DNA from: Hericium rajendrae
Lineage: Eukaryota > Basidiomycota > Agaricomycetes > Russulales > Hericiaceae
Assembly: GCA_033439255.1 (NCBI GenBank)
Contig: CM065879.1
Location: 786,501-850,500 of the forward strand
Length of the DNA: 64,000 nucleotides
Direction of reading: 5' to 3'
Shown here piece after piece: positions 1-64,000 of this stretch. The notes under the pieces are model-generated. The model was not told the DNA's origin. It was given only the letters and a program-made list of their open reading frames with translations, and did not search any database. The first letter of the stretch is position 1. Each line of letters begins with the position of its first letter. Position numbers and translations under genes: made by a program.

Positions 1-400
1 GACTTTGGCCAACCATAGCGGCATGTCAGTGCCGAAAGGATATGCACATTGGCCAACCATACAGTCATGCAGCCTCACAGCATATTGGATATTGGCCAAG
101 CATACTGGTATACCGTGGGATGCCGCAGTGTATTGGATTATACTTTGGCCAACCATTTCAGCATACATACAGGCCGAGGAATATTTTGCACTTGGCCAGG
201 CATATTTGATTGCAGAAATGGCATAGTTGGCCAGACAATACTGCATGGTAACTAACTGTCAGGTATAGGGGCATAGGCAAACATTTCCAGGCAATGGGGT
301 ATGATAATTAAGACTGTCATTCTGGCCATACTACTATGACTACACTGGGATGTTGGCCAACATGAGCTTGCCAATCTAGAATGCGACGGTGTCAGTTTGG
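1..400. repeat. degenerate TTGGCCAACCATA repeats
   Basis: About eight imperfect copies of a TTGGCCAACCATA-like motif occur at irregular spacing of roughly 30-60 bp, several followed by GGCAT or GCATAC. The unit is too diverged for a fresh tandem array. It resembles a decayed minisatellite or the subterminal arm of a transposon that starts outside the window. Short open frames here are by-products of the repeat and no gene is supported. Confidence 0.55.
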
Positions 401-439
401 CTCACCATTCCCGTACAGGAATTAGTACTGAATGGGCTC

Positions 440-650
440 AGTACTTCATGGCATGCATAGCTTGCACCGAGAAGATGGCAATGATTTCACCTAGTTTGAC
501 ATGGCGTGCGCAGTCATCGCCTACAGAGGGTGTCGGTAAACTAGAAGTATCTGGGCAGCTCCTACAGGAAACGCAGCGCTCGGCGGGCAGTCATCGACCG
601 ATGAATGGTGACTGTCTTCAAGGCAATGCAGCGAAGAAAATATAGCAGGG
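440..650 (+). repeat. dispersed repeat, copy A
   Basis: This stretch aligns, at roughly 70-75% by eye, with 22,795-22,995. Shared blocks include AGTTTGACATG, AGAAGTATC and CAGGAAACGCAGCGCT, in the same order and spacing. It is probably a fragment of an unidentified dispersed element. No coding potential is conserved between the copies. Confidence 0.5.
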
Positions 651-1085
651 ATTATGTGACGATGAAGCGCCCTCGCATCAAACAATGATGTGGCAGATGA
701 GACGTTGAAGCGTTGCCTCTATATCGCCTGCAGATGTCAAACTCTATAACCACTACGCAGCAGTGTATAGCGCGGCTGCGCTGAAACAATAATGACAGAC
801 CCACTGAAGAAAAAGGAAAATGGTGATGGAGAGAGGAAAGAGTTGTAATCGATCTCTCGATCCTACAGCACCTGGTGGAAGCACTTGCTAGCTTACGTAC
901 GATGCGCCCGATTACTGTTTACACAACCCTCCCCGCCGAGTCGTTGTGTTCTCTATAGAGACTTGGTCACCAGTCTACCCAATGTCAGCAAACCTGTTAC
1001 AGGTGGGCCGCCGGTAGTCTCTCAGAGGCAGAGTAGACGAGACTCAACACTTCGTACTTACCTCAAGATCGTCTGTCTGACGCCG
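651..1085. other. no gene seen; flank of the Gypsy insertion
   Basis: Non-coding sequence between the dispersed repeat and the target site of the retrotransposon. Open frames that begin here run into the LTR and are not genes. I see no promoter or RNA gene. Confidence 0.4.
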
Positions 1086-1089
1086 CCGG

Positions 1090-2109
1090 TGATGCGCCCT
1101 TTAGCGCGCCTTGCAACGGCATTGCCCACTCCCCGCCTCCTTGCCCATCCCACTTCACTTCACCTCAGCCGCACCAAGTCCGCCCACCGTGACGTTGCTC
1201 CCTGCACAGGACAAGCGCCCCCACGGGTTCGGGACCGACTGGGTCGGACTAAAGCCGGTGTCCCGTGGTCCGATGCACCGAACGGGCCGGAGATCAACCG
1301 GCCGGACGAGTCAGCGGCACAGGAACAGAAGCGTGCCCAGAGAACCAGCTGGCTCAATCAACGTGCCCTTGAATGCCCACACGCCCCCGGATCACGAGCG
1401 GCACCCACGACAGTGCGCTACTGACGTCATCCCAGCCATTCCAGCTCGACGTGCCCGCCGTTCCTGACGCACGCCCCGGGCGATGTTGTAAGGCGGCACC
1501 TTTGATTCGTTCGTACCACGCGCACGCCCTCTGCCCTGCACGGGCCGAGCCGCAACGACTCCACTCGCCAAGGGACCCGGAGCAGGCAGGATCAGGAAGG
1601 AATTGGAGATTGGGTCGGTCAGCAGGAGGTTGTTGTAGGAAGTCGCGCCGGGCCGCCTGAGGCGGCCTTGCCCATTTGTACCGTAGCTACTGACTTAGAG
1701 AATCGGAACGGAATCTGCCTTTTTCCCCTCAGAGCTCAGATCTCACAAAGCCCGCCGTTTGACGTTCTCACCCCAGCCTCTAAGCACGTCTCAGACGTAG
1801 CTCTTCTCACTTTCTCGTGTCGCTCATCGTATTCGTCGTACTCGTCGCCGCGCCGTTATCTACAAGCCGTATCACCTAAGACCCGTGAGTCTTGTCGTAC
1901 CGTCATCATCCCTAGCAGAGCTGCGTCGGAAGTCGCCCACGCACAGCAAGCTCGCCCTCCGCGGCCTTGCTCCCCTACCCGTAGTACGATCACCCGTCAG
2001 CTACACGTCTCGGCGCTCCCCTCTTGAGATACTTGGTCCCCTCGCACCCCCCGGTACTCTGTTGGTTTTGGTTTTGGCTGCCGCCTCCATTCCCAGGGTC
2101 CACACATCA
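1090..2109 (+). repeat. 5' LTR of the Gypsy element
   Basis: The LTR begins TGATGCGCCC and ends CACACATCA. It matches the 3' LTR over its full length with no length difference that I found. The roughly 28 differences I could find are all C/T or G/A changes at CpG sites. The preceding CCGG (1,086-1,089) is the left target-site copy. Confidence 0.95.
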
Positions 2110-2112
2110 TTT

Positions 2113-2130
2113 TGGAGCCCACCGCGAGGG
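2113..2130 (+). other. primer-binding site of the Gypsy element
   Basis: Three bases after the LTR the sequence reads TGGAGCCCACCGCGAGGG and continues TTC. This is the expected form of a site complementary to a tRNA 3' end: TGG pairs with CCA, and GGGTTC pairs with the T-arm GAACCC. I cannot name the tRNA. Confidence 0.7.
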
Positions 2131-2539
2131 TTCCATACTCAAAATAGAGCCGCGTCGTACTAGGAGTGGCGCACGGTCGAATCCAGATCGTACCCTTGAA
2201 CAAGAAGTCCGTGTTGCGACTCAGGACCCTCAGCAAGTTTCCCCCGACCTACCGTCACCTTTCCCACCGGTTCCAACTCCCACTAGTCCCCTTACTCCCA
2301 TCGACGAAGAGTTCGAAATTCCCGAGCTCGAGCGTTCCTTCATCGTTCCTACTCCACCCGTATCGCCAACCCCGGTGCCGCGACCCCTTGCCGGCCCCTC
2401 TGCTACCGCGGGTCCTAGGACAACGCCGCACCAGGCGACTTTGCCTGCTACCCCCCGTCCCCCTTCTCCTACTCAACAACACAGCCTGCTAGCCCCTGCA
2501 CGTTTCCCCTTCCCCAGGCCACCAAGTATCCAACCAGTC

Positions 2540-4502
2540 ATGCCGCCCCCCTCCATGCCTATGCGCGGCGAGAGCGGTGCTCCCAAGTTCGACACCAACT
2601 CCCCCCGCGAGCTGGGCCGTTACTTCCTCGATCTCGAATTTTGTTTTCAGCGTTCCTCCGTGGCAGATGACGCGGAGAAAAAGAGTCATGCGGTCCGTCT
2701 CCTCTCAGACGTTGACGCACAAGAGCTGTGGCGGTCTGAGGCCAAGTACACCGCCGGCACTTGGGACGAATTCAAGAAAGCTATCCACGAACTCTACCCG
2801 GGCTCGGCTAAGGAGAATACCTTTTCGCGTCAAGATTTGGAGTCACTCGTGCACCGAACTGCCGAGTCCACCCTCAGTTCCATCGGCGAACTTGGTGCGT
2901 TCTCGCGCGAGTTCACGGTCATCACGCGCTACCTGAAAGGCAAGAACCGCATCTCCGATATCGAGGAACAACGCTGGTTTTTGGCGGCGCTCCCCGAACA
3001 TCTTCGCCTGCGGGTAGAGGACCGCCTTGCTCTTACCAAGCCTGATCACCATCCCGACGATCCGCACCCGATCAACGACGTCTATAGGGCCGCAGAGTGG
3101 TGCATGTATGGCACTGCCATCACCCCCGACCCATACCTGCGTGGACCGTCGTCAACTCAAGCCACCGCATCGTCATCAACCGCTGATGCAGGCTCAGGAA
3201 CGACTATCCAGATTAAGAGTGAGCAGTTAGCGTCACTGGCCGATATCCTCTTGAGGAGCGCGCAGCAGCCGTCGCGTCAACCGATGGTCTCCGGAGGTAA
3301 TCAAGGCGCGCCAATGCACGGGCGAATGGGGTCGGATCAGTGCAACTTCTGTGGGAACGTGGGGCATTTCGTGCGCGAATGCATGACAGCCCGGGAATAC
3401 AGGGCCGCCGGCAAGTGCAAGAAGGACGTCCAAGGCAAGATGGTCTTACCCTCTGGGGCTTGGCTCCCGCAAGGACCCCCAGGCGCGACTATGGCCGAAC
3501 GGATCGACGAATACCACCGTATGAACCCCAATCAGCGAGCCACGGGTCAGCTTATGATGGGTGTAGCCGGTACCCGCCAGGCAAGTTCGCCGCGGGCAGG
3601 GCTCCCTCCCTACGGCTATCGCGTCGCGCCGGCATACGCTCAGACCACCGCGTCCCCCTATACCCAGGTCCAGGCAGGGTTGTACCAGCTCACCACAGAC
3701 GCGCGGATCGAGAGCCTGGAGGGCGAGCTACGGCGGTTATACCAGTTGAAGGACGCCCCGGTTGTGCCCCCACCCAATGCCGCGGCCAGCCGTGATAGAG
3801 CTAACCGGGCGTTGGAACGAGCTCGCAGGATGGAAGAGCCTGCCCGCCAACCAGCCCCTCCACGATTGCCCCGTGCACTGCTGCGCCCGACCATCGAGGA
3901 CGAACCAGAGCCGCCGCGGGCGTCCCTGCCCCCTCCGCAAGCTTCACCGGCCCCAGGCCCGGAACGAGACATCCCCCCCCACCTTCTATCTCAACCTGCA
4001 GTACGCGACGACCTCCGCGACCCTGATGGTCCCGTCCACCCATTTGCCAGAGTCCGCGACGGTGCAAGGCCCGCGCAAGTCCCAGTGATCGAAGTAGTCG
4101 AAGAGACGGGCCCAACCCGTCGTGCGCAAGACTCAGTCGGGCAAGACGTGCTGGACCGCGTGTTCGCACGCGCCATGTCCCTCCCTATCGAGGTCACCCA
4201 GGGCGAGCTCTGGTCCCTGGCGCCTGCACTATGTGCGAAATACAAGGAGGCAGTCTCACGGCGTCACACGCGTCCGGTGGCGGGACAGAACCTGTTGGAA
4301 GTCCTTAACGAGACTGACCTGCTCTCCGAGCTGCCAGGTGAAGATGCAGTCGAGGAGCTGGCCTCGCCAGCGCGTCAAATAGAGCTCGCTGCAGGTATCC
4401 AGTTCGCGAGCGAGCCCGCCGAAGGCGACCGTGTGCAGCACCCGGCCTCGCTCCCTCATCCACGGGTATTCATCCTTTCGCACCAGTGCGCCGAGCCGCC
4501 GG
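2540..4502 (+). CDS. gag: Gag polyprotein, interrupted by the nested LTR element
   Basis: Capsid and nucleocapsid precursor that packages retrotransposon RNA. From the first ATG the protein opens with a Pro-rich, Met-rich stretch. A helical capsid-like domain follows (TNSPRELGRYFLDLEF through the region near EEQRWFLAALPEHLR). A single CCHC zinc knuckle, CNFCGNVGHFVREC, lies around nt 3,340. A long Pro/Arg-rich C-terminal linker follows. The same frame is open back to about 2,024 inside the LTR without an ATG, so a non-ATG start or a longer N terminus is possible. The frame is cut at 4,502 by the 2.3-kb element and resumes at 6,832. Omitting the insert plus one CCGG gives continuous codons into the protease. 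The stop at 4,552 lies in the insert's LTR and is not native. Confidence 0.88.
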
Positions 4503-4663
4503 TGGAGTGGCCTAGGGCGACAGCTATGCCCAAGGTGATGGAATGCAGATGATGAGCTACTCTACATGAGGCGAGCCTGCTATGGACACTGCTGACTAAG
4601 CCTCGGCTATCTCCGGACTCCCCCTAACCTCTGGATCTAGGGAGCCCTCAGCTCCCTAGTCCA
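4503..4663 (-). repeat. left LTR of the nested element (its 3' LTR)
   Basis: A 161-bp terminal direct repeat beginning TGGAGTGGCC and ending CTAGTCCA on the plus strand. It appears identical to 6,667-6,827. Confidence 0.93.
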
Positions 4664-4667
4664 GGTG

Positions 4668-4675
4668 CCCCCCTC
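4668..4675 (-). other. polypurine tract of the nested element
   Basis: On the minus strand GAGGGGGG lies four bases upstream of the element's 3' LTR. This is the expected place for the plus-strand primer and it supports minus orientation. Confidence 0.7.
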
Positions 4676-4707
4676 AAACAAGGCGACGTCCGCGTCGCCC
4701 TCGAACC

Positions 4708-6072
4708 CTAAGAAACTCGAACCCAACCTAAACCTCGAAGAACCCGACACAACTCCTGAAGACGAGGATCCCCCTGCCAGTCCAAAGGCAGGACCTCGAG
4801 CTTGACCGAATGCGGAATTGGCGAAGATGATGAGACAATGATCGGACGATCTGCGCGAAGGCCTGCGGGATGGCGTCGTGTGATGACCGGCTCGGAAATC
4901 GGAATGGATGAGCAAGGCTGATGTGAGGAACGTGCAGGCCTTGCATGAGATCGCCGTGCGCGCCGCTTCAAGGAGTCGAACGGCCGTGCAGAAGGTGACC
5001 TGAGAATGGAAAAATCACGACATGTAGGGGGTACAAGCAGTGGTGTACTGGAAACGGGAAGTAAAGAAGCATCGTCGGCCCATGAAAATGAAGTTGCATT
5101 ATGGGACATTGAAATTTCATTAGTTGATGTTGAGGACTTGTGAGACGTACGAATATCGTCACAGGAATTTGAAAAGAATGTACAGGGTATGCGACCGGGT
5201 GCCAAGTCGCGTGCGTCGGTGCAGGGAAATGGATGCGGTGGGGTTTCGGACTTCGGGGAGTGCGGGCGGGCTGGGACGTCTGACTGGACACCGGCGTCGA
5301 TACGTCGGGTCGCGAGGTCAGTGCGCGGGGTCGTGGTGCATGCAGAAGTGGGCGGGGTGCGTGTGCACGAGGTGTCGTCCGTTTGGATGTGTGTGTCGAC
5401 GCGCGAGGTCGTGGGGGTCGTGCCGGTAGACGGGGAATGCGGAGGGTTCGAGACGTCCGCCTGGACGCTCGCATCGACGCTGGAGGGCGTACTCACCTCG
5501 GTACGCGCGAGTTCGAGTCCTTCACGGTAGCCCTCCCATCGGCCTTGCTCGTACCCATCTTTCCAAGCCCGTTCTCGCTGCTGCACTTCCACCCTCTCTT
5601 CCTTCCTTGCTTCTCGCCTCGCTTGCCTCCGGCCTTCCTTGCGGATTTCTTCGACTAGAGCCTCATCGATCTCGTGGATCGAATTGGCCAAGCGCGGGGG
5701 CGTGCTCGTCGACTGAACGTCGTGCGACGTTGCGTGGTGGCTCTTGCGTTGCTCGAGCTTCTGAGCGTGCTCCACGATCTGCGCGAGCAGATCATTGTCG
5801 ATCTCGTCGAGCGACTTGGCCCATCGCACGGGCACGGAACGGCCAGGGTTGTCGCAGGTCGGCGCGAGCTCGAAATCGTGGGAGGGGCTCGTTATGTAAA
5901 CGTCCGGAGGACCGATGCACGCGACAGCGGTCGCGAGATCCGCGGCTGCGTCTGCCGTGGTAGCTGGTGTGGAACATGCGGGGATGGGTGTGTGTGGTGC
6001 GGTGCGGGCATTCACGGCGGGTGCGGGCTCGTGGGGCTCGGGAAACGCGTGGGCTGCATGCGTTTGCGGCAT
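4708..6072 (-). CDS. uncharacterised 454-aa protein of the nested LTR element
   Basis: The ATG-initiated frame fills most of the element in its sense direction. I do not recognise the protein; it has no CCHC knuckle and no protease, RT or integrase motif. Residues about 1-80 are Ala/Pro/Thr-rich. At about 85-200 a charged helical stretch includes AKSLDEIDNDLLAQIVEHAQ and a related LANSIHEIDEALVEEI, then an Arg/Glu-rich coil ending in WEGYREGLELA. Residues about 200-285 hold three similar units (VDASVQADV, VDTHIQTDD, IDAGVQSDV) separated by Pro/Ser/Thr linkers. The C-terminal half is Ser/Arg-rich. It could be a highly diverged Gag-like protein or a captured host gene. Identical LTRs and an uninterrupted frame imply recent activity. 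Confidence 0.6.
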   Translation of the reverse strand: MPQTHAAHAFPEPHEPAPAVNARTAPHTPIPACSTPATTADAAADLATAVACIGPPDVYITSPSHDFELAPTCDNPGRSVPVRWAKSLDEIDNDLLAQIVEHAQKLEQRKSHHATSHDVQSTSTPPRLANSIHEIDEALVEEIRKEGRRQARREARKEERVEVQQRERAWKDGYEQGRWEGYREGLELARTEVSTPSSVDASVQADVSNPPHSPSTGTTPTTSRVDTHIQTDDTSCTRTPPTSACTTTPRTDLATRRIDAGVQSDVPARPHSPKSETPPHPFPCTDARDLAPGRIPCTFFSNSCDDIRTSHKSSTSTNEISMSHNATSFSWADDASLLPVSSTPLLVPPTCRDFSILRSPSARPFDSLKRRARRSHARPARSSHQPCSSIPISEPVITRRHPAGLRADRPIIVSSSSPIPHSVKLEVLPLDWQGDPRLQELCRVLRGLGWVRVS

Positions 6073-6640
6073 TGCTATGGTAACGGCAGTGGCCGGGTGT
6101 GCGTCGGGGGCTGCTGGCTCGAGACCGAGCGAGGTGTCGTTGGTGGGCTGTGCGGGGGATGCTGCACGAGGCGCGCGAATCGCGTCTGCCTCGTGGCTAA
6201 CGCGCGGTTGCGGTGGGCGGTTCGCGAGGAGTTCCTCAGCGTCGGATGCGGGTGTTGTGTCGACTGGGGTGATACGTGTGTCGAGCGGACGTACTGGGCT
6301 CGTGGTGGCAGCTGGTGCTGGTGCTGTTGCTGCTGTTGCTGCAGCTCAGCGCGCGGCTGAGCGTCTCTTGCCCATATCAGGTAATCGCGCAGATGTTATT
6401 GAGCGCGGGTTCGGGTGCGCGAAAACGATACGTGAGCGTCGAAATACGAGCGCGGGAGACACTTGAGGTTGGCACTAGACACGGGAGCGACTTGGGACAC
6501 GTGAGGAGACGAAAAAACGTGCGCAACACGGGGCGCGAGAACGGGACACGAGGCACGCGAGAAAGACAACGAAAACGATGCGAAAAAGCAGAAAAAAAAG
6601 CCAGAAAAGACCAGAGTGACTCAACCCAAAGCTGTGGTGG

Positions 6641-6663
6641 GTCGAATCACACTCTCATCACCA
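6641..6663 (-). other. primer-binding site of the nested element
   Basis: The plus strand reads GTCGAATCACACTCTCATCA followed by CCA. This has the layout of a tRNA 3' end: T-loop, T-stem strand, seven-base acceptor strand, discriminator A and CCA. The minus strand is therefore a tRNA-complementary primer site three bases inside the element's 5' LTR, the same gap as in the host Gypsy element. Confidence 0.82.
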
Positions 6664-6666
6664 AGA

Positions 6667-6827
6667 TGGAGTGGCCTAGGGCGACAGCTATGCCCAAGGT
6701 GATGGAATGCAGATGATGAGCTACTCTACATGAGGCGAGCCTGCTATGGACACTGCTGACTAAGCCTCGGCTATCTCCGGACTCCCCCTAACCTCTGGAT
6801 CTAGGGAGCCCTCAGCTCCCTAGTCCA
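6667..6827 (-). repeat. right LTR of the nested element (its 5' LTR)
   Basis: The second 161-bp terminal repeat, identical by eye to 4,503-4,663. It is followed by the CCGG target copy at 6,828-6,831. Confidence 0.93.
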
Positions 6828-6831
6828 CCGG

Positions 6832-7376
6832 AAGGTGCTGTCGTCCTCCCGGATCCCTACGAGCAGTACCTCAAGCAACTCCGCCCAGACGAAAAGCCTA
6901 AACCCCTGATCGTCTCGCGCGAGTCTGCGGCGCTGCGTTCTATTGCAGCACTCATAGATCATCAAGAACCGGTCGAGTGCATCTTGGACCCAGGTTCTCA
7001 GGTCATCTCCATGTCAGAGAGCGTTTGCTACACCTTAGGCCTGTCGTATGACCCCACGATTATCCTCACTATGCAATCCGCCAACGGCGAACTTGATGAC
7101 TCGCTGGGCCTGTGCCGAAACGTGCCTGCAGTCTTCGGCAACATTGTTCTCTACCTCCAAATACACGTCCTCCGGTCGCCCGCCTACGATATCCTACTCG
7201 GACGCCCCTTCGATGTGCTTACCGAGTCAGTCGTGCGCAGCTACCGCAATGAAACACAGACCATCACCATCTTCGACCCAAACACCGGCGAAGCAGCCAC
7301 GATCCCCACCCACCCGCGCACTGACATTCAGTATACGCTCGCGGCAAAGGAGGATTTTCGCGCTTCGATGATTTGA
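6832..7376 (+). CDS. Gypsy aspartic protease (3' part of gag-pro frame)
   Basis: Continuation of the Gag frame after the nested element. It encodes a retropepsin that processes the polyprotein. The active-site Asp triad appears as LDPGSQ (around nt 6,987), the flap region follows, and a second conserved block reads YDILLGRPF. The frame ends in TGA at 7,374-7,376. The pol frame overlaps it in -1 from about 7,325. No in-frame ATG is expected because translation comes from gag. Confidence 0.85.
7325..7376 (+). promoter_or_regulatory. candidate -1 ribosomal frameshift zone between pro and pol
   Basis: The gag-pro frame ends at 7,376, and the pol frame is open from its last stop at 7,322-7,324, giving about 52 bp of overlap in -1. 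In the zero frame the sequence contains G GAT TTT (7,353-7,359), close in form to known -1 slippery heptamers of the G_GAU_UUA class. I did not fold the downstream RNA. A simple one-base mutation is the alternative. Confidence 0.5.
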
Positions 7377-10193
7377 TCGAAGATCAAGGAGAGGTCGCCT
7401 TCATCGTTGATTTCGACTCGGAGACGCCACAAATCACGGCTTATGCCGCTATACCCCCAGAATGTTCCGAAAACCCAGAAAAATGCCAAGATCATCTTCA
7501 ATCTCTTTATCTCTATGCCTGTGATGCCTCGCTTCTCGACTCTAGTCCGGGGGGTCCTTCGCTTTCGGATGCCCCCGATAAATCTAATTTGTTGTCTGCC
7601 TTTCTCTCCGCTACAGCCTGCAAGTCCGCTTCCGCTTCCAAGCAAGGTCGCCCGAGTCCGCCGCCTCCTGGCGCGATGGATACCGGTCCTCCTGTCGCCT
7701 CTTACGCCGCAAAGAAATACAAGCCAGTTGCCCAAAAAGTCCGCCCAGTATTTACGGACCTCCCCGAGCGTTTTCGGGTTCTCCGTAACATCAAAGGCGA
7801 CCCTCTCCAAGACCTGCCGGAGTTATCTCCCAATCCGCCCCCGTTCGCTCCCACCGCCCGCTATACCGAAGAAAGAAAAGCGGTTATCGATCGCGCCCAT
7901 CCAGAAGGTTTCCTCTGGCCCTCCGAGCGCGACCTACTCCACCATTTCATGTGTCTCCACGATACCGCCTTCGCCTGGGACGATTCAGAGCGGGGACATT
8001 TCTGCAAAGACTTCTTCCCCTCAGTGGTTATGCCAGTGATACCGCACACCCCCTGGGTCTTGAAGAACCGTCCAATCCCGCCAGGCATCCATGACAAGGT
8101 CTGCGAGATTATCCGTACCAAGATCGCCGCCGGCGTATATGAGCCTTCGTCATCGTCATATCGCTCACGCTGGTTCTGCGTCACCAAAAAGGATGGTACA
8201 AGCCTGCGCATTGTGCACAGTCTCGAACCACTCAACAAGGTCACCATCGCTCACTCGGGCGTCCCGCCTTTTACCGACCAGCTCGCCGAGCAGTTCGCCG
8301 GGCGTGCTTGCGGCGGCATCCTCGATCTCTACGTTGGTTACGACGAGCGACTCTTGGCGGAGGAGTCCCGCGACATGACCACGTTCCAAACCCCGTTCGG
8401 GCCCAAACGGCTCGTTACACTGCCCATGGGGTGGACGAACTCCGTGCCTATCTTCCACGACGACGTTACCGAAATCCTCCGGCCAGAAATCCCAGCTGTC
8501 ACCATGCCCTATATCGATGATGTCCCCATTAAAGGCCCAGCTACCCGTTACGAGTTGCCCGGCAGAAATTTTGAAACTATACCCTGGAACCCAGGTATTC
8601 GTCGCTTTGTCTGGGAACACTTCCAGGGCGCGAACCGTGTCGTCCAACGCATGAAATATTGCAGTGGTACCTTCTCAGGGAAAAAGACTGTCCTTTGCGC
8701 ACCGGAAATCATCGTCGTCGGCCATAGATGCACGCCGGCGGGCCGTTTGCCAGAACTCAGCAACCTCGCCAAGGTCAGCAACTGGCAACCTTGTACCGAC
8801 CTCTCGGACGTTCGCGCTTTCCTCGGGACCATTGGCGTGGCCCGCATCTTCATCAAGAACTTTGCAAAACGTGCTCACCATCTGGTACGGCTTACGTGCA
8901 AGGACACCCCATTCGAGTTCGGCCCAGACCAGTTGGCTGCGCAGAAAGACCTTAAGCAAGCGCTACTCGCCTCACCCGCCCTGCGCGCGATAGATTACGA
9001 GTCTCCCGCCTCAGTGATCCTGGGCGTCGACACCTCCTATATTGCCATCGGTTACCTACTCTGTCAACAGGATGTGGACGACCCCAAAGTTCGCCGGTAT
9101 GCCCGCTTCGGCTCTATCGCCCTGAACGACCGTGAGGCGCGCTTCTCCCAACCAAAGCTGGAATTATATGGCCTATACCGGAGCCTTCGCGCACTCAAAC
9201 TCTGGCTCATTGGCGTTCGCAACCTGATTATCGAAGTCGACGCCCGTTATATATCCGGCATGCTGAATAATCCCGATCTCACCCCTAGTGCGTCCATGAA
9301 CCGGTGGATCGTCGGCATCCTCATGTTTCAATTTACCCTGGTCCACGTCCCCGGCGAGAAGCATGGGCCGGATGGCCTCTCCCGGCGCCGCCCCCAGGAC
9401 GATGATGCGCCCGAACCCGACGACGACTTCGACGACTGGGTCGACCGTGCTTATGGCTTTGTACACATAATAAATGTGCCTCAGATCGGCCACGACCGCC
9501 CTCAGCTGGCACAACAGCTCATCTCGACCAATGTCGCCGCCGGTGATTTTGTCGCGCCTCCTCCGCAAGACCACTTGGCGTCCTACGCAGACGTTCCAAG
9601 GTCCGAAAAATCCCTCCTCACGGATGCCCGACTGCGCGCCGTCACCGACTTCCTGCTCCATCCGATCCGCCCTGACGGATTGACGGACCGGGAGTATGCT
9701 CGCTTCCTGCGTTATTGCCGCGACTTCTTCATGAAAGGTGGCTGCCTCTGGAAGCGCGACAAGACAAATGCGCACAAACTAGTGCTCCCACCGACCGGCC
9801 GCTGGGCTGCTCTCGTTGAGACTCACGAGTCCGCGGGACACCGCGGCGTTGCCGCAACCGCCCTCCTGCTCGCGGTCCGTTTCTGGTGGCCTTTTATGGG
9901 CTCGGATGTCGCTTGGTTCGTCCGTTCGTGCCATATTTGCCAAGCGTTCCAGATCCGCAAAGTTCTTATCCCGCCAACGGTTGCGGTGCCCGTGCCTTTA
10001 TTTGCGAAAATGTACATGGATACCATGCACCTGCCGAAATCCAACAATATGCAATACCTGGTCCAAGGGCACTGCTCTGTGTCCCACTTTCCCGAATGGC
10101 GCATGCTGCGCAAAGAACGCAGCGAGCACATTGCTGATTGGATTTACCAAGACATCTTGTGCCGCTGGGGTATGCTCACCGAAATCGTGTCCG
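7377..10193 (+). CDS. pol: Gypsy pol: reverse transcriptase, RNase H, integrase N-part
   Basis: About 940 codons (open from 7,325) read through the reverse transcriptase (LPMGWTNSVPIFHDD, then catalytic YIDD near nt 8,508) and RNase H. RNase H acidic residues lie in VDTSYIAIGY, KLELYGLYRS, IIEVDARY and GPDGLSRR. The integrase HHCC zinc domain follows (HESAGHRG ... CHICQ, near nt 9,825-9,945), then the first catalytic Asp of the integrase core (MDTMHLPKSNN). The frame is broken after ...TEIVS at 10,193 by a TIR element. The rest of the core resumes at 13,056. Residues after 10,193 in this frame belong to the insert. Confidence 0.93.
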
Positions 10194-10244
10194 CATCTGA
10201 GAAAATGAAAATTTATATAGCATCAAGTCCTATTATGGGTCCTA

Positions 10245-10345
10245 TGGGTAAGCTATAGATGCTATGAGGCAGAACTGTCCAGCTATGGAGAGCTATGGGG
10301 GCTATGATAGGTGCCATAGCATGAGGTGTCAAGTACATAGGGTGT
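10245..10345. repeat. left subterminal repeats of the TIR transposon
   Basis: Repeated GCTATGG, GCTATGA and CATAGC words occur in both orientations within 150 bp of the left end. They match the motif set at the right end and are likely transposase-binding sites. Confidence 0.6.
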
Positions 10346-10573
10346 CATAGCCTCTATAGCCAGAGATGTCAAATATATAGGACTATCATACTTACTGAGT
10401 GAAACTATGGATGCTATGGCTACTGTATTCACTATCATCAGCCACCTAGGCACTCAAGACATTGAAGCAATATTTTCTTATATTAAAGGTACACTACCAG
10501 TACTACCACTAAACTACTTAATAAGTAATGACCCTGAGGCCACGACGGCACAGCGGACAGCTGTCACAAGCAG

Positions 10574-11700
10574 TCATGGGGACGCACGAGCACGGCCGTG
10601 CGCGGGTAGATAAGAACCTGCGCGAGTGAGCTGGAGGCATCCGGCAGGCGTGCGCTGTCTGGGCGCACAAGTGAGCGCGCGGGTAGGTGCGCTTTCGCTT
10701 GGCCAGCGCATGCTGTCGGTGGGCTGGGCGATGGCGTAGATGGGCAGCGCGGCGCGGCGGGATGCACGGGTCGTTGCGTGGCCGCGCGCGAGCTTGCCTG
10801 GCTGTGCGCGAGCTTGCCTGGGGAGGCGATCGTATGGAGGTCGTGCGTGGGGCGTGCGTGAGCTGGCGCGAGAGCTCGCATGGTCGGGGCGAGGCGGTCG
10901 TGCAGGGGGGCGTCGGCGCATGGGCCATGCGGGGGGGGGGCGGGGGGCGCAAGTCGTGCTTGGCCGTGCGCGAGCTTGTGTGGCATGCTCGGAGCGAGAT
11001 GATCGAATGGGGATACGAATGTGGGGCCGCGGGCAAGCTGGCGCGGTCGTGCGTGGCCGTGCGAGCTGGCGTGGCCGTGCGCGAGCTGACGTGGCCATGC
11101 GTGCGCTTGTGTGGACTCGCATGGGAGCGCGTTTGCATGCGCGACTGGCGTGGACGTGCTCGCGCCGTCCGAGCATGCAAGGGTGTGCCCCGCGCAGTCG
11201 GAGCCTCAGTCTTCCCGCGTGCCGTTGCGGGGGCAGGCGCACACTCGCGGGGCCGGGCTTAGACAGGCACTCACATGCGCGAGTGCAAGCGCGGGCTGGA
11301 AAGGCATCCGCGGCATGCGCGCGCAGCTCAGACCTGGCGCGGGCTTGCGGCCATGCGTGGCCGTGCGCGCGCTGGCGAGGCAATCCACGGTATGCATGGC
11401 CGTGCGCGCAGCCACGTGTCATGGCCGTGAGCACGTTGTCGACGGCGGGGACATGGCGGCGTTGCAGGCGGCTGGTGAGGTGGACCCGCACGAACCTGTT
11501 GAGGACGTGCGGGGTTTCTTGAGGGGATACGAGGGCACGGGAGGCCGAGGGAACGACGTGTCGTGCCCCGTTGCCACAGCAACGAGGTGCGACGACGTGA
11601 ACGCAGACGGTGTCGTTGGGAGGGTGGGGTCGCTGCGGGCTCGTGGATGTGGGCGCGAGGTCGAGGGGGAAGGGGGTGCAGCGCGCGGGGGTTGCAAGAA
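10574..11700. repeat. GC-rich degenerate minisatellite
   Basis: A roughly 20-bp motif of the type GTGGCCGTGCGCGAGCT recurs many times with variation, most clearly at 10,770-11,440. GC content is far higher than in the flanking arms. All six frames stay partly open because stop codons are rare in this composition, including a 395-codon minus-strand frame rich in Ala, Arg, His and Pro. I regard those as compositional and not as genes. Confidence 0.65.
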
Positions 11701-11708
11701 GGCAAACA

Positions 11709-11739
11709 CGAGTATCGCTCGTTGAACGAGCGATACTCG
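11709..11739. repeat. 31-bp perfect palindrome
   Basis: Two 15-bp arms (CGAGTATCGCTCGTT and its exact complement) are separated by a single G. It sits where the GC-rich block meets an AT-richer segment. It could form a cruciform or hairpin and may mark the boundary of a sub-element. Confidence 0.85.
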
Positions 11740-12189
11740 CGTGATTAGTATGAGAAGACAATAGAAGGGATTTTTTTACTTACCTGTTGGCCCTCGGAGC
11801 ACCTGACAAAAACCCTCCCGACTTATTGAAGATCTTGAGGGTACGGAGAGAGCGAGGGAGACGAAGACGAAGACGACGAGGGGAAGGGAGATGAAGGGAG
11901 AGTAACAAGCACAAGTCGACGCGACAAGTGCTTCAGCCACAGCACTCCATTCTCGCGCCTCGCGGATTCGACTCTAACAAACCAAATAAAATCGCATTAA
12001 CTCCCCAAAAAAAGGACAGGATACTAGAGGTCGGTACATATACAATGAATGAGCTGTTCATGTACCGACGGTGCAATATGCTCGGGGCTTTCACGATCCA
12101 CTTATTGAAATCTAACAGCCAGCCTCTGACGAGATGCTCGGCAGCGCCCGGCCCGGTCTCGGCAGCCACATTTGGCGCTCCGCTGGCCA

Positions 12190-12480
12190 CGTCTATATAA
12201 GGCGTGCGCAGTGCGCTTTCTCTCTCTCTTCCCTACCACTACCATCCCTCGTCTTTCATCGCTCTCTCTTCTCCTGCTTCAACTCTTTGATGTTCGGTAA
12301 GTCGTTATGATGTTGATATATTGTTTCATTGCTCACTAACCTTACTATTCTTTGTAGACTTTTATATTTTCGCTTTTATTATCTTAAGTAAGTCTTATGT
12401 TGTTCTATATCTTTCTTGTATACTGATTTGTTGACTTCGCCTTTAGATTATTTTCGCTTTTTCCTATCTATGAAGTAAGT
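12190..12480 (+). promoter_or_regulatory. TATA promoter followed by spliced micro-exons
   Basis: TATATAA at 12,194-12,200 is followed by a CT-rich initiator zone and, 90 bp on, by an ATG at 12,290. Three good donors (GTAAGT at 12,297, 12,388 and 12,475) and two good acceptors (TTTGTAG at 12,357, CTTTAG at 12,446) define exons of 7, 30 and 28 nt that join in one frame to a short hydrophobic peptide. The third intron has no clear end and runs into TTATC repeats. This looks like the 5' end of a fungal gene whose remainder is missing. Confidence 0.5.
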
Positions 12481-12565
12481 CTTATCTTATCTTTTTATCT
12501 ATCTTTTATATCTTTGAATCTTATCTTATCTTATCTTTGTATGTTTTGTTATCTTATCTTGGAGT
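12478..12565 (+). repeat. TTATC/TATCT simple repeat
   Basis: Short tandem and near-tandem copies of CTTATC and TTATCT within the open-ended third intron of the promoter module. Confidence 0.6.
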
Positions 12566-12779
12566 GTTGACCTTGTAGTCTATCATAGATGTATAGTGAT
12601 ATCTGTAGCTTTGTACTAAATGTGTTGTAATCTAAATATTATTTGAAATATAATGCTGTTCAGTTTTCGATGTTTTGAATGTTTTAGATGCAACAAAACT
12701 GAATTTTATAATATATTTTTATATTTGAATAAATTTTTAGCACTTTTAAGTAGCATATAAAACAGAGGTGATATAGAGT

Positions 12780-13020
12780 AGATAGTAGCCTTACTAGCTA
12801 GACATGATATGATAACAGAGATATATCACATAGCTGACATAGCTGACATAGCTATGATAGCCATTATATGTTATAGCAGCTATAATAGCTATGATAGCTT
12901 ATACTCTATGCTATGATAGCTATGATAGCTATGATAGCTCTATATAGATTACCTCACTGCTATGGAGTAGCTATGTAGAAAAGAGGACTCCTATGGCCCT
13001 ATCAGAGCTATGTAGGCTAT
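12780..13020. repeat. right subterminal repeats of the TIR transposon
   Basis: Tandem and inverted copies of AGCTATGAT and ATAGCTGACAT fill the right arm, for example three consecutive ATGATAGCT units near 12,910-12,940. The same words occur in inverted orientation in the left arm. Confidence 0.7.
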
Positions 13021-13055
13021 ATAGTGCCATATACCACTGGTCCTTTTCTCAGATG

Positions 13056-13920
13056 CGACAACGGCGGCCCGTTCGTTAAAGCCTTGACGCAGCTGGAAAA
13101 GAAGTACCACGTCCGGCATATCCGCATCTCGGGCTATAACTCGAGAGCCAACGGCATCGCTGAGCGTGCACACTTTGACGTACGCCAAGCCCTGATCAAG
13201 GCCGCCGACGGCGTGGAGAAGAATTGGAGCTACTCAGCCCACTCCGTGTTCTGGTCGGAACGTATCACCATCCGCCAGCGCATGGGCTGTTCCCCATACT
13301 TCGCGGTAACTGGTATGCACCCCCTGATGCCGCTCGATATCGCTGAAGCCACCTACCTGCTACCGCCGCCCGAGGCGATCTTGTCCTCTACCGACCTGAT
13401 CGCCTCCCGCGCTCTTGCCCTGCAGAAGCGTCAAAAGGACCTTCAGCGACTTCACAGCCGCGTCTACGAGGCCCGCCTCCAGGCAGCACGAAAATTCGAA
13501 CTGGAACATGAACGCACGATCCGCGACTTTGACTTTCGCCGCGGCGAACTGGTACTTGTCCGCAATTCTGCGTACAGCACCAGCCATTCCCGGAAGACCA
13601 AACCGCGCTACCTAGGCCCGTACCTCGTCCTCGGCCACAACAAGGGGCGTGCTTACCTCTTGTGTGAGCTCGACGGTACGTTATTCGACCGGCCCACCGC
13701 AGCCTACCGCGTTGTCCCGTATTTCGCCCATACCATCCTCGATCACCCGCCATTGGAAGATTTCCTCGATGTCGGCATCGAGCAGTTTGAATGTTTACTC
13801 GCCTCCACCGTCACAGACCCGGATGACGAAACCGCCGGCAGCGACCTCGGCGAATTCGACAGGTCCCGACCAAGTTCGCCCGCGGCGTCCTCTGACCACT
13901 CGACTAGCGAGGAGGACTGA
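13056..13920 (+). CDS. pol: Gypsy pol: integrase C-part with GPY/F-like end
   Basis: Continuation of the integrase after the TIR insertion. The second catalytic Asp is in DNGGPF at the start, and the catalytic Glu is in NGIAERAHFDVR. The C-terminal part carries a GPY/F-type motif, KPRYLGPYLVLG, typical of Ty3/Gypsy integrases. The tail is acidic and Ser-rich, and no chromodomain is visible. The stop is TGA at 13,918-13,920. The codons before 13,056 that are open in this frame belong to the insert. Confidence 0.92.
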
Positions 13921-14376
13921 GGGCAGTCCATTTTTCAGTTAGGGGGAGTAGAGGCCATCAGTCAAGCGTGTCGACGACCTTGGACGCCCCACCAATACCC
14001 ACATGCACGAAATAAATCTATTGTTACTTGCATTTCGACAAACTCGCCTTGGGCGATCTTCATACCATCCACCACTCAGATTTTACCTTCACCAATCGTA
14101 TAGGCCCTGACAAGATCGCCTGGGGCGACTTTGTTTCTTCCTGGTTTTCCCCTTTAGATTCACACAGGTTCAGACTTCAAGATGGGCTCCCATTCGGCAG
14201 GAGCAACGATACAGTAGGACTCGGCGTCCCGATTACGAGCGACCTATAGTAAAAAGCCGGGCCTAAGGCCCGGGCAACACAAAACGTATGCGACAACTTC
14301 CACGACGACAAAACAAGATAGCAAATTTAAAAGGGGAGGGTCTTTCCCTCCCCGCGCAAAGCGACAGCCCCGCTCG
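13921..14376. other. spacer after pol with internal polypurine tract
   Basis: TTTTCAGTTAGGGGGAG at 13,932-13,948 follows the pol stop by 11 bases. The identical 17-mer lies at 17,399-17,415 beside the 3' LTR. The rest of the spacer holds no plus-strand gene. The end of the antisense gene lies at 14,377. Confidence 0.7.
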
Positions 14377-16297
14377 TCAGGAGTCAGCCGGCACGACTTC
14401 CTCTGACGCGGCCACCTCAGCGACAGGAGCCGCCGTCGGCTCCAACGGCTCACCAGGACCCTCGACCGAAGGAACGGGGGACTCCCTCGCAAGCGGGCGC
14501 GAAGACGGACCCACGGTGGGACTCGCCGTGGCCTCCTCCTCTGCGTCGCTAGCAGCGTCCGCAGGCTCGTCCTTGGCGACCTTGTCCTCTTCATCCGCCT
14601 CCGCCGCGATATACTCGCCGCGCGTGCCCGTATAGAGGGCCGTGACGAGCCTCTCGACGGCGAGGATCTGGCCGTGGTTCGACATGCGTTGGAGGTACAA
14701 ACCGACGAGCTGCCGCTCAGTCTCCGCGAGCAGGGTGCGGCGAAGCGACGAATCGCGCGGAATGCACGCGTAGGGGTCGACGTAGTCCCAGGCCCCTGGA
14801 CGGAAGCCGTCGGAGACCGGGAACGGAAGGCGAGATGCGAGCGCCTCGAACGGGGCTGTAGGACGGTCACCCGGTCAGCAAACGCGTAGCAACAGTGGGG
14901 TAGCGACTTACGGAGTGCGCCCGTGGAGTCTGGTATCCCCGGTAAGACCACGGGGGAGTCGACCACCTGGTCGCGACCAGAAGAAGCCGCGGCGGCGCGC
15001 GCGGCAACGGGATCCACGATGGGCGCACCCATCCGCGTCAGATGCGCGTTGAGGTCGACGCAGGCGAGGCAGGAAGTGTGCTTCTCGCTGCACTCGCAGC
15101 ATCGCTCGTGCTTCGCGCGCCCGACGTTCTTCGCAGGGAGGACCCGGTGGAGGCACTCCTTGCCCTCGTTGATGCACGCGGTGCACCACTGCTCAGGCAG
15201 GCACTACGCAAACAGAAAATTAGCGTCGAGCACAGGTGGAGGAGATGGGTACTTACCGGACCCCACTTCTCATCGGGCTCCTTGGCCTTGGCCTTCCCTT
15301 TCCCCTCGTTCGCAGCGACGGCGCCAGCCGGCCCCGTACGCGCCCTCTTCGCCGGCGGGGGCACTTCGACAATCTCGTCCCCCGCCTCCTCCTCCTCGAC
15401 AGGTGCTACGGCCTTGCGCTTGGCCGCGCGGGTCGCAGCGGACACTGGAGCGTCCAGAGCCGGGTCTATGTCCCGCTCGGCGGACGCGTCTACGACACTG
15501 GTGGCGGTCAACAGGGCGGCGACTTCGAGGCGGTCTTGCTCACCGGTCTGCGAGCGGGGCGGCGACGGAGCCCTGGTGCGCGTGGAAGACGAGGCCTGCG
15601 GGGTCTCGTTGGTTGGCGCGGCTGCCCTTTTGCCCTTAGGGGGCCCTGTCTTGCGCGTTGAAACAGGCGCGACCTGCGCGGGCCCCTTGCCCTTGGGTGT
15701 CGCGGCCGCGAGTGGGGTGTCGTCGTCGCTCTCCTCGAGCTCGTCGGTCTCCCGGTCCTCTGTCTCGGTCGGGTCTTCGGGGGGCTCGAAGACGTCGAGC
15801 ACCTTGGCACCCCACTTGCGGTCGGACTTCAGCTCGAGGCGGCTGAAGACTACACGGGCGTCGGCAATCCCGCGACGGAAGAAATCGTTGTCGAGGTGGG
15901 TCGGTCGACCTCAAGAGAGGGCCCTGTCAGGAGTGGTGGTCAGCGGGGACGGAAGCAAAATGTGCGCCGGCGGACTCACCAAGCAACTGGCAACCTGGGT
16001 GATCCACTCTGCCCAGACATTGCCGGGGTCGCCTTCGTGCGGGTGGCCTGACCCGAAGAGGCGTTCGAGAGCCTGAATACCCTTGGGGCGGTTGTCGACG
16101 TACGCGCGAGCCATGGGAGACGAGGTGCTGAGGAGCGAGTCGCCTCGCAACTCAGTGTTCATAAGGACTCCGTGACAAGACGGAAGCGCCTGGCGAATTG
16201 CCTCCGGAGAAGCCCCCGTGTACAGGTAGCTTCGCAGCTTCGCGCAGAAGCCCGCGATGCGGGCACCCGGCCAAAACAGTTGTCGCTTCGGACTCAA
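14377..16297 (-). CDS. antisense spliced gene with Zn2Cys6-like cluster
   Basis: Coded opposite to gag-pol, between integrase and the 3' LTR. At least four exons are visible. The two downstream introns are canonical (minus-strand GTAAGT donors at 15,256 and 14,911; acceptors at 15,204 and 14,856), have CTGAC-like or similar branch regions, and join open frames exactly. An upstream GTGAGT intron starts near 15,980, but its acceptor phase is unresolved. The protein has an N-terminal part (residues like MARAYVDNRPKGIQ), then an acidic, Lys/Pro-rich region with basic clusters (AAKRKA, PAKRAR) that look like nuclear signals. A cysteine cluster follows: C-x2-C-x6-C-x17-C-x2-C-x6-C, the Zn(II)2Cys6 spacing with a long middle loop. 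A conserved-looking C-terminal block (PFEALASRLPFPVSDGF) and an acidic tail end it. Start uncertain: the frame opens at 16,297 and the first ATG is at 16,162. Probably DNA- or nucleic-acid-binding (inference). Confidence 0.65.
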
Positions 16298-16467
16298 TCA
16301 GGATCTCAGGCCCTGATTGGCGCCCATTTGTCATTTCAGCCGCGTCTTGCGAACAGGAAGCCTATTCGGCGACAGGCAAGTCCCACAGACAGCATAGTGC
16401 GCCTTGGCACCAGAATAGTTCAATTGAGTGGCGAGGCATGCTCGCCACCGGCGTACATCGTACTATA

Positions 16468-17220
16468 CTAATCCGCGGCCCCTCCCGCGACCCTGTCGCG
16501 GGCGCCCTCCTCATCTGCTCGGTAGGGCGGAAGCCGCAGCAGCTCGGCCAAGTCGAGTGCCTCCGCCACTAGGCGGTGCATCGTCTCTAGCTCATGCGGA
16601 TCCTCGCTCACCTCTCCCCCGGCGTCTTCCCACGGCAACTCCGGCGCGGAGACCGCTTGATGCAGCCTGGCGAACAACGGCTCCAGAGCCCGCTTGCAGG
16701 CCTCCGCGTCTATGACGTCATACTGGTACTTGCGGCAGGTGATATCGATTTCCTCCAGGGCCACCGCGCGGCGCGTCTCCCACAGCTCGGACTCGGCCAT
16801 GGACAGGCGGTCCGCGGCATCTATCTGATGGTGCTCCAGGGAATCGAGCCACTCGCGCTTCAGCGACGGCATGAGGTACCAACCCCAGTCGAGCCAACGG
16901 CGGACTTTCCCGGACGCGCGGGCGGCCTCGGATAGGAAGTGGTCCGACATCTGCGTGATGTCATCCTGCAGACCCACGTCGATGGCGCCAGCGTAGCGCT
17001 GGTAGTCCTTCTGGAGTCCCGAGAATTAGCAGGTACGCAACAACGCCGCAAGCGAGCTTGGACGTACTACGGCGACCATGAGGTCTCGACCCCAGATCTC
17101 GCGTTCCCGGATGACCGCGTCACGCTTGGACAGCGTGGACGCATCGAGCGGGGTCCACGAGCGCTCCGCAAGGAGCCAGGTCACTTTCTGGTGGAAGACT
17201 TGATCAAGGAAGGTGTTCAT
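16468..17220 (-). CDS. antisense spliced 231-aa protein of the Gypsy element
   Basis: Two exons, 17,220-17,068 and 17,010-16,468, joined across a 57-bp intron (GTACGT...CTGCTAAT...CTCCAG) without breaking the frame, give 231 residues from ATG to TAG. I do not recognise the family. Features are WLLAERSWTPLDASTLSKRD near the N terminus, a Trp-rich segment WLDWGWYLMPSLKREWLDSL in the middle, a helical Arg/Glu-rich region and an acidic C terminus. It lies just upstream, on the same strand, of the Zn2Cys6-like gene. The two may be one transcription unit or parts of one longer gene. Clean splice signals argue for selection on the product. Confidence 0.55.
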
Positions 17221-17398
17221 CGGGACAAGACTGCCGGGCGCGAAGATGGCTCGGAGTTGAGTGCCCTCCCGGGGCGTAGATGCCTTCTATAGGCTCGCTG
17301 CAGCACACCCGCCCAGGGCGCCGTCGCACAATCGGCTTCACGCATGCCCGTGCCCAAATCCCTCGTGGGGCTCCAGATTAGACTACGGAGAGTCTAAA

Positions 17399-17415
17399 TT
17401 TTCAGTTAGGGGGAG
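17399..17415 (+). other. polypurine tract at the 3' LTR
   Basis: TTTTCAGTTAGGGGGAG, two bases before the 3' LTR, is the plus-strand primer. It exactly duplicates the tract that follows pol at 13,932-13,948. Confidence 0.85.
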
Positions 17416-17417
17416 AA

Positions 17418-18437
17418 TGATGTGCCCTTTAGCGCGCCTTGCAACGGCATTGCCCACTCCCTGCCTCCTTGCCCGTCCCGCTTCACTTCACCTCAGCCGC
17501 ACCAAGTCCGCCCACCGCGACGTTGCTCCCCGCACAGGACAAGCGCCCCCACGGGTTCGGGACCGACCGGGTCGGACTAAAGCCGGTGTCCCGTGGTCCG
17601 ATGCACCGAACGGGCCGGAGATCAACCGGCCGGACGAGTCAGCGGCACAGGAACAGAAGCGTGCCCAGAGAACCAGCCGGCTCAATCAACGCGCCCTCGA
17701 ACGCCCACACGCCCCCGGATCACGAGCGGCGCCCGCGACAGTGCACTACTGACGTCATCCCAGCCATTCCAGCTCGACGCGCCCGCCGTTCCCGACGCAC
17801 GCCCCGGGCGACGTTGTAAGGCGGCACCTTTGATTCGTTCGTACCACGCGCACGCCCTCTGCCCTGCATGGGCCGAGCCGCAACGACTCCACTCGCCAAG
17901 GGACCCGGAGCAGGCAGGATCAGGAAGGAATTGGAGATTGGGTCGGTCAGCGGGAGGTTGTCGTAGGAAGTCGCGCCGGGCCGCCTGAGGCGGCCTTGCC
18001 CATTTGTACCATAGCTACTGACTTAGAGAATCGGAACGGAATCTGCCTTTTTCCCCTCAGAGCTCAGATCTCACAAAGCCCGCCGTTTGACGTTCTCACC
18101 CCAGCCTCTAAGCACGTCTCAGACGTAGCTCTTCTCACTTTCTCGTGTCACTCATCGTATTCGTCGTACTCGTCGCCGCGCCGTTATCTACAAGCCGTAT
18201 CACCTAAGACCCGTGAGTCTTGTCGTACCGTCATCGTCCCTAGCAGAGCCGTGTCGGAAGTCGCCCGCGCGCAGCAAGCTCGCCCTCCGCGGCCTTGCTC
18301 CCCTACCCGTAGTACGATCACCCGTCAGCTACACGTCTCGGCACTCCCCTCTTGAGATACTTGGTCCCCTCGCACCCCCCGGTACTCTGTTGGTTTTGGT
18401 TTTGGCTGCCGCCTCCATTCCCAGGGTCCACACATCA
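17418..18437 (+). repeat. 3' LTR of the Gypsy element
   Basis: A 1,020-bp copy of 1,090-2,109 that begins TGATGTGCCC and ends CACACATCA, followed by the CCGG target copy at 18,438-18,441. Its differences from the 5' LTR are confined, as far as I could see, to CpG positions. Confidence 0.95.
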
Positions 18438-18441
18438 CCGG

Positions 18442-18772
18442 GCGATGCAACAAGTATTTGGACCCAACATTTTTACTATCATTTACCAGGTTTGTGCTGG
18501 GCCGTGAGCACCGCACTCGTCAGGGTCAAAATATATAGACTTTGAAATGGGGAAGACCACTTCTACATGGCGGCCAGGCTCCGATCCTTGTTTAGCTATT
18601 TGCTGCACATCATAGTAGGGTCAGCGGTTGGTACATGGTGAGCTGACACTGGGTATCTCACACAGCACTCCTAGATTCCATGCTATTATTAAACACAGCA
18701 GCGCAAAATCAAGATGGGCCACTTGTATATAAAGCCATCTTCTTGCTTCACTGCTTCAGTATCAACTTCGCC
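18442..18772 (+). promoter_or_regulatory. promoter region of UbiA copy 1
   Basis: TATATAAAG at 18,726-18,734 lies about 40 bp before the ATG. The stretch from AAAATCAAGATG to the ATG aligns with the region upstream of the second UbiA gene (34,115-34,200, minus), so the promoter was duplicated with the gene. The Gypsy insertion ends only about 330 bp upstream of the start codon. Confidence 0.6.
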
Positions 18773-20107
18773 ATGGTTGAAACTTCGAATGTTTCTCAGA
18801 GTTCTACCTCCCGCCCCTCGGCAGCTCCCTCGAAACTCACATCGTTGTTCGCCATTCCAACTCTCGAGGAGCTTTCAGCATGCGTAGAGATATGCAGGCT
18901 GCACAATGGCATGGGCTGCTGGGTCACTTGGATCCCTACAGGTTAGAATTTTCAGGCTTCGCCGAGGCAATGCAATGGCTGAGATATTGTTTCTTGCGCC
19001 AGCGTGGTCCATCCTCATGGTATATCACATGTACCCCACGATCACTGCATTTGCTATCCTCTGCAGACTCGTGGCATATTACTTTCTATGCACAGGCATC
19101 AAATGCGTCGTACATATCTCGTTTCATATTGCCTTGCTCACGTGGAGACTAAACTTTGTTTCTCCTAGATCATGACCATCGACGATATACTGGACCATGA
19201 CATTGACATCAAGGTAGTATGCATGAGAAATCAGCCGATCCCCTGTGGGGCTCTGTCGCTTCCTCGCACATGGCTCTTCTTTGCTCTCCAACTAGTGGTT
19301 GGAAGCTATTGCATGCTTCACTTTGTGTCCTCCACTTCGTAAGACCTGCCCACTCTGCATTGTGATATCAGCTTCTCACAAATTCCCGAACAGGATGTAC
19401 CTAGCTATACCGTCAGTGGTCTTGACTATGATATATCCGACATTCAAGGTAAATTTGCTACTATCTGATGACCCCCGATCTTATTCCGTGATACTACCAG
19501 CGGTGGACGAACCTGGCGCCCATTCCCCTTGTAAGTCACAGCATTTGCATAACCCATTGAGCATGATCCTAAACCAAAATCTTATAGGGAATTATGTTCG
19601 GAGCCGGTACGTGCATGGGGTGGAGTGACTTTGCCGATCCGAGGGACCACTGGCAGGTCCTCGCACCGCTCTACGCCAGCTTCTGCCTCTGGACAATCAC
19701 CTTCGAGACCATTTACCAGCATCAGGTGCGTCTCCCTTCTGTTGCTTGCAGAAATACCCATGATGCTGATCTGCCATTAGGATCGAGCCGAGGACATCAA
19801 GCTCGGCTTGCACTCCATGGCCATCCTTTTTGGTTGTCGCACGATTCTTCTCTGCACAATCTCCGTGCTTGGATTCCTGAGCCTCATGACCATCGCTGGC
19901 TGGCAGAATGGGCATGGCATGGCATTCTATGCCGGCCTCGCTCTTGTGACATGGCAGCTGCTCCCTCGCCTTTTACGCACAGATATCGACCAGCCTGAGG
20001 ACTGCAAGAAACTATTTTTGGGAAGCCCACTCGTGGGCCAGGCTGTGCTTGGGGGGCTATTGGTTGATGTCGTGTATCATCGCTTCGTCACCGGATTACC
20101 TCTGTAG
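18773..20107 (+). CDS. UbiA-family prenyltransferase, copy 1
   Basis: An integral-membrane enzyme that moves a prenyl chain from a diphosphate to an aromatic acceptor. Seven exons (18,773-18,941; 19,003-19,109; 19,169-19,338; 19,394-19,448; 19,501-19,530; 19,588-19,725; 19,781-20,107) join to 331 residues. Both Mg-diphosphate motifs are visible: IDDILDHDID, and DRAEDIKLGLHSMAILFG. The spacing and the YPTFKRWTN segment are COQ2-like. The short N terminus lacks a clear mitochondrial presequence, so a role in meroterpenoid metabolism is more likely than ubiquinone synthesis (inference). In the loop after the first motif this copy reads VVCMRNQPIPCG where copy 2 has IVRTKNRPIPRG. It has therefore lost Arg residues usually conserved in the family and may be impaired. 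Confidence 0.88.
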
Positions 20108-20384
20108 ATACATTCAAGTCCTATGTTCGTTTACCTACCATAGATAGACGAATGCCATGGCATGTGACATAGCATTTCTCCTGTTGGAGGTCCCTATGGT
20201 TTCTGCGCTTCCACTACCGGAGCAGGAGTCGCAAATGGATATTGACCTCATCATATAATGGAGCAAAATTAGGGATGAGTCCGCTGGATGATCTCATCTC
20301 TCAAACATCAATTCAATCTCCATCTCAACTATCTCCCTGGTCCATAGTATCTCCCTGGGCCATACTAGTGTGCTGCAACTGGCC
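20108..20384. other. 3' flank of UbiA copy 1
   Basis: AT-richer sequence between the UbiA stop and the FAD-synthetase fragment. No gene is supported. Confidence 0.4.
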
Positions 20385-20850
20385 GCCGCATCTCCCGCCC
20401 AAGCTGCTCGAACGCGCTGTAATTCAGCTCATACGCAGGCTGGTACCGCCGTTGACGTAGCACGTCGTGCTGTCCACATTCAGTAGATCGAGCCCGTTGA
20501 CGGTGCTGCATGCCTCCGCATCCGGCTCGCCGTCATTGAACAGCCAACATACCTTGGAGCCCTGCAGCCTTGATGACCATGAGGTCTGTTAAATCAAGCA
20601 GCGCCCTGTTCGACGCGGGCACCTCCGCTTCCAGCACGGTGGTGGGGGAGGACCTAGGGGACGATACGATGAGTGCGGGTTTGCCGTAGATGGAGCCGAG
20701 GGATGTGTATCTGCTGAAAAGGGCTTCAGGAAAGGAGTTATGAAAGAAGACGTGCCTTTCATCGTAGAGCTTGCAGTACGGGACGTTGAGCCAGCGCAGG
20801 AACGTCCAAACGCCCGGTGCACCGTGTAGCTCCGATTGATGCTGTGTCTA
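20385..20850 (-). pseudogene. truncated FAD synthetase copy
   Basis: The stretch aligns along its length with the last two exons of the intact FAD synthetase at 23,976-24,583. It includes the position of the intron between them, so it arose by DNA duplication and not by reverse transcription. The 5' exons, including the nucleotide-binding SFNGGKD region, are absent. An extra short insertion near 20,815 (CCCGGTGCACC) and internal deletions break the frame. It sits 280 bp downstream of UbiA copy 1, in the opposite orientation. Confidence 0.8.
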
Positions 20851-21185
20851 TCACTACTGTATTACCTTGTCGTATCGTGCTTGGTTGTGGCACAGGACAG
20901 CCCTGAGTCTCCCGTTACGAAACAAAAGGAATTGTGTCCAGTCGTCGCAGCCGATGACCCAGGACAGATTGTGAAATCGAACCCATTGGCCAGGATGTCG
21001 TGATCATGTGGTGTCAATGCCAGAATGAAACATTAATATAACAGGCCTGAAAGCCTGGAGGCATATAGAATATATGAGTAGGTGACGTAATGAATATGGA
21101 AATCTGGAGGTTATGATGAGATGACGGCGCCGAGGGGAGACAAGATTCGAGAGGTCCTCACATACATAAATGTTCCAAGCACCAG
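20851..21185. other. no gene seen
   Basis: Spacer between the FAD-synthetase fragment and the 3' end of the 7-TM gene. No coding or RNA signal is recognised. Confidence 0.4.
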
Positions 21186-22697
21186 CTAGACGATCTCCGC
21201 TCCCATCGAACCAGATCTCGCGGGCCCATATCCATCGCTCGTGCAAATTTCCGTCCCATCGACTGTACTGCAATCTGGCGAGTCGGACTTCGACGCCAGA
21301 TAATAGATCTCCGCAGAGCCAGAACAATATCTGACATCCTCCACTTGGCTCATCGCAGGGCGCAGATCAAGCACTGCATTGTTCATTGACGAGGTTTGGA
21401 CACTAGTCTGGGCAGGAGCAGCCGCAAAGGATAATGGCTTGTCGTATGTGAAGTTTCGATCGCAGTGTGTCTTCTGTAAGGCCGCGAGAACGATGATGAT
21501 TGTCGGATATATTCCCTATCGTAATAAAGAGACGGCTCAATGTAGTTTTCTGGAGCGGAATGTATAGGCTTACAGAAACCTGAACGAAACAGACACCGAG
21601 ACTGGTTGCTAGCTCGCTGGGTGTCCAGTAACTCAGTGCGAGCAGCATCTAGCGTCAGATCGGTGCATCAGCCGGACAACATCGTCACGATATTACAACG
21701 GTGAATACTCACTGTGATACATGAATATATGCCCCCGGATTCAACCAACAGGACGAGCACTTTTTCGACCTGCGTCCTGCCGTTGCCGCTACCCAGATGT
21801 TGCTTAATGTCATGTCGGTATTTCCTGGACCATTCGTTTCATCACAATGCTAGAAAGGGCGATGAGGGCGATTTTACCAGGCTTTACACCCGATGAGTGC
21901 GGTCGAGCATATGTTCGTCAGCGCAGCGAGCACACAGAATACTGCGGTCCAATCCATTGCACCACCGAATCTTAGCAGGCCTGCAGATGCAACAACCCGG
22001 ACGATGGCAACCGCTAGAATGGGAACCAGAACAGTCATTGGAGGCTACACGAGTCGTGGCGATTGGTGAACATACCGATGCTGCACAAGAGGAATATCCC
22101 GGGAGCAAGCAATACGGATTTGTTTCGACTCCATAGTACCCATGCTCGCCAGATGACGATGGCATCACTTAAGATAACCTAAATTTTGGTATATTTATAA
22201 AAGAAGAAAATAGTGGTGATAGCATGAAAGACGAACATTTATGAAGGGGAGAAGAGACATGGCTACTGCCTCAAAGGCGATAGACGGAGTTGCGGTTTCC
22301 CCCATAATGAAGTTGTCTCTCGTACACATAGCGGTCCCGATCCAATGAATTGTTGATACCGAATACATGACGAGGGTCATGACAAACAATACTTGAATCT
22401 GTCTTGATTTCCGCCACTTTCCCCTGTGAAGTAGTAGTTCAGTCAGTGTATGTCCATCACTGTGTAATACATGGTACTTACAAGAGGATATAGGTCGATG
22501 CGGCGAAAATCACTGTGTAAATGCCTGAACGCGGTCAATAGTCAGTTGTAGTCACATCTAATCGTCAAATGAAAGTTGAAACACTTTCCATAAAGAGTGA
22601 AAGCGACAGCTAGAGAGTAAAATTCGTTCTGGAGCAACTTGGAGGATACAGCGTCGACACCATTCTGGAAGGCAGAACCAAACAGATTCTCGCCCAT
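21186..22697 (-). CDS. seven-TM Agaricomycete membrane protein
   Basis: A multi-exon gene read on the minus strand from ATG 22,697 (MGENLFGSAFQNGVDAVSS) to TAG 21,186. Exons encode successive hydrophobic helices: YTVIFAASTYILL, QVLFVMTLVMYSVSTIHWIG, DAIVIWRAWVLW, LAVAIVRVVASAGLL, VEKVLVLLVESGGIYS, ALSYWTPSELATSLGVCF and GIYPTIIIVLAAL. A hydrophilic Ser-rich tail follows. The order, with DAIVxWRAWxxW and VEKxLxLLVESG, matches a large family of uncharacterised 7-TM proteins that I know only from Agaricomycete genomes. Introns are 45-70 bp with GT..AG ends. Function unknown; receptor-like topology is an inference. Exact exon borders were not all fixed. Confidence 0.72.
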
Positions 22698-23975
22698 GGG
22701 TGTAAAAAGCGCTATTACAATGCTCTTGTCAATGCCTCATACTTAAAGCTGCAGTGACGGTCGGTCTCCGCGATTCTCGGACCTGCACCTGCGCGATACG
22801 CATGGCATGCATCGACAAAGATGGTAAGGATCTTGCCAAGTTTGACATGCGGTGCACAGTCATGCCTCACTGGGTGAAGACGCTACGATTTGTAGAAGTA
22901 TCCCGGGCTGTCCCTGCAGGAAACGCAGCGCTTAGCGCGCTACCGTCGTTCGGCGACGATTGCCTTCTCAAGACAACGCCGTGCAGGAAATAAAACCCTT
23001 ATGCGGTACGCAGCAGGGTGAAGATGCATGTGATCGATTGTCAGGTTCTGTTGCATGCCTCTAATTGACGAAGCATTGACTTACCTTCCGTGCATACAGA
23101 TTCGAAAAACAGCCCAATGCAATGAGTCGCATGGAATGCCTGGCGGCACTTCCTCAGCTTCTTCGACCACAGGGTTCCTTTGACATGTTGAAGGTTGGTA
23201 TCAACAGACCAGCCAAGCAGGAGAAGCCCTGCTACCTCATGCACTGCCTTGTACCGGTGCACATCACGAGCGGAGCGATCTCTTTCTCCCGTAGGATTCG
23301 CTATGTAGTAAAGGCCGTCGCAAAACGACACACGTTACCGGAGCGATATAATGCATGCGACAAGCTGCTACGAAGCTGTTCGTAGCTGCGTTTCGGAAGC
23401 TTTCACGTCCCGAGACCACATCTAAACCACGAACATCATGCGGTACAATCCTCCCAACGTCGGATCGCGCGCGAGACTGCCACCGGAACAGAATTCGCCG
23501 TGCTCAACCCCTACTTGTCGTGAATCATCAGCCGGGAACGGAAGCCCGTCGAGAGTTAGAGGACGTACCCAGCATATAGCCAGCCAAGCACCTGTATCGC
23601 CAGCCTTCGCTAGGGACAGGAGCTATTGTTGCTGTATGCGTTTGATGAAGCTTGACGGGGCCGTGACGACAATTGACAAGAAGGGCGTTGGCGCTGTGGT
23701 CGACCTGCGGAATCATGGCTAGGATATCTGTAAAGACACCTTGGGCATTATATCTTGAGAACCCCATCAGTATCGCTGCATGGTCTAGCCAAACCGAAGG
23801 AGTTCAACGACTCATATTGCACATGCAGTGTACCTCAGAATAAAAACACTTCGGAGCAACCGTCCAGAGGAACTCCTTTGGCAGTGATAAAAGCTCCGAA
23901 GCGCAATAAATAATACAACAAGAAGTAAGCATAAGAAACAGATAAAAACACGCCAAACAAAGATATACACTGATT
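22698..23975. other. intergenic, with dispersed repeat copy B
   Basis: A 1.3-kb region between the 7-TM gene start and the FAD-synthetase stop. It contains the dispersed repeat at 22,795-22,995. Short open frames here (for example 23,041-23,331 minus) have no recognisable domain and I do not support them as genes. Confidence 0.4.
22795..22995 (+). repeat. dispersed repeat, copy B
   Basis: Partner of 440-650, sharing ordered blocks such as AGTTTGACATG, AGAAGTATC and CAGGAAACGCAGCGCT at about 70-75% identity by eye. Confidence 0.5.
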
Positions 23976-25372
23976 TTACACCTGAAGAGCCGCAACGGGC
24001 CGCTCCCGCCCAAGCCGCTCAAACGCGGGGTTCTCCAGCTCGTACGCCGGCCGGTACCGCCCCGCCCCGCCCTCGCCCGCGCCGCCGTCGACGTAGCACG
24101 TCGTGCGGTCGTCCGCGCTCAGCAGCTCGAGCCCGCTGACGGTGCGCCTCGCTTCCGGCTCCTCGTCGTCGAGCAGCCAGCACACCTCGGGCCCCGCGGC
24201 CTCGACGACCTTGAGGTCCGTGAGGTCGGGGAGCGAGCCGTTGGATGCGCGCGCTTCCGCTTCGGGTGCCGCGGTGGGGCAGACGGCGGGGCGGCAGCCG
24301 CCGCAGGTCATCTTCTTGGGGCGTGGCGAGGGGGAGGGCTTGGGGGACGAGACGAGGAGGGCGGGGTTGCGGAAGGTGTTGTAGGTGGAGCCGAGGGATG
24401 TGTACCTTTTAAAGGATGCCTCAGGGAAGCAGGAGGAAGGGGAAGGGAGGGACGCACCCTTCGTCGTAGAGCTTGCAGTACGGGACGTGGAGGCGGCGGA
24501 GGAACGTCCAGACGTCGGTGTAGCTCCAGTTGATGATGGGGTGTATCCGCTCGTATTGCGGCCAGTCCGGGTCCGTCATGTTTCTATGCGTCAGCTTGGC
24601 TGCAGAGATAAAGCACGCGCGTGAGCGCGATCCGACGAGGTGGGGCGGGAATGGCGCGTACCGCCGTGGGGGTCGCCGCGCCGCGTGCCCATCAGGATCG
24701 CGTGGATCTGCGGGCGCTCCCGCTTATAGATCTCCAGCGCGCGGCGCATGCCCTCGCCGCCCTTCGTCTTCACCTTGATCTTCACGCCCTCTGGTGTGGC
24801 ATTGTTGCCGACGACGTCGGCCTGGGTCTGCGTGGCGCCGTGCTGCTTCTCGGTGTCGACGGTTTCCACGGGGATCGTGTCGTCGGAGGGGGGCACGCAG
24901 CGGAAGATGTCGAGCCCGTAGGCGCGTGTGCAGTCCTCGATGAAGGACTCGAGCGCGGCGAAGGGCGAGGGCATCGGGATATAGAGGCATGGGATCTCCG
25001 GCCGCGTCGCACAGAGGTTGGGGTAGCGGCGCGAGAGCGCGCCGGCGTAGAGGTGGAGGAGGACCGTGCCTGCGCTGTGGTTTCAGATCGGACATGGAGG
25101 GCGGCTGTGCGCGAATGCTTACAGTCTTTGCCACCGTTGAAGCTGAGAGCTACATGGCCATAGCTGGATATGTATCGATGGTAAGCAACAGACCGCACGT
25201 ACTGTATCTAGATAATGAAGACAGGATCGGGGAGGATGACTGACCCATGCCGGTCCAATGCCTCCTCGATAACTCCGAGGGCCTCCTTCACGAGAGGCGC
25301 AATTGGCTCGTCCGAATCACCCAGACCATACACCTCCTGAGCAACGAGAGGAAGATCCATGATCCTCGTCAT
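23976..25372 (-). CDS. FAD1: FAD synthetase (FMN adenylyltransferase)
   Basis: Transfers AMP from ATP to FMN to make FAD (EC 2.7.7.2) and belongs to the PAPS-reductase-like fold of yeast Fad1. Five exons (25,372-25,245; 25,163-25,123; 25,069-24,662; 24,599-24,458; 24,405-23,976) join to 382 residues. Family signatures are [17 protein letters not shown] (P-loop-like ATP site, spanning intron 2), [33 protein letters not shown] and LYDEGYTSLGS. After these the C terminus is a longer Glu/Ala-rich tail ending ALQV. The start is the first ATG before [12 protein letters not shown]. An upstream extension is possible. It shares a 377-bp divergent promoter with the transporter at 25,750. A 3' fragment of it is duplicated at 20,385-20,850. 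Confidence 0.93.
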
Positions 25373-25749
25373 ATTGCAGAAATAATCTATGGGATGGTGG
25401 TGGAAGGAGGAAGAGTCGCTGGAGGATGTCGGGTAGGCTGTGAACTCAGAGCCATCGGAGGCGAGTACGATAGGAGTATGACACATCCGATTCCGCCTCG
25501 CGGTCGTGGAAATAACATACCGCATTGGGACACGCGTACTGCTGCGCGCCGTCGCAATTGGCGGTGTACGGAGCACTCATCCATCACCAGCGCATCGCCG
25601 TTCTCTGTATACCCTCTCTACGGTCTCCAATTCTACCATTTTCAGTTCAGAGTCGAGATACCATCTTCCATCATCTTAAACTTGCCTATCTGCGGCGGGC
25701 TCCGAGGCAAGACGAAGCGCATTGCTTGGACTAAACCAAAGTACGCACC
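25373..25749. promoter_or_regulatory. shared divergent promoter region
   Basis: The 377 bp between the ATG of FAD synthetase (minus) and the ATG of the nucleotide-sugar transporter (plus) must hold both promoters. I see no clear TATA box on either side. Confidence 0.45.
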
Positions 25750-27102
25750 ATGTCGCAGCAAAATAACCCGCCAAACAGATCCGTCGTGGTGCGTCGCCTC
25801 TTTTATGTTTCTTGACCATTGAGACAGAATATGCACAGGCCGGAACGGTCTCGTTCTATCTGGTCGCTGCACTAGCGGTACGTCTGCTACGCACATTATA
25901 TTAGCACACGATCTGAAATCATCCTCGCATTTAGATGGTGATGGCGTACTTAATTTTCCTGGATTCAAAGCTACCTCGTTGCTCATATGCTTCTACAGGA
26001 ATAAATGGGTGCTGAACGTGACCACAGCACCGCTATTCTTCCTTCTTACCCAGCTCCTCATTGCCGTCATCCTCTTTCTCGCATCACATGCAGCCGGAAT
26101 TGTCAAAATCCCTCTTCACATGGACATGCAGCTCCTCAAAGGCCTAGTGCCCATGATTGGACTGAACGTCATTGGCCTCAGGTAGGTCCCTATTATTTTT
26201 CCCATTCATACTTCCGCTCACCATCGCACTTCCGCTCCCCACCAGCTCAAACAACTACACCCTCAAATACGTCGACGCCTCCTTCTACCAAGTCGCGCGC
26301 GGGCTCGTCCTCCCGCTAACCGTCGGCACCTCCTACGTCTTCCTGCACAGCCGCCCAAGCCTGCGCATCCTGCTCTCCTGCGCGCTCGTGACCTCGGGCT
26401 TCTTCATCGGCGTCTTCCTCGACGGCACGCACGTCTCCCCGCTCGGCATCTTCTTCGGCGTCGCGTCGTCCGCGACGACCGCGCTGCACGCCGTCGTCAT
26501 CAAGCGCGCGCTCGACATCGTCGGCGGCAGCGCGCTCCACCTCGCGTGGTACAACAACCTGCTCTCCGCGGCCGTCCTCGCGCCGTGCGTCCTCCTCGTC
26601 GGCGAGGGCCCCGCCGTGCGCGAGCTGCTCAGCGGCCGCGGCGTCGGCCTCACGACCCTGTTCTGGGGCTCTGCGATCACGGTGCGTGCTGCGCCTCCCG
26701 CCAGATACAACGCTCACTATATAACGTCGACTGCAGGGCGGCCTGGGCTTCCTGATGTCGATCGCGAGCACGCTCTCGATCAAGATCACGTCGCCCATCA
26801 CGCACATGATCTCCTCCGCCATCCGCGGCGTCGCGGCGTCGCTCCTCGGGATGTGGCTCTTCGGCGACATCCTCTCCTCGTACGTGCCCGCGCCGTCTAC
26901 GCAGCCGCGGATGCTGATGCAGGCCTTGGCGCACAGCGGCCGCGTGTGGGCGATCGCGGTGATCCTGCTCGGCTCGCTGTACTACACCTGGGTGAAGCAC
27001 GTCGAGTCGTCCGCGCCGCATCCGGCGGCGAAGACGTATGAGCGCATACCGCTTGAGGAGGCCGAGGAGGGCGTGGGCGCGGAGGGGAAGCATCGGAATT
27101 GA
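25750..27102 (+). CDS. SLC35C1-type nucleotide-sugar transporter (GDP-fucose-like)
   Basis: A Golgi or ER antiporter of the drug/metabolite (TPT/SLC35) superfamily that brings a nucleotide sugar into the lumen for glycosylation. Six exons (25,750-25,788; 25,824-25,877; 25,935-25,945; 25,999-26,181; 26,246-26,681; 26,737-27,102) join to 362 residues, one exon being only 11 nt. About ten hydrophobic helices are present. Diagnostic blocks are NKWVLN near the N terminus, IGLSSNNYTLKYVDASFYQV, LHLAWYNNLLSA and SIKITSPITHMISSAIRG. These resemble the SLC35C1 GDP-fucose transporter. Substrate assignment is by resemblance only, since many fungi lack fucose and another GDP- or UDP-sugar is possible. 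The C-terminal tail is hydrophilic. Confidence 0.85.
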
Positions 27103-27398
27103 GTGTGATGGACTGTAGAATAGACCGTGCGGTGTAGGTACGGAGAGGGATGATAGATGAGTAAATTATCAGCGCACATACGATCTCATTGAATTACTTA
27201 TCATAATCAGACGCATTTTGCTGTGTATCGTATTTTTCGTATGTCGTTCCGTCGCTCACGCTGTGATTGGGACTCATGTTGTGTACCAGATGCGGATTGT
27301 TCCTTGTGTGCATCGCCGTCATTTACGGTGATCTCGCTAGGCAGCGCAACGAGAGTTGTGATTAACCCCTTCAAATAAGCTTCAGTCGCATATAAGTA
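27103..27398. other. 3' flank of the transporter
   Basis: Spacer up to the MITE, with no gene seen. Confidence 0.4.
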
Positions 27399-28228
27399 GG
27401 GGGGTTCAAAGTTGGCGCAGAAGGCTCGCAGACGATTTCGCAGAAGAAAGTCGCAAATGAGGTGGCTGAAGGCGTGACTGGATATGGCTAGGCGTTATAT
27501 CTGTGACTATCTGGCCTCGCTGCCGCGGCGGGCTGTCACCGTCGTCGTCTTGCGCAACGAGCTCAGCTACGCAGACTTCGGCGGTTTGAACCTTCACAAA
27601 ATATACACCACACGAAACATTAGCATTGCTACATTCTTTTGGTGACCAACTCGTCCTACTACGGCATTTTACCCGGGCGGTAGTCTACGAATCTCACGTC
27701 TTCATTTCATGGCAAGTACTTAGTCTTCTTCTAATCAAACGAGAGATAAAAGTAGAAGAAATGAAAGTTGTTACTGGGTGACTTTCCGCAGCCTTAAATC
27801 TATGGTATGATATTCCTGAGGCCATTTCAAATGCCTCGCTAACGTCCAAAATGACCTCCTCATCCAATCAGGTCATGCAAATCAGCGGACTTCGAATCTA
27901 GATGACCTCCAAAACATATCATAGAATAAAAATAAGGCCGCGGAAAGTCATCCACTATGCAATTTAGATCTATGAAGATGCGCCGAAAATTGAGTGTTTC
28001 ATTGTCAAGGTGGGCGCCCCGACGTCGGTAAACGATGAGCGCAGGATCGCCGATGTTGTGGCGGGACAACCTGCGGAAGTCGGCCGAGCAGCGATCAAGA
28101 CGAGGCAGGTGACATTATGTAAGAATCTGCGGTAGTTACGTCTCTCAGCCACAGCATCTCTTCTGTTGCTCTTCTGCGAGATCGTCTGCGAGCCATCTGC
28201 GACAACTTTGAACTCTTTTGAACTCCCC
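27399..28228. mobile_element. 830-bp MITE with TA target duplication
   Basis: The ends are inverted repeats of about 50-60 bp that start GGGGGGTTCAAAGTTG on the left and GGGGAGTTCAAA on the right (read inward). They share GGCTCGCAGACGAT and CGCAGAAGA further in. The right copy has an extra 10-bp GTTCAAAAGA-like duplication. TA dinucleotides at 27,397-27,398 and 28,229-28,230 flank it, as for Tc1/mariner-type elements. The interior encodes nothing recognisable, so it is non-autonomous. Confidence 0.78.
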
Positions 28229-28493
28229 TAGTATGCAGCGGCGGTCAGACAGGTCTGACCGTGCCTGCTGGCTGAGTTCACCAGGACCGGATAGCTAGGA
28301 TCATGGTCTCGGCATTCTTTGCCCCATCACTCAGCGTTGACAGAAGACCGCCGTGCTTCGGCGGATTCTTCGCCACTAATTTAAGTATTTCGCGCCGCGA
28401 GGCGGCGGCTAATGGAGTCCATAGGCTCCAGGCCCCGAAGGCTTGTGAACAGCCGTTTGGGAACACCGCGCACGTTCACCACCGACATCGACG

Positions 28494-31400
28494 ATGCCCC
28501 CGTACGCCACATATGCTTCCTCCCGGAGCATCCCTTATGCTCTCGAAGGTCTCCTTAGGGAAGGCAAAGCCATGGCTGGTGTCATCGAGGAGGACCTCAG
28601 GAGCATGGGTATCCAGAGCAGGACACTGAAGGAGGTCTGGTATCGGGAACTGGAGAGGTACGGTAGAGCGAGTGGTTTCTGGAATTGTTGAGCTGACGCG
28701 CCCGTGTGCTGCAGTGTTAAGAAGACGCAACTCCCGACCGCGACTGTTGCGGTATGCGGTGGTGAGCGCGCTTTTGGTGGGTTGCAGGATTGACGTTTGA
28801 TGATTCGAACAGCGACTGGAGCGGGGAAGTCGACACTCCTCAACGCTGTCCTGGAAAGTAAGCACGCCGCGCTCAACTGATAATTGCCGTCTATCGCTCA
28901 GTGACCCCCACCAGAGAATGTCCTCCCTACGAGCGGCATGCAAGGTGCGATTATGGCATCTTTTCCCAGCCATTGAGACTTATCTCGATAACACGCAGCA
29001 TGCACTTCGGCTGTGACGAAGATCAAGTACCATAAGGACGCGAAGATCATGGCAAAGATCACGTTCGCGTCTAAGGATGAGTGGAAGAATGAACTGTCTC
29101 TTCTGCTGGAGGACTTGGTTGACGAGAATGGGAGTGTCGTGCGGCCTAGGCCAGACTCGCATGCTGCTGTTGCATGGGCCAAAGTAGGTTTTGATATCAA
29201 AGTTTGAGGCCTATATCAGGCCTTCATGGCTTTCATTTTTCAGGTCCGCGCGGTGTATCCATCTCTCCGTCAGGATGAGCTTGCGATAATGAAGGTCAAG
29301 GATATTTTGAAACGGTCTAGCAGTGAGCATATGCAACCCTGCACCATTGTTTCTGGCAGATTCACTTATCCTTGGTATAAGCGGTATCTGACCTGCTCGG
29401 CAAAGTGAAGTACATCGAAGCTGACACTCCCGAAGCTTTTCGTGAGCTCCTCAGGCCATACGTCGATTCCAGCTGCGACATGTCCATGTCCTCGGGCGAG
29501 TCCAGCTCCGACGATGAACACCCGAAGCCACGCCGTCCTCGGCGTCCGAAGATCAAGCCGCGTGCTGTGGCAGATCTGAGCGCAGGCGCGGTATACTGGC
29601 CCGTGATCGCAGAGGTCGAAATTTCATGCAATGCATCGGCGCTGTCCAGCGGAGTCGTGCTTCTTGATTTACCAGGGACGGGCGATGCGAATGCGGCCAG
29701 GAGCGCTGTGTACAGCGATTATCTCAAGTCGAGCGACTATGTGTGGATTGTGGCGCAGATTACGCGGGCTGTGGATGATCGGACGGCTAAAGGTCTGTTT
29801 CCTGGTATTTTAAAAGTACTTTCTAACATAAGTGTAACCGTATCTCATGTAGATTTACTGTCGAGGGCATTGAAAAACCAGCTTATCAGTACGTCCTTCG
29901 GAAGAGCTTTACTTTCGATGTGCTTATCTTCCTTTCGTTCAGTGGGTATGTTCGTAGTATTTCAGATCGTGTACCTTGCTTATCACCTCAAAACCTTCTG
30001 TCGTAATTGCGATGTCACGATTCCTAGATGGCAGCTACGACTCGCGTGTGATCACTTTCATCGGTACGTCGCCTCCTTTGGAATTCCGGGTCTTAGAGCC
30101 TGTCTTGAAATTTAGCAGCTACACAGTCGGACGCCATCCAGTATGAAGAGATCGCTTCTTCTTTGAAGCTCAAGAAAATAGACAAATATCGGGAAATCAA
30201 GCACAACATCCATGAATATACAGCGAAAATTGCTGAGTGGACAGCCAAGCGGGATGAGGCAGGTGCTGCCGTTGAAGGTATGCCGCACATCGACATATGC
30301 ATGCAGTCTAAATTGACCTCATCGGTCTCCTACGTTGTCTAGAAACTGACGCAAAAGTGCGGTCAATCTGTAGCTCAAGCAATGATACAAGCGACGCGGG
30401 TGCTCGCAATGGCAAACGCCGGCGGTTGGACACAGGTAATTATAACGACCAGTCAGAAGATGAAACTGCGATGGCGACTGTGGACGACACTCAAGGTGAA
30501 CTGATTCGTGCGAGCAAAGAGTTATCTCGCCGGAGGACCGCGTATGCGGAGGCAGCCAACAGTGTCTTGTTATACAATGACAAGCTCCGAGAAGCACAGA
30601 GCGAACGACTTGTATACTGCGCCAAGAAACGATCAGAGGTGTGTAACAGCCTCGGACCAAATTTTGCATTTCCTTAGAAAAATATGGCCTATAGTTCTCG
30701 CGTTCCAGCCTTCAAGAGCAATTTAGAGAAGGGCTCAAGGAAATTCATGGTGAGTTTGCGGTTATGAATTCAAAGATTTTGTGTTCATTTCTCAATTGAA
30801 CGGTCCCACAGAAAGCGCTTCAGTTAGTCTGGACTCGCAGAACTTCGACCCTTCTCAGTTACAAAGCTATGAGACAGTAACTCTCCCTGTCTTTCCCTGC
30901 TCTAGTCGTAATTTTCTCCAACTGAAAGGTAAGTGTAATTTCTATTAAGTCGTTCAAAAGCTGTTCTTCTCACACTAGCATAAGGTCTCGATGCAGATGA
31001 CGGGCAACCAACGTGCTTCGTCGACATCGAGGACACGAATATTCCAGCATTGCAGGAGTGGTGTCACCAGCTAACTGCATCTGCCCGAGAGCGCACGGCG
31101 TACAGATTCATTGCGCGCATCTCAAATATAGCCAACTCTCTTCAAAAATACCTTCAGGATGTGTCGGATAGCCCTGCGGTGGCCGCATCTCGACAGAAAT
31201 TTAGAGCACTCTGGCAACATGAGACGAAACACGCGGTCAGATTTTTAGCTTCTTGGGCTGGGCTGCTTGACGTTGTTGACTGACGTTATTCACAATTGAC
31301 CTTTAGGACTTCGAGAAACTCGTCCAGGAAACTGTAGCCCAACTGAAATACAAGTTCAACACTGAACTAAAGAGCTTCACAGACATAGGTGCAAAAGCCG

Positions 31401-32435
31401 TGCGTAGATTCATAGCTTGATACCCAGTCGAAGCTTTACTGATTGATTTGTTGTTCCAGACAGATTCTTCTGCGATTCATTTATCGGATACGCTGGCCAA
31501 TGAAGTACATTGGAAAACGTACTGTGCTGGTGAGTATCGTCAGCCACGATTGAACTACGGACAGTTTCACAATACAAATAATATCTAGTCCTCCGCCATC
31601 ACGGTTCTTTCCGCCGCAATCTCAACGAAGAGCTAACGCAACCTTTGGTCAAAGCGATCCTGTCGTCATGGTCCCGACTGTTTGCGCAGGATCTGTTCGT
31701 CTACTTCAAGGTGATGCTGGCCACGCTAGTGACTCAATATTTCGAGCGCATCAATGCTTCATTGCTTGCCGATATACCTGACCGAGTGAAGGCTCATGTA
31801 GAAAGCTGCTTCGCAATGAGCAGCGCGCAGCTCAAAGTCATAGTCAGTGATGCGAATCAGGAAGTTCGCAGGATGCAGAGAGAAGTATCACGCAGCGTAA
31901 CCCCGCATGTCCAGTGGAAGTTGTGTGATGGTTATGACAAGGTCTCATCATATAGTGGGCGGGGATCCTATAGAAAAATGAGAGTACGTGATCATTTGCA
32001 TTTCAAGGTTGCTGTTTCGTTGTAGCCTTGATTTTTAACAGGATGATTTTCGGGTGTACTTGAAGGCCCATAAAAAGGAGGTTTTTGAAGGAACCGCCGA
32101 CAGAATCTTGCAAGGCCTTGACCAGGCCGCTGTCAAAATCGGCGAGTATCTGCAAGACTTGTTGCGGAATCTTGCGGATGCCGTACGTTCACCCATCCGT
32201 CTCGTCATCCTCATAGATCTCAACTACAACATAGATACATGCTAATATCTCCCTGCTCTGGGAGAACGCGGGCGGGTATGTGGGTGTGGAAGGTGCTGAG
32301 CGCCAACAAATCTGTGACAGGATATCCGAAATTTCGCAGCAGATGAAGCTGTGGAGCTCAGCGCAGAAGTTCGACGCAGCGTTCCAATCACAAGAACCCG
32401 AGATTAAGGTAGAGGTCAAGATGGAGGAATCATAG
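28494..32435 (+). CDS. dynamin-like large GTPase, NUGGC/SLIP-GC type
   Basis: Many exons with 45-65 bp introns encode a GTPase of roughly 900-1,000 residues. The G1 P-loop CGATGAGKSTLLNAVLEKN is assembled across two introns. LPTSGMQACTSAVTKI follows as switch I/G2. LLDLPGTGDANAARSAVY is G3, and ITRAVDDRTAK lies after it. A TFIATQSDA segment near 30,060-30,130 fits G4. Then come long charged coiled-coil regions (RDEAGAAVEET..., RRLDTGNYNDQSEDE) with an NLS-like KRRR. The C terminus is helical and ends KVEVKMEES. The order matches fungal homologues of the nuclear GTPase SLIP-GC (NUGGC). A nuclear role is known for the animal protein; here it is inferred. The start is the ATG in frame with the helical N terminus. 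The final exon borders were only partly checked. Confidence 0.8.
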
Positions 32436-32773
32436 GAGTGATCAGCACAGCGTCAGTACTTATTACGAAATATATCTGTTGCCTATGATGGTATGGAGGA
32501 TTGTTTCCCGAGTGTACTAGAATAAAGCGGACACTTGATTCAGAAGGCTTGAAGGGTGCAATTCGTATGCGATTCATATTAAATCAGCCAGCGGACTCGG
32601 TCCTTGAATGCACTGTATTGCATGGTAAGGTCAACAGGCATTCGCACTCTTCTCTCTATGGATATGAGAATGAAAGCATTGAAACCATAGAAGTCGTACT
32701 AGCCGTGCGACATTTGATACATCGTGTGGACATTTATCTATTTACAAAAATTGAATATAAGACTTGGACGTAT
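32436..32773. other. convergent intergenic region
   Basis: 338 bp between the stop of the GTPase (plus) and the stop of UbiA copy 2 (minus). It is expected to hold both terminators. No gene is seen. Confidence 0.45.
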
Positions 32774-34114
32774 TTAGAGAGCAAATCCGGTGGCGAAGCG
32801 ATGATATGCGACATCAATCAAGAGTCCCCCAAGCACAGTCTCACCCACGAGCGGGCTTCCCAAAAACAGCCGCTTACAGTCCTCAGGCCAGTCGATATCC
32901 GTGCTTAATAGGCGGGGGAGTAGCAGCCACGCAGCCACGACAAGCCCAGCATAGAACGCGATGCCGTGCCCATTCTGCCAGCCAGCGATGGCCATAAGGC
33001 TCAGGAAGCTGAGTGCGGAGAGCGTGCAGAGAGCAATCGTGCGGCGACCGAAGAGGATGGCCATGGAGTGCAGCCCGAGCTTGATATCCTCGGCTCGATC
33101 CTGGCGACTGATCAGCATCGCGGGTACAGCTGCGGGAGATAGAAAGAAGCCATACCTGATGCTGGTATATCGTCTCAAAGGTGATCGTCCACAGGCAGAA
33201 GCCGGCGTAGAGTGGTGCGAGGACCTGCCAGTGGTCCCTTGGATCGGCGAAATCGCTCCATCCCATACACGTACCGGCCCCGAACATGAGCCCCTGCCAG
33301 ATTTCGGGTTAGGATCACGCTCAGTCCAGTGGGCGATGCGAATGTATTGACTTACAAGGGGAATGGGCGCTAGGTTCGTCCATCGCTGATAGCATCACGG
33401 AATGAGATCGGAGGTCATCAGATAGTAGCGAAATTACCTTGAGTGTCGGATATATCATGGTCAAGACCACTGAAGGTATAGCTAAGTACATTCTGTTCGT
33501 GCATCTGTGAGAAGGCTGAAAGCACGACGCGGAATGGGCAGGTCTTACGAAGTAGGCGACAAGAAGCGGACCACGCAGTAGCTTCCAATCATCAGCTGTA
33601 GAAAAAAGAAGAGCCATGCGCGGGGAAGCGACAGAGCTCCGCGCGGGATCGGTCGATTTTTCGTTCGCACTATCTTGACGTCGATGTCATGGTCCAAAAT
33701 GTCATCGATGGTCATAATCTACGAAGCAAAACTTGAGTTCTGCACGACAGCTGGGCAATCTGACATGAGATACATACGACGCATTCGATGCCTGTGCAGA
33801 GAATGTAATATGTGCCAAGTCTGCGGAGGACCGCGAACGCAGTGATTGCGGGGTATGCGTGATATACCATGAGGATGGACCACGCTGGCGACGAGAAATA
33901 ACGTCTCAGCTATCGCATCACGGCGGCGAAGCAGAAAAATCTGACCTGTAGGAATCCAAGTAACCCAGCAGCCCACGTTGTTATATAGTCTGCATATCTC
34001 TATGCATGCTGAAAGCTCCTCCCGAGTTGGAATAGCGAACAACGACGCGAGCTTCGACGAAACTTCGAGGGGGTGGGAGACAGAGCTCTGGGAGCTTTTC
34101 GATGTTTTAGCCAT
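32774..34114 (-). CDS. UbiA-family prenyltransferase, copy 2
   Basis: Paralogue of 18,773-20,107 on the opposite strand, with the same seven-exon layout and very similar protein. The start is ATG 34,114 (MAKTSKSSQSSVS) and the stop is TAA 32,774. Motifs are WVTWIPT-A-WSILMVYH across intron 1, IDDILDHDIDVKIVRTKNRP with the expected Arg residues, MYLAIPSVVLTMIYPTLK, RWTNLAPIPL and GLMFGAGTCMGWS. The second Asp motif is DRAEDIKLGLHSMAILFG. Splice signals at each position mirror copy 1. This copy keeps the RT..RP loop that copy 1 has lost, so it is the better candidate for an active enzyme. CTTTATATA at 34,153-34,161 gives a minus-strand TATA box conserved with copy 1. An aromatic prenyl acceptor is inferred. 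Confidence 0.9.
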
Positions 34115-35626
34115 GGCGAAGCTGATACTAAACCAGTGGAACGAGAAAGTCTCTTTATATACAGGGAAAGCATCTTGATTTTTCACGGGTTGTTGAAGCA
34201 GGAAGTAGTGCGTGAGAAGCCTCTTCAGGTCATATATCACTCATCCTACCATGATGTGCAGCCAATGGCGTATGAGATCGATGCCGAAGGCACTGAGAGT
34301 CGCATGGAGAAGATAGTGAGCGTTTCTCGCCTTGGAGATTCTTCACACGTTGGACCATGATGAGCGTAGTATCCACGAACCAGCAGAAACCTCGGAATTG
34401 AATGACGTTGGGTCCAAATGCGTCGCCCATATCCAGCTTTATTACATTTAGGCGCGTCGAGCGCTTCCTGAGCAATGAAAAACTTCGTCAGAATCAGAAA
34501 GTATCAACTTGGAGAGATGGCATACATAACGTTACGTGGATGAAGCAATGTGCGCGGCTCTGCCACGGCCAGTGCGCAACTGTTGCTAGTGATGGTGTGA
34601 GCCATAGTCACAGAACCATCTGGCTCTCTGTAAAACTTGAGGATGCCCCCGTCATCCCAATCAGGTCGCAAGAATCGAATGCATAATCCAGCTCCAGGAG
34701 TCAAGCTTCAAAGCGCGGTCCATGTCTCTGCGACTAGTACTTATGCTACGAAGTTGCTCACTTTCGAGAATTATAGGACGGCGCTCGCACATCGCGTGGT
34801 GTTGATCGCGACCGATCATTTTCCTGGCTGTCAGAACTGTCAGAATTGGAGCATCGGTTGAAGAGACATACTCTACATAGTAGCCAAAGACCGGCCGTGG
34901 CTACTGCTAGTATAGCATCGGATCGAAGAAAGCAAGTTGACCGCGTCGTCGTTCGCGTCATCTTGTTTCTCAGAATGGCCGCTTGGATATAATCCCTTTG
35001 CATTGTTTCGTTGTCGTCGTCGCGGTGGCTCAAGCGCTCACTGCTGGCATGACGGGGCTGGCGAGCTATACGTAAGCAAGCGCTCTAAAAGTGTGCTGTG
35101 TGCCGGTGCTGCTTAGATCGGGAGATCGATTGCCCACTCTCTCTCTGCTACGACGCCCAACACGTCGGCAGAACACCAAATCACCTCAAAGCTCGCCGTG
35201 GAATGATGCATGATGACGGAGCATGTGAACGTATGGTAGAAGGTCTAAAGTAAGTGAAACAAGTACATATGAATCGCGATCATGAGGAATGCAGAACAAC
35301 GCGCTGGAGATGCCCTGCGTGGCATCATGAACGTTCATCGACATTACTCCCTCCCAACACGACGCGTTGCATACGGAACTTCTGATGCTCTTTGACATCT
35401 AGGACGATGGGGTGAGCCGCGCATGTCGGCAATCAGTTTCGACGATTGCTATATGTGGGGCTGTTCCCGGATTGATTCACGCGAGAAGTTCGTAAGGGCA
35501 ACAGGGCCGACAACTATAGCTGCGGGCGCTGGAGGTCATTGCGTGACACTCATCTCATGTGAACACTGGAGTGTTCGTATTCAAGATGCAGGTCATTAGT
35601 GCGTAAATTCTTGTCCATTGCGCGCC
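34115..35626. other. intergenic, no gene supported
   Basis: The first 90 bp hold the promoter of UbiA copy 2. The rest contains only short frames, several hydrophobic ones on the minus strand (34,230-35,033), without recognisable motifs or consistent splice joins. They could be relics of a membrane-protein gene. Confidence 0.4.
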
Positions 35627-37460
35627 ATGACTGAACTTCCCCTAGGCTCTCGAAGCCAAGGTGATTCGGATGTAGAGGGTGCCCACTCAGTCGAAAAATT
35701 AGATATTGTCGTAGAGGACACCATGGATGGCGGGCTCAAGGCATATTCGACATTACTAGGAGGGTACGTGAATATATTGCCATTACTCCTTGCGATTGCT
35801 GATATGAGCGCGTTGAACCGTCAGATGGCTAGTCATGTTTACAAAGTTCGGGTACACGTACACGTTTGGCGTTTACCAGGACTTCTATACGTCCTCGCAG
35901 GTTGCGTCTGCATCCGCAATTAGCTGGATTGGCTCTATTCAGGTCTTCTTGTTGACCTCGATGGGTCTCTTCGCTGGCAGACTGCTCGATGCTGGGTACT
36001 TTCGGCTCACAATTCTCACGGGATCTATTCTGTACACATTCTCGTGCATGGTCAATTCTCATTGATTCTGTCTGCATCTAATTCATATATCGTAGCCTCT
36101 TCATGCTTTCGCTAGCTCGTCCCGAGCATTACTACCAGCTTTTCTTGGCACAGGGCCTCGCAGCCGGAATCGTTTCGGGCCTGATGTACATCCCCACCAT
36201 CGCAATTCAGTCTCATCATTGGCGTACTCATCACGCGCTCGCTGTGGGCGTCATCTTTACAGGCGAGAATTCCTGAAATGTGCTTATTTTGGCTCGGAGC
36301 TCGTGCTGACACCACTTAGGATCTTCGGTTGGAGGGATTGTGTTTCCCATCATGATCAATCAGTTGCTGCACGGAAGTCCAGGATTCACGCGGAGCGTGC
36401 GCGCTTCCGCGTTTGTCGTACTTGTCCTGCTTGCTTTGGCCAACGTCCTCATGTTCCCCCGTGTCGGGGTTACAGCCACCACAGAGAAGCGCTCCCAACT
36501 CGACCTCAGAGCACTCTTTGCGGATATCCCATACGTGGTGTTTATCTCAGGGTACGTTCTTGAAATCCCGCACCAACTGTGATCTAAAATAACTTCGCTC
36601 TCCAGGTCATTTCTCTGCATGTGGGGCATATTCTATCCCTGTGAGACCATCCCGCAGGCGACGCAGCTTGTACCATAATGTCACGTGCTAAAGAGTGTCG
36701 CCAGATTTTTATCTCCAACTCTACGCCCGAACACACGGTATAGACCCGACCATCGCCTTCTACACGGTGAGTTCACCGCGATCTATATCTCCGATCATTA
36801 TAATTAATGATGTATTCTGTTACCTTGTTGGTACTAGCAAGCCATCGTCAACGCATCATCGATCCCTGGTCGGATTGCGCCTCACATAGCCATCAAAAAG
36901 TTTGGCGTATGGAACGCTCTCATTATCTTTGGTTTCAGCAGTGCTGCCTTGATCTTCGCCCTGTTCGGGGTCCACACCATCGCTGGTGTTCTGGTATTTT
37001 CGATCCTCTGGGGCTTTCTCTCCGGCGGCCGTGCGTACAGTCTCGTATGAATAGACTTGCAGGCATCTGATATCCGCGAACCTTGCTCTAGTGTTGACCC
37101 TTATGGCTGCGACGGCAGCATCGACCGTCAAAGATCCTGGTGAAACAGGGTAAGGTCATAGCTTCGCTTTGGTTGGTGCTTTTTTGAACTTACATGAATA
37201 GCATGCGGATGGGCCTTGCGTTTGCAATCGGTAACATAGGATCGCTGACTGGGCCTCCGATCAACGGTGCTCTGCTGGGAAGCGAATATCATTGGTTCAA
37301 AACCATTATATTCAGCGGTGTACGTCCTTCTCTCCTCGGTTTGCTATATATATGACTTATCTGGCGGTCTTTTGTCCCCACAAAGACCGCGATGGTCGCC
37401 GGCAGCGCTATCTATATCTGGAATCGGTACCTTGTCTATCGCAGAGACACGGCCGTATAG
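35627..37460 (+). CDS. MFS monocarboxylate-type transporter
   Basis: A major-facilitator protein of the MCT type found in fungi, predicted to be in the plasma membrane with about twelve helices. Exons begin MTELPLGSRSQGDSDVEG, a hydrophilic N terminus. They pass through FGYTYTFGVYQDFYTSS, SAISWIGSIQVFLL, LFAGRLLDAGYFRLT, LAQGLAAGIVSGLMYIPTIA, SSVGGIVFPIMI, FGVWNALIIFGFSSAALIFALFG and MRMGLAFAIGNIGSLTGPPI, and end WNRYLVYRRDTAV. The loop LFAGRLLDAGYFRL is the characteristic D-x-G-x-R-like motif between helices 2 and 3. Introns are short; for example YPYFYLQLYA is restored across the intron ending at 36,704. Substrate unknown. Confidence 0.85.
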
Positions 37461-37954
37461 ATTTATGAGGATGGAATATATGCTGAGGAACGGTTATAAA
37501 GTACTGTCAACTAACCTCTAGAGGTATGATATTGCGGGATCGTTCAGTTGTCGATGGCTCGTGCCTGATGCATAGGTGTCTCCTCTTATGGAGTACCTTG
37601 TACGCAAATCTTTTAGGAATGGCGCGTGCAATGCAGAGATCCTGCTTGCTGGGTCAAGGTTGCATTCTCTGATGGTATGTGCTGTCCAAGGCTCCATTGC
37701 AGGTGGTGTTGAGCGCCCGGGCGCACGATGCAGACTGAAGAGGTACGGGATGGAGTGAGTGCCACTGACTACTGAATCTCACTGATTCCTCGTCCGTTGA
37801 GTATCCCTGCCAAGGTCTTCCGATTGCTGCACAGATTATCTTCCTCGATGCTGTACATTATTTTCAGCTACATGGACTAGGAAGTCCCTACCGGGAACCT
37901 TCATGAGATGTACATGCGTCGGGTTAAATTGCTACACTTTTTGTTAGCTTCGGC
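37461..37954. other. convergent spacer
   Basis: Lies between the stops of the MFS gene (plus) and the MYND gene (minus). No gene is supported. Confidence 0.4.
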
Positions 37955-38653
37955 TCATTGTCCACGGGCGTACGCTTTGCAAAGGCTCTTATGCTGCTTC
38001 CAGTGCTCTGCTTGACTGATTTCCGAACCGCATCAGTAACAGCCTTCATGACCATAACTAGTAGATGTGACGAACCAATCGTCACCGCAATAATAGACAG
38101 CTTTGCACCTAAAAGCAGAAAATGAGACGAAGCTCTGCAGCATTCGACATGGATCGAGCATACCCAGAACACTTCTTCAACCCCACCGTCGTGGTAACGC
38201 GCCGACAGTAGCCGCAGCTCGGTTTAGACGCCGGAGCGCCCTCCGGCACCACGACGCTCCGAAGTAGTGCAACTGACGGCCGCTGCGTCCAGCGCATGAG
38301 CCGAATCTCGCCCGGGAGGAGGGTAGGATTGAGGATCTCCGGCGTTATGAAGAAGGTCCCGGGCTTGCGCTCCGCATTCACGGTCTCGGACGTCTGAGGG
38401 CCGTCGGGGGAGAAAAGCCAGAAGTTCGGCGGAAGCGACATGCGATCCGGTGTGACCCAGGTCGCGCGGATCCTGCGTGAAGGTGAGGATGGTAAAAGCA
38501 AAGATTCGAGAGTACGGACCATTCTGGAGTAGAGGCGGGAGTGAACAGGCAGGTCAAGAGGCACATAAGACGGTTAGCTTGGTATTGGGTTTGAGCATCA
38601 TAGTCCGCGAACTGCTGCTCCTCAGTCCACTCTACGGTACGGGCCATCAGCAT
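37955..38653 (-). CDS. MYND-type zinc-finger protein
   Basis: The last three exons (end near 38,164; 38,108-38,076; 38,015-37,955) join perfectly to a complete MYND finger. The pattern is C-x2-C-x11-C-x2-C-x5-C-x3-C-x7-H-x3-C, read as SCGYC, KKCSGCKAVYYCGDDC and HWKQHKSLC, followed by a short tail and TGA at 37,955. MYND fingers bind proline-rich peptides. Upstream coding reads MSLPPNFWLFSPDGPQTSE and ILNPTLLPGEIRLMRW. The N-terminal exon probably begins MARTVEWTEEQQFADYD at 38,648, but the introns between 38,450 and 38,600 were not resolved. Small (about 170-200 residues). Unspliced reading would hide the finger. Confidence 0.72.
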
Positions 38654-39470
38654 GGAAGGGAGAAAGAGTTATAGACGGACCGTCAAGATTAGCGGCATGT
38701 TTGGGCTGGAAGCACATGATGAGGACGAAGCGCTTGAATGACATATCTGTGAAGACCAAGTGGCCGAAGTCGAGCTGGAAGCAGACAGGAAGCACAGTCG
38801 ACATTAAGGCCGACGACAGGCATAAGATAGCGGAGAACGCACATTGGCTGACGGAGTGTAGTTCGGAAGCTTTACGAGCTGCAGACGTGCGATTCATCGC
38901 CAACTTCAGCAAGCATGAACGATGGCTGGAAGAGGGAAAGAGAACCTGATAGTTGTACAAGATCGGCAGCCATTCGTTATGGCCGGATGTCTCCTGCATG
39001 CGGTCGCGCACGATGCGCCTACGCATCTCAAATCCAATACTATCGATGTCGGGTGTATTCTCCGGCCAAGCTTCTCTACCAACAAACTTGCGCTGTACTT
39101 GTGTCTGATAGATGCCGTAGTGAGAGCATAGACACAATTTTGTCATTGCGCACAAGCCAGAAGTCGCGTCGCCATCGAACCTAGACGGGTCGTAAAACTC
39201 GCTGATAAAAAGGGCAGTTAATGCCATCAGGACGATCAAGAGAATATGACAGGAGAAATGCACATACCCGCCGTGCCCGAAAGCTGCTGAATGATCATGA
39301 AGAAACGACATAGATACTTCGCAAATTGACGACGAACAGGGGACTGGAGAAGTGGGAAGAAGAGAGGAAAAAAAACCCTGGCAAGTTTTGATAGCGAGAG
39401 AAAAAATGTCAAAGCGAGTGTCGCAAAAAAAGCATAGGTTAAGGTCATGTCGGACCTGATACGGATACAT
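38654..39470 (-). CDS. hypothetical small membrane protein or uncertain ORF
   Basis: Two readings compete. A continuous ATG frame (39,470 down to 38,622) gives 282 residues with no known domain and overlaps the start of the MYND gene. Alternatively, ATG 39,448 with a canonical 66-bp intron (39,267-39,202, GTATGT...TTATCAG) gives a 79-residue protein ending at 39,143. It starts MTLTYAFFATLALTFFLSLS, a signal- or anchor-like helix, and continues into a second hydrophobic, basic segment. Neither has a family I recognise. I slightly favour the spliced short form because of its good splice signals. Confidence 0.25.
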
Positions 39471-40169
39471 CGGTAACAGGACGCGCAGGAAGTTAGGAGT
39501 AGTAACTATTTGCGAGATAAATTGACGCCTCCTGGCTGGTTCAAAGAAGATAAGAAGATCATATATTAGAGATGTTGACTAACCTTATCGTTTCATGCAT
39601 TATGGATTTTATAGCACCGTCACATACCCTTTCATTGCGGATTGCTGAGGAGGAGACGTTCGAGTCGCCGGCGCGTGACGATCTGAACAGGACACGACGC
39701 GTGTCGTCACATCACGCGTCACTTCTAGTCACAGCGGAAATGCCGCCTAATGACGCGCGTCTCCCAGTCACGGTCGCGCATCGACCCCCTTCATCCCACT
39801 CAAATTGCCTGTATTACCCATACCTCCTAACGTTTCCGGTCTAGTGCATGAAATACTGAGCATATCATCCATCAATATACGCTTGAAGACGTGCAGGGCC
39901 CAATAGTTTGCCACACCAACGGGACCGGACTCAATAGGATTGCAGCTCGAGCCCCGAAAGAACAGATACAGGAGGGACTCAGGCGCGTGTCTTGCGAAAG
40001 CAACATATCTCACTCTTGTTATTTGTCGGCTTGAACGAATTCAGAAACACAACCGAAACAGACATGAACGACATTGATTCCAGGACACTGCCGCCCTTTG
40101 GGAGCATCACCGACAGCAGTAAGTTCCGAGCTTCTTGGGATACTGGTCACGGAGCTCATCCAGCGTTCT
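39471..40169. other. intergenic, 5' region of MRE11
   Basis: Contains a possible 5'-UTR intron for MRE11 (GTAAGT at 40,121 to CATCCAG at 40,161), because the upstream ATG at 40,063 does not splice in frame with MRE11. No other gene is seen. Confidence 0.45.
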
Positions 40170-42980
40170 ATGCCAAAAGATGAAGAAGATACGATCAAAA
40201 TCATGCTCGCCACCGACAATCACATAGGATACCTTGAGCGTGATCCCATTCGTGGCCAGGATTCCATCAACAGCTTCAAGGAGATATTACAGCTGGCTGT
40301 CAAGCACGATGTAAGTTTGCGAGCATCCTTTCACCCGCCTAAAGTTATTTATGCCACATTCGATGAGGTTGACTTTATTCTCCTCGCTGGCGACCTATTT
40401 CATGAGAACAGACCATCACGGGACTGTCTCTACCAAGTCATGGCTCTGCTGCGCGAGTATACACTTGGTGACAAACCCGTTCAGATCGAACTTCTAAGCA
40501 ATCCAGATGAGGGAAAGGCGGCTAGCTATTCGTATGTTTCCCTTTCATAGTCAGCCGACCTCACAGAATGTATGTCCAAGATGTAGGTTTCCTGCAATTA
40601 ACTATGAAGACGAGAACCTTAACGTCGCGATACCCGTCTTTTCGATACACGGAAACCACGATGATCCACAAGGCGCGGGTCCTGTACGTCGTCATCTCCA
40701 TTACCAGCTCCCGTACTGACTGATTCTATCCAGGAAGGCGCCCTTTGCGCCCTTGACATGCTTTCTGTGTCAGGTCTAGTAAATTACATTGGCAAGCTCG
40801 ACCTTCCGCTTTCAAACGCCACCTCTGGCAATGCCGATGCTCCTACTGATGGCATCACCGTCAAACCCGTCTTGCTCCGCAAAGGCAAAACGCATCTTGG
40901 GCTGTACGGGATCGGCAATGTGAAAGATGCACGCATGCATTATGAGCTGCGAAGTAATCGCGTAAGGATGTACATGCCGAAAGACAAAGAGAATTGGTTC
41001 AACATGCTCTTACTGCACCAGAATCGGTGCGCCTACCATGCCTTTTCTTGTTCTCCCACTTTGTATTGAGATTTGTTGCGTCTTTTTGACCTTTGACAGA
41101 GTCAGGCATGGTCCGCAAGAATCCGTACCAGAAGGCATGTTCGACGATAGTGTGGACCTCGTCATCTGGGGTCACGAGCACGACTGCCGAATCATCCCCG
41201 AGCCCGTCGCAGGCAAAAGCTACTATATCTCCCAGCCCGGCTCATCTGTCGCGACGTCTCTCGCTTTGGGTGAGGCCGAAACAAAGTAAGCATGCTTTCC
41301 TCACCTCTTCATTCTGTTCAGGATCTAAGTCTAAGATTCTTCAGACATGTAGCGCTGGTCGAAATTCAGGGTAAGGAGTTCAAAATGACACCAATACCGC
41401 TGAGGACAGTCCGTCCATTCGTCATGGACGAGGTAATCCTCTCTGAGGTCGCAGATGAGGAAGGATTCGATGTGACTGATCAGATGGAAGTGACGAAATA
41501 TCTCAAGGAGAGGGTTTGTACTAGCGTTTTCAATTAGAGATATGTACTGAAGTGATATACGCTCGCAGGTGAATGAGCTCATCGAGAAAGCACATTCCGA
41601 ATGGGACCAGCGGAACGCAGAAGCTCGCGCCGCAGGCGACGAGGAACTGCCGCCTTCCATCCTCCCCCTCGTCCGACTGAAGGTACGTCCACAGCAACCC
41701 GGACGGACTTCGTTAACTCAGACACGCACACCAGGTCGACACCACAGGCGTCGCGTCGATGTCGAACCCCATCCGCTTCGGCCAAGAGTTCACAGGCCGC
41801 CTTGCGAACCCGCGCGATGTGCTCGTCTTCCACCGCGCCAAGCAATCTGCCGCCCGCCGGGTGAAGGCAGACGAACCGAACCTCGAAGCTATCGAAAATG
41901 ACGAAGAGGATGAGGAGGGCGAAGGCAAGAGCGGGACCGTGCGCGTGCATTCGCTCGTGCAGGAGTATCTGCGTGCGCAGGAGCTGCAGCTGCTTGGCGA
42001 GGGCGGGATGGCGGATGCGATACAGATGTTTGTGGAGAAGGATGATATCCACGCTATCTCAGAGTGAGTTGCCTGTTCTGGAGAGTTGCGCCTGGCTGAT
42101 GTTTTGTAGGCATGTGAAGCATACGTTGAAGGCGCTGATGAAGGGTGTACAGGCGAGTGGTGAGGTACCGGAAGAAGAGCTGGATGATGTTGTGCGTGCT
42201 CTTAGTCTCGGGCTTCTGAATGCGCTTTACTAAGTCTTGATTCTCTTCGCCAGCTAGGTAAAGTGCGGGAACAGCAAGAAAAGGAATATGAAGATGCCCG
42301 ACGGGAAGGCAAACCAACAACAAAGAAGGTTCTTGTACGGTCTGACTCATTGGTTGAACTCGCATTAACCACTCAGTAATCAGGGTAAAGGCAAAGCACG
42401 GGCAGATTCGGACGATGATGCGGCCTCCGTCGATTCAATGGTCATGGATATCGACAAAGACGGGTCCGATTTCGAGTCAGATCAGCCACCAAAGAAACCC
42501 GCTGCGAAAGGGAAGAAGGCCGCTGTCCCGAAGAAAGCGACGGCGACGCGGGGGAAGAAGAAGGCTGTGAATGGATATCTCATCTTAATTTATATTGTGA
42601 TACTGATGAATCGATTCAGGTCGCAAGTGAAGACGAAGACAGTGATGAAGAAGAGGAAGAAGAGCCGCAACCGAAGAAACGCACCAATCGCGCCTCTGTG
42701 CTCAGGTCAGTCGCCATCTCTGCTGCGAACAACGTTGCTCATTGTCTGTCAAAGCCAATCTACTGCGAAGAAAGCACCCGCGAAGAAGACCGCCGCAGCC
42801 TCATCAAAAGGCAAGCAGTCGACGCTCAGCTTCGCGCCGTCGACAGGCAGGACGTCCACGCGTGCTGCAGCTGGCAAGGCGCGAGGCAAGATGGCGGAGG
42901 TGGTCAGTCACCTGTCTGTATCTCAATATCTACCATTCATTTGAGTGCCTCTGCAGATTGACATAGAAGATAGTGACTAG
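40170..42980 (+). CDS. MRE11: double-strand break repair nuclease MRE11
   Basis: Mn-dependent 3'-5' exonuclease and endonuclease subunit of the MRE11-RAD50-NBS1 complex. It acts in nuclear double-strand break repair, telomere maintenance and meiosis. The phosphoesterase motifs are all present in order: [51 protein letters not shown] and [10 protein letters not shown]. The MRE11 DNA-binding domain follows ([27 protein letters not shown]). The C terminus is Glu/Lys-rich with AKKAPAKK- and KKPAAKGKK-type basic repeats, STLSFAP and a final acidic IDIEDSD, split by an intron at 42,901-42,956. The start is the ATG just before [12 protein letters not shown]. All key residues are intact, so it is expected to be functional. 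Confidence 0.95.
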
Positions 42981-43863
42981 GGACACGGATTGTCCGATAG
43001 GAGAGCGCTCTATTTGTGAGCTATCTGTAGGTATCTATGGTCTCGAGGACGTAAATGATATCCGCATGCCAGGGATACAAAGTGCTTCATATAGCCCTTG
43101 TCTCCCTCGGCTTTGCTTGCTTCTTTTGCGCAGTGCCTTGCTTTTTCTTGTCGTCCAACTAATGGAACAGAATGTTCGCAACACGAAGCGTTATAACCAC
43201 ATCACCACGCGGTACAGGTATGTCGATTCACGCCCAACGTCATATAGTGATGTGCACTGTGCACACAATAGAACTGAGGCGGTACATCTGTTTCCACGCC
43301 GCCTCGATGAAATCGATGATCAAGCACAGGCGCAGACCTTCTGATCCAGGCTCATATAGGTAAGTTAACTCCAGCGCCTTGTATGGTATCTGCATTATCT
43401 GGGGCTCGGTGACATGGCGCTGCTCGTGCGGGTGCAGCCGAGGGACCGCACTGACAGTAACTTTGATTGATTGTTAGGATGCTCCATTTATGGGTTTTAT
43501 ATTATCCTTTTGCCACCAGCTCAGACGAAACGTGGAAGATAGGACTTGGACATCGTGTGTTGTACTCACACAAGCGCAACAGCACCCTTGAGCAGGCCAG
43601 GGTTTGAGAAAAGCAGGATCTTGCGGGGCCGTGGAGAAGGTGCTCACTGGTATGTCTTTCGCGATCAAGTAGTTCTCAATTAGGGTATCAGATACTGATG
43701 ATACTTGAGCGCAAAGGAACTTCCGCATCCCATTTTGCACTCGGCGGCAATTCCATCTTGCTGCATGATACAAGACATGCACACGCTGCCATCTTTCACG
43801 GCCTTGCGTGCGCCGTTATAAAGCTGACGAGATGTCGCGACTGAAGTATTAGTTCTACTCGGG
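42981..43863. other. intergenic
   Basis: Between MRE11 and the next 7-TM gene. Short frames only; no gene, repeat or RNA recognised. Confidence 0.4.
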
Positions 43864-45149
43864 ATGTCGGCGCCATCCACTAACACACCCACGGCATTGC
43901 CGCCATTGCCAGATGGCATGACTTACACTGCCGCTATTCATCCATCGTTGAATTTGCTGATGATTGGCACCGTCTGGACAGCGATGCTGGTTCCCATCGG
44001 CATGGCTTTGTTTCTTTTCTCGACCCCAGCCCTTCGTCGGACGCCTATATTTATTCTGAATGTCATCTCTCTCTCGATCGGTCTCGCTGAAGGAATACTT
44101 AATGGTTACATAGAGGTGACTTGAGTTTATTGTTTTCTCGAAATTCGTATACTGACAACTTTGTAAGGTCAACGCCATCATCTCCCCCCAACATGCGGCC
44201 AACCCTGCTACATTTACCGCATTTACTTGTTTATGTTTCCTCGGCCCCCTTTTCGTCGAAAGCATTCTGATGCTGCGAGTCTGGTCGGCATTTCCTCCTT
44301 GGCGAATCTCTTGTATTCAGCGGATAGCTGTCTACGTTCCGCCAGCCGTGATAAAAGTGACGCGCCTTGCCAATGGTATCGTATTCCTTGTTCAATGGAA
44401 TCGGCAGATCCAGGATCTTGGGAATCCATTGCAGGCAGGCCAGGCCCTGTGGGGAAAGCAGCCTTGGACAAAAATTGAATGGCTCCTGCAGACGTTTGAT
44501 AACTTGTACGTGTCACCGCTTCGCAAGGTAAGGCTAATTGATGAACCACAAGAATAGATACACATCGTCCTGCTTCCTATGGCGTCTCACCGGGAAAGGA
44601 GGGGCAGGGGGCAGTGTGGCTACTTCCTCGTTACAGAAAAATCCTCAATGTAAGCCACTTTCTCGCACGCCATACATATACCTTCTCATCCGTGGAGAAA
44701 TAGCATCCTACGCCTCCATGCTCAAAGCCCTTTTGTGGATATCCATCTCCAACTTCGTCTTCCCCGTCATACTCAGTTTCGCGCAGCTCGTCCTAGTGTT
44801 CCGCGATCCCACTTACCTCGACGGCGCCTACGTCTTCCTGGTGAACAACTATGTGGAGATCATTGGTGTGCTTTTCGCAACCGTGTGGGCTGCGAGGATA
44901 CGCTGGGAAGACGGGAACGATTCCAATGCGCGAAATACCATCTCCATCTCGATGCCGCACTTTGCATCTCCAGCTGATGTAGATATGATCAACACCGGAC
45001 GCGCCAACCGCATGGCCGGGGGAAGCGTTGAATATCTAGGAAGCGAGCTCAACCATGTGGAGTCGGGGACGAGCACTGACATTACGTCTGAGGGTACCGA
45101 AGGGAGGTTTTCGAAAGGAATGTGGGGTCTCGGAGCTCATACCCATTGA
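43864..45149 (+). CDS. seven-TM protein, family of 47,878-49,162 (copy A)
   Basis: Four exons or more (43,864-44,115; 44,168-44,505; from about 44,552; from about 44,705 to 45,149) encode a protein with seven likely helices. Examples are MIGTVWTAMLVPIGMALFLF, TPIFILNVISLSIGLAEGIL, FVESILMLRVWSAFP, ISISNFVFPVILSFAQLVLV and EIIGVLFATVWAARI. The phrase KIEWLLQTFDNLY, formed across an intron, precedes a helix as in the paralogue. The family is one I know as uncharacterised in Agaricomycetes, different from the 7-TM gene at 21,186. Receptor-like topology suggests sensing, but this is inference. A Thr/Ser-rich tail follows the last helix. Confidence 0.72.
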
Positions 45150-45797
45150 ACTTTATGTTGCCGTTGTCGTCTGACAAGACGCGACGGAGCTGCGTTCCAT
45201 CTATCTTTCTTCTTAGATCAACTGAAGAGCAGAACATGTAGATAAAGAGTGATGCGATTATCTCCATGATCCGAAGTGCCACGCGCGTGATGCAATAACA
45301 TCTCGACAAGCCACAGCAGCAGATTTGCAGAGGAACTCGTTCATGCCGCTCTCGATTGAATCTCCACTTCCAGTACATGGACGTCCTTTGGCGGCTGCCC
45401 GGCCGTTCGGTGGAAGGTTTGCTTTGGCGAAAGACAATGCACTTACACCCCCACCTCCATGGCCCTGCATATCAACAGCCGCGCATGTTCCCTCGATGGC
45501 CCTGGTTGATGCCGCGGGAGCTGAGATGGCTTTCCTCCAGGCTCCAGGTGGAACAGAAACCGATGAGAAAGCTGATCTGATGTCGAGTCGATGCGCTGTC
45601 GGGGAGCTGGCGCTCATAGCCAACGAACTGGTGGCCAGTTGTCTAATACACAACGAGAACGTTCGTGGCCGTAAGCTGCCGACACAGTTTTGTCTCCTTC
45701 AAGTTGCGATGATTAATTGATCCATTGCATGGTGGTGGCTGTGTCCGGCCAACTCGGCACCCGACTTGAACGCATTCGTGCGGCCTATGGACATTTA
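45150..45797. other. intergenic
   Basis: No supported gene. A 131-codon open frame at 45,325-45,720 has no recognisable domain and no splice or promoter support. Confidence 0.35.
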
Positions 45798-47467
45798 CAC
45801 TACCGTCTGAGCTCCGACGTCAAACTGAGGTTGAATGTTGGAGGTCGAGACGACGTCGGAAACGAGGCCGCGTCAGCCCGTTTGGGGGGCTTGCTGGATC
45901 GACATCGGACATGTCCGACCTCGAGTGAGGTCGAGCATCGACACTGGTCCAACGTCGATGTGCAAGACACGCTTAGTAATATTATTATGAGGCAGGTATT
46001 TCTGTCCGCCATCCCTTCTGCTTTCCTTGCGGTCACAGCCAGATTGAATACAAGAAGTGATGAATTAAGGATGGTATAGTAAATTAGACAAAGTAACCAT
46101 CTACTGCAGTCTACGGAGAATGGCGAGCGTGATTTCTGCTCGAACGAATTACCGTATGTACTGACATCAGTGGGTGTCTTACCGGCGTCACTCGCACAGC
46201 TCTCGCAGTGGGTCAGGAATTATCACGCTTCTCGATTCGCCGCAAACGAACGTACTGTGCGCCGTCCGGCAAGAGACAGACGTGAGCGCGCGCACGCGCC
46301 CGAGCTAGTTGCAACTGTGCTGCCACGAGATGACAGAGACTAGCGTGCACACAAGGAACTGTTGCCTGGTGCCCACCTACGCCGGAAATCTGCTTACAGG
46401 TGACTTGAGTGCCTTCACAAAAATGCTAGTACAAGTTGTGAATGAGAGATCGAATGAAAAATTAAGTGCACACGTACCAGCTCGATCCTTTGGCGGCCCT
46501 TTCCATGGGGTCCACTATCGTCGCCAGCCATTTGCAGCGTTCCTTGAGTTATGAGGTTATGAGTCGACCGAGTCCTAGAACTGAGGTCGTGAGTTTCGTC
46601 TTCTTGTGAAAAAATGAGAAAGAGCATTGGATGAATAAAAACGGGGAATAAAGGAATGGTGAAAATGAGACGAAGAAGACTCACAGTGGTGTACATACAA
46701 GCGCCAGGTGTCACTGCAGCGATGCTGGGCGGTGATCGGTGATGTGTCTCACGCCGTCCTAAAATCTGAGCAGTTCGCTTCGCCGATGGTTCAAAATTCG
46801 TGCCATGGACGCAGGTCTGAAGGGCACGTGTGTCCTATTCTCAGCGCCGCCCCTTCCGCGGGTTCTGTCGAGTATGTATCTCTGGTATATGTGCTTACAT
46901 GTTGTCTAAGAGTTTTTGAGGACAGCCGTGGGTCGGGAATGGTGACGGATATGCAGACCTTGCATTGGAACGAAGTGCCGTTTTGCTCGGAATTAGATGA
47001 AACAGAGTTTCAGGTGGCCGACGATAGTCATGAATAGCTCATGAAGAAACAATAGAGATTAAAAAAGTTGACATTGTAGTCACCAAAATGATAGAAGTGA
47101 AAAGGCAACGGGCAAGGGCAAGGCACCGGAAAGGCCGACGCAGATTTCTTGTAAGTCGCACAAGCAAAGGTCAGCCTGATGTCGAGACTCCGGCCTTGTG
47201 GCAACGTCGTTTTCGATGTCGTGTCAACCTGCTTTGAGAAGACCTCGAGAACAGCCACTTTCCAAGGTTGGGCACATGCTAGGAGCGACGCGGCATCGAG
47301 GTCGACGATTCGGAGGTCGTATCGACATCAAAAGCAGCGTCGAGATTATGTACACGTTTGGGCATCTATCAAACATCGGGCGCGAGGTGGCTCCGACCTT
47401 GGACCCGAGGCTGAGGCGACAAGCCCCCCAAACGGGTCGGCCCGACCCTGAAGCTCAGACGGCAGTG
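45798..47467. mobile_element. candidate TIR transposon between the 7-TM paralogues
   Basis: The left end CACTACCGTCTGAGCT (45,798) and the right end, whose complement reads CACTGCCGTCTGAGCT (47,467), are inverted and flanked by TA on both sides. A second inverted match, CCGTTTGGGGGGCTTG, lies about 25-80 bp further in on each side. Both arms are dense in GTCGA/TCGAC and GACATCGA words in either orientation, a subterminal-repeat pattern. The interior is AT-richer and has no recognisable transposase. Likely a non-autonomous DNA element. Confidence 0.55.
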
Positions 47468-47877
47468 TACCCTTCCATTTTCTTCTATTTTTTCTCCCAT
47501 GCGACAGGAAACATTCGGCCTGTCAGCAATATAACTCACAGCCAAGTTGCAGCGTTGGTTCGGATGCGCCAACTGAACCGCTGTCACATTTGCTGTTCCC
47601 TGCGTATCATAATGCCCAGGTTAGGCTGGAGTTGCGGTTTCTTGGACACTCAGTCAATTTAGAAACTGTCAGTCAACTGATGGTTCTATATTCGTCTATA
47701 TTCCTCGTCAAGTCTCCCTGCTTGCGATGACGAAGCAGCAAACCACATATCCAATCGCGTGCAGAAGTCCTCAAGGACTGGTCATCACTCTTGATCTTGA
47801 CAGATAAGCAGCATCTATAAAGCGATGAAGCTTGAAAATTGAGATGCCCGACAGACACTCGTCCTCGCCTCGGCGCA
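47468..47877. other. 5' flank of 7-TM copy B
   Basis: About 410 bp between the TIR element and the ATG. It must hold the promoter; no clear TATA box was found. Confidence 0.35.
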
Positions 47878-49162
47878 ATGACCTCAGTATTGTCGAACAA
47901 GATGATCCCGCTGGCAGCAGGAACGGCGAATGCTCTCCTCCCTCCGCCTGGTACTAACTGGCTGGCAGCCATCAGACCCTCACTAATCTATCTCATGATC
48001 GTCTCGACTATGGGCTCGATCGAGCTCGTCATGCTGTTCTCAATGCTGTTTTTCTCAACGGCCCAGATACGGCGCAAGCCTATTTTTATCGTCAATATAC
48101 TGTCTATATCTCTTGGGATTGGCGGTGCAATCCTCAGTGGGTTTCAGAATGTCTGTTTTCTGTCAAATGTCCCAAGATGATATGTATTGATCAATTTATC
48201 GCAGATCCACAGTATCTTATCCCCCGAAGTTCCTCTACCGTCTGCATTGGTTGTCCTATTTGGGGCCTTCGACAGCGTGACGCCCATCCTCGTTGGCACC
48301 ATCCTTCTCTTACGACTATACGCGGTCTTTCCTCCAAGTCAAACATCTCGCACCAAATTCATAGCGATCATGGCATTACCGATCCTCCTCGAAATCGGCC
48401 GCCTCATCAATATAGTGATATATCTCACAAATTTTGCAAAGAATATACGGTCCTTGATACGCCTAGGCTCGACGGCAGAGCAAGGGATGGTACTTGTCAC
48501 ATCGAGCTTACCGGACGTGAAGATTGAGTGGTTTTTGCAGATATTTGACGATGCGTAAGTCGATCTTACAATCCGATGTTGGGGGCTTATTCATTATAGT
48601 ACCCACTTTCTAGATATTCTTCACTCGTATTCCTGATTCGCTTGCACGGCGGGACATCCAGGCCTTCACGAACTGCCGCACTATCAACCGGTCAGTCTCA
48701 TCCATTCGCCGACGTTCCTTAAGGCTGAATGCATGCCACCCAGCCGCATTTGGTCAGCGCCTCAAGACGCTCTTCTGGATCTCGGTCACAAACTTCGTCT
48801 TCCCCGTCATTCTGTCCATCGCTCAGCTCGCAATCTACATGGCTTCAAGTTCGAATTATCTCCTCGCGCTCTACATCAACATGGTCAACCTCCATATCAC
48901 GGTTATCGGCGTCGTGTTCGCCACGCTCTGGACAACGGCAGACAGACAGGTACGCAGTGAGGCCACAGCAACGAACTCATTGTTCGTGGCGCGAGGCGTG
49001 TCGGTGGCCAATGATTCTGGCACAATGAGTCTAGCACTGCCGGAGCCTTACGAGGGTCATGCATGGCGTGACGATGGAAAGGTGACAGACTTACGGAGCC
49101 CGCCGCGTCACTTGGAAGTCAATATGGCCCATTCGGAGGGATCGTTAGGGCTAGACGTGTAG
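47878..49162 (+). CDS. seven-TM protein, family of 43,864-45,149 (copy B)
   Basis: Paralogue of the gene at 43,864 in the same orientation. The first ATG in frame is MTSVLSNKMIPLAAGT. Helices include IYLMIVSTMGSIELVMLFSM, PIFIVNILSISLGIGGAILS, VTPILVGTILLLRLYAVFP, ISVTNFVFPVILSIAQLAIY and HITVIGVVFATLW. KIEWFLQIFDDAYSSLVFLI, read across an intron, matches KIEWLLQTFDNLYTSSCFL of copy A at the same intron position. The C-terminal tail is hydrophilic and ends SEGSLGLDV. The two genes form a tandem pair split by the TIR element. Function unknown. Confidence 0.74.
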
Positions 49163-49451
49163 ATAAGTCCCGCTATCTCGGGACATGGACATGGCTTGCC
49201 CGTTATGATGTTTGCGACGAGCTCTAGCGGATATGTTTGGCCCACTTCTTGATATTCTGTTGCAATGACTCGTTATATTTATATAGGAGACTTGTACGAA
49301 TTACGACGTAGGCACAAGTCGTTCATGCCGGAGAGTCGTCCTCTGATGCCATGAAAATTGTAAAAGCAGTCTTCTAACTAAGATGTCAAAGCTAGTGCAA
49401 GACACTTGCAAGGAAACAGATACCCATAGCAATCTAACCGAACTGATATGT

Positions 49452-51507
49452 TTACCTCCAGGCCGCCTTGATTAGATCCGCACACTTCTCTGCAACGACC
49501 ACCGCAGGCGCCATCATATGTGTCGCCACAATCTCCGGAAAGACCGACGTGTCGCACACCCGCAGACCCTGCACACCATATACCCGCAACTCGTCATCCA
49601 CCACACCGCCCTCTGCCTCGCGCGCCATGCGGCATGTCGAGGAGTAATGGTACGACGTGCGTAGGTTCGCGCGGATGAACCGGTCCATGTCCGCATCGTT
49701 CTCCGTCTCGGGGACTAGTAGGTCCTTCAGCGGGTACCCCTGCGCGTGCATCTGCTCCGCGAGCCGCAGTGCAAGGCGCACGCACTTCCGCAGCGGGACG
49801 TAGTCCTCGGGGTTGCTCAAGTACCCGAGCTGGACATCCGGCCGTGCGCGAGGATCCGCGGACGCAAGGCGCACGGTGCTGACCGACTTGGGCTTGAGCA
49901 GGGCGGTGAGGAAAGTGAAGATGCCTTTGCCTTCGATGACACGCTCAGAGGAGTTATACCTGATTGGCATGATCTCGATGTCGGGGAGGTCCGCGCCTGT
50001 AATAGCTGGCACGGGCATGCTGACGATCTCACTGTTTTTGTTAAGCAGGCGTGAGGGGACGAAGATGGAGGTAGGCGCAAAGGGAACTGCGAACAGTCCT
50101 TGGCCCATCGTCACGTATTTGAGTAGCTCAATGATGACAGTCAGAGGTTGAGAATTCAGAACGTGGAGGGAGTCGCTCATGGGGACTTCATACATGATCG
50201 GGAGGCCGAGATGGTCTTGCTGTTGGTGAATTAGCAAAAAGCTCGACGCAACAACAAAAATATAAACAACATACTAAATAACTTCCCACACCAGGCATAT
50301 CACGAACGACTGGGATTGCCTTGTCTCTGAGATGTTCGGCCGGGCCCAGTCCACTGTCGAACGATCTTCAGAGTGGCAGGCAAAAAAGGTCCTCAGAAAC
50401 ATACCTCAATTGCAAAAGCTGTGGCGAACCCAATGCACCGCCGCAGAGGACAATCTCTCGCCTTGCCTTGGCATAGAATTTCGGGACCGCTCGTTTCCAT
50501 TCACATCACCGAAGTGAACACCCAGAGCGCGAACTTTGCCTTCCGGAGATGTCTCCGTCTCGATGCGCAAAGCCACAGTATTCGTGCATATCTTGAGATG
50601 CGCCTTTTGCGCTTGTGCCAAGTTGGGTGGAAGGAATGCCCGGTAGGTTGACAGACGGTATACATCTTGGTCAACGCAGATGTCAAGTGTAGCATGACTG
50701 GCCGCGGGCGCGTTAGGTAAATTTGCATCCGACACAGCAGGAATGCCTAATGCTGTGGTTGCGGAAGCAACACTGCGTTTTAATATTTTTCAGTACATGA
50801 AGCCGAGAGAACAAAAAAAAACTTACTGTCGCGAGATATTGTAAGGCAAATTCTTGAATGTCTGGTTTTCCCATGGGCCTTAGGAAAATGTGAGTCAACT
50901 TCAACAATGAAGGTATCAGAGTGTTGTCAGACCAACCTTTAGATCCACGGAAGCTTGACGGCGGTTGACTCCGCGCCTTCTCGGACTTGACGAAGTACGG
51001 TAAGAGCTCATCGTATCCCCACCCTTCATGTCCTAGCTCCTTCCAAAGGTTATAGTCTCCAGGCGCACCACGCGTGTATACCATAGAATTTATGCGTGAG
51101 CAGCCTCCGAGAGCATCTCCTCGGAGGACTTCTAGCGTACGGCCGTCGACGTCTGGCATTGGCAGGGTCGACCAGCGTACGGCCTGTGTTCCGCTCCGGA
51201 TCGGGTTGTTAGATATGAGTGGTACCTTGCTGGCCCATGTATCCGCAACGTTTCCGCGTTCGAGGAGAAGAACCGTCACCGAGGGATCCTCGCTCAGCCG
51301 CGAGACAAGGCAGCATCCAGCAGTGCCTCCTAGATTGGTATCGTCAATGAGTGATGCCTGCGCATGTGCGCCAGGAAACTTACCTCCGACAATGATATAG
51401 TCATACGCAACAGCGTCTTCAATAGCGCTTGCCTTGACGTCGCCATGTAGGCGCGTACCAACATCATGAGGCGCGAGCTCGGGGACAGAAGGCGAGAAAG
51501 GCCACAT
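49452..51507 (-). CDS. GMC-family FAD oxidoreductase
   Basis: A glucose-methanol-choline flavoenzyme of roughly 600 residues, aryl-alcohol-oxidase or choline-dehydrogenase-like. The N-terminal FAD Rossmann motif is DYIIVGG-GTAGCCLVSRLSED, rebuilt across an intron, ending LLLERG. LEVLRGDALGGCSRINSMVYTRG is the GMC signature 1 region. IVLCGGALGSPQLLQL, spliced to SGLGPAEHLRD, is signature 2. The C terminus has YHYSSTCRM and VFPEIVATHMMAPAVVVAEK, each supplying a catalytic His. The start MWPFSPSVPELAPHD is short and not signal-peptide-like, so an intracellular location is more likely than the secreted wood-decay type. Introns are short and canonical. Substrate unknown. Confidence 0.88.
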
Positions 51508-52609
51508 CTTGTGCTGAGCTGTGTGCTAATATGCAACGAGATAACAAAAGAGAGGTTAGGCGATACGAGGTTTGAGGGCTGAAGGAATAGTCGATCCTTA
51601 AGTGAATAAGGGAACAGCGAGCAAGAACATGCTGTTGAAATTTGCGGCCAGTCTGGTGCTATATCTGTTTACATCCAAAAGAAAACGTTGCCAATCCCAC
51701 GTGTAGCAAGGATGGCCTAGCTTCAAAATTTCTCGACCCTGAAAGGTTGTAGCCGAGATCTTGAATGTGCCGCACAGTGACACATCGGAGCCATCGTGAC
51801 TTCGACACCGGTGGGCGGTCGAGAGACAAACGATAGCCAACAAGTACTGGAGCAAAATATCCTATGGTGGGTGTCTAAACACGTCGATCAGCCTTTGCCC
51901 CGGCCTGTGGAAATCGAATACGAGCATGGCACTCCAATCCGGGGTCCTGAACATAAGCCAAAGACATCAACTGAGTGCAAAAGAAAATCAGATTCGAGTC
52001 GCAAGAAGTCAGGGAAGAAAGAATACCCTTTTCCCGGGCACATGGCACACGTTCACTGGTTTGAGTATCTAGATACGGATGACGAAGACAGGATAAAAAT
52101 CAGGCCATGGGCGAGTGTTCTGTTGCGCCCACCGCCGGGAATGGAAGAGTTGTGCTACTTGATAATCAGTCTGATCTCATTCTCAATGCACGAAAGGGGT
52201 ATCTGCTATCTTGGTCGGCGCTCAGCAACGCAGAACGCAAGCTAGCGGCTGGGCCTGAGCCTCTCTGAGCAGGACCGTGACGGTTTATTGAACGCGTGTG
52301 CCGCGTCCTAAGATTCTGTGAAGAATGGCTTAGTTATATTTTGACGTCAGGTTTTGTAGAATAGCAGACAATACCGGTTCTGTTACCTCCGAGACGATAT
52401 GAAGCTGCCCAGTCAACAAGGTTTTATGAAGAAACAGCCTTGCGTCGGCGTCGTGCTGCGTCGAGCGCCTAGGGCGAAGCGCTCGTCCCGGCATTGGCCG
52501 TGCCAGTGCCGTGCGATGATCATCTCACTGCTCTCAAACGTTTAAACGTTTGGACGGTCTTGACCTTATCATTTCCTGCTCTCATGTTTGCCCCAGTCGC
52601 ATCCGCACT
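51508..52609. other. intergenic, one unsupported ORF
   Basis: A 149-codon plus-strand frame (51,796-52,245) starts with GTG, is rich in Lys/Arg/Asp and ends in a hydrophobic stretch. I recognise no family and do not call it a gene. The last 90 bp before the F-box-like ATG include the palindrome AACGTTTAAACGTT at 52,537-52,550. Confidence 0.35.
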
Positions 52610-53319
52610 ATGTCTTTACTGGACCTACCTCCTGAAATTCTGATCCAAGTTCTAACCTTCTCACTACGGGGAAGCCGATCTCGTTGTCACGTTTTATTGA
52701 TTAACAGGTATCTGAATGTTCTGGCAACGGACCTTCTCCATTCCGATCTCTATTTCCCGTCCATACGCGCCATTTCTTTATTTGCACGACAGAATCCAAC
52801 CAGGCTGCCCAACTCGATCACGGTCGAGCTGCCAGGTGGTGAAGTGGGCCGCGGCGCGTTTCAAGCGATGAACCTCATGCTGGCGCGTCTGGTCTCGTAT
52901 TCATTGGATGTAGACGTGACGCAATCAGTGGAGCATGTATATCAGCTCCCATTAGATGACCTTCGTCTCTGCATGCACTCGACTGCGAACTCGAAGGTGG
53001 ACGACGTGCATCTGAATGCACTCGGACTTGTAAAGTATGTGTCCGTTTTGCCTGCACCAACACGGCATCGAATGTCACATCCAGATAGTGCCACTGACCC
53101 TCACTTTAGCCCTCGATCATTCACATGGACTGGTCCAGATCCAGCACATCACTTTTCAACCGCTGTAAGCTTATCGTATTGTTGACCAGTGTAATGTCCT
53201 GCGAACTGACTGACATCTGCATCGTGGCCACAGATCGTGTCTACAGCACTAAGCAGCCTTGTTACTCATCTCGCTCTGTGGACGCATCTCCGACACCTCC
53301 ACCTCTCCAATGTTTCATT
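52610..53319 (+). pseudogene. F-box-like gene, 5' part, interrupted by a transposon
   Basis: The protein starts MSLLDLPPEILIQVLTFSLR, an F-box-like N terminus (LPxEIL), and continues with leucine-rich segments such as VTHLALWTHLRHLHLSNVS. Such proteins are substrate adaptors of SCF ubiquitin ligases, and basidiomycetes have many. Two introns join in frame: GTATGT at 53,036 to TTTAG near 53,109, and GTAAGC at 53,165 to CCACAG near 53,232. The gene is cut at 53,319 by the 7.2-kb element. Removing the element and one 8-bp target copy continues the codons directly into 60,505. This allele is presumably inactive. Confidence 0.72.
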
Positions 53320-53551
53320 AGGCCCCGGGAAGCTCCCGCAAGGGTCCCCCCATATTTTCGCCGAATTTCGGCCTCAAAAATGCATAGTTCTGGCCTCAAA
53401 AAATGCTAGCTTGGGGAAGGGTTGTCACATAGTCACGATTTGTCACGATTTGTCACGCAACTCATCCACTGCCTTTGTGACAGCAATACGGCTGGCATTC
53501 TGCCGTCGTGTACATGGTATAGACATAACTGACTGCTAAGATGGTTATCAG

Positions 53552-56500
53552 TCACTTCTTTCTACCACCAAGTGACCGACCTTCTGTGACTTTTCGTTTG
53601 AGCCCCGAAGCCAGCACCTTGTTGACCTTCGACTGTGTCAGAACTCTCCATCGTGATCCGGACAACGGCGCAAGCTTCCATGTCAGATCACCCTGAGTCT
53701 GCAGTATATCTTGTTTTCCAAGGTGGTACAGAAGGTTGATGGCCCTAGCATGAGTGAACAAGACAGCCCGATGGTCCCGACATGTAAAAGCTGGAACGAT
53801 GAGATCATGATTATCATCATCATCTTCAGTTTCGATGTCTTCGTCGAAGAAGCGACCTTGCTCCTAGAATACAGGTTTAATGTAGAATGTAAGAGGGAAT
53901 AAAAGCACACTTACCAGTGTGATTGGCAGGTAGACACGCAATGATAGAAACGACACGCCCGACATTGTATCGGCAAAGTCAATAGAGCCGTAGCGATTGC
54001 TCATTCCCTTCTTGTAGATGTCTAAGACTTCGCCGATGTAGAAGCGCCCACCACCCTTGAATGTGTTGCGCATAACAGCAACAGAGCCTCGCACCAAGGC
54101 ATCCTTGGTAGTAACATTCTTTTCCAACAGATTGGGAACAAGATCTGCAGCATATTTATCAGTCACGGTCTGTCTACCACAATTGAGAAGAGTGAACGTA
54201 CGTGTAGACAACACAAGATGGACGCGTTTGAGTATCGTTTCCTTCCAGCGTCGCTCGCGGTCTGTCTTGGGCTTCCGCAAATCGGGATCGACATCTTGCG
54301 CTATTCGGACGCGATGAGATGCCTCTTGGATAGACATCTTCCTTGTGCCACCAGGTGTGCCAGAAATCTCCTCTTCTGCACTATCGATTGCCCGAGCAAA
54401 CTTTGGATCAAGCATCACGGTATGTTGGGAGCGCACTCCGGTTGCACGCTGATGCGCTTGACGAGAGCCTAGTATTTTCTGCACAGACAACATGCCACGA
54501 TCATCAAGCAATGAATAATTTGGCGACTCGGGCTCCAAATCCATACTAGCGGTGTCACTGAGTCGTGGTAGTTGAAAGTGTTCAGGTACCTGTAAATCGG
54601 AGTCGAGGATGTCTTCATGTCTTTGTCGAACCCTTTCATGAGCATCATCGAGTGCCGATTCACGAGCAGCATCGGCTGACGCTAACGCCAGGTTTTCAGC
54701 CAATGGCATCTCATCATCGTCAATATCCATGTGGCCCATTGCCTCAGCAAGCTCGTCTTCGGTCCCTTCGCCCAAGTCTGAATGCCCCGAGTCAGACGTG
54801 TCATCCTCGGTGGACTGCTGTTGTCGCTTCACATTTGTCTGAGTCCTCGCGCGCGGTGGCCCACTTAAAGGTGCAAGTTTAAATGGCAAAGAAGGTACGG
54901 GCATGCCAAGGATGTCCTTCGAGATACGAGAGGCGTCAGTGTGAGCAAGTTCCACTAATTTGTCGATTTCGGGTCGTGTTATCCGAACACATGCTCGCAT
55001 GAGCTCATCTGCAGAGAGGGGGGTATTGTCGAAGTCAAAAATGTATCCTACGCGAGAAGTGCGCTCGGTTTTCTCTTGAAATTTGCTTGATAGTAGAATC
55101 CGCTGCCGTAACGTTACGTGCTTGACCAGAGTTAAGAACTGGGTATAAGTAAAATTTGGGAGGAATGATCGGGCGAGACCAAAGAAATGTTCCACAAATT
55201 CTGTCCCGAGGAGCCATGGGCAGAATGGCACATTGGGATAATGTGTACCATAGATCAAGACCAAGGCAATGAGAGAATCACAGAGTCGATTGAATATGTT
55301 GAAACTGGCTGGGGATATGAAGGATCGAGCAGTTGAATAGAGATCAGGATACTTTGCGGAGAAGGCGACGACATGACTCCTCCAGATATGTAAGAAAAAG
55401 CGGGCATGCAGAACTCCAAGAAGACGAGACTCTATGTCAAGCCTCCGATTCAGCCATGCATCGAACAGTTCTCCTGCCGATGCAGCATTAGCAAGATTAA
55501 AAAATACGCAGCATAGCAAATCCGCGCACCGAATACAAAAAGATAAACAAAGAGGCCATGCATATCCTCACGTATGTGCCACTGCTCATTGTCTTCAAGC
55601 GTCGTCACAAGCAAGGCCTGATAGTGAAACAGGCGGCGCGCTGCCCCGTCGTCCTGTTTATCAACGTCCTTAACATCAGCCTGAACGAGGCCTGCTAAAC
55701 CAGTCTCGTAAAGCTCGACGAGGGAGTGGTTGACAATGAAGCCACTCCCGCAGCTGCCCGTATGAGTTCCATGTTGAGGCTGATTTCGGCAAGTCTTCAC
55801 CGCATGCGAAGGATCTGTAATCGAGACTAGTGGCCCGGTCTCCTCAAAGACAACAGCCTGCACGTAGATCCCATAAGCCGAATGCTCATAGACAAGCGGC
55901 GGAAGGCCGGTCTTCTCTGAGTCCATCAAAGTTTGGGCTGCTAGTTCCGATGTGGCACCATCAGCGGCAAATGAGACTATACTGATTCGGAGTTGTGAAG
56001 CCATCTGCAGAATAAGTAAATGCTGTCGATGGATTTCGGCGGAATCGTCAGTTCCGGTGGTTGGAAGTAATGCAACTACGGTGGGTGGAACACCAGGTAT
56101 TGGAACCTAATATAAGAGTGAGCCCTGGCATCTACACAATCACTCTTCGTGTCAGACGAACCTTGGACAGTATAGCACGTACTTGCGATGCAATCGCCTT
56201 CTCGTTCTTGGCGCGGTCAATAACATTGTTGATGTCGTCCGAGTCATTGATGATACATTCATCAAGCGGTAAGGTTGAGCCAAGGACATGCCCGCCAAAT
56301 TCGTTAGAGTAGGAGAGCCTTGGTCTTACTTTCGTGCAGTCCCCAGCGAACGCAACAGGCCCGGCGTACTTGACTGCATCGATGAACCGCTTAACGCGAG
56401 CCACGTTCTCGAAGATAAGGGCCGGATTCTGTAAGGCATCCTCAGAATTGGCGGTAAGAGTTCTTTATATGGTATAAAGTCAGAGCGGTTGGTCTAATCA

Positions 56501-58192
56501 GGGCTAAGAAATGGATGTACCGAAGATGACGGGCAGATGGCCCGCAAATCTGAGCTGTGACAATCGCGTACTGTCGGGCAGATTGGCCTCCATATGACCG
56601 TAGAAGGGTCATGAAGTTGAGATAATTCTGTGGATACCGCTGGCCATATTTGAGGTTGCCGTTAGGATCTTCGAGTTGTCGAATACGTTCCGAGAGTACA
56701 TCACAGATCTGCGTGAAAGTTTCAAAGCCCTTGAGTTTGCCATCAACGGCGTATTTATACAGACGAAGGAAACAACTTGTGTTTTGATCCCTTTCGAGGT
56801 GGTTGAATAGTTCTGTGAGGAGCGGGTCTTTGAGTAATCCCTGAAGAGCCCTGTCCTCGAAACTACGAAGAGTAGGGGGTGCATATTTCTCGCGGCGAAC
56901 TTGCAGGTCTGTTTGTTCCTCTTTGGGCAGCTTCGATTCCGCGACTTTCTATTATCAAGACCGCACGGTCAGTCAGTTCCACAACGCTCATCACATAGCA
57001 AAGGACAGCTCACTCGTCGAACAGCATCTTTCAAAGAGGCGTCGCATGCGACAGCTGCACATGCGTCGCATATGTGAGTCACCTCGTGCGTCAATCGACG
57101 GCAAGCAGTCGAGCGAACTGTACGCTCTCGATACTTGACCTCCCATCGTGCAAAGGCCTTCAAGTGATCATCTATCTGCTTCTGTTCGTCTGGTGTCCAG
57201 GAGTCTTGCTTCATGTAGGTGTTCCCATTCTTTGGAACTATGTGCTCTTTTGATATTTCGAAAGATTCCTCCTCGTCGGACGAGTCAATTTCATCAACCG
57301 TGGGCGGCGCCAGCTTCGCGTGTTGCACAGGTCGTTCCCGAATCGGACGGAAGGGTTTGTAAGGGAAGAGTCTCCGGGCGACTCGAGCACGCAGTAAGGA
57401 TGAGACACCGCCGAGGCTACGGGTATGTGTTCTTAATATATACTCCTCGTACATTGGCCCGGTCAGAGCAATACATGGCTTTGCCTCGCCGGGTCCTTGA
57501 TTCTCGATATTTTGGCAGGGTTCATGTTCTGACTGAGCAAAGTGATCGAACAAGGTGGGATTCTATAGAGATCATATTAGCAGGATTCTTAGTAGAGGTA
57601 AGTGACGAGCGCACTGTTTTGACGGTCTTGAACGCATATTTAATCTGTTTTTTCACCGGCGGCAGCTTGACCCCATCATCGCCATTGTTTGCAGCCTTCG
57701 TCGCAACTGACGGGCCACGATTGAAGAATGAAGTAATCGACTGGTCGGTCTTAGACTGTCGCATCTCGTATCAGTTGATATGGCAGAATGGTGAGCGTGA
57801 ACGGAAGGACTCACGCCGAGGAACTTTGGTCCCTTTGTTGCTGTGAGTCTCTTCTTCTTCATCTGTGTGATGCCGGGGCACTTAGACCTATGCGTCGTCC
57901 AGTTGCACAGATCATAATCCTGCTTGTTGTGCAACGCTACCCATGCATTACAGCCCCCGCACCTCACTCGATGTTTCTCCACCGTGTGCACATGCTCGTC
58001 AGTTTCGAGCGCTTGTCGTTTCTGTTCAGGTGACTGTCTCTGACCGCGCTGTTTCTTGGTGCGTTTCATCTTTCGATGCGACTCTTCCTCATTGGCTGTG
58101 TCATACTGATCGCTTTCGCCGTTTACTAGAGCGATGTCCCGTTTGGCACTAGTCAAAGCCAAACACTGTGAGCTGCGGACAAGTCCGTCGAT
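53552..58192 (-). CDS. zinc-finger RNase H-like transposase (P/THAP9-like)
   Basis: C-terminal and larger module of the transposon gene, with many short introns. In order: a basic N-terminal linker; a zinc finger RCGGCNAWVALHNKQDY with NWTTHRSKCPG (CxxC...HxxxC); DQSITSFFNRG, a PCNA-box-like motif; acidic DSSDEEESFE; and WTPDEQKQIDDHLKAF. The catalytic core shows VAFAGDCTKVRPRLSY, SFAADGATSELAAQ, SITDPSHAVKTCRNQ and FVYLFVFGELFDAWLNRR. DPxHxxKxxRN and the FxxLFD-like segment parallel the DPPHLxKxxRN and N-x-LFD segments of P-element and THAP9 transposases. A later block is GTEFVEHFFGLARSFLPNF. An acidic linker precedes a final exon ending GRSLGGRKK. The core frames are long and open, so it may be active. 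Splicing suggests fusion to the upstream Ulp1 module. Confidence 0.78.
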
Positions 58193-58482
58193 CTAGAAGA
58201 CATACGGTATGTTCCGCAAGGACGTTTTCACGCTACTACAATTGAACCCTCGATTTGATCCTGCCGGGCTAGGTAAGCATTGAGATTCCAGGTCGACTGC
58301 TTCGGTATTGCCGTGGCCGCCGTCTTCACCGTCCCTGCCTTCAAGACATTTACCCTTGCGCTCGCTGTCGCCGTCGCCGTGCTCATCTCCATGGTCACTG
58401 CTATTGCTCTCGGGGTTGTGGTGATCCTTACTGTTGGGACCCACGCCGCTAGCTATTGCCTTGACGATTCTACTCGTTGTGT

Positions 58483-59329
58483 TCAACAGCAAATACAATG
58501 ACGATCAAGGGAGAACACGTACGGTGCGTTCAATATGACCTTCATAGCTTCGGATCTGATATTTGCCCGACGCTCGTGCGTACAGTCCTCGAACAGCATG
58601 TCGTCTTCGGTGATGGCCTGCATGGCCATCATGACGAATAATCCGCAAGACCATGAGTCACCCTGCCTATGAGATTCTGGTGGAGAATACAGTTCGTCGT
58701 GCCACGCATCCCAGTTTATCGCAGCCTTGCCTAACATTTGGTAGATGGCATTCACAATATCAATGATCATCTTTAAAATAGGTGACTTAAGTCAAGAATG
58801 GGAAGAGAAGTAGGGAGAACTCACCGGCTTCGCCCAACACATAGAGTCCATCTCCGGTAAGCTATCAAAAAGCCCTATGCTTTGTGTCTCGAAGTCAATT
58901 ATTGCCAGGACCCAATGCAACGGGCTACCACCGCAAAGCGGGATGCACCACCGCTCGCGGGACAATGCCTCGGCACATGAGTTGTTTGGACACTATATCT
59001 ATTGAACATACACTTCAAACAGAAACCACTGCTTGACTCACTGCTGCTGCAATGTTTTCCTCTAGAGTTCCACAACCACCCGTACTTTTCACGAGTCCGC
59101 GTGCTAACGGGCCGACCCACGAAGAGAATATGAAGAAGCTTGCATCCGGTTCTTGGATCTCTTGTAGCAGTGCACCAAAGATGTCGATGGGACAGTTTGT
59201 TAACCTCAACTCATTTTGTTCATGGGTCACCAGCGGGGCAATATCTTTATGATTAAATTGAATATTGCGTACTTGTCGCACATGTTGATCTGGCGTGAGG
59301 TTGAGAAGCTCGAGGCGACTCAGCGACAT
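58483..59329 (-). CDS. Ulp1-like cysteine protease module of the transposon
   Basis: Starts at ATG 59,329 (MSLSRLELLNLTPDQH). It contains the C48/Ulp1 catalytic order: His in PLHWVLAIIDFE, Asp in IGLFDSLPEM, and Gln plus Cys in RQGDSWSCGLFVMMAMQ. Ulp1 enzymes cleave SUMO or related conjugates. At its end, donor GTACGT after ILNAP joins in frame to an exon of charged residues (58,193-58,432). That exon in turn joins in frame, over a 33-bp intron, to the zinc-finger transposase. One protein is therefore plausible. Whether the protease is made as a fusion or separately needs transcript data. Confidence 0.75.
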
Positions 59330-59800
59330 CTTCTTTGACGATTGATGGATCCACACGATACGAAAGGCGAAGACGAATCTGCAACTTGGCCATCATGCAT
59401 CACGCGTCGGGGCAGTGTAGACCTGGGCCGCTCGGCCAGGCAATAGGTTTATAGGTGGGCTAAAAATGGAGGCAGATTGAATTAATTAATTAATATGAGA
59501 GGGAGGGAGGGGAGGTGGTGGATGGAGGCAGCAGGGGTTGCGCTTGCATGTGGATTTGAGTTGGGCAAGCACGTCGGCTAAAGCGCCACGTAAACAATGG
59601 CTGGCGAAGCCTGCCAGACTGCTTTACAACACATCGGGATCCTCAATTGACAGTTTACCTTGACAATTGATGCTATTGCATGTTGGATCTCTCAAAGACA
59701 ATTGATTGAGCAGTTTATTACAAGCTTGTCAAAAATCACTGAGTATATATAATGTAACTAAGTACATGTAGAATTCACGTAGCAACCGCCTGACAATAAA

Positions 59801-60181
59801 TCAGTTTGAGACCGTATGCTGCTCCCTGCGCTCAAGGTGTGCACATGCCTCTGCTGCCTGCACAAGCGGTAGTACGCACTCCACAACCACGCCGAGCATG
59901 CCCCGCCGGTGCACAAGTCGGCCCTGCACAGCGCCGAGCAGCACGGGCATACTGCAGTGCCCAAACTCGAGTGTCATGTTCGCGTCGTACATCTGCGTGT
60001 CTGTGAACGGCAACGGTGGCGCTTGGCGCACGCCGCATGATGCGAGGGCACCCGCGGGCATGAGCAGCACGGATGCCAGTGCTAGCGCGGCGGGGTTCCC
60101 GATGGCCTGCGACGTTGGCGGGCATAAGGTGCGGGTGAGAGGGTGGAGATGGACGGTGGCGCCGGCAAGGACGACGCGCAC
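59801..60181 (-). CDS. hypothetical 126-residue ORF in transposon right arm
   Basis: An open frame in a GC-rich block that contrasts with AT-rich flanks. It includes SQAIGNPAALALASVLLMPA and PFTDTQMYDANMTLEFGHCS. No family is recognised. It could be a captured fragment of a host gene. The rest of the right arm (59,330-59,800 and 60,182-60,496) holds no gene. Confidence 0.3.
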   Translation of the reverse strand: MRVVLAGATVHLHPLTRTLCPPTSQAIGNPAALALASVLLMPAGALASCGVRQAPPLPFTDTQMYDANMTLEFGHCSMPVLLGAVQGRLVHRRGMLGVVVECVLPLVQAAEACAHLERREQHTVSN

Positions 60182-60496
60182 CAGTGTCGAGCCTCGACAG
60201 AATGGGCGCTTATTCTCGGCCCGATATTTAATGTTGTTTGCTTACATACATAGGTCGATTTCAAATTCAGTTAGGTCCTATTACCGCACACCTATAGGGT
60301 GACCGCCCTCGGCCATCACTATTTGGTCTTTTTTTGAAAAATTTTCACCCCAGAGCTGACTCAAATATGCTACCGGCCGACCGACATCCCGCGACTTTGA
60401 GCTCGAATATGCAAACTTTGGGGCGACATCTTGGCATATTTCGCCATCAAGTATGCTAACTTCCGGGGCGACCCTTGCGGGAGCTTCCCGGGGCCT

Positions 60497-61042
60497 GTTT
60501 CATTTCCTCCCACTTTACCCCGAATTTCTGAATCAGGAGATGTGCCTGCGCTCTTTCCCGCACTACCACATCTACGGACCATTCATATTGGCCAGGCGAC
60601 GATGGTGCCGTTATTGCCACTCGCAAGGTTCATACTGTCCTCCGTGCGGCACGCGAATTCAGGTGCCATCGACAATGACGCCTCGGACCGTGATGCTCTA
60701 GAGGAGATGAGGCTAGTCGACTGTTATTCAGAGAGTATATGGGGCGCCAGAGTCCGGAGAGGAGCCATCGAGCAGGCAGCCATCAGCCTCGTTGAGAAGG
60801 GCGCAATGGACGGCTTGCCTATCGGATTACGAAGAGGTGACGAGAACCATCTTCACCAGTTGGGCTCGCAGGTAGACGATGTTACACAACCCGCTGCCTC
60901 TTCGTCGGAGGTATGCGCATTACGTGCAGCATGGACGGATTTGGCAGTCGACCGGGTGAGAGCCGTTGTACAATGCGAGGCGCTGACGGAGAGGATTATC
61001 GGTGGCGATCGAGTCGAAGGTTCCGTACGCGTTCTCGAGTAA
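60497..61042 (+). pseudogene. F-box-like gene, 3' part
   Basis: Continuation of the gene at 52,610 beyond the transposon. From 60,505 the codons read FPPTLPRISESGDVPALFPA and LPHLRTIHIGQATMVPLLPL, again leucine-rich. The C-terminal region is acidic and Arg-rich and ends RVEGSVRVLE before the stop at 61,040-61,042. The open frame that continues upstream into 60,431 belongs to the transposon end. Confidence 0.68.
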
Positions 61043-61988
61043 TGCAGCAGCAGTTCTGTCATGGGAGGCCGCAATGTATGGCTATTACGCCTGTGGGCGC
61101 TTTGGCGGCAACACAACACCCGCTACCACACGTTTGTTGCATATTAAAACTGACCTCTACGGGCCTTTAGATTGTTGCTTAGATTAGAAGAAGATAGTTT
61201 GCCGGGATGCACGCATGCAGAGGAACATGCAGAGTATCCATAGGGTTAGGTTCATGATGTAAGCGCATGTCTGTCTTTCAGAAGTGCAAGACGGCACTAA
61301 GTACAGAGGGGAGAAACACGGAGAAATCAAGGTGTTATTTTCCTGCAGTCCAGTATAAACCGGGAAGCCTTACAGATTTCAAGCAGACGCGAGGGCCGAG
61401 GTAACATATAGACGTGACGATATGGGGACTGCCGAGCGCAAGCCGAAGAAGCCACTGAAAGCTTAAAACATTAGGAGCAAACGCGTGGACAAGTTCGAGA
61501 TCTATGACCCTCTACCGAGAGGGGTACCACAATGTATGGCTATTTTTGTGGCAGGCCAGCGGGGTTTGCATTCGACCTTCTCACCGTCTACCCTGCCGTG
61601 CGTTCTGGACGAGAGCAAGGTCCTTTCTCCATCCTCACTTACCTCACCCGCTTTTCATTCCCAGGCCCCCCATCAGACCGGAATCAGCGCATGAAGAGCC
61701 TTGCCCTTCCCTCTCTTTCAGTGTGGTGGTCGCTGTGAATGTACAGATCTCCGCAGGTAAGTGACCTCGCAGCTCGAGCTCGGCCGAGCCCGCCGATACG
61801 CAGTTTCTCGCCGTCACGATCGGGATAAAGAACGGGCGCGAGGGTGGATCGTACACCACGAAGTGCGCTGTGCGTGGTCATGACGTGGAGATGCCTAGTG
61901 CACGGCTCGTCGCAGCCAGTCTCGTATGTTCCTGGAGATTCCGCCTACATAGGTGCATGATGCACGAATTGTCTGTACTGCCCTTCCC
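61043..61988. other. intergenic, 5' region of the MFS gene
   Basis: No supported gene. The short motif CAATGTATGGCTATT occurs twice (61,074 and 61,530), in similar contexts. A TATA box was not identified. Confidence 0.35.
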
Positions 61989-64000
61989 ATGCCCTCTCAG
62001 TCAACTTCGGACTCTCTGTCTGCAGTCGACCGTGCCCTTACTGACAAGGAGCAGGTACCTGACCAAAATTCGCAGGCGGTGTTGGCGGAGAAACGCCCGG
62101 ACGCGTCCTATGAAGTTACCCTGGAGCCTGAGGATGATCCACAGCAGAAATCCATATTTCGGCGATGGCTCGCGGTCGTTATTATTGCAATATCTGCCGT
62201 GTGCATAGCATGCGCATCGTCTGCAGTGAGTACCTGATTCTCTTCGTCAGAAATGATACCTGATATAAGGCCAGGCTGCCTTTACCGAGGCAGGTGTTAC
62301 GCATGCCTTTGGCGTCAGTCGAGTAGTCTCCGTCCTCGGCGTGAGCCTCTTCGTGCAGGGCCTGGGAGTGGGACCCTTGGTGGTCGGACCACTCTCCGAA
62401 GTGTACGGGCGTCAGATTATCTATCAAATATCCTTGTTTCTGTTCTTCGCGTTTACTTGGCCCGTGGCCTTCGCTCCGAACCTCGGTAAGTCGGGACGTC
62501 TTCATGGTACTCGGGTTGTGCTGATGCTATGGTAGCCGTTTTCTTAGTCTTTCGGTTCTTGTCCGGTGTGTCTTCATCCGCATTCTTCTGTGTCACAGGT
62601 GGGAGTATGAGCGATATGTTCAATGATGCCGAAGTGGCCACGTACGTATTGTCGTTGTTCACAAAGGCAGGTCTTGTTGCTGAAAACTCGCTAGCCCCAT
62701 GGCTTTCAATACCATTGCTCCGTTCTTCGGCCCCGAGCTGCAGCCAATTTATAGCGGGTGCGGACATGGGTTCAATAACTTGGGCGAGTTTATAAGCCTG
62801 ATAACTGTCCCATCCTTTCCAGATTTATCAATCAGAATACCAGTTGGCGATGGACGTACTACACTCTCTTGATCTGGATATTCGTTCAGATGGTGGCGAC
62901 ATTCCTTGTACGTCCTGACTTACCCAGAAATCAGAACACTACTCAATTATTAACAATCTTTCTTCCGGTAGCTTGTAGAAGAGACATACATACCCACTAT
63001 TCTCAAGCACAAAGCCCAGAAGTATGTCGCAAGTTCTTTGGAGTGAAAGGGTTCTGATAGCCATACCAGACTTCGAAAGGCCACAGGAGACCCAAACTAT
63101 TACGCACCGATAGAAAGGGAGAACAAGGATTTATGGCGTGCGATACGGATCAGTTGTTCAAGGCCATTTCGTGAGGTCAACTCTCTTCGTCGATCTCACC
63201 ACCTGATCATTGCCACAGAGGTCGTTTTCTTCGATCGGATGGTCCTTCTGCTCAATCTTTGGTGCGACTTTATCCGGGGTTTTGAATGATTGGCGTCTCA
63301 CATAATTCTCAGGAATTCTGTTCTCCTCGGGATTTTATACCTCGCCTTTCAAGCATTCCCAATCATTTTTGAAAAGCACGGCTTCAACCTGCAGATGACC
63401 GGCCTTACCTTCATCGGCATCCTGTCCGGCATCGCGATCGGCATGTGCACCCAGCCATACATTAACTGGTAGCAAGTTACTCGTCTCCTGGATGCAGCAC
63501 GATTAATCACACTTTCAATGCTCAGGAAATATTGGAAGGACGAGCAAAAATACGGCGAGCTCCCGATCGAGTACAGACTATGGACAGGCGAAATTGGCGG
63601 CGTCATTGTCCCTATCAGTACGCCCTCCTTCCTTCTCCATTGCATCTCAATCTATATAACCCGTCCGCAGGCCTCTTCTGGCTCGCCTTCACGACCTACC
63701 CCTCCGTGCACTGGATCGTGCCCATCCTCGCGTCCGTCCCGTTCGGCATGGGGATGTACTACATCTACACGTCGACGTTCACGTACCTCGTCGTCGCGTA
63801 CCGGCCCATTGCGGCGTCCGTGCTCGCGAGCAACGCCGCGATGCGCACGTCGTTCGCGGCGGGCTTTCCGCTGTTCGCGAACGCGATGTACGACAGGCTC
63901 GGCACCGTCGGCGCGACCGCGCTGCTGGCGGGGCTGATGACGGTCATGGCGCCGTTTCCGTGAGTTGCCTGGTTGTTTATCCTCGAGAAACGGGGTGCTG
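61989..64000 (+). CDS. MFS drug:H+ antiporter (DHA1-like), partial
   Basis: Multi-exon membrane transporter running past the right edge. It starts at ATG 61,989 (MPSQSTSDSLSAVDRAL). A hydrophilic N terminus leads to helix 1 (WLAVVIIAISAVCIACASSA). The MFS motif region LGVGPLVVGPLSEVYGRQIIY is typical of DHA1 multidrug or polyamine transporters, with GPLSEVYGR as motif A. Across introns NTIAPFFGPELQPIYSGFIN and TSWRWTYYTLLIW follow, then LVEETYIPTILKHKAQK, the usual central-loop start. The second half includes GILYLAFQAFPIIFEKHGFN and GMGMYYIYTSTFTYLVVAYR. The last exon seen ends near 63,960 at a likely donor. Substrate unknown. Confidence 0.85.

Follow-up and report, generated by a model that had tools for sequence, protein, structure and literature searches.

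The 64,000-nt window analysed here, from contig CM065879.1 of Hericium rajendrae, includes a Ty3/Gypsy retrotransposon on the plus strand, in which protease, RNase H and integrase occur in that order between two long terminal repeats (LTRs) of 1020 bp. The 5' LTR (1090–2109) starts with TG and ends with CA, and its ungapped identity to the 3' LTR (17418–18437) is 97.3%. All 28 differences between the pair are of the CpG transition type, and the element therefore appears young, with a decay resembling methylation damage. A gag region with a CCHC knuckle occupies an open frame at approximately 2150–4480 (zf-CCHC, E 0.0016; at 18.9 bits the match is under the Pfam cut-off of 20.8), and pol follows in open frames at 6834–13920, with Pfam matches to gag-asp_proteas, RT_RNaseH and the zinc-binding region of integrase (Integrase_H2C2). 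Pfam listed no reverse-transcriptase (RT) family in pol at E ≤ 0.01, and the RT segment was placed by position.

Two insertions break up the window copy, one at 4503–6827 and the other, interrupting pol, at 10192–13057. The former has identical 161-bp direct repeats at both ends with CCGG on either side, and contains a 545-aa minus-strand frame with no Pfam match at E ≤ 0.01; it is probably an LTR element, non-autonomous and inserted in the reverse direction. The latter lies inside integrase and has perfect 14-nt inverted ends (CGCATCTGAGAAAA) and internal GCTATGATA-like repeats, which make it a candidate DNA transposon.

Between integrase and the 3' LTR lies a 3.45-kb module (13949–17398, minus strand) with two genes, A and B, which run opposite to gag-pol. 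The module is sited between two copies of a sequence which includes the polypurine tract, TTTTCAGTTAGGGGGAG, the first at 13932–13948, 11 nt past the pol stop, and the second, terminal copy at 17399–17415, 2 nt ahead of the 3' LTR. This 17-nt exact repeat is found at exactly two places within the window, and in 18 of 20 other copies of the element the 13-nt core of the repeat is likewise present as a pair, spaced by about 3.47 kb. The simplest reading is that the ancestral element ended with pol, tract and LTR, and that the module came in with the tract repeat through recombination or template switching. It might be speculated that the inner copy of the tract could prime internal plus-strand synthesis. 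No terminal inverted repeats were found at the module ends, and a comparison of the two end stretches of 400 nt, in either orientation, found no similarity. A TATA-like TATAGAA at 17285–17291 (minus strand), 71 nt upstream of the gene A ATG and identified as a pattern match only, is a candidate antisense promoter. Over the 2 kb examined of a sister element (a single copy), the sense frame closes with a stop and there is no antisense gene of the A or B kind. We also note that in L071 1–1035, from a sister element with about 50% RT identity, a long sense frame ends about 3.5 kb beyond the RT match, compared with about 2.2 kb in the window element when the insertion is discounted.

Gene A (17220–16468, minus strand) encodes 231 aa in the window and has a single intron. 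Exon 1 (17068–17220) consists of 51 codons starting with ATG, with G+C of 0.63/0.41/0.78 at the three codon positions, and is followed by a 57-nt phase 0 intron (17011–17067, GTACGT..CAG) and by exon 2 (16468–17010), an open frame of 180 codons plus stop. The intron GT and AG are retained in all 21 near copies, window included, and 18 of these are open over the full length of the gene; in the diverged copies L067 and L068 the intron is 1 nt shorter. Comparisons of gene A with gag and with exon 4 of gene B produced nothing convincing. We have considered that genes A and B may share one transcript or be joined through alternative splicing.

Gene B (16162–14377, minus strand) has three introns and encodes 540 aa where the frame holds. 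Exon 1 (15980–16162) provides 61 codons from the ATG, where the coding G+C pattern begins, and intron 1 (15924–15979, GTGAGT..CAG, phase 0) separates it from exon 2 (15257–15923), which is of low complexity and contains basic clusters such as PAKRART. Intron 2 (15204–15256, 53 nt, GTAAGT..TAG) leads to exon 3 (14912–15203) with a cysteine module, and intron 3 (14856–14911, 56 nt, GTAAGT..CAG) to exon 4 (14377–14855), with a conserved PFEALASRLPFP block, an acidic tail and the stop at 14379–14377. All six splice dinucleotides are intact in 31 of 31 near copies, window included. In the four diverged copies (L067–L070), the splice site of intron 3 is damaged in two (L068 and L070); intron 2 is 1 nt longer in L067 and L068, and intron 3 is 1 nt shorter in L067 and L070. 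An exon 4 difference common to L068, L069 and L070 is one of 21 nt. These diverged copies are decayed, with L069 and L070 having no 5' part and the L067 exons carrying one stop and a one-base loss.

This structure agrees in part with the first-pass annotation of the window, which had described one minus-strand gene between integrase and the 3' LTR, with open frames joined exactly across two introns and reaching 16297. The gene is indeed present and antisense, with a coding G+C pattern and conserved splice sites, and the two introns and the joining of frames across them were right. The annotation missed intron 1, which joins a further exon upstream, and also the whole of gene A. Position 16297 is the end of an open frame only, with no ATG before 16162, and we reject it as the start of gene B; the true first exon is the one which begins at the 16162 ATG. 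The 45 open codons upstream of this ATG lack the coding pattern, with G+C by codon position of 0.67/0.60/0.67 compared with 0.61/0.52/0.75 after the ATG (measured in one other copy), and an 8-bp indel occurs among them in some copies. An 8-bp tandem unit, GCGAAGCT, at about 16230–16250 occurs once in L060, in L065 and in L068, one of the diverged copies, and twice in most others. A further ATG frame, from 16331, overlaps the start of gene B.

A perfect palindrome, GGTCGAATTCGACC, lies 13 nt into exon 2 of gene B and is found in this form in 15 of 31 near copies. Its length differs in 13 of the 31, window included, and a further three differ by substitution. The palindrome is hypervariable, with several distinct alleles of −1, −2 or −3 nt and the change always at the centre, and this variation looks like hairpin-driven errors of copying or repair. 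The window copy has lost 2 nt, leaving a 12-nt palindrome at 15910–15899 and an exon 2 of 667 nt rather than the 669 nt of the reference copy (both lengths are 3 nt greater by another count), and as a result the frame of exon 1 no longer continues into exon 2. In 12 of the 31 near copies the length of exon 2 is not divisible by three, two of the 31 are truncated, and gene B can be read through to the shared stop in 14.

It should be noted that open frames are weak evidence for genes in DNA as rich in G+C as this, where CpG decay seldom creates a stop codon (of the 494 CpG changes possible in the gene B frames, 5 would do so). Long open frames occur in all six frames of the window DNA, and one of these, a plus-strand frame of 376 aa (14946–16076), was considered as a true gene and rejected, as frames off the third positions of gene B, of which by our reading of the coordinates it is one, show no depletion of amino-acid changes. 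In the reference copy, the gene B frame has no stops while the other five frames have 3–9, and both genes show the coding order of G+C by codon position, with the third position highest and the second lowest.

We looked for selection by setting each observed change against random placements of a change of its kind at sites with the same base and CpG context, pooling the diverged copies (four for gene B and two for gene A). Amongst non-CpG changes, 73 of 123 in gene B alter an amino acid compared with 86.1 expected (p = 0.0045, relative N/S 0.63), and 19 of 36 in gene A compared with 25.0 expected (p = 0.017, relative N/S 0.49). CpG changes in the same copies are neutral (gene B 69/111 with 64.5 expected; gene A 37/55 with 34.5 expected), and shifted frames show no deficit for the non-CpG changes. 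The opposite-strand frame which shares its third positions with gene B has the same deficit, though it contains four stops. When the diverged copies are taken singly, only L067 is significant for gene B non-CpG changes (40/74 with 51.3 expected, p = 0.004), while L070 (27/43 with 31.2 expected, p = 0.10), L068 (27/43 with 30.3 expected, p = 0.17) and L069 (7/9 with 6.7 expected, p = 0.73) are not.

The near copies give a more mixed result. Non-CpG changes found in at least two of them are amino-acid-changing in 12 of 28 cases compared with 20.2 expected (p = 0.0012). For all changes found in at least two copies, a deficit seen with 21 copies (21 of 49, 30.4 expected, p = 0.0045) weakened with 31 copies to 89 of 162 (97.0 expected, p = 0.11), where only the non-CpG part is significant. 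Shared and single-copy changes do not differ (89N/73S and 123N/93S, p = 0.75), and the null may be biased, since single-copy non-CpG changes are in deficit too (34/59 with 40.9 expected, p = 0.03). One of 12 non-coding controls (six in the LTR and six in 13950–14360) reached p = 0.015. The tail of integrase, a true gene covered by 24 of the 31 copies, shows a similar but non-significant pull in its shared changes, at 0.59 for all changes (p = 0.08) and 0.50 for non-CpG changes (p = 0.16). The non-CpG deficit in the diverged copies favours selection and the flat shared-versus-single comparison speaks against it, and we regard the whole as moderate evidence for mild purifying selection on genes A and B in the active lineage.

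The two genes are a regular part of this family of elements. A DNA-level search of the whole genome (46.8 Mb in 19 contigs, window included) scored 40 places, one being that of the window and the other 39 having 86–98% identity, while protein searches gave 43 matches for exon 3 of gene B, 50 for gene A and 46 for exon 4 of gene B, some of which are fragments. After second fragments were dropped, an antisense-gene match was found within 20 kb of 37 of the 40 family RTs (at least 85% identity), within 12 kb of 34 and within 6 kb of 27. More distant RTs with 38–56% identity have such a match within 20 kb in three of 29 cases, and the most distant (34% identity or less) in three of 57, with none within 6 kb in either group, as chance neighbours would give. 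For nine of the exon 3 matches and 13 of those for gene A, no RT of the family lies within 20 kb. The genes are antisense, lie between pol and the 3' LTR, and accompany most family copies, which is the arrangement of an aORF-3R. The protein searches found no host copy of gene A or B distinct from the element family, and no homologue of either gene outside the family was found in the genome or by Pfam or PDB profiles (one PDB match with E 0.92 was taken as chance and no other was convincing). Scans of viral contigs with exon 4 of gene B and exon 2 of gene A found no relatives, and Pfam listings to E 10 for four antisense queries gave no family, including TRP28 (PF04195), and no transposase.

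The C-x2-C-x6-C-x17-C-x2-C-x6-C pattern and basic clusters reported in the first-pass annotation are present in the joined frame of gene B, and the two halves of the pattern in exon 3 (C7-C10-C17 and C35-C38-C45) have the same spacing as those of the fungal Zn2Cys6 (PF00172) regulators to which the gene had been likened. Exon 3 nevertheless differs from these in its 17-residue middle loop and in having eight conserved cysteines, at positions 1, 7, 10, 17, 35, 38, 45 and 48, kept in six of seven aligned rows. PF00172 matches none of the seven rows in a listing to E 10 (HMMER filters drop most matches above about 0.1), and none of the 26 places it finds in the genome at E ≤ 0.01 is a copy of gene B. 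These PF00172 places and the short type of intron are themselves in keeping with a fungal genome. Membership of the Zn2Cys6 family is therefore unsupported, and two four-cysteine zinc sites would fit the cysteines as well as a Zn2Cys6-like arrangement. From its sequence, exon 3 is probably a zinc-binding module of eight cysteines. Composition and precedent suggest that the most likely function of gene B is that of a nuclear regulator, and a cysteine-rich protein of this sort may be a nuclear helper that the element carries with it.

Additional genes that run antisense to gag-pol between pol and the 3' LTR are recorded in PMC7264820 for plants and for Boty of Botrytis and Sclerotinia, where their function is described as unknown. 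The plant examples, which include gene23 of Grande, RIRE2, Retand (TRP28, PF04195) and PvRetro13, share the place and orientation seen here and occur in most copies (PMC7264820; PMC11963269). The Grande gene23 product is reported there to be nuclear (PMC7264820), and the TRP28 product is predicted to bind DNA, with an antisense TRP28 gene in 97% of Retand clusters (PMC11963269), whereas genes A and B match neither TRP28 nor any other Pfam family. The closest fungal parallel is Boty, or BcGypsy1, of Botrytis cinerea, with its antisense gene brtn (Zhao et al. 2011, as cited in PMC7264820, PMC8365987 and PMC4227169). Like the element described here, Boty is a fungal Ty3/Gypsy element in these accounts, with an extra gene antisense between pol and the 3' LTR, and we liken the two by position and orientation alone; one antisense gene is named for Boty where we find two, and the Boty-like element is reported to have a chromodomain while Pfam finds none in the tail of ours at E ≤ 0.01. 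The word intron is absent from the main text of PMC7264820 and PMC11963269, whereas the genes here have four.

By description only, the genes also resemble HBZ of HTLV-1, which lies antisense at the 3' end of a retroelement and is a nuclear regulator. HBZ is a bZIP protein and is spliced. Its nuclear location is given in PMC11963269, and the HTLV antisense promoter is placed in the 3' LTR by PMC7264820. A further parallel by description is CERV of the nematode LTR element Cer1, an accessory protein which acts in the nucleus and is needed for export of the genomic RNA according to the account in PMC10309623, a nuclear role being predicted for gene B. An antisense accessory gene is already a known kind, as the plant elements and fungal Boty are in print, and our verdict is that the module is a real accessory module, known in kind and unusual in form. 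In the open-licence literature, mostly titles and abstracts, neither a spliced antisense gene nor a cysteine-cluster gene came to light for a basidiomycete Gypsy element, and as far as this search extends, what is new is the pair of spliced antisense genes with their four introns, together with the cysteine module.

Several other explanations need to be weighed against functional proteins. Genes A and B might be passengers, acquired in a single event from a host or virus and kept without benefit, and the want of known relatives by Pfam or PDB profiles, the flanking 17-nt repeat (as recombination or a template switch could leave), the absence of the module from the one sister element sampled and the flat shared-versus-single test are all consistent with this. 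We nonetheless think it rather unlikely, given that amino-acid changes are depleted, that the genes sit beside nearly all family RTs, and that no separate host copy of either gene was found (the nine exon 3 and 13 gene A matches without a nearby RT notwithstanding). It is likewise improbable that the antisense RNA is what matters, pairing with the genomic RNA and either feeding RNA silencing or dampening the element, with the frames being remnants, since amino-acid changes are depleted in the frame of the genes but not in shifted ones and the near copies keep their splice sites. In favour of this view, PMC7264820 discusses possible roles of this sort for antisense non-coding transcripts of other elements, and 17 of 31 near copies fail to read gene B to the shared stop.

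We give very little credence to two further possibilities. The intron-bearing antisense genes form a discrete block, some matches to which have no family RT nearby, as might be expected of a DNA transposon with its own spliced genes that had nested once in the ancestral element, but the block has neither detectable terminal inverted repeats nor a transposase or other Pfam domain. Similarly, the many long frames in all six readings, including the 376-aa one, and the rarity with which CpG decay makes stops would allow the genes to be no more than open frames and splice signals that arose by chance in G+C-rich DNA; that is hardly credible in view of the frame-specific depletion, the coding G+C pattern, and intron lengths which shift by +1 or −1 nt in diverged copies compared with an exon change of 21 nt.

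The reading we favour, and consider reasonably probable, is that this is a Ty3/Gypsy family with a fixed antisense module of two spliced coding genes under mild selection, and that gene B provides a nuclear helper acting in trans. Under this reading, the two genes would be a fixed accessory module of the family between integrase and the 3' LTR, with A encoding 231 aa and B encoding 540 aa where the frame holds, and would probably be transcribed from a promoter in the roughly 200 bp beside the 3' LTR or from the LTR itself. Because both genes lie antisense to the genomic RNA, the four introns would go unrecognised there and be copied intact in each round of retrotransposition. This is the explanation for intron survival proposed in the first-pass annotation, and the retention of the introns in all near copies of both genes agrees with it, the reason itself being our inference. 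Gene B, with its basic clusters resembling nuclear signals, eight-cysteine module and acidic tail, would most likely work in the nucleus through LTR transcription, handling of the genomic RNA, or integration. A bolder version, which we offer tentatively and think doubtful, is that the two-gene, four-intron module produces proteins from spliced transcripts that act in the nucleus, one of them having a new eight-cysteine fold, and that these proteins control the LTR, the RNA or the integration of the element much as a retroviral antisense regulator would, the antisense strand being what keeps spliceable genes through RNA copying.

These elements form a young family in a fungus, with dozens of copies that are almost identical, introns that are conserved and a measurable degree of constraint, and they offer a test bed for the expression and splicing of antisense genes and for whether transposition needs them. 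The same family would allow one to test whether antisense coding lets a retroelement keep its introns.
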